This document shows, one piece after another, positions 1 through 25,339 of a DNA stretch of 25,339 bases; positions within the stretch are counted from its first letter, which is position 1, and every line of letters starts with the position of its first letter. This DNA comes from Sulfurimonas sp. Lineage in GTDB: Bacteria > Campylobacterota > Campylobacteria > Campylobacterales > Sulfurimonadaceae. The position numbers and the translations under genes are program-made. The DNA is taken from the NCBI GenBank assembly GCA_002733155.1, contig NVUO01000006.1:243564-268902 (forward strand), given 5' to 3'. Below the pieces are notes generated by a model. The model did not search any database. It worked only from the letters and a program-made list of their open reading frames with translations, and was not told the origin of the DNA.

Positions 1-14
1 TAATTAATCAATGA

Positions 15-56
15 TATAATATTAAATATAAAATAAATATAAAATAAATATAAAAT
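15..56 (+). repeat. 11-bp tandem repeat, three exact copies, behind a -10-like hexamer
   Basis: A TATAAT hexamer lies at 15-20. It is followed by three perfect copies of AAATATAAAAT at 24-34, 35-45 and 46-56. The unit is about one helical turn, so the A-tracts are in phase. If TATAAT is a real -10, the repeats fall in the 5' leader of the small gene at 79, between the transcription start and its weak AAAGG ribosome site. Copy-number slippage would change the leader length. The repeat is read directly; the promoter role is inferred and weak because the region is nearly all A/T. Confidence 0.6.
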
Positions 57-78
57 TTAAAAAAAGGTTTTAACTATT

Positions 79-267
79 ATGAATGATTTAGTTATAATAT
101 TAGTAATGGCAGTACCAATGCTACTCTTTTGTGTATATCCAGGTTTAAAGTTTGGTGATTATCTTGAAAAAAAATATAAGCTTCAAGAACCCCAAAAACG
201 TGGGGTTATAATCATTACAACTATCATATTTACCTTAACTCTTTCCTCTTTATTGCACTACGCATAA
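79..267 (+). CDS. Small two-helix membrane protein, unknown function
   Basis: A 62-residue protein with two hydrophobic stretches, roughly residues 4-21 and 43-58, separated by a charged loop (residues about 27-41, rich in K, E and Q). This predicts a hairpin membrane protein. I do not recognise a family. The start ATG at 79 has only a weak AAAGG about 11 bases upstream. The gene is separated from the norCB operon by about 200 bases holding an inverted repeat and a new promoter, so it is probably not part of that operon. The codon usage and membrane topology support a real gene, but a small AT-rich frame could also be fortuitous. No function is proposed. Confidence 0.55.
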   Translation: MNDLVIILVMAVPMLLFCVYPGLKFGDYLEKKYKLQEPQKRGVIIITTIIFTLTLSSLLHYA

Positions 268-284
268 GTGTATAAAAAAGATAC

Positions 285-321
285 AACATGCATATATTTT
301 TGTATATAAATTATGCATGTT
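285..321 (+). terminator. Inverted repeat, possible terminator of the small gene
   Basis: Perfect 9-bp arms, AACATGCAT (285-293) and ATGCATGTT (313-321), enclose a 19-base AT-rich loop. The dyad lies 17 bases after the stop of the small membrane protein gene and upstream of the next promoter. No T-run follows the second arm, so an intrinsic terminator is not proven; a protein-binding dyad is the alternative, since each arm itself contains the palindrome ATGCAT. Confidence 0.35.
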
Positions 322-377
322 ACCTATAGTTACATAAATATTTAAACTAACCTTAAATTTTAAATTAAGTTAAAAAA

Positions 378-419
378 TTGATATATGTCAACTATTTTTA
401 ATATTAATAGGACTAAACT
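378..419 (+). promoter_or_regulatory. FNR/CRP-type binding site and promoter of the nor-nirS operon
   Basis: The dyad TTGAT-ATAT-GTCAA at 378-391 matches the FNR consensus TTGAT-N4-ATCAA in 9 of 10 conserved positions. A plausible -10, TAAACT, lies at 414-419, 29.5 bases from the dyad centre to its first base. That places the site near -41.5, the class II activator position. No good -35 is present, as expected for activator-dependent promoters. Two other sites in this window have the same spacing (4902-4943, 15109-15149). The cognate regulator is not encoded here; FNR, NNR/DNR or an NssR-like protein are candidates. Confidence 0.7.
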
Positions 420-465
420 ATCTCTTGATTCTGATAAATTATAGCATATAGAGGAGAAGATATTT

Positions 466-792
466 ATGGTTGAAACAGTGATTATGACAAATGATATTCT
501 TGCAGAAGATTTTTTAACAATATTTATATCATCTACTCTTGTTTTAATATTTGGAGGATTCTACGTTGGTATATATACAGCTGTTAAAGTGAATTTACTT
601 AAAAAATGGACTATGCCTATTGCTTACATATTCTGGGCTTTAACAGGCTATTGTATGTATGTAATGGGAAGTTTAATGCATATTAATACTTTTACAGCTA
701 AGGCTTTAGTAGTAGCTGCTTTTGGTTTGTTATTACTTCCACATGCAGTTTATTACATGCAACACAAAGTTCATGAAGAAAATAAACATTAG
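466..792 (+). CDS. Small membrane protein leading the norCB operon
   Basis: A 108-residue protein with three predicted membrane segments (about residues 15-38, 49-70 and 77-97) and a charged, His-containing tail. It is the first gene after the FNR-type site and ends 40 bases before norC, so it is very likely co-transcribed with norC and norB. The start at 466 is chosen because GAGGAG lies at 451-456; an ATG seven codons in (484) is less well placed. I recognise no named family. Position suggests a role in nitric oxide reductase assembly, stability or quinol/heme supply, but this is inference from context only. Standard cNor accessory genes norQ, norD, norE and norF are not seen nearby. Confidence 0.8.
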   Translation: MVETVIMTNDILAEDFLTIFISSTLVLIFGGFYVGIYTAVKVNLLKKWTMPIAYIFWALTGYCMYVMGSLMHINTFTAKALVVAAFGLLLLPHAVYYMQHKVHEENKH

Positions 793-832
793 TGTTATAT
801 ATATATTAACTTATAATTTATAGGAGGATACA

Positions 833-1519
833 GTGGCTAAAAAATCTGTATGGAGTGATAATCGTTTCTGGCAAAGATCAGCAGCGTGGATTACAGGATT
901 TGCATCTATTTTACTTATTTGGTTAACGTTTGATACGATTCCACAAATAACGATGGGTACTGATGCAGATTTAAAACAAGGTGTAACAAAAAGGGTTCCA
1001 GGGCCTACAGTTATTAACTACAAAATTACTTATGAAATGAATGCTAAACGTATGCATGAAATTCCAGTAATTGGTGGTATGAATGCAGAAGGTACTTCAG
1101 CATTTGAAGAAAAAGAATTATTCTTTGGACGTGATGACTGGTCTGAAGAGGAAGCATCAGAACTACTTCACTTAGGTAAGTTAGGTTCTCAAGCTAAAAA
1201 CTGTATGGATTGTCATACACTACTTGGAAATGGTGCATATTATGCTCCAGATTTAACAAAAGCATGGTTAGATCCAGCATGGGGACCTGAGGGTTCAATG
1301 CAAGCAATTACTGGGAAAAGTACAAAAGAAGAAGCCATGGCTGAATTTTTACAACATCCATCAAACTATCCAACTCATGCTCGTATGATGCCAAATCTTG
1401 GTATTACTGAAAAAGAGGCACATGGTTTAGTAGCTTTTCTTAAACATATGTCATCAATTGATACAAATGGTTTTCCAAGAAACTTTGGGAAAATACAAGG
1501 AGCTGTTCATGGCAAATAA
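833..1519 (+). CDS. norC: Nitric oxide reductase, cytochrome c subunit NorC
   Basis: The 228-residue membrane-anchored c-type cytochrome that passes electrons from periplasmic donors to NorB in the cNOR complex (2 NO to N2O). One N-terminal membrane helix spans about residues 14-31. The single heme c site is C124-M-D-C127-H128, and the MMP at 185-187 (M185 or M186) supplies the probable sixth ligand. The flanking 'LGNGAYYAPDL' stretch is typical of NorC. Translation starts at GTG 833, with AGGAGG at 822-827. The end overlaps the norB start by 11 bases, giving tight translational coupling. It is somewhat longer than NorC of pseudomonads because of a longer periplasmic segment before the heme site (judged from memory of the family). 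Confidence 0.95.
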   Translation: MAKKSVWSDNRFWQRSAAWITGFASILLIWLTFDTIPQITMGTDADLKQGVTKRVPGPTVINYKITYEMNAKRMHEIPVIGGMNAEGTSAFEEKELFFGRDDWSEEEASELLHLGKLGSQAKNCMDCHTLLGNGAYYAPDLTKAWLDPAWGPEGSMQAITGKSTKEEAMAEFLQHPSNYPTHARMMPNLGITEKEAHGLVAFLKHMSSIDTNGFPRNFGKIQGAVHGK

Positions 1520-2933
1520 TTATTTAACTACTGAATCTAAAAAATTAGCTACGTGGTATTTTACTTTTGCTGCAATTATTTTTGGAGCACAACTATTATT
1601 TGGTCTAGTAGCTGCTATTCAATATGTAATGCCAGGTTTTCTTTTTGAAATCATAGATTTCTCAATTGCTAGAATCTTACATATTAATGCTTTAGTTGTA
1701 TGGATGGTATTTGCAATGATTGGTTCAGTTTATTGGTTATTACCTGATGAAACTGGAATTGAGACTGTAGGTATTGGTCTAGGTAAACTTTTATACTGGG
1801 TATTTGTTGCAGCTATTGTTATAGTTATATTAGTATTTCTATTAGTTCAAGTTGGACCAGCTGATCAAACTACTATATGGTTTATTACAGAGGGTCGTGA
1901 GTATATTGAGGCTCCACGTTGGGCTGATATTGGTATAGTTATTGTTGTCCTTGGTTTTATTTATAATCTTTATGCAACAGGAATGAAAGGTAATCGTTCA
2001 GGTATCATAACTGTACTTATGGCTGATATGTTAGCATTTGCTGGTATCTATCTAGCTGGTATGGGCTATACTGATAATATCTCTGTTGATCAATACTGGT
2101 GGTGGTGGGTAATTCACTTATGGGTTGAGGCTACTTGGGAAGTTTTCGTTGGTGCGATTGCAGCTTATGGTCTTATCACTATGATTGGAGCTCACCGTAA
2201 AGTAGTTGAAATGTGGTTATGGATTGAGGTAGCTATGCTATTTGGTTCAGGAATACTCGGTATTGGACATCACTATTTCTGGATTGGTACACCTGAGTAC
2301 TGGTGGGAAATTGGAGCATTATTTTCTGCACTGGAGCCATTACCATTGGTTGCTATGTTTGTCCACGTTCTTTATGACTGGGGCAAGATGCAAGGTGAGC
2401 AGAATGCTCAAGGTAAAGAGATATCTGTTATTACAAATAAACCAGCCTTTACATGGTTTGTTCTTAATGCATTTGGTAACTTCTTAGGTGCAGGTATTTG
2501 GGGATTCTTCCACACATTACCACAAGTTAACCTTTATACACATGGTACACAGTTTACATCAGCTCACGGACACTTAGCGTTCTTTGGAGCATATGCAACT
2601 ATACTTATTGGAATGTTTTATCTTGCTGTTCAAGGTAAAAATGGTATTAAAATAATGAAATCAACTAAAAAATCTATCTGGGCAACTAGTATGATTGTTG
2701 GTGGTGTTATGGGTATGACTATAGCACTTACAATAGCTGGTTATGTTCAAGTTCTTGTATCTCGTGCACAAATGGGTGCTACTTGGGCTGGTTATTTTGA
2801 TGGACAAGCTGGTATGTGGTTCGCTCAAGGTATGGACTGGAGACTTTTAATGGGTGTTATTACATTCGTAGGTTTCTTAATACTTGTAGCTGACTTATTA
2901 AGTATCGGTAAAGCCGATCATCACGAAAGATAA
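1509..2933 (+). CDS. norB: Nitric oxide reductase, catalytic subunit NorB
   Basis: The 474-residue heme-copper-oxidase-superfamily integral membrane subunit that reduces NO at a heme b3/non-heme iron centre. Visible ligands match the cNOR pattern: H58 (low-spin heme b), H203 and E207 in 'HLWVEATWE' plus H254/H255 (FeB), and H353/H355 (heme b3 and heme b). The conserved Glu in 'ALEPLPL' is present. The length is that of the short cytochrome-c-dependent form, not the quinol-fused qNOR, agreeing with the adjacent norC. The frame is open further upstream to 1458, but ATG 1509 is chosen because AAGGAG lies at 1497-1502, six bases before it. NorB of other bacteria needs NorQ/NorD for metal insertion; neither is encoded in this window. 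Confidence 0.96.
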   Translation: MANNYLTTESKKLATWYFTFAAIIFGAQLLFGLVAAIQYVMPGFLFEIIDFSIARILHINALVVWMVFAMIGSVYWLLPDETGIETVGIGLGKLLYWVFVAAIVIVILVFLLVQVGPADQTTIWFITEGREYIEAPRWADIGIVIVVLGFIYNLYATGMKGNRSGIITVLMADMLAFAGIYLAGMGYTDNISVDQYWWWWVIHLWVEATWEVFVGAIAAYGLITMIGAHRKVVEMWLWIEVAMLFGSGILGIGHHYFWIGTPEYWWEIGALFSALEPLPLVAMFVHVLYDWGKMQGEQNAQGKEISVITNKPAFTWFVLNAFGNFLGAGIWGFFHTLPQVNLYTHGTQFTSAHGHLAFFGAYATILIGMFYLAVQGKNGIKIMKSTKKSIWATSMIVGGVMGMTIALTIAGYVQVLVSRAQMGATWAGYFDGQAGMWFAQGMDWRLLMGVITFVGFLILVADLLSIGKADHHER

Positions 2934-2942
2934 GGAGAAAAT

Positions 2943-3095
2943 ATGTTTGAACCATTTGTAGATGTAGTTCCAAGTTTCTTTGGTTGGTTAAACCAAGGTC
3001 CTTTAACTATGACAATATTTTTACATACTTTTATAGTACTTCCAATGTTTTGGATTTACAAACAAGAGAAAGCTCGTTTAGAAAGTGAAGCTTAG
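2943..3095 (+). CDS. Overlooked 50-residue single-helix membrane peptide after norB
   Basis: A 50-codon frame starts at ATG 2943, nine bases after the norB stop, with GGAG at 2936-2939. It reads MFEPFVDVVPSFFGWLNQGP at the N-terminus, followed by a hydrophobic segment (about residues 21-39, 'LTMTIFLHTFIVLPMFWIY') and a charged C-terminus rich in K, E and R. The topology (one helix, short charged tail) resembles small accessory subunits of heme-copper oxidases such as CcoQ, but I see no sequence identity that proves this. Position between norB and nirS, good ribosome site and tight spacing argue for a genuine operon member, perhaps a small subunit or assembly factor of NorCB. The family assignment is unknown. 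Confidence 0.75.
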   Translation: MFEPFVDVVPSFFGWLNQGPLTMTIFLHTFIVLPMFWIYKQEKARLESEA

Positions 3096-3114
3096 ACATA
3101 AGTTTTACTAGGTT

Positions 3115-3135
3115 GCAGGCTCCAATGGGGCCTGC
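3115..3135 (+). promoter_or_regulatory. GC-rich intercistronic hairpin before nirS
   Basis: GCAGGCTCC (3115-3123), loop AAT, GGGGCCTGC (3127-3135) form a 9-bp stem with one T-G wobble. It is strikingly GC-rich for this AT-rich region and sits between the small peptide gene and the nirS ribosome site (AAGGAG 3151-3156). No T-run follows, so it is unlikely to be a full terminator. Likely roles are mRNA processing or stabilisation of the nirS segment, or partial attenuation; which one is inference. Confidence 0.6.
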
Positions 3136-3163
3136 TAGTTATCAAGTTTTAAGGAGAAATAAA

Positions 3164-4804
3164 ATGAGATTAAATAAATTAGTTATGTCAGTCGCTGCTA
3201 TGGCAGTAGTAGGATCAAGTCTTTTTGCTGGTACGTCTAGCATGGACGTAGAAAAAGTATTCGAAAGAGAATGTCAAGGTTGTCATGGTCCAAATCACGA
3301 GGGTGGAGTTGGTTCAGATTTACGTCCATCTGTAACAGCTAAAAAAAATGCTTATGAACTTGCTGAAACTATCCGCAATGGTCGTGCAGGTACTGCAATG
3401 CCATCATTTAAACAAAAATTTTCTAAAACTGATGCTGATAAAATGGTTGATTATATTCAACATTTTAAAGGTAAAAAAATGGCTGTTCTTACAATGGAGG
3501 CTGTTAAAAAAGGATGGAAATCACTTAATGATAGAATGACATTCTTTAAAAAATATCCAAAAGCAGCTGATGTTAAGAAAAATACTGATATCTGTTTCGT
3601 AACAGAAAGAGATGCTGCTCGTGTTGTATTCTTAGATGGTACTACTGGTAAAATTTTATCAAGACATCCTGCCGGTTTTGCAGTGCATGTTACAGTAACT
3701 AACAAGCGTCAACCTCGTTATGCTTACTCAATCTCTAGATCAGGTTTAGTTACTATGTTTGACCTTAATACTCCGGGTCAACAAAAAATTGCTCAGATCC
3801 AAGTTGGTTCTGATTCTCGTGGTCTTGCAGTATCTCCAGATGGAAAATACTTAATGGCAGGTAACTACGTACCAAGTGGAGCAATATTAATGGATGCAAT
3901 GACTCTTGAGCCATTAAAAGTTTACCCAACATCAAGTGTAATTGATACTGAAGGTAATATTGGTTCTTCTCGTGTAGCTGGTATCTATGATACTCCTTAT
4001 GGCCCATATATTGCATTTGCTCTTAAAGATGCAGGTCATGTATATATCATAGATTATTCTAAACCAAACTTTCCAATCGTTGGAGATATTCCAAATATTG
4101 GTAAAATTCTTCATGATGGTTTCTTAAATGAAGGTAAAGAGATTGGTAGATATTTATTTCAAGCATCACAAGGTTCTGATGTTATTGGTGTAGTTGATTT
4201 TAAAACTAAATCTTTAGTTGCTAAGATTTATACTGGTCCTTCAGCTAAGCCACATCCAGGTCAAGGTTCATCTTGGTATAACCATGAGTTAAATGCTCAA
4301 CTTGGTGCTACAGTTAATATGAATCTTGGTCAGGTAACTATCTGGGATGATAACTTTGATGTAATCCGTCAAATCCCTACAGCTGGTGGTGGATTATTCA
4401 TCGGTACATCTGAGCATACACCTTTTCTTTGGGCTGATAATGTACTTGGTGGATCAGCTAACTGGAATAAAATTTACTTAATTAATAAACAAACTCTTGA
4501 AGTTGATAGAATCATCACTGTTGGTACGACTAAAGGTACAGTTACAGATCCTGTAACTCACAAAGTTATGTACAAATGGAAAGTGCCAACTGTAAAAGGC
4601 AAAGATGGTAAAGCTCTTAGTCCACGTATACTTCATGCTGAACCAGCTAACCATGGTCACTGGACTATGATTTCTGAATGGAATTGTGGTCGTATAGGTA
4701 TCTATGAAGCTAAAACAGGTAAATTTGTTAAATATATCAATGGTTTAACTACACCTACTTTTACTTACTCTATCGAGCATAGACAAACTATCCCAGGTGC
4801 ATAA
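3164..4804 (+). CDS. nirS: Cytochrome cd1 nitrite reductase NirS
   Basis: The 546-residue periplasmic enzyme that reduces nitrite to nitric oxide. A Sec signal peptide covers about residues 1-23. The heme c domain has C37-Q-G-C40-H41. The C-terminal eight-bladed propeller binds heme d1: H175 in 'GFAVHVTVT' corresponds to the proximal d1 ligand (H182 of Pseudomonas aeruginosa), H364 in 'KPHPGQG' and H418 in 'SEHTPFLW' to the two catalytic histidines (H327 and H369). The 'ILHDG' motif is also present. The presence of both active-site histidines favours NirS over NirN or NirF. Start ATG 3164 follows AAGGAG at 3151-3156; an upstream in-frame ATG at 3113 would wreck the signal peptide. It is last in the nor-nirS operon and followed by a terminator. 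Confidence 0.95.
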   Translation: MRLNKLVMSVAAMAVVGSSLFAGTSSMDVEKVFERECQGCHGPNHEGGVGSDLRPSVTAKKNAYELAETIRNGRAGTAMPSFKQKFSKTDADKMVDYIQHFKGKKMAVLTMEAVKKGWKSLNDRMTFFKKYPKAADVKKNTDICFVTERDAARVVFLDGTTGKILSRHPAGFAVHVTVTNKRQPRYAYSISRSGLVTMFDLNTPGQQKIAQIQVGSDSRGLAVSPDGKYLMAGNYVPSGAILMDAMTLEPLKVYPTSSVIDTEGNIGSSRVAGIYDTPYGPYIAFALKDAGHVYIIDYSKPNFPIVGDIPNIGKILHDGFLNEGKEIGRYLFQASQGSDVIGVVDFKTKSLVAKIYTGPSAKPHPGQGSSWYNHELNAQLGATVNMNLGQVTIWDDNFDVIRQIPTAGGGLFIGTSEHTPFLWADNVLGGSANWNKIYLINKQTLEVDRIITVGTTKGTVTDPVTHKVMYKWKVPTVKGKDGKALSPRILHAEPANHGHWTMISEWNCGRIGIYEAKTGKFVKYINGLTTPTFTYSIEHRQTIPGA

Positions 4805-4811
4805 TTGCATC

Positions 4812-4852
4812 TTTTCCTCCTTTGCGGAGGGAAACTTCCACTTATTTTTTTA
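4812..4852 (+). terminator. Rho-independent terminator after nirS
   Basis: Stem TTTTCCTCC (4812-4820), loop TTTGC, GGAGGGAAA (4826-4834), nine pairs including one T-G wobble, starts eight bases after the nirS stop. Two T-runs follow within about ten bases (4844-4850 and onward). It closes the nor-nirS operon before the next promoter. Confidence 0.75.
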
Positions 4853-4901
4853 ATTTTTTTTCAATATACAATTTAGAATTTGACAATATTTACCATTATT
4901 C

Positions 4902-4943
4902 TTGATACAGAACAAGCTTTCTCTAAGAATAATAATCTATAAT
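4902..4943 (+). promoter_or_regulatory. FNR/CRP-type site and promoter of the nirC-J-F-E operon
   Basis: The dyad TTGAT-ACAG-AACAA (4902-4915) matches the FNR consensus in 9 of 10 positions. A perfect TATAAT lies at 4938-4943, 29.5 bases from the dyad centre, the class II arrangement. The -10 sits inside a second dyad, AAGAATAAT (4925-4933) with ATTATTCTT (4942-4950); a third copy of ATTATTCTT at 4895-4903 overlaps the FNR-type site. This second motif could be a repressor site or chance in AT-rich DNA. Confidence 0.72.
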
Positions 4944-5023
4944 TATTCTTAAGTAATAAAACTAAATGCTTTTTAAAAGCTTTAATTTGATAAAATATTA
5001 CTTGAACGTATATGAGGTTTATT

Positions 5024-5347
5024 ATGCAAAGATATATATTATCAGTTTTATTTTTTACAATATCACTTTACTCATCAGAGATATATACAAAAAAACAACT
5101 AACAGGAAAAGAAGTATTTGAGACTTATTGTTGGGGATGTCACCATCAAACAGCTATGGCCTTTGGTCCACCTTTTTCTGAGATAGCAGCCAAAAGAACT
5201 TATGAAGAAATTCAAGCTTATATAATTGACCCTGAGCTTATGTACAAAAGTTTTGGTTACAAACGAAGTGCTATGAGCAAACTAAAAACTACTCAAGAAG
5301 AAAGAGAAGCTGTCGCAAAATATATACTCTCATATAAAGGCAAATAA
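5024..5347 (+). CDS. nirC: Small periplasmic cytochrome c, NirC-like
   Basis: A 107-residue secreted monoheme cytochrome c. The N-terminus to about residue 18 is a signal peptide. Heme binding is C36-W-G-C39-H40, with M84 in 'RSAMSKL' the likely sixth ligand. Cytochromes of this type (NirC) in heme d1 clusters donate or accept electrons for NirS or for the last steps of heme d1 formation. The start at 5024 is preferred because GAGG (5014-5017) is six bases upstream; an ATG four codons earlier (5012) lacks a ribosome site. The stop overlaps the nirJ start (TAATG). Assignment as NirC rests on size, heme type and neighbours; an alternative is a NirM-like c551 donor. Confidence 0.8.
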   Translation: MQRYILSVLFFTISLYSSEIYTKKQLTGKEVFETYCWGCHHQTAMAFGPPFSEIAAKRTYEEIQAYIIDPELMYKSFGYKRSAMSKLKTTQEEREAVAKYILSYKGK

Positions 5348-6465
5348 TGTTTAGATTATCAAACCTAATATCATCAGTAGTTGAGGGGAAAAAAGAAAGA
5401 ATCTTAGATGGCTCTATAGCTATTTGGAATTTTACCAACCGTTGTAACCTTTCTTGTATGCATTGTTATTCTAAGTCAACATTAGATGAAATTGATACTT
5501 TAACAACAAAACAAATTAAAAAAACTATCTTAGAGATGAAAAAAAATGGCATTAAGTTTATAATTTTTTCAGGGGGTGAGCCTCTAACTAGAAAAGACTT
5601 ATTTGAGATAGCTGATTTTTGTAAAGAAAATGGCATTATTACTTATTTATCTAGTAATGGATTATATTTTACAAAAACTAATGTACAAAAAATTGTGGAT
5701 ACATTTAACTATATAGGTATATCTATTGACGGAGACGAGCCTACACATGATTATTTCCGTGGGCTAAAGGGTGCCTATAAAGAGACCCTTAAAGCTGTTA
5801 AGCTTGCTAATTCTACTGGGGCTAAAGTTGGTATACGTTTTACTATTACAAAAGAGACTATTAACTCTTTAGAATATATTTTTGATTTAGCTGAGAGAGA
5901 AAATATTCCAAAAATATATATATCTCACCTTGTCTATTCTGGTCGTGGTTTAGACAACTTAGAAATGGACTTAACAAAGGAGCAAAGAAGGACTTCAGTA
6001 GAGTTCATTCTAAAAAAAGCATTTGAGTATTATGAGACTGCTAGGGATATTGAGATAGTTACTGGTAATATGGAGATGGATGCGATTTTATTTTTAAATG
6101 AATTTTCTAAAAAATATCCAGATTTAAAAGATATAATGCGAAAAAGACTTGTAACTTGGGGTGGAAACTCTGCTGGACGTAGACTTCTAAATATTAATTC
6201 TGAAGGTGATGTAAGACCTGATCCATTTTTTCCACTTACAATTGGAAATATTTTAAAAGAGGATTTTACAAATATCTGGCAGGATGGTAATCTCTTAAAT
6301 CAACTTCGCGTCCATCCAAGGAAACAAATAACTGGCCTGTGCTCAGACTGTGAACAAATAGATATTTGTAATGGTGGTTCACGTGCACGAGCTTATGCAA
6401 TTAGTGGAGATATATGGGCTGAAGACCCATCATGTTATCTAAGTTTAGAAGAAAGAAGGAGATAA
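5347..6465 (+). CDS. nirJ: Radical SAM heme d1 biosynthesis protein NirJ
   Basis: A 372-residue cytoplasmic radical SAM enzyme. The [4Fe-4S]-SAM cluster ligands are C33, C37 and C40 in 'CNLSCMHC', followed by 'FSGGEPLTRKDLF'. A SPASM-like C-terminal region carries further cysteines ('GLCSDCEQIDICNGG' and 'DPSCY'), which can ligate a second cluster. NirJ acts on 12,18-didecarboxysiroheme, removing two propionate chains during heme d1 synthesis. Related enzymes (AhbC/AhbD of alternative heme synthesis) are similar, but its position between nirC and nirF next to nirS makes NirJ the best call. It starts by one-base overlap with nirC and is followed three bases later by nirF. Confidence 0.92.
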   Translation: MFRLSNLISSVVEGKKERILDGSIAIWNFTNRCNLSCMHCYSKSTLDEIDTLTTKQIKKTILEMKKNGIKFIIFSGGEPLTRKDLFEIADFCKENGIITYLSSNGLYFTKTNVQKIVDTFNYIGISIDGDEPTHDYFRGLKGAYKETLKAVKLANSTGAKVGIRFTITKETINSLEYIFDLAERENIPKIYISHLVYSGRGLDNLEMDLTKEQRRTSVEFILKKAFEYYETARDIEIVTGNMEMDAILFLNEFSKKYPDLKDIMRKRLVTWGGNSAGRRLLNINSEGDVRPDPFFPLTIGNILKEDFTNIWQDGNLLNQLRVHPRKQITGLCSDCEQIDICNGGSRARAYAISGDIWAEDPSCYLSLEERRR

Positions 6466-6467
6466 AA

Positions 6468-7610
6468 ATGAAAAAAATATTACTAGGTCTTGGCTTAAGT
6501 GCTACACTTTTTATATCTGCAAATGCTCAGAGTATAAGCTCTTTATTTCAAATGCTAAATACAAATGAAAAAATATTTGTAGTTGAAAGAGAAAAAAGTT
6601 CATTAGCTGTAATAGAAAACGGTATTACGCGTAACCATATTGTTGGTATGCATAATATGAATCATGGAGTTGTAAAGTTTGAAGGTGATGATGCTTATGT
6701 AATTTCTCGTGATGGATATGTTATAAAGTTTGACCCTAGGACTGAAAAAAAAATTAAAGAAATAAAAACATCTGATAGTGCTATTGGATTCACTATAAGT
6801 AAAAACTTCTTAGCTGTAGCTAATTATGCTAAAAAAAGTGTAGATATCTTAGATAGAGACTTAAATCCACTTCAATCATTTGAGACTGGAAGTAAAAATG
6901 TTGGTATTAAGGTATATAAAAACTATTTAATCTTTTCGCAAATGGATAATGATAAAATTACAGTATTAAAAGATTTAAATTTTGGAAAGGCAAAACCAAA
7001 CTTTGTAATATACAAAGAATTTAAAGATGTAGGTATTATGCCCTTTGACGCTATGATTAAAAACAATAATTTTATAGTTGGTTTTTTTAAATCTGACTTC
7101 TTTGGAGTTTTAGACTTAGATACTATGAAATATAAAAAAATAAAAATTCTTTTAGAAGATAAAAAACCTGTACTTAAAGTTCCGCACTTTGGTTTTTGGA
7201 GTATTAGTGATTCTGAGGTATTTATACCAGCTGTAGGAAACAATAAGGTCTTAGTATATACATCTGATTTTAAATTTATTAAAACTATAGAGACTGAGGG
7301 TCTCCCTGTATTTACAGCCCTAAGCCCAGATAAAAAATATCTAGCTGTTACATTTTCTGGTAAAAAATTTCCAGTAATTCAAATTATAGATACTAAAACA
7401 TTTAAGATTATTAAAAGATTTGAGTTTAAGGGTAAGGTATTACATCTAAGGTGGTCAAATACTAGACCAAATCTTTATATATCTGTAAATGATGCAAATA
7501 AAGTAGTTGTTATTAATACAAAAGAGTGGTTTGTGAGCCGTGAAATGTTTAACATTAACAAACCCTCAGGTATATTTATTTATGAACAAAAGAAAAAGAG
7601 ACTAAAATAA
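6468..7610 (+). CDS. nirF: Heme d1 biosynthesis protein NirF
   Basis: A 380-residue eight-bladed beta-propeller protein related to the d1 domain of NirS but without a heme c domain. NirF is required for a late step of heme d1 formation; the exact reaction is not fully settled. An N-terminal signal peptide ('MKKILLGLGLSATLFISANA') without a lipobox Cys predicts a soluble periplasmic protein. H62 and H66 in 'GMHNMNHG' lie where NirF proteins have a conserved heme-binding His. The start at 6468 is chosen because AGGAG lies at 6457-6461; an in-frame start at 6432 would sit inside nirJ and spoil the signal peptide. The stop overlaps the next start by one base. No separate nirN gene is seen here. 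Confidence 0.88.
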   Translation: MKKILLGLGLSATLFISANAQSISSLFQMLNTNEKIFVVEREKSSLAVIENGITRNHIVGMHNMNHGVVKFEGDDAYVISRDGYVIKFDPRTEKKIKEIKTSDSAIGFTISKNFLAVANYAKKSVDILDRDLNPLQSFETGSKNVGIKVYKNYLIFSQMDNDKITVLKDLNFGKAKPNFVIYKEFKDVGIMPFDAMIKNNNFIVGFFKSDFFGVLDLDTMKYKKIKILLEDKKPVLKVPHFGFWSISDSEVFIPAVGNNKVLVYTSDFKFIKTIETEGLPVFTALSPDKKYLAVTFSGKKFPVIQIIDTKTFKIIKRFEFKGKVLHLRWSNTRPNLYISVNDANKVVVINTKEWFVSREMFNINKPSGIFIYEQKKKRLK

Positions 7611-8350
7611 TGGCTAAGGTGTATTTAACTGGTGCAGGGCCAGGGGATATTGAATTATTAACTCTAAAAGCATTTAAAGTAATCAAAGAAGCTGATGTAA
7701 TTATTTATGACCGTTTAGCTAATCCAGATATTTTAGAGATGGCTAAAGATGGATGCGAGTTTGTATATGTAGGCAAAGAGGATGGTAAGCATATAATACC
7801 TCAGGATGACATAAACGAGGTTATTTATCAAAATTCTTTAAAATATGAGAATGTAGTACGTCTAAAAGGTGGTGATCCATTTGTTTTTGGACGAGGAGGT
7901 GAAGAGGCTCAGTATCTGCATGAAAGATCTATAAAGTTTGAAATCATTCCTGGAATCACTTCAGCTATATCTGCTCCAGCTTATGCAGGCATTCCAGTAA
8001 CACACCGTGGTGTAGCTGTAAGTTTTCGTGTAGTAACTGGTCATGAATCACCTGATAAAAAAGTATCTCAGATACCATGGGAAAATTTTAAAACAAATGA
8101 CACTATAGTATTTTTAATGGGTCTTCATAATTTACAAAAAATTAGTAAAAAACTAATGGAAATTGGAAAACCAGCTGATTATCCTTGTGCTGTAATTTCT
8201 AAGGGCACTACTAAGAATCAGTTGGTAGTGGTAGGGACTCTTGGCGATATAGTCGAAAAAGCCAAAGATGTACCAACTCCAGCACTTATAGTAGTGGGTG
8301 AGGTTGTAAAACTTCGTGAACAATTAAAATGGTTTGAGGGCGATGCCTAG
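7610..8350 (+). CDS. nirE: Uroporphyrinogen-III C-methyltransferase (SUMT)
   Basis: A 246-residue SAM-dependent methyltransferase that converts uroporphyrinogen III to precorrin-2, the first committed step to siroheme and heme d1. Signatures: 'VYLTGAGPGDIELLTLKA' at the N-terminus, 'DRLAN', 'RLKGGDPFVFGRGGEEA', 'PGITSA' and 'TPALIVVGEVV' at the C-terminus. The length matches stand-alone CobA/NirE; there is no fused HemD or CysG dehydrogenase domain, so precorrin-2 oxidation and ferrochelation must come from elsewhere. In the nir operon the functional name NirE is reasonable, but the sequence alone cannot separate NirE from CobA. It overlaps the ODP-kinase gene by eight bases. Confidence 0.93.
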   Translation: MAKVYLTGAGPGDIELLTLKAFKVIKEADVIIYDRLANPDILEMAKDGCEFVYVGKEDGKHIIPQDDINEVIYQNSLKYENVVRLKGGDPFVFGRGGEEAQYLHERSIKFEIIPGITSAISAPAYAGIPVTHRGVAVSFRVVTGHESPDKKVSQIPWENFKTNDTIVFLMGLHNLQKISKKLMEIGKPADYPCAVISKGTTKNQLVVVGTLGDIVEKAKDVPTPALIVVGEVVKLREQLKWFEGDA

Positions 8351-9815
8351 AAAAATTGCGCCTAATATTTATTGGGTAGGTATGCATTTAAAAAATGATC
8401 CTTTCCAGTGCCACCCATACCTAATCGTAAATGAAGATGAATCTATCTTAATTGACCCAGGATCTATGTTAGAATTTGATGAGACTGTTAAAAAAGTTCA
8501 AAAACTCATAAACATAAAGTCTATAAGATACATCATACTTCATCATCAAGACCCAGACTTAGCTGCAGCAGTTCCAGCTATAGAGAAACTGATAAATAGA
8601 GATGATTTAGAGATAGTTACACATTCACGTATGTCTGTACTTATAAAACATTATCTAGTCTCTTCATCTTATTATGAGATAGATAAACATAATCATAAAC
8701 TTATAACATCTACAGGTTTTGAGTTAGAGTTTTTTACTACACCGTATTGCCACTCACCAGGGGCTTTTGTATCTTATGATACTTTATCAAAGGTTTTGTT
8801 TTCAGGTGATATATTTGGTGGGATAGAAGAGAGCTGGGAGTTTTATGCAGATAAAGACTACTTTAACAAAGCTAAACAATTTCATCAAGAGTATATGCCT
8901 AGTAAAGATATATTTAATTATGCACTTTCAAAAATAGAAAAACTTGATATAAACCTGATAGCACCCCAGCATGGCTCTATCATACAAAAAAAATATATAT
9001 CTAAACTTATACAAGATATGAAAAATCTTGACTGTGGTTTATATATAGAAGATAAATATAATCAAGAACTAACAAATACTATAGCTGAGTTAAAAGAGAA
9101 AGATAGCCTCTTATTTGAACAATCAAAAAGAGCTGAGATTGGTGAGATGATTGGCAATATTGCACATCAGTGGAGGCAACCTCTAGCTATTATTAATGCA
9201 GCATTATCTATACTAAGAGAAAAAAATAATCAAAATATTTTAGATAAAAAAGATACAGAAGAAAAACTGCAAAAGATGGAGCAAAGAGTTATATATATGT
9301 CTAATACTATTGAAGATTTTATGTCTTATTACAGACCAGGGAAGGCAAAATCTAATTTTCATATATATGATGCTATAGATAAGTCCCTTAATCTTGTAAA
9401 TATTTTTAATAAAAATATAGACCTAAATATATCTGTAGATAAGACTATAAAAATAAACGGTTACATAAATGAATTTATACAAGTTTTGGTATCTATCCTC
9501 TCTAATATAAATGATATTATTTTTTCAAAAAAGCTTTTAGTAGCAAAAATAGATATTGGGCTAAATATACATAAACAATATATTGTATTATGCATATCTG
9601 ATAACTGTGGTGGGATAGATGATGCTTTTATATCTAAAATATTTGACCCATATTTCACAACTAAACATAAGTCTATGGGTACTGGGCTTGGTTTACATAT
9701 AGCCAAAATGATTATTGAAGAGAATATGAAAGGCAAATTAAGCGTAATCAATTTAAAAGATAAAAATTCTAAAAAAATTGGTGCAAAATTTACTATAAAG
9801 ATAAACAATGAGTGA
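8343..9815 (+). CDS. ODP (di-iron, MBL-fold) domain fused to a histidine kinase
   Basis: A 490-residue cytoplasmic sensor kinase. Residues about 1-240 form a metallo-beta-lactamase fold of the ODP/flavodiiron type: metal-ligand motifs are H68-Q-D70-P-D72, H94 ('THSRMS'), H137 ('YCHSPG'), D156 ('FSGDIFGG') and H210 ('APQHGS'). Such domains carry a non-heme di-iron centre that binds O2 or reacts with NO. A coiled-coil linker (about 235-270) leads to the kinase: phosphoacceptor H275 in 'AHQWRQPL', an N-box-like segment, and ATP lid motifs 'DNCGGI' and 'GTGLGLHIAK'. No membrane segment is visible. The ATG at 8343 is preferred over TTG 8334. It overlaps the SUMT gene and the following response regulator gene, so the pair is part of the heme d1 operon and probably senses O2 or NO to tune denitrification (inference). 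Confidence 0.88.
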   Translation: MPRKIAPNIYWVGMHLKNDPFQCHPYLIVNEDESILIDPGSMLEFDETVKKVQKLINIKSIRYIILHHQDPDLAAAVPAIEKLINRDDLEIVTHSRMSVLIKHYLVSSSYYEIDKHNHKLITSTGFELEFFTTPYCHSPGAFVSYDTLSKVLFSGDIFGGIEESWEFYADKDYFNKAKQFHQEYMPSKDIFNYALSKIEKLDINLIAPQHGSIIQKKYISKLIQDMKNLDCGLYIEDKYNQELTNTIAELKEKDSLLFEQSKRAEIGEMIGNIAHQWRQPLAIINAALSILREKNNQNILDKKDTEEKLQKMEQRVIYMSNTIEDFMSYYRPGKAKSNFHIYDAIDKSLNLVNIFNKNIDLNISVDKTIKINGYINEFIQVLVSILSNINDIIFSKKLLVAKIDIGLNIHKQYIVLCISDNCGGIDDAFISKIFDPYFTTKHKSMGTGLGLHIAKMIIEENMKGKLSVINLKDKNSKKIGAKFTIKINNE

Positions 9816-10488
9816 TAAAATAAAAGATATCTCTATACTTCTAGTAGAAGATGAAACAGAGTTAAGCGAATATTTAAAAGAGTATTTAGAGATGTTTTTT
9901 TATAGGGTATATAATGCCCCAAACGGTGACATTGCTTATGATATATACAAACAAAAAAGACCAGACATTATACTCACAGATATAAACATGCCACATATGA
10001 ATGGTTTTAATCTTGTATCAAAAATAAGAAAAAATGACAACAAAACAAAAATCATTATCATGAGTGCTCATTCAGAACAAGATAAATTATTACAAGCTAT
10101 TAAACTAAATTTAGTTACATACCTAATTAAACCTATTCAAAATGATATACTTAAAAAAATTTTATTAGATACAGTAAAATTAATTAGATACACTGAAAAA
10201 AGATTATACTTAAGTGAAAATATTTTTTGGGATATAGATACAGATACTCTTTGGAAAAAAAATCAATTGATAAATATTAAAGATAAAGAAAAAAAATTGA
10301 TAAAACTCTTATGCTCAAAACCAAACCATGCCTTTAGTGCAAAGGAGATATTTGATTATATAAATAAAGAAAAAAAAACTTTCTCACAACATGCAGTTAC
10401 ATCTTTAATGAAAAGGTTACGCATAAAACTACCAGAAGACTTTATTTTAAATATTTATGGTTCTGGATATAAGGTAGTAGCTTATTAA
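9808..10488 (+). CDS. OmpR-type response regulator, partner of the ODP-kinase
   Basis: A 226-residue response regulator. The receiver domain (residues about 7-125) has the acidic pocket 'LLVEDE', phosphoacceptor D58 in 'IILTDINMP', the conserved 'MSAH' Ser and the Lys of 'YLIKP'. The C-terminal part (about 135-226) is a winged-helix DNA-binding domain ending in 'LNIYGSGYKVV', typical of OmpR/PhoB. It overlaps the kinase gene by eight bases, marking them as a cognate pair. It is the last gene of the nirC-J-F-E operon. Targets are unknown; autoregulation of the nir/nor promoters is a reasonable guess but no direct-repeat operator is evident. Confidence 0.9.
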   Translation: MSDKIKDISILLVEDETELSEYLKEYLEMFFYRVYNAPNGDIAYDIYKQKRPDIILTDINMPHMNGFNLVSKIRKNDNKTKIIIMSAHSEQDKLLQAIKLNLVTYLIKPIQNDILKKILLDTVKLIRYTEKRLYLSENIFWDIDTDTLWKKNQLINIKDKEKKLIKLLCSKPNHAFSAKEIFDYINKEKKTFSQHAVTSLMKRLRIKLPEDFILNIYGSGYKVVAY

Positions 10489-10638
10489 TAAGTATATATA
10501 TCGTAAGCACCAAGTAAACCCCATCTTGATAAAGAAGTTGAAGGTGAGTTCTTTTGTGCCCGTAAAGAAAACATTGAAGATATTTTTGGTTGAAGCAACT
10601 GTGACTCCACCTCTTATCCATTAATCACTTATTAATAA
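10481..10638. other. Intergenic segment of higher GC flanked by an 11-bp direct repeat
   Basis: CTTATTAATAA occurs at 10481-10491 and again at 10628-10638, at the ends of the converging response regulator and ATPase genes. Between them, 10501-10620 is about 40% GC by my count (48 of 120 bases), clearly above its surroundings, and several frames on both strands lack stops for 25-40 codons. I cannot assign any of these frames to a family. It looks like the scar of a lost or decayed insert, but the repeat contains the palindrome TTATTAATAA and could be chance. No intrinsic terminator is obvious for either gene. Confidence 0.4.
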
Positions 10639-11761
10639 ATGATAATTCTATATCTTCACCAATCAAAACACTATTATTATTTTGTTTTAATAATACATTT
10701 AAAAACACATCAACAACTTCATAACTACCTCTACTTAAGTTTCTAATTAATCCCATATCTTCTAAGGACATATGAGCATTATATAAGGTCTTAGCTTCTA
10801 ACTTAGACACATCATTGTTCGCAATAGAACTTAGGAGTTCATGTAGATGTTTTTTTGTTTTAGTTTTTTGAATAAGCTCATCCAAATATGCTCTATTTTC
10901 CATAATAACTGATTTTAAAATTTTAATGCACAAGTCATTATCTATAATATCTTTATCAATAATTGCTTTAAAATATATACTTTGGAATACTTGCATGGAA
11001 TAATCTGGATGACCATCTAAAAAAGTTATAGTAAGCCTTATAGCTTTTTTTTCAAATTTTATATTTTTTTTATTAAACTCATCAAAAATATATTCACACA
11101 ATTCATTAGTATCAAGTCCACCAAGAGGCATAATCCTAGTAAAATGAAAAAATGGAGATTTTTTATCTTCAAAAATTTGTGTCATCATGCTTTCAATACT
11201 ACCAAGAAATATATAAGTTACATTTGAATGATGCTGTATTGCTGACCTAAGTTGTTCTAATATATTCTTATCTGCAATTTTAAAAATATCTTGAAATTCA
11301 TCAAAAATAAACTTCAAATTTATATCCATTTTTATAGCTATTTTATTAACTACATCAAGAGCATGTAAAAATAACTCTACATCATCACTATCCATTTCGA
11401 TATATTCAAGTGTAATTTGTGCCATATCACCAAATTTAATGCCTTGTATAGTCTTTAAAAGTCCAATTAGAGATTCTTTTGACTTATAAATAAAGTTATC
11501 TACTCCAATAAATGCATAGGCTTTATCTAAAATTTGATTTGATAATGAATTAAGGGATGTAGCTCTTCTTATATCTGTATATATAAATTTGTAGTTCTTA
11601 TTGTCTTCAAATACATGTTTAATTAATGAAGTCTTACCAAATCTTCGAGGTGCTTTTATCATTACATGCTGATTAGCATCAAGGTATGCTTTAAAGATAG
11701 GGATATGTTTAACTCTATCAATAAAATTCTTTCCCTTTACTGGACTTCCAACATTAAACAT
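10625..11761 (-). CDS. Stand-alone AAA/STAND-like ATPase (archaeal ATPase family)
   Basis: A 378-residue P-loop ATPase. Walker A is 'APRRFGKTS' (about residues 37-45) and Walker B 'FIFDEFQ' (D154, E155); the 'PRRFGKTSL' form is characteristic of the ATPase_2 (archaeal ATPase) family. A sensor-like 'YIFLGSIESMM' follows near residue 190. The C-terminal third looks like a winged-helix region ('LEAKTLYNAHMSLEDMGLI'), as in other members. No membrane segment or partner domain is visible. Members are common in accessory regions; the biological role is mostly unknown, with nucleic-acid or defence functions only conjectured. GGAG lies five bases before the start ATG. A consensus promoter and repeats lie upstream, and a transposase remnant adjoins it, suggesting acquisition. 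Confidence 0.85.
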   Translation of the reverse strand: MFNVGSPVKGKNFIDRVKHIPIFKAYLDANQHVMIKAPRRFGKTSLIKHVFEDNKNYKFIYTDIRRATSLNSLSNQILDKAYAFIGVDNFIYKSKESLIGLLKTIQGIKFGDMAQITLEYIEMDSDDVELFLHALDVVNKIAIKMDINLKFIFDEFQDIFKIADKNILEQLRSAIQHHSNVTYIFLGSIESMMTQIFEDKKSPFFHFTRIMPLGGLDTNELCEYIFDEFNKKNIKFEKKAIRLTITFLDGHPDYSMQVFQSIYFKAIIDKDIIDNDLCIKILKSVIMENRAYLDELIQKTKTKKHLHELLSSIANNDVSKLEAKTLYNAHMSLEDMGLIRNLSRGSYEVVDVFLNVLLKQNNNSVLIGEDIELSFINK

Positions 11762-11770
11762 AGTATCTCC

Positions 11771-11858
11771 AATCTATTTTTTATATAGATTATTATATGC
11801 TATTTTTTTATATATGTCAAGATTAATAGATAATCTTATCTATTTATTATATAGATTA
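11771..11858 (-). promoter_or_regulatory. Consensus sigma70 promoter and duplicated operator-like repeats of the ATPase gene
   Basis: On the minus strand TTGACA (11820-11815), a 17-base spacer and TATAAT (11797-11792) form a perfect sigma70 promoter. Two 21-bp direct repeats, 11772-11792 and 11838-11858, differ at one position only. Each contains an inverted ATCTAT...ATAGAT pair, and they sit on either side of the promoter, 66 bp apart. Between them is a perfect 9-bp palindrome, AATAGATAA-TC-TTATCTATT (11825-11844). The arrangement suggests repressor sites able to block or loop the promoter; the AT-rich composition calls for caution. Confidence 0.65.
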
Positions 11859-12106
11859 AATATCCGTATTTTCTTTAAATATTTTCCAGCTTGAAATTTT
11901 GGTCTTTTTGTTATGTATCTTCTTACAGTCCTTGCCTGATGAAAGTGACACCCTTTAAATACCTTGTGTAAACCCATTTTACCATCTATTGTAACTGATA
12001 AAAAAGTATAGCCAAGTTTTATAGGATAAATTTTATACCACTTAGTTTACAATGAAGCTGTAATATTAGAATATTTTTTATCACAAATATCATTAGACAA
12101 TGTAAG
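11840..12106 (-). pseudogene. Decayed transposase fragment
   Basis: Read on the minus strand from 12106 to the stop at 11842-11840, one frame gives about 88 codons with a single internal stop (TAA at 12050-12048). It contains 'TKWYKIYP', 'TFLSVTIDGKMGLHKVF', 'CHFHQARTVRRYITKRPKF' and 'AGKYLKKI'. The C-x-FHQ followed by RRYIT-x-x-PK resembles a conserved segment of DDE transposases I recall from bacterial IS elements; the exact IS family cannot be fixed by eye. Both ends of the protein are missing and a stop interrupts it, so it is a remnant. No terminal inverted repeats could be identified. It explains most of the roughly 390-base stretch between the ATPase and Sel1 genes. Confidence 0.65.
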
Positions 12107-12155
12107 CTAGTATTTAAAAGTTTCATTTTCTCCAATACAAATACATATAATCTAT

Positions 12156-12848
12156 TTATCTATCTAACTTACATTTTTTCAAAAGTTTTTTAGCATCTGA
12201 GTTACCTGTTTCTATGGATTTTAAAGCCCATTTTTTTGCTTTTTCAAAAGATTGTAACTCACAATAAATCTCTGCTAAAAAATAATATGCACTAGTATCT
12301 CCATTTTTTGCATTAACTTCAAACCATTTAGATGCCTTTTCAAACTTTAGCTCTTGCATATATATACGTGCTACATTTTGTATAGCACCCTTATGACCTT
12401 GTTCTGCTGCTTTTTCTAAAAGTTCAGCACTTTTACTTATATTTTGATCACTAGCGTCACCATTATAATACATCAAGGCAAGATTATATTGAGCATTTTT
12501 ATTATTTAAATCTGATGAAGATGTTAATAATTCAAAGGCTTTATTATTATCCTTATTTACACCATCACCTGAGATATATTTCATAGCTAAATCATACTGA
12601 GCATTTGAGTTATCTCCATATGCTGCTTTTTGTAACCAGAACAAAGATAGGGTTGAATCTTTTTTTGTACCTAGACCATTTGCATAAAGGTAAGATAAAG
12701 CACTTTGCGCTTTAGTATCACCCTTTAAGGCAGATTTTTCATATAATTTAAAAGCCTTATCATAGTCCTTATTTTTAAAAGCTTCTAAGGCTTCATTTGC
12801 GAATAGACTTAAAATCATAACAGATATTATCAATACAAACTTAAACAT
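12156..12848 (-). CDS. Secreted Sel1-repeat protein
   Basis: A 230-residue protein with an N-terminal signal peptide (about residues 1-17, ending 'LFANEA') and then five to six Sel1-like (TPR-type) repeats, recognisable by 'AQSALSYLYANGLGTKKD', 'AQYDLAMKYISGDGVNKD', 'AQYNLALMYYNGD' and 'GHKGAIQNVARIY'. It is predicted to be periplasmic or exported. Sel1 proteins form alpha-alpha superhelices that bind other proteins; in Campylobacterota many are cysteine-rich Hcp-type, but this one has very few cysteines. AAGGAT lies a few bases before the start. It is divergent from the EamA transporter and has no evident operon partner; function is unknown. Confidence 0.82.
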   Translation of the reverse strand: MFKFVLIISVMILSLFANEALEAFKNKDYDKAFKLYEKSALKGDTKAQSALSYLYANGLGTKKDSTLSLFWLQKAAYGDNSNAQYDLAMKYISGDGVNKDNNKAFELLTSSSDLNNKNAQYNLALMYYNGDASDQNISKSAELLEKAAEQGHKGAIQNVARIYMQELKFEKASKWFEVNAKNGDTSAYYFLAEIYCELQSFEKAKKWALKSIETGNSDAKKLLKKCKLDR

Positions 12849-12870
12849 CTTTATCCTTATTTTAAAGTAA

Positions 12871-12893
12871 TATAATAATTATACATTAATGTA
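12871..12893. promoter_or_regulatory. Divergent promoter region with a 12-bp palindrome
   Basis: TATAAT at 12871-12876 (plus strand) and a TATAAT on the minus strand nearby bracket a perfect 12-bp palindrome, TACATTAATGTA (12882-12893), between the divergent Sel1 and EamA genes. It could be an operator shared by both, but AT content makes such motifs cheap. Confidence 0.35.
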
Positions 12894-12965
12894 AATAAAA
12901 AAGATTTGTCATATATCAAACATCTATTACTAAGCTATAATAATAAAAATTATTTAAAGATATTT

Positions 12966-13829
12966 ATGAAAAACAAACATTTTATTCCCTTATTAATATT
13001 AGCAATGTTTTTATGGGGTGGTGGCTGGTCAGCTTTAAAAATTTTGACATACAGTGCTGAGCTAGAAGTTATAATTTTTTGGCGTTTTTTTATTATGAGT
13101 ATATCTTTTATACCCATACTTATCTTTTTAAAGCAGCCGCTTAATTTAAATAAATCATCTTTAAAATTTGTAATATCAAGTTCTATTTTAAATATAGCTT
13201 TTATGGTCTCATCTTTTATGGGTGTTAAATATGGTTCAGCTGGGGCTGGAGGGGTAATAATAACTAGTATCTCACCTATAATGACTTTCTTGCTTGTATA
13301 TATTATATTTAAAAATAAACTATCTTTATATCAAGTCTTAGGTATTTTTACAGGCCTTGTTGGTGGCTTTATCCTCTTAGAGTTAAATGATAACTCCTTA
13401 TTCTTAAATGGATCAAATATCTATTTTTTATTATGTGCAATTATATGGGCTGCGGTTACCCTGCTCTCTCAACATTCACATCTACATATACATCCAGTTT
13501 TATATAGTTTTTATATATCCATTATAGCTAGTATAATCACTTTTATATATGCCTATTCATCTAATTTGTTAAGTATATTTTCTTTATCTTTTGAATTTTG
13601 GATAGCTCTAATATATCTAGCTATACTTGGTCAAAGTGTAGCTACTACTATATACTTTATAGCCTCAGCGAAACTTGGAAGCCAAATAACTAGTTCATAT
13701 ATGTTTTTAGTACCAATATTCGCTCTTTTTTGTGCCTGGCTAGTTTTAGGTGAAGAAATAAAAGCTCATTTACTTATTGGTGGTTTTTTATCTATTTTAG
13801 CTGTTTATTTTATCAATAAAAAACATTAA
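12966..13829 (+). CDS. EamA/DMT-family membrane transporter
   Basis: A 287-residue inner-membrane protein with about ten hydrophobic helices arranged as two EamA repeats. The first begins 'LAMFLWGGGWSALKI', a typical EamA opening, and the second contains 'AIIWAAVTLLSQ' and ends with 'FALFCAWLVLGEEI', the usual helix 9 signature. These transporters export or import small metabolites such as amino acids or nucleotides; the substrate cannot be told here. The frame is open to a TTG at 12906, but the first 20 residues would be hydrophilic and atypical, so ATG 12966 is preferred although its ribosome site is weak. The gene is 55-60 bases upstream of the SQR-like gene and may share a transcript with it. 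Confidence 0.85.
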   Translation: MKNKHFIPLLILAMFLWGGGWSALKILTYSAELEVIIFWRFFIMSISFIPILIFLKQPLNLNKSSLKFVISSSILNIAFMVSSFMGVKYGSAGAGGVIITSISPIMTFLLVYIIFKNKLSLYQVLGIFTGLVGGFILLELNDNSLFLNGSNIYFLLCAIIWAAVTLLSQHSHLHIHPVLYSFYISIIASIITFIYAYSSNLLSIFSLSFEFWIALIYLAILGQSVATTIYFIASAKLGSQITSSYMFLVPIFALFCAWLVLGEEIKAHLLIGGFLSILAVYFINKKH

Positions 13830-13890
13830 CAATTTTTTAACATCAATTATAGTAATATAATTCATTAGTTTATATAATATTGAGGTGAAA

Positions 13891-15069
13891 ATGAAAAAAG
13901 TACTAATTTTAGGTGGTGGTTTTGCTGGGCTTGAATCTGCAATATATCTAAGAAAAGCCAAGTATGATGTAACCTTAGTTAGTGATAGAGATTATTTTTA
14001 TATATATCCAACATCTATTTGGATTCCAACAAGAGAAAAAAAGTTTAAAGATATCTGTATAGACTTAAAAAAACTTCAAGATGTTCATGGCTTTAATCTT
14101 GTTATTGATAAACTTCAAAATATAGATGTACAAACTAATTCTTATACATTTCAAAGTGGCTCTGTATTAAAAAATTACAATCATGTAGTTTTAGCTATGG
14201 GTGCCTCGAAAATGAAGGCAAAAGGCATAAATAATACACTCTCAATCTGTGGAGAACCGTCACACTCAATAAAAATCAGAGAAAAACTAGATGAACTCAT
14301 AGCTAAGGGTAACGGTAAAATATGTTTTGGTTTTGGTGCTAATGAAAAAGATATGTCAGCTATTCGCGGGGGCCCAGCCTTTGAACTTTTATTTAATGTA
14401 CATAATTTTTTAAAGAAAAAAGGTGTTAGAGATAATTTTGAATTAACATTTTTTGCGCCAATGCAACAACCTGGTAAAAAGATGGGCGAAAAAGCCCTAA
14501 AAATGATGGAATCATTCTTTAAAAAACTAAATATTAAACAACAATTTGGTAAAAAAATAAAAAGTTTTGAAAAAGATAAGATAATTTTTGAAGATGGTAT
14601 ACAACTAGAATCCGACTTTACAATGTTTATACCAGCTGGAGATGGTCACGAAGTTATACAAAATTCTAATTTAACTAAAAATGATGCTGGTTTTGTAATT
14701 ATAGATGATTACTGTAGGGTATTTGTAAATAACAAAGAAACAAATATTTATGCAGTCGGTGATGTAGCAGCCTTAGAAGGAGCTGACTGGAGAGCTAAAC
14801 AAGGTCATATTGCCGAAATAATGGCTAAAAATGTAGCTTTTAATATAGAACAAAAAGACAAGGGTTTATCAAAATTTAAAGGTTATCAAAATCATATAAA
14901 TATTCTTTGTGTGATGGATACAGGGAATGGGGCATCATTTATATATAGAGATTCAAAAAAAGCTTTTATGATACCACTACCTATCATTGGACATTGGCTT
15001 AAAAAAGCATGGGGACTTTACTTTAAATTATCTAAACTTAAAAAAATACCTAGAATTCCCGGAATGTAA
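13891..15069 (+). CDS. Sulfide:quinone oxidoreductase-like flavoprotein
   Basis: A 392-residue FAD-dependent oxidoreductase of the SQR/NDH-2/FCSD superfamily. The FAD-binding Rossmann motif is 'LGGGFAGLESA' (residues 7-17) and the second FAD motif is 'IYAVGDVAAL' (286-295). Cysteines C120, C145 and C340 match the spacing of the three redox cysteines of SQR (128/160/356 in Acidithiobacillus), which favours sulfide oxidation over a plain NADH dehydrogenase. A basic, amphipathic C-terminus ('HWLKKAWGLYFKLSKLKKIP') would hold it on the inner membrane, passing electrons to quinone. It starts at ATG 13891 with GAGG at 13882-13885. SQR would supply electrons for denitrification, fitting a sulfur-oxidising lifestyle. 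Assignment to an SQR type, or to sulfide at all, is not proven. Confidence 0.75.
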   Translation: MKKVLILGGGFAGLESAIYLRKAKYDVTLVSDRDYFYIYPTSIWIPTREKKFKDICIDLKKLQDVHGFNLVIDKLQNIDVQTNSYTFQSGSVLKNYNHVVLAMGASKMKAKGINNTLSICGEPSHSIKIREKLDELIAKGNGKICFGFGANEKDMSAIRGGPAFELLFNVHNFLKKKGVRDNFELTFFAPMQQPGKKMGEKALKMMESFFKKLNIKQQFGKKIKSFEKDKIIFEDGIQLESDFTMFIPAGDGHEVIQNSNLTKNDAGFVIIDDYCRVFVNNKETNIYAVGDVAALEGADWRAKQGHIAEIMAKNVAFNIEQKDKGLSKFKGYQNHINILCVMDTGNGASFIYRDSKKAFMIPLPIIGHWLKKAWGLYFKLSKLKKIPRIPGM

Positions 15070-15108
15070 ATAAAACAAGTAATAATTAATAGTCTATATG
15101 AAAACTTT

Positions 15109-15149
15109 TTGATGTATATCAATCTTTTTATATAGTGCTTCGGTATAAT
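15109..15149 (+). promoter_or_regulatory. Perfect FNR-type site and promoter of the PAS/MCP taxis operon
   Basis: TTGAT-GTAT-ATCAA (15109-15122) is an exact FNR consensus dyad. TATAAT lies at 15144-15149, 28.5 bases from the dyad centre, placing the site near -41 in the class II position. This is the same architecture as at the nor-nirS and nir biosynthesis promoters. The transcript would start near 15156 and reach the PAS gene at 15194. Confidence 0.8.
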
Positions 15150-15193
15150 TCAGGAATATTATTGTTAAAATTTATTAATAACTGGATTTAACC

Positions 15194-15736
15194 ATGTCTA
15201 AACATAATTTGTCTAAACTTGACGCCCCTACTAATATATCAAATAAAGAAAAAAAACTCTCAGAAAATGACTTTATAGTATCAAAAACTGATACTAAGGG
15301 TAAAATAATATACTGCAACGAGATATTTAGTCAAATTGCAGCTTATCCAGCCTCAGAACTAATTGGTTCTAATCATAATATCATTAGACATCCAGATATG
15401 CCTAGAATAGCCTTTAAGATAGCATGGGATTTAATACAAGACAAACAAGAATTTTTCGGTTTTGTTAAAAACCTTCGTTCAGATGGTGGATTTTACTGGG
15501 TATTTACATATATAACTGCTGACTTAGATAATAATGGAAAAATTTTAAGTTATACATCAGTTAGAAGAAAAGCAACACAATCTGCAATTGATACTATAAG
15601 CCCAATATATAAATTACTCTTAGCTGCTGAAAAAACAGGTGGTATGAAAGCCTCTGCTGAACTTTTAGGTGCATTTTTAGATGAAAATAAAACTACTTAT
15701 AATGAACTTATAATAAATCTTCAAAAGGGGGTCTAA
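15194..15736 (+). CDS. Aer/CetB-type PAS redox sensor protein
   Basis: A 180-residue soluble protein carrying one PAS domain at about residues 30-135. Signature segments match the FAD-binding PAS of Aer: '[20 protein letters not shown]', '[20 protein letters not shown]' and '[15 protein letters not shown]'. It lacks any kinase or methyl-accepting part. It ends one base before the chemoreceptor gene, so the pair forms a split energy-taxis receptor analogous to Campylobacter CetB (PAS) and CetA (transducer). The PAS flavin would report redox or electron-transport state to the partner. The start at 15194 has only a weak upstream GGA. The C-terminal 45 residues are helical and may dock on the partner. 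Confidence 0.86.
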
Positions 15737-15737
15737 A

Positions 15738-17192
15738 ATGAATATGATTAAAAACCTTAATATAGTTATACTTTTAATTTTAGTAATTATATCTGCTGCA
15801 ATATTAGCTGTTAACTCTCAAATTATCATTGCTTCAATATTAATAATTATAAGTCTAATATCTTTATTTATACCTCAAAGTAAAGATAAAAGAAGAAGTG
15901 ATGACGAATTAATGGATAAAATTGCTACAACTTTAGAGAATGTAAAAGATGGTAAATTATCTGTTCGTATTATTTTACATAATAATGAAACGGACTTAGA
16001 AAACATAGCTTGGAATATAAATAAATGTCTAGATCAGGTTGAAATAGTTTTAAGGGAGAGCCGTAATACAATTGATGCGATTGGTAGGGGGGAGATGTAT
16101 AGATCAATGTTCCCATCAGGACTTCTAGGTGAATTTAAAGATACAGCTATTAGGATTCAAAAAGCTGTATCTTCTATGAAAGCAAATGAGCAATATAAAG
16201 TAATGGGTCAACTATCTAGCTCTTTTAGTGAATTTAATGGTGGGATGAAAGGTAATCTTGACATTATTACTACTGATATTAATAAAACAGAAAAATCATT
16301 TCAAGAAGTTACAAAAAAAACATCAGAAGCTTCAGAATTAGCAAAAAATACCCTTAAGGCTGTTGAGACTACAAATACTGAAATCTCAAGTTTAAATGAA
16401 CTTGTTATAAATACAACAGATTCTATATCAGAACTTGACGGTAATGTAAATGATATAACTATGGTTGTAAACCTAATAAAAGATATAGCAGATCAAACAA
16501 ATTTACTTGCGCTTAATGCAGCTATTGAAGCAGCCCGTGCCGGTGAGCATGGTCGAGGGTTTGCAGTCGTTGCAGATGAAGTCCGAAAACTAGCTGAACG
16601 CACTCAAAAAGCTACAGGCGAGATAAGCATAACTATACAAAACCTTCAACAGCAATCATCTATAATCTCTGAAAATGCAACCTCTATGAATGAAATAGCA
16701 CATACAACTAACAATACCATGGATGTATTTTCACAAACTATGTATAATTTTACAAATGAGTTAACAACTACATCTAAACTATCAAATAAAAGTAGTTTTG
16801 CTCTATTTTTAACAAACTACAAAATTCACCATATTTTATTTAAGTCAAATGCTTACTCATCAGTAATAAATGCAAAGGTAACAGATAAATTTAAAGAAGA
16901 TTATGCACATTGTGGTTTTGGCACTTGGTATTATGGTGCTGGCAAAAAACTTTTTGGCTCAAATAAAACTTACAAAAAAATGGAGTTTCACCATAAAGAG
17001 TTTCATAACCTGATAAATGAAAATATCGATTGCGCACTAGCTGGTACATGTACATCTAAAAGTATATCTAAAGATAAGGTTATGAAGAAATTTCAAGATG
17101 CCGAGCTACATTCCAATAAACTATTTTCTCTTTTTGATGACTTAGCAGATGAGCTTGGAGCTACTATAGATATGAGTGAAGTTTTAGCTTAA
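15738..17192 (+). CDS. Chemoreceptor (MCP) with C-terminal zinc-binding CZB domain
   Basis: A 484-residue methyl-accepting chemotaxis protein. Two closely spaced membrane helices (about residues 7-24 and 28-46) leave almost no periplasmic domain, so it cannot bind an outside ligand and depends on the neighbouring PAS protein. A HAMP-like segment (about 52-150) leads to the signalling coiled coil whose conserved tip is '[28 protein letters not shown]'-like (split here: [10 protein letters not shown] and VRKLAERT near residues 255-290). The C-terminus is a CZB domain with likely zinc ligands H364 or H365, C392 in 'CGFGTWY', and H418/H419/H423. CZB domains in other receptors respond to zinc and hypochlorite. 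No receptor-tail pentapeptide for CheR is seen. Its stop overlaps the converging CNNM gene by four bases. Confidence 0.9.
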
Positions 17193-18232
17193 TTTTTTCC
17201 TTTAGCTTTTCTTTTTTGCTTCATTTTCTCTTTAGCTAATTCACGCATATCTACAGTTGAATCACTCTCATCAACTATTTCTACACCAAGTACAGTCTCT
17301 ACACAGTCTTCTAAAGTAACTATGCCCTCAGTTTGATCATAATTATCCATTACTAAGAACATATGTTCTTTTTTTGTAATAAATAGGTCAAGTGCCTTAG
17401 ATACTGGAACATTTTCATTAATTGAAAAAATTTCTTTTTTTATCTCACTAAGACTAATTGTATCATCTATTAAAGCTTGTTTGAATATTTTTTTAGTCAT
17501 TACTATACCTGTAACTTCTTCTATAGAATTTTCAAAAACAGGTATACGAGAAAATTTAAAAATCTCCTCCCTTGTATCTATAATCTCTTGGATACTCATA
17601 GTCTCATCAAGGGCAAAAACAACAGACCTTGGAGTTAATATCTCCCCAACCTTTATATTATCTAGGTTTAAAACATTTTCAATTACATCAGATTCTTTTT
17701 CATCAATAACACCATCATCTTCACTTAAAAGCATACTTTCTAAAAGTTCTGCTTTAGTAAGTATATTAGCATCGCTTTTACCATTAGATATTTTATTAGT
17801 TACAAAAAGTGTAACTAGGATTATTGGATATGTTATCCATATAAAGATTCTAATAAATTGTGCAGACATTGGAGCTAGTTGTTTCCAGTATACAGCACCA
17901 ATAGTTTTAGGAATAATTTCTGAAAGAAATAAAATTGCAAATGTCATTATCACTGATACAATTACAACAGCATCATTTCCAAATAAAATTGCAGCCTGTG
18001 CTCCAACTGCCGCTGCACCTAAGGTATGAGCTATAGTATTTAAGATTAAAATTGATGCTATTGATTTAGAAATATTTGTTTTATGGAGGCGCAATAGTTT
18101 GCCTACAACTGGTCTATCTTTTTCTAATAATGAGATATATGACATATTAACTGATAAAAGCACTGCTTCAAGCACTGAACATATAAACGAAATTCCTACG
18201 GCAAGAGAAAAATATATAATCAACAAGTCCAT
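17189..18232 (-). CDS. CNNM/CorB-type membrane protein with CBS pair
   Basis: A 347-residue protein with an N-terminal DUF21 (CNNM) membrane domain of three to four helices (about residues 1-150, including '[15 protein letters not shown]') and a CBS-domain pair (about 190-315, with '[13 protein letters not shown]' and '[19 protein letters not shown]'). It stops soon after the CBS pair with a basic tail and lacks the C-terminal CorC/HlyC domain found in the longer members. CNNM/CorB proteins transport or regulate Mg2+ and related ions; the CBS pair usually senses nucleotides. It lies downstream of mgtE on the same strand. AAGGAT is present but 13 bases from the ATG, farther than normal, which may mean coupling to the small frame upstream. 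Confidence 0.85.
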
Positions 18233-18248
18233 TTAGTTTTAAAAATCC

Positions 18249-18335
18249 TTATATTAAGTTTGTTATATAACAAGCAAAACTCATTCCCATAACATTAAAG
18301 TTTATTCCAAAAAATGTATAAATACATCTATTCAT
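18249..18335 (-). CDS. Candidate 28-residue membrane peptide between mgtE and the CNNM gene
   Basis: A 28-codon frame begins with an ATG that overlaps the mgtE stop in the classical ATGA arrangement (18335-18332) and ends in TAA at 18251-18249, 17 bases before the CNNM start. Its product is hydrophobic with a short basic start ('MNRCIYTFFGINF...' then '...MSFACYITNLI'), enough for one membrane helix. The overlap suggests translation by coupling to mgtE. Tiny membrane proteins such as MgtS and MgtR regulate Mg2+ transporters in enteric bacteria, so the location is suggestive, but I see no sequence similarity to them. No independent ribosome site is needed or seen. It may be chance. Confidence 0.4.
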   Translation of the reverse strand: MNRCIYTFFGINFNVMGMSFACYITNLI

Positions 18336-19660
18336 ATTAAAATCCATGTAGCTAAACCTAAAAAGCTTAAAAAACCAACAACATCTGTAACAGTTGTAAG
18401 AATCACTGTACTACCAATAGCTGGATCTACATCAATTTTTTTCAAAAATAGTGGGATAGCTGCACCAAAAAAACCTGCCATTAATAGATTTATTACCATA
18501 CTCATGGCAATAACTACACCAAGCATCTCTTTGTTAAACCAAATTGCAGCTACTACACCCATTATTATAGCGAATAAGATTCCATTCATCAAAGAAATAA
18601 TCACCTCTTTTTTAATAATCCTCATTGCATCACCCTGAGAAATATCACCAAGAGCTAACTGTCTAACTACTACAGTCAAACTCTGAGTACCAGCATTACC
18701 ACCCATTGAAGCTACTATAGGCATTAAAACAGCTAAAGCTACCATGCTCTCCAAGGTATCTGCATATAAACCAATAATAAAAGATGCAAAAATCGCTGTA
18801 AATAAATTTAAACTAAGCCATGATGCTCTTTTTTTACCAGCATTAATAACCTCATCATCCTCTTCAGCCTCATCATCCACACCAGCTAAATTATACATCT
18901 GTTCAGTTGCTTGCTCATTTATAATGTCATATATATCATCAGATGTGATACGTCCAAGTAATACTCCATCCTTATTTACTACAGGCATTACAGGTAGGTC
19001 ATACTCTTCAAAATAATGAACTACATCTTTTATATTTTCTCTATCTTGCGCCTTTTTAGGTTCAAAACTATCAGTAGATTCTTCAAGGTTATCTCTTAAT
19101 GATTTAGAAAAATCAAATATCAATAAATCTTCTAAACCTATTGTATACCTAAGTTCCTTGTCTTCGTTTGTAATAAAAAGATTTTGAACATTTTCTAATT
19201 CATTAGCTTTTCTAAGATTAGCAAATCTTTTAACTACATCCTTAACTATCTCATCTTTTTTAGCTGTGAATACTTCTAGTTGCATATATGCACCAGCTTC
19301 TTCTTCTTCGTAAGTTTGAAGCTGTACTATCTCTTCTTTATCATCTTCATCTAAAGTTTCAAAAACCTTTGAAGCTATGTTTTCATCATGCTCTTCAAGT
19401 TCTTGCATAAACTCAACCTGATCATCTGATTCAAGTTCACTTACTGCATGAGACAACTCATCTACGCTTAAACTTTGTACAACATCATCAAAATATCTAT
19501 CTGGTAATGCTAATGCAACATCACCTAAGAAATCTTTTGGTACAAGTTTTATAGCCTTAGAAAACTTTTTATCATTTAGTTTTTTAAGGATTTTAGCTAT
19601 ATCCGATGGATGAATCTCATTTAATTCATGAGATTCTAAGTACTCTTTTAACTTATTCAT
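18332..19660 (-). CDS. mgtE: Magnesium channel/transporter MgtE
   Basis: A 442-residue MgtE-family protein. The N-terminal helical domain (about residues 1-125, 'HPSDIAKILKKL', 'LPDRYFDDVVQSL', 'DDQVEFMQELEEHD') and a CBS-domain pair (about 125-245) form the cytoplasmic Mg2+ sensor; five membrane helices follow (about 270-442) with the conserved 'MPIVASMGGNAGTQSL' pore region and 'VDPAIGSTVILTTVTDVVGF'. Length is normal. The start at 19660 is preferred over TTG 19669. No Shine-Dalgarno precedes it; a TATAAT (19674-19669, minus strand) ends eight bases before the ATG, so its own transcript could be leaderless. It lies about 20 bases after the RND gene and upstream of the CNNM gene. No Mg2+ riboswitch is visible. 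Confidence 0.93.
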   Translation of the reverse strand: MNKLKEYLESHELNEIHPSDIAKILKKLNDKKFSKAIKLVPKDFLGDVALALPDRYFDDVVQSLSVDELSHAVSELESDDQVEFMQELEEHDENIASKVFETLDEDDKEEIVQLQTYEEEEAGAYMQLEVFTAKKDEIVKDVVKRFANLRKANELENVQNLFITNEDKELRYTIGLEDLLIFDFSKSLRDNLEESTDSFEPKKAQDRENIKDVVHYFEEYDLPVMPVVNKDGVLLGRITSDDIYDIINEQATEQMYNLAGVDDEAEEDDEVINAGKKRASWLSLNLFTAIFASFIIGLYADTLESMVALAVLMPIVASMGGNAGTQSLTVVVRQLALGDISQGDAMRIIKKEVIISLMNGILFAIIMGVVAAIWFNKEMLGVVIAMSMVINLLMAGFFGAAIPLFLKKIDVDPAIGSTVILTTVTDVVGFLSFLGLATWILI

Positions 19661-19674
19661 ATAATGCAATTATA
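19661..19674 (-). promoter_or_regulatory. Possible internal -10 giving a leaderless mgtE transcript
   Basis: TATAAT at 19674-19669 is followed by eight bases and then the mgtE ATG. Transcription would start at or within a base or two of the ATG. No -35 consensus is obvious upstream inside the RND gene end. Absence of a ribosome site supports either leaderless translation or coupling to the RND gene. Confidence 0.4.
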
Positions 19675-19680
19675 GCGAAC

Positions 19681-21975
19681 TTATACGAGACGAGATTTCT
19701 TTTTGTTATCAATTAGACTTATAATAGCTGGAAGGGCTACAAGATCTACTAATACTGCAATAATTAAGGCAGATGCTGTAACAATTCCAAAATGATAATT
19801 TGGATTAAAATCACTAAAAATAAATACCATAAAAGATACACTTAAAATAAATGTAGTAAAAATTATAGCTGAGCCTGAGTAACTCATAACATAATTCATG
19901 GAACTTCTAAAATCATCACCACGTTTTCTAGCCTCTATATATTTAACCATAAAATGAATAGTATCATCAACTGCTACACCAATAATAATAGCTCCAGCTA
20001 TAGCTACACCTAAATCTATATCTATACTAAACCAACCCATTACTCCAACTACAAGCATAATTGGCAATATATTAGGTACTATAAAAAGTGGTAATAATCT
20101 CCAACTTCTAAATATTAAAAACATAATTATAGAGATAAGTAATACAGCTAAACTAATAGATTTTATAAGTGTATCTGTAACATCATGTTGCATATGTGCA
20201 AACATTACAGTCTGTCCATTTACTTCAGCAGAATATCCAGCTTCAGCCCACCAATCTTCAGCCCATTTTATCATTTCTAAATCTTTTGAAGTATCTACTG
20301 TATTAACAGATACTGTTAAACGAAGTAAACGCTCATCTATATCCATTTTATCGTTAATCTCCATGCCCTGAGGTAAGGATAATGAATAAAGAAGGAAATA
20401 CTGGGCTATAAGGTTTTGATCTTCTGGTATAGTCTTGGATTTATTCATAACCTTATTAAAAGTTTTTACAATATCCATTAATGAACTTATATGCCTAATA
20501 TCTTTATATTTAGACTTATATTCCGTATAAAACCTATCTACCTCTTTTAAAAATTTTGCATTCTTTATACCATCTGATACTTTTGAATCTACTATTACCT
20601 CATAAGACATTGGACCAGTTAGGTTTTTTTGTAAATAGCTAACATCTGAACGAAATGCTACATTTGGTTTAAAATATCTAACTGTATTTGAATCTACCCT
20701 TGCTTTAAATATACCCATACCTATACCTAAAAACAATAGCATTGAGATAAAAAGAATTATTTTGTTATTTCTTATAATAAAACCTGTATACCAATGAGCA
20801 AACTTATGTTCATCCTCATGGCTAGAGTTCTCTTTTTTTGGGTTAATTTTTGGGTTAAGTATAGCTAGTACAGCTGGTATAAAAAGTATAGTTAAGACAA
20901 AAGCAAGTACAGCTGCAGATGCAGTAGCTATGCCTAATGTTTTTATAGGTATTACAGCTGAGACAGATAATGATGCAAAACCAACTGATGTTGTAAGTGA
21001 TGTCAAAAACAGAGCTAAAAAGTTCTTTTTAACACTATAATGAATAGCTTCATAATTATCCATACCCAGCTTCTTAGCTACATAATATATCCATAATAGG
21101 TGCATAGCATCAGCTACCCCAATAGCCATAACAAATACAGGGATATTTGCTGTAAAGTTATTTAGTTTAAAGCCTAACATCACCTGTATAGAGAGTACAA
21201 TTAAAAAAGTAAATATAACTACTGAAAGACTAAGCAAGGATGATGATAATTTTTTAAATACTATAAAAAGTAAAATAAATGCTACAAAAATCACAGCTGG
21301 AGTTAATGTAGCTCCATCTTTTTTGGCAATCTCAATAAAAGATGTATTTATTACTGGCCCACCACTAAGATGAAATTTAAATCCATGTTTAACTTCCTCT
21401 ACTTTTAAGATATCTAAAACTGCATCACGAACTTTAAATGAAACATATGGATCATCTCCAGCCTTTGGGGTTAAACGACCAACAATCATAGTAGTTTTTG
21501 CATCACTGGAAATTAGTTTACCAATAATCAAATCTTCACCTAGGGCTATATCTCTTTTTTTATCTAAATCACTTTGAGTTAAGCTATCTAAGTCTTGTAT
21601 AAAATCTTCAACTATTATTTCGTCTGGATATTTCTCATCAGAGTGAATATATTGATAGTTAGTTATACTATCTACCCTAGCTATATAATCAGTCTGCCAT
21701 AGTTTTGTAGTGATATTCTCTATAGATGATAAAGCCTCCTTAGTGAAAATCCCATCTTCATTTGTAAAAGCTATAGATATAACATCATCATTTCCAAATA
21801 TTGCACGAAAATCATCATATTGAGCTAATATTTTACTCTCTTTGCCAAACCAAATTTTATAACTACCCTCAAACTCTAAATTCTTCAAAGAGTATGTAGT
21901 CATTAGCGTTATTAGCGGAATTAAAATAGCTATATACCATCTAAATTTAATTACCTTATCTACAAAAATTTTCAT
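19681..21975 (-). CDS. RND-superfamily (MMPL/SSD-type) exporter
   Basis: A 764-residue inner-membrane protein with the duplicated RND architecture: helix 1, a periplasmic domain (about 30-210), five helices, then helix 7, a second periplasmic loop (about 420-600) and five more helices. The duplicated charged helix motifs are 'VMAIGVADAMHLLW' in the first half and 'IGVAVDDTIHFMVKY' in the second. This matches the 'predicted exporter of the RND superfamily' group, smaller than AcrB and lacking its large docking domains, whose members move lipids or hydrophobic compounds. AAGGA lies five bases before ATG. It follows the outer-membrane gene by nine bases in a TetR-controlled operon. No membrane fusion protein gene is present. 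Confidence 0.9.
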   Translation of the reverse strand: MKIFVDKVIKFRWYIAILIPLITLMTTYSLKNLEFEGSYKIWFGKESKILAQYDDFRAIFGNDDVISIAFTNEDGIFTKEALSSIENITTKLWQTDYIARVDSITNYQYIHSDEKYPDEIIVEDFIQDLDSLTQSDLDKKRDIALGEDLIIGKLISSDAKTTMIVGRLTPKAGDDPYVSFKVRDAVLDILKVEEVKHGFKFHLSGGPVINTSFIEIAKKDGATLTPAVIFVAFILLFIVFKKLSSSLLSLSVVIFTFLIVLSIQVMLGFKLNNFTANIPVFVMAIGVADAMHLLWIYYVAKKLGMDNYEAIHYSVKKNFLALFLTSLTTSVGFASLSVSAVIPIKTLGIATASAAVLAFVLTILFIPAVLAILNPKINPKKENSSHEDEHKFAHWYTGFIIRNNKIILFISMLLFLGIGMGIFKARVDSNTVRYFKPNVAFRSDVSYLQKNLTGPMSYEVIVDSKVSDGIKNAKFLKEVDRFYTEYKSKYKDIRHISSLMDIVKTFNKVMNKSKTIPEDQNLIAQYFLLYSLSLPQGMEINDKMDIDERLLRLTVSVNTVDTSKDLEMIKWAEDWWAEAGYSAEVNGQTVMFAHMQHDVTDTLIKSISLAVLLISIIMFLIFRSWRLLPLFIVPNILPIMLVVGVMGWFSIDIDLGVAIAGAIIIGVAVDDTIHFMVKYIEARKRGDDFRSSMNYVMSYSGSAIIFTTFILSVSFMVFIFSDFNPNYHFGIVTASALIIAVLVDLVALPAIISLIDNKKKSRLV

Positions 21976-21984
21976 ATTTTTCCT

Positions 21985-23229
21985 TTAAAAATAATAGGCA
22001 ATATTTAAACCTATTCTTTGGTGATTGCCTAAAAATGAATAAGCAGTTGCATAATCTTTTGATGCCCGAACTAAATAATAATCCAAATAAATTTTAAAAC
22101 TATCCCCAACCCTACTCTCATATTTCATATAATATGTCTGTTCATCGTACTGAGTATCTAAGACTAAACCACCAAGTATTGTTGCATCTTCAGCATTATT
22201 AAAACTATATCTTAGTCCTAAAAACAAGTCATTTTGAAATACTTTAGAAAGTTGTAAATCATTATATTTATTAGATTCTAAATTCTCATATCTATAATAC
22301 TCAGCTATAATTCCCAAGGCTGCTTTATTATAAAAATTCTCGATTGTATGTTCAAAACCAAGTGCTATATGTATATAATCCCCAATATTTTTATCTTCAT
22401 TTACATTTGCATATAAGGCCTCTAGTTTTATAAGTGTAGCATCTACTACTAAGGTAGAATAAGTCATAAACTTATTTACTAAATATGCATTTTGTACATA
22501 AGTAATTGGCGAACTAAGGCTTAAATTACTTGGTTTTGAGGCTGTAAAATACCTCTGTGAGTCATAACCATTTTCATATATAAATGCGAAATCTAATGCA
22601 TATTTAGTATCAGTTGAAGCACTATATTTTAAGTATAAAGATGGTCTATATCTAGAATTTTGTGTATTTAGTTTATCCTTATAAAAAATATTTGAAGGAA
22701 AAGCATAATATACATATGGAGATGATGCCATTCTTTGCTTTTGCTCACCTAACTTAAGTATTAGTGATATCTCCCCATTATCTGTATAATGAGAATATGA
22801 GATATTCCAGACGCCTAATTTATCAGTCTTACTAAAAATATCAGCTCTAAACTCAACTGGATTAAAATTATCAACTATATTTTTTAACTCTAATGCACCC
22901 CAATACTTAATTTCTTTTCCTATCTTAAAAGAATCATTTTCAAAGTCATACTTCATATATAACTCATCCAATCTAAAAAATGTCCTATCATTATGATTTT
23001 TTTCATTTAACAAATCATAATAATCTTCTTGGAAATATAATTTTGCATATGCACTTAAATTGTCTTTTTCATATTCAAATTCTAGTACCTGTATAGCTGT
23101 AAGACTATATGAATGTTTTGAATCTGGTGAAGTTATAAAAGCTTTTGAATCTAGATCTAAATGTCCACTCACCCGTATATCTGAATATACAAATGTAAAA
23201 CTAAAGATAACTAGAAATAAAATTCTCAT
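21985..23229 (-). CDS. Outer-membrane beta-barrel protein of the RND operon
   Basis: A 414-residue protein with an N-terminal signal peptide (about residues 1-16, 'MRILFLVIFSFTFVYS') followed by alternating polar/aromatic strands typical of an outer-membrane barrel: 'YSLTAIQVLEFEYEKDNLSAY', 'FRLDELYMKYDFEN' and similar. It ends in an aromatic 'AYYF', the usual barrel-assembly C-terminal signature. It resembles porin-like proteins found next to LolA-like and RND genes (DUF1302-like operons), though I cannot confirm the family. Its ATG overlaps the LolA-like gene stop by four bases (ATGA), and the RND gene follows after nine bases. It may be the outer-membrane end of a substrate route, or an associated channel. 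Confidence 0.75.
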   Translation of the reverse strand: MRILFLVIFSFTFVYSDIRVSGHLDLDSKAFITSPDSKHSYSLTAIQVLEFEYEKDNLSAYAKLYFQEDYYDLLNEKNHNDRTFFRLDELYMKYDFENDSFKIGKEIKYWGALELKNIVDNFNPVEFRADIFSKTDKLGVWNISYSHYTDNGEISLILKLGEQKQRMASSPYVYYAFPSNIFYKDKLNTQNSRYRPSLYLKYSASTDTKYALDFAFIYENGYDSQRYFTASKPSNLSLSSPITYVQNAYLVNKFMTYSTLVVDATLIKLEALYANVNEDKNIGDYIHIALGFEHTIENFYNKAALGIIAEYYRYENLESNKYNDLQLSKVFQNDLFLGLRYSFNNAEDATILGGLVLDTQYDEQTYYMKYESRVGDSFKIYLDYYLVRASKDYATAYSFLGNHQRIGLNIAYYF

Positions 23230-23978
23230 TTTTTGAGATATCTTTTATGAAAATCTTTTTTCTTCAAACCATTTTTTATTTTTTCATCACTCCAAACAAG
23301 TATAGTAGTTTTATCATTTTGAATATTTTTCATTGTAATTCTAGATATTCTATATATATGTCCAAATTTTTTATACCTATCAAAATATGCTATTTTAAGT
23401 AACTGTTTTTTTCTATCGTAATACTCAACTTTTTTTACTAAAAATGTATCTTTATCCATCCAAGATATTAATTTAGTATAACCTGAGTATTTTGATACTG
23501 GCTTTGATAAAATATTATACATATCTTTTCCATCTAAGCTAACTTTCTCTGCATCACCCTCGTATTTATACTTTTTAACATTAAAAGCACTTAAGTCTTC
23601 ATAAGAAAATTCACTACCCATAAATGCACCAGACTTATTTCTAGATGATATTCTTTTTACACGTTTTAAAGCTGGTAGATATAACCATTGGTCATCATCT
23701 TTATTTACATGCTCATAACTTAAAAATTTAGTGCCCCTTACATCAGCTGGGGATAAAAACTCCATCAAAGATTTATCTTCATCTTCACCCTCTAAAACTT
23801 TCATAGTCATTAAGCGAACTTTTTTCTGCCCCCTTGCATTTATAAGTGTCATCTGCATCTTTGAAATAGAATCTTCAAAACCATTCATTACATTTTCACT
23901 TTTTTTTGCAACTTCATAGTTTGATAATGCATGCAAATTTACAATCATCAATAACGCAAGTATAATTATTTTTAACAT
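23226..23978 (-). CDS. LolA-like outer-membrane lipoprotein-sorting protein
   Basis: A 250-residue periplasmic protein. A signal peptide covers about residues 1-18 ('IIILALLMIVNLHALS'). The body has the LolA-like fold pattern seen in RND-linked proteins (LolA_like family): 'SLMEFLSPADVRGTKFLSYE', 'DDQWLYLPALKRVKRISS', 'GAFMGSEFSYEDLSAF' and 'LKIAYFDRYKKFGHIYRI'. Such proteins carry lipid or hydrophobic cargo through the periplasm in operons with an RND pump. It is the first gene after the TetR-type operator and overlaps the barrel gene by four bases. A T10 run (A10 in the transcript strand) lies just before its ribosome site, AAAGG, in the 5' leader. Confidence 0.85.
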   Translation of the reverse strand: MLKIIILALLMIVNLHALSNYEVAKKSENVMNGFEDSISKMQMTLINARGQKKVRLMTMKVLEGEDEDKSLMEFLSPADVRGTKFLSYEHVNKDDDQWLYLPALKRVKRISSRNKSGAFMGSEFSYEDLSAFNVKKYKYEGDAEKVSLDGKDMYNILSKPVSKYSGYTKLISWMDKDTFLVKKVEYYDRKKQLLKIAYFDRYKKFGHIYRISRITMKNIQNDKTTILVWSDEKIKNGLKKKDFHKRYLKK

Positions 23979-23996
23979 TTAAGACCTTTTTTTTTT

Positions 23997-24040
23997 AATG
24001 TTGACAATGTTAACATAAATATGTAGACGATGTCAACATT
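23997..24040. promoter_or_regulatory. Tandem TetR-type operators in the divergent promoter region
   Basis: A perfect 10-bp inverted repeat, AATGTTGACA (23997-24006) and TGTCAACATT (24031-24040), frames two related 17-bp near-palindromes: TGTTGACAATGTTAACA (23999-24015) and TGTAGACGATGTCAACA (24022-24038). They start 23 bp apart, about two helical turns, the usual spacing for two TetR-family dimers. A TTGACA -35-like hexamer lies inside the outer arms on each strand, so binding would block transcription both ways. The divergent TetR gene is the likely binder. Confidence 0.78.
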
Positions 24041-24078
24041 TAAATAGTAATTTAATAAGATTGTGCTAAAATTATAGA

Positions 24079-24684
24079 ATGAAAAATACAATAGAGCCCA
24101 CGTACCACCATGGAGATTTAAAAAATTCCCTTATAGTTGCTGCTTTGGAAATGATTGAAAAAGATGGGGTAAACTCTATGACTTTAAGAGAGTTAACTAA
24201 AAAAGTTGGTGCCTCTAGATCAGCTATATATAGACATTTTAGTTCAAAAAATGAATTACTTAAATCTATCATTAAAGAGGCTATTAAAAAACTTGATGAG
24301 TATACAATAACATCAATACCAACTACCAATATTTTAGATGACCTTTATATTATGGGAAAATCTTATATAAATTTTGCTATCAAAAATCCAAATATATATA
24401 GAATGATATTTGGTAATGAAGCGAGGAAACAAAGAGAAGAAGTTTGTGATATATATGATGCAAATGATGCAGCTGGTTTTCATAAACTAATAGAATTAAT
24501 AAAACTAGCACAAGAAACTAATCTAATAAAAAAAGATGATGCAATGATGCAGGCTACTGTAATATGGTCAACTATGCATGGCTTATCTAACTTATTAATA
24601 GATGGACATATACATATTCAAGATAACTTTGAGACCCTATATGATTTAAGTTTTAATACTTTAATTACAGGTATGAAGGCCTAA
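24079..24684 (+). CDS. TetR-family transcriptional repressor
   Basis: A 201-residue regulator. The N-terminal HTH (about residues 10-60) shows 'HHGDLKNSLIVAALEMIEKDG' and 'LRELTKKVGASRSAIYRHFSSKNELL', a clear TetR DNA-binding domain; the rest is helical, with 'FAIKNPNIYRMIFGNE' and 'TVIWSTMHGLSNLLIDGHI' as in TetR proteins with a WHG-type C-terminal domain. It is divergent from the LolA-like/barrel/RND operon and almost certainly represses it and itself through the operators at 23997-24040. The inducer is unknown. No ribosome site precedes ATG 24079; a TGCTAAAAT extended -10 (24064-24072) ends six bases before it, so the mRNA may be leaderless. It ends four bases into the converging glucosaminidase gene. 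Confidence 0.9.
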   Translation: MKNTIEPTYHHGDLKNSLIVAALEMIEKDGVNSMTLRELTKKVGASRSAIYRHFSSKNELLKSIIKEAIKKLDEYTITSIPTTNILDDLYIMGKSYINFAIKNPNIYRMIFGNEARKQREEVCDIYDANDAAGFHKLIELIKLAQETNLIKKDDAMMQATVIWSTMHGLSNLLIDGHIHIQDNFETLYDLSFNTLITGMKA

Positions 24685-25339
24685 TCATATTTTGTAAACT
24701 TATTGTATCTGATAAGCTTTTCAATTTGGGAGCAGTATTCAATTCCACGCTCTGAGTATTTATTTAATTTTTTAGTTAATAAATAAGCATCATCTGTTTG
24801 CATTTTAAGTTGCCTAAACTCTGAATATGCAGGAGATTTAGCTAATAATTTATAATAAGATCGCATAGAATCTTCTAAGCTAACAAATTTTTTAAGCCAT
24901 ATAGTATATTTACCTCTTTTTTCTAAAGCAGCTATCCTAGGCTCTTTTTTGTTTATGCTCCATAATCCAAATATATTATTTGCTTGTTTAAAAAATCTAG
25001 ATGTAGCCCATGCACTCTCTATAGCTGCTTGAGCTAATACTATACTCTTTGGATGTGGTTTTATAGCCATCAATAATTTTTTATCAGTATCTACCTTATA
25101 TTCTTCTTTTAATCTCTTTATATTGTATAAATTTCTCGAATGTTTTATATCTAATATAGTACTTTTATATAAAATATTTAATTCATTATCAATCTTATTT
25201 ATAATTGGTAAAAGTAAAGATATAAATATTTTCTTTTTTTTAAATACACTGATAGGTTTAAGTAAATGTTTATTCATTTCTGAAGCAGATACAATCGTAG
25301 AAAATAAATATAATATTAATATATACTTCAATATAAACC
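24681..25339 (-). CDS. Bax-type glucosaminidase, possibly running off the window
   Basis: At least 216 residues of a secreted peptidoglycan hydrolase of the Bax/FlgJ glucosaminidase group. An N-terminal hydrophobic stretch ('YILILYLFSTIVSAS') acts as signal peptide. The catalytic region is 'IVLAQAAIESAWATSRFFKQANNIFGLW', split in the protein as AQAAIESAWATS (E105 the likely catalytic acid, counted from the TTG) and NNIFGLW; the end reads 'LNKYSERGIEYCSQIEKLIRYN'. The enzyme cleaves the glycan backbone of peptidoglycan. The only start in the window is TTG at 25331-25329, but the frame is open to the edge, so the true ATG may lie outside. It converges with the TetR gene, overlapping by four bases. 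Confidence 0.85.
   Translation of the reverse strand, partial: FILKYILILYLFSTIVSASEMNKHLLKPISVFKKKKIFISLLLPIINKIDNELNILYKSTILDIKHSRNLYNIKRLKEEYKVDTDKKLLMAIKPHPKSIVLAQAAIESAWATSRFFKQANNIFGLWSINKKEPRIAALEKRGKYTIWLKKFVSLEDSMRSYYKLLAKSPAYSEFRQLKMQTDDAYLLTKKLNKYSERGIEYCSQIEKLIRYNKFTKYD

Follow-up and report, generated by a model that had tools for sequence, protein, structure and literature searches.

Free-standing ODPs, of which the characterised ones are described as O2 sensors, are the closest described relatives of the sensor kinase analysed here (ODP-HK in the following). The ODPs of Treponema denticola (TDE2498) and Thermotoga maritima (PDB 6qnm, 6r9n, 6qrq, 6qwo) have the same fold, ligand set and proposed sensory role as ODP-HK, as well as a Gln preceding the last His and the loss of the third His of motif 2. 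Whereas free ODPs are coupled to MCP/CheA, ODP-HK carries a fused histidine kinase and is paired with a transcriptional regulator, and three additional histidines (H24, H67, and H94) are conserved in the fused proteins examined, but not in five free ODPs. That an ODP can serve as an O2 sensor in chemotaxis was already known (PMC7666581). Fusions of ODPs to signalling domains are likewise a known class, since a 2019 ODP study, as described in the TREND paper (PMC7319448), had grouped both ODPs whose genes accompany signalling genes and ODPs to which signalling domains are fused. In the literature searched, however, none of the matches listed describes a kinase with an ODP domain in an operon for denitrification.

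Other systems resemble the locus in part. Like ODP-HK, FixL/FixJ and further heme-based O2-sensing systems feed an O2-type input into a kinase by helical coupling, but FixL is a heme-PAS sensor with a FixJ-type regulator, in contrast to the di-iron MBL fold and OmpR-type regulator found here. NO regulators of the DNR/NnrR/NorR type would occupy a similar physiological place beside an FNR-type input, yet these are single-protein regulators lacking a kinase. Within the same phylum, RacRS of Campylobacter jejuni is a two-component system that controls respiration when O2 is low; RacS is not known to sense O2 itself and reportedly relies on a disulphide in the periplasm (PMC5656828). How O2 is sensed for the choice among respiratory chains in Campylobacterota is largely open. 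The presence of an ODP domain, a predicted di-iron gas-binding module, at the end of a gene cluster leading from nitrite to nitrous oxide hints at an O2 or NO switch belonging to this cluster, and a probably soluble di-iron kinase and its regulator, encoded beside the enzymes they possibly control, form a compact and directly testable system. If this holds true, ODP sensing would reach from chemotaxis to transcription, and a new metal chemistry would control the fluxes of NO and N2O along sulfidic redox gradients.

Operon organization

The window, i.e., the whole analysed stretch of 25,339 nucleotides, contains on its + strand the gene order orf108-norC-norB-nirS-nirC-nirJ-nirF-nirE-ODP-HK-RR:

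466..792, + strand: orf108, operon head, small conserved hydrophobic protein
833..1519, + strand: norC-like cytochrome c (PF00034)
1458..2933, + strand: norB-like nitric oxide reductase large subunit (PF00115)
3113..4804, + strand: nirS, cytochrome cd1 nitrite reductase (PF02239 and cytochrome c)
5012..5347, + strand: nirC-like cytochrome c (PF00034)
5347..6465, + strand: nirJ-like radical SAM protein, heme d1 biosynthesis (best match TIGR04051, 366 bits, below the cut-off of 515)
6432..7610, + strand: nirF-like (PF02239; cytochrome c domain absent)
7610..8350, + strand: nirE-like uroporphyrinogen-III C-methyltransferase (TIGR01469, above cut-off)
8343..9815, + strand: ODP-HK, with ODP (about 1-235), helical linker (about 237-265), HisKA (H275) and HATPase_c
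9808..10488, + strand: OmpR/PhoB-type response regulator (RR; PF00072 and PF00486), phospho-acceptor D58

The first-pass annotation had placed the kinase and the regulator in a heme d1 operon. Beyond nirC-J-F-E, the cluster extends upstream to norC, norB, and nirS. The gene overlaps by which the pair had been tied to the nir genes are real: one shared base each for nirC/nirJ and nirF/nirE, and eight each for nirE/ODP-HK and ODP-HK/RR, with the ATG of ODP-HK at 8343 lying within nirE (end at 8350). For orf108, which precedes norC in most loci holding norC, searches of Pfam and NCBIfam yielded no family match.

Domains, metal ligands and fold of ODP-HK

In ODP-HK (490 aa), a coiled coil joins an ODP domain to a HisKA/HATPase_c kinase. 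The ODP family (PF19583) was matched by Pfam at residues 21-211 with 213.3 bits (cut-off 27.2; E-value 3.7e-63) and over the full length of its profile (positions 1-194 of 194), and HisKA (267-331) and HATPase_c (379-487) also scored above their cut-offs. The kinase boxes H275, DNCGG, FDPYFTT, and GTGLGL are all present, so the fusion to a complete kinase was correctly recognized in the earlier reading, and its residue numbering (H68, D70, D72, H94, H137, D156, H210, H275) is exact. Since no strongly hydrophobic stretch was found in ODP-HK (best 19-residue window 1.27), the kinase is probably soluble and cytoplasmic.

In an alignment of 120 orthologues, H68, D70, D72, H137, D156, and H210 as well as Gln209 are invariant, the six His and Asp residues aligning, by sequence alignment only, with the di-iron ligands of crystallised ODPs. 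All six had been listed as metal ligands before; Gln209 had been overlooked, and H94, listed as a seventh ligand, has to be withdrawn: its position is occupied by Ser in the ODPs of T. maritima and T. denticola, and it therefore does not belong to the known ODP/flavodiiron ligands. H94 is invariant in the orthologues and in the other fused ODPs examined. In ODPs, a Gln in motif 5 replaces the third His of motif 2 (PMC7785958), and ODP-HK bears this mark with L73 at the position of the third His and Q209 as the Gln.

The crystallised ODPs are the nearest structures to the ODP domain both by sequence and by Foldseek, and in VIA-align they tie with flavodiiron proteins as neighbours. As the model of the ODP domain superposes on ODP crystal structures, the ODP/flavodiiron fold assigned earlier to the N-terminal domain holds upon structure comparison. 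Because the model of the whole protein is weak (pLDDT 69.2), the domain model alone was used for claims on the fold. Flavodiiron proteins (FprA, ROO, flavorubredoxin) share with ODP-HK the MBL-type di-iron fold and the H-x-D/E-x-D, H, D, H ligands. In contrast to them, ODP-HK has Leu73 in place of the next motif His as well as Gln209, and its HQDPDL does not match the flavodiiron motif H-x-E-x-D-H. Pfam detected no flavodoxin (FMN) domain following the MBL-type one, that place being taken by HisKA and HATPase_c, and no rubredoxin domain. Judged by sequence and model, ODP-HK combines the ODP fold and the full ODP ligand set with a complete kinase, and it stands next to an OmpR-type regulator.

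The response regulator and its pairing with the kinase

The coupled OmpR-type regulator, likewise part of the initial claims, contains both Response_reg and Trans_reg_C, and its receiver Asp is located at position 58 according to an alignment of 40 orthologues. Among 12 genomes examined, the regulator was present in all four that carry the kinase (47-57% identity), whereas it was not found in any of the eight nirS-positive genomes without the kinase (best identity at most 38%). Distances of kinase and regulator were correlated with a Mantel r of 0.857, compared to 0.56-0.67 against nirS, nirE, and norB (34 loci). Kinase and regulator co-vary, and phosphotransfer from the former to the latter is putative.

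Distribution, linkage to nirS and loss

Of 7997 candidates scored in a database search, 7417 proteins matched at E ≤ 1e-30; each of the 120 matches listed combines the ODP family with HATPase_c, and kinases without ODP may be found among the remainder. Of 48 loci retrieved from the genome collection, 27 (L002-L028) contain an ODP-kinase and 21 contain other kinases or fragments. The ODP-kinase is directly preceded by nirE in 26 of these 27 loci and directly followed by the regulator in 26, and nirS lies on the same piece in 23, the exceptions being three short contigs and one Sulfurovum locus (L025).

For a survey of co-occurrence, 397 genomes were drawn evenly from Campylobacterota, and genomes were counted as carriers at an identity of at least 67% over the ODP query for the ODP-kinase and of at least 56% for nirS. 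Accordingly, 48 of 72 genomes with matches to the ODP query were set aside as not having ODP-HK (free ODPs, ODP-GGDEF, other kinases, flavodiiron-like proteins and, in G361, a 744-aa variant), and 19 of the 71 genomes with matches to nirS were not counted as nirS carriers, their identity being only 30-33%. The ODP-kinase was found in 24 genomes, nirS in 52, and both in 23, i.e., 23 of 24 kinase carriers have nirS, which agrees with the co-occurrence anticipated in the first-pass annotation. We infer that the family of the window is that of Sulfurimonas and that genus g50, referred to below, is Sulfurovum-like. Within this family (52 genomes), the kinase occurs in 18 of 26 nirS-positive genomes, compared to one of 26 lacking nirS; eight nirS-positive members are without the pair. 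In many denitrifying members the pair sits downstream of nirE, and in all 18 genomes with both genes, kinase and nirS lie on the same contig at most about 5 kb apart. Fisher P values for co-occurrence were not relied upon, since they disregard kinship.

In a tree of NirS, NirJ, NirE, and NorB from 39 operons, L076, which lacks the pair, groups as sister with L024, which has it (support 0.97), so that at least one loss of the pair is well supported. L075 joins these two with a support of only 0.56, and the placement of L070-L074 is weak (0.007 with L071; 0.26 for L022 outside), which leaves either loss or ancestral absence for this group. A count of at least three losses was weakened by node support when the tree was checked. 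Two candidate substitutes for the pair were rejected: an Rrf2 gene beside the operon of G307 has close relatives (57-61%) in two pair-carrying genomes and in one further pair-less genome, and the counts of CRP-type regulators overlap (1-6 in 18 genomes with the linked pair, 3-5 in eight pair-less ones). Beyond nirE, the pair-less operons scanned contain Sel1/TPR, phosphoribosyltransferase-like, TetR, and thioesterase genes and one gene without a family.

Promoter elements

Upstream of orf108, three elements were distinguished:

318..334, + strand: direct repeat TGTTACCTATAGTTACA, candidate response-regulator site, two mismatches to TGTTTCA-N4-GTTACA
351..369, + strand: second conserved promoter element with CCTTAA at its start, from the promoter comparison
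378..391, + strand: FNR/CRP-like box TTGATATATGTCAA, its first base 60 bp downstream of that of the direct repeat; we take it to be FNR-like on the basis of its consensus

The comparison covered 46 distinct operon promoters, 30 linked and 16 unlinked to the pair, where unlinked means that no pair is present on the piece (five of these 16 genomes, L090-L094, have the pair elsewhere). Loci without an orf108 match (L102, L088, short contigs), upstream pieces shorter than 150 bases (L072), and duplicate promoters (among them L105, L108, and L109) were left out. The FNR-like box occurs with at most one mismatch in all 30 linked and in 15 of the 16 unlinked promoters. The direct repeat TGTTTCA-N4-GTTACA, allowing up to two mismatches, is present in 26/30 linked versus 1/16 unlinked promoters (1/7 if nine unlinked promoters of other families are removed), and in linked promoters it starts 60-61 bp before the box. 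The CCTTAA element behaves similarly, with 24/30 linked versus none of the 15 unlinked promoters that have the FNR-like box. Two loci with a linked pair, L024 and L089, lack the repeat, L021 and L022 contain it only with three mismatches, and G307 has an exact repeat upstream of nor without the pair. In L102, a piece without norCB, a weak repeat (two mismatches) and the FNR box lie at 60-bp spacing directly before nirS.

In whole genomes, the exact repeat was found exactly once in seven of ten linked genomes searched, always at the nor-nir operon by its coordinates, and was absent from the other three; the reversed pattern, used as control, gave no match in 18 genomes. Four of the 12 exact sites of this search lie away from any nor-nir operon. 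In the genome of the window, a looser pattern (at most one mismatch) gave 21 matches, as many as the reversed control (21), and a second exact match, before a gene that is presumably acl-like, was taken as chance. All eight Sulfurovum-like genomes searched keep a near-identical repeat (seven exact, one with one mismatch), which lies before nuoA in 7/7 readable cases (nuoA identified by Pfam in L139 and L146) and at a contig end in the eighth; three of these eight genomes have no pair. Since relatives that lack the pair also keep the repeat at nuoA, it is not assignable to the regulator of ODP-HK, and, also in view of G307, the repeat as proof of the regulator's target was rejected. Probably, a different conserved regulator recognises a site of this kind.

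Ligand, mechanism and stand-alone copies of the pair

With moderate confidence, we interpret the pair as a cytoplasmic two-component system with an ODP-type di-iron sensor that responds to O2, possibly to NO, and acts on the nor-nir operon. A di-iron sensor pair encoded in the operon would provide it with a gas input that is neither heme- nor Fe-S-based. We infer the metal, the gas, the direction of control, and the DNA target. The reduced di-iron site would bind O2 (or NO) as in the Treponema ODP, gas binding would alter the ODP dimer, and the coiled coil would relay this change to H275, whose phosphorylation state would determine the transfer to D58 of the regulator; the latter might then, jointly with an FNR-type protein, adjust the nor-nir promoter. 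Among the possible ligands, O2 is the most likely, because an O2-sensing role is ascribed to the ODPs characterised so far. Against this interpretation counts that the FNR-like box already provides possible anaerobic control. Moreover, expression of respiratory genes in S. denitrificans is mostly constitutive according to a review (PMC6682613), an argument, for this species at least, against a strong switch. A more specific version, put forward tentatively and as rather doubtful, is that of a heme- and Fe-S-free, dedicated O2/NO switch of denitrification in Sulfurimonas and its kin: the regulator would bind upstream of the FNR-type site, at a distance of 60 bp, and make nor-nir transcription an AND gate, in the role that DNR/NnrR/NorR play in Proteobacteria, with H24, H67, and H94 retuning the site relative to free ODPs.

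It might also be that the physiological ligand is NO produced by NirS instead of O2, and that the pair forms the NO branch which denitrifiers need beside FNR. The location of the pair with norCB and nirS, the structural neighbourhood of flavodiiron NO reductases and the FNR-like box, which could supply the O2 control, are compatible with this idea. We nevertheless consider it rather unlikely, as Gln209 and Leu73 match ODPs and not the flavodiiron His pattern, and as no complementary pattern emerged for the one Rrf2 regulator or for the CRP-type counts. Additionally, a search for nirS in G358, which has the pair, gave no match; there, an anaerobic ribonucleotide reductase gene follows the pair, a setting that fits O2 better. 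In G358, a thioredoxin gene precedes the pair, and no FNR-like box was found before the kinase.

Five Sulfurovum-like genomes (L079-L083) carry the pair on its own, without linkage to nirS, which is located on a different contig or at a distance of more than 1 Mb. In these genomes and in L025, it forms a two-gene unit between ilvB-like and ppx/gppA-type genes (neighbours determined by Pfam for L079 and L082 and by tblastn in all six), with ilvH and lpxD after ilvB in L079-L083, and in all six units an FNR-like box, with one mismatch, precedes the kinase. These copies and G358 indicate a system wider than its nir linkage, and the five unlinked genomes together with the nirS-less G358 oppose an exclusive role in denitrification. 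The pair might control other genes and be a passenger on the nir transcript, a view to which the conservation of the stand-alone unit and the same repeat at the nuoA promoter of such genomes, though also of pair-less ones, lend some weight. It appears unlikely, since the five Sulfurovum-like genomes also have nirS, the linkage is kept in 18/18 family genomes with both genes, and the spaced repeat and box persist before nirS in L102 even without norCB.

A sensor of iron status, in which metal loading sets kinase activity and matches the heme- and iron-rich denitrification enzymes to the iron supply, would suit an operon largely made up of genes for heme proteins or heme d1 synthesis, and the title of an ODP paper names an Fe[II] and oxygen sensor; as the scanned neighbours of the stand-alone copies include no iron genes, this explanation seems quite improbable. 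The flavodiiron-like ligands and fold would suit an ODP domain that acts as a catalytic O2 or NO reductase and was fused to a kinase by chance. This is hardly credible, since the ligands are of the ODP type, an electron-delivering flavodoxin or rubredoxin domain is absent, and fusion to or pairing with kinases and cyclases recurs.

Between nirS and nirC, a block with a promoter-like -10 is common to many loci, so that nirCJFE-ODP-HK-RR may also be transcribed from a start of its own.

Other Contexts of the ODP Domain

Several families of Campylobacterota also encode proteins that combine the di-iron ODP domain with a GGDEF (diguanylate cyclase) domain (loci L050, L053, L055, L057, and L060), and these fusions retain the full set of ODP ligands. 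In genome G361, nirS is present and the nir-linked pair of ODP-kinase and regulator is absent; this genome encodes a further ODP kinase, the gene of which adjoins one for a REC-GGDEF-EAL protein:

L077:6732-8966, (-) strand, 744-aa ODP kinase

Free-standing ODP genes were found next to genes for a GGDEF-EAL protein (L061), a 308-aa kinase (L063), and a dCache-PAS protein together with a REC-PilZ protein (L066). Additionally, two ODP-like proteins have lost most of the metal ligands, which are replaced by Asn, Glu, and Tyr:

L064:7344-8846, (-) strand, ODP-like protein
L068:8004-9521, (+) strand, ODP-like protein

In the protein from L064 the GGDEF match is likewise weak. Both are possibly metal-free regulators.

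Side Genes and Promoter Repeats

The norCB-nirS operon starts with orf108, for which no family was found in Pfam or NCBIfam, and in genome G010 an additional gene is inserted between nirS and nirC:

window 466-792, orf108, small conserved hydrophobic protein
L088:11880-12992, (-) strand, multiheme cytochrome (C554-like)

Elsewhere in the window, a PAS protein gene is followed by one for an MCP with a CZB domain, which together constitute a predicted Aer-like split energy-taxis pair:

window 15109-15122, perfect FNR-like box TTGATGTATATCAA, 85 bp 5′ of the PAS protein gene
window 15194-17192, PAS protein gene, then CZB-domain MCP gene

Homologs of this pair in genome G037 (67% and 65% identity) are preceded by an exact TGTTTCA-N4-GTTACA repeat, the direct repeat of the nor-nir promoters, in place of the FNR-like box. 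In Sulfurovum-like genomes, a repeat of the form TGTTTC[AG]CATNGTTACA is conserved 5′ of nuoA (L139, L140, L143, L146, L147, L148, and L160).
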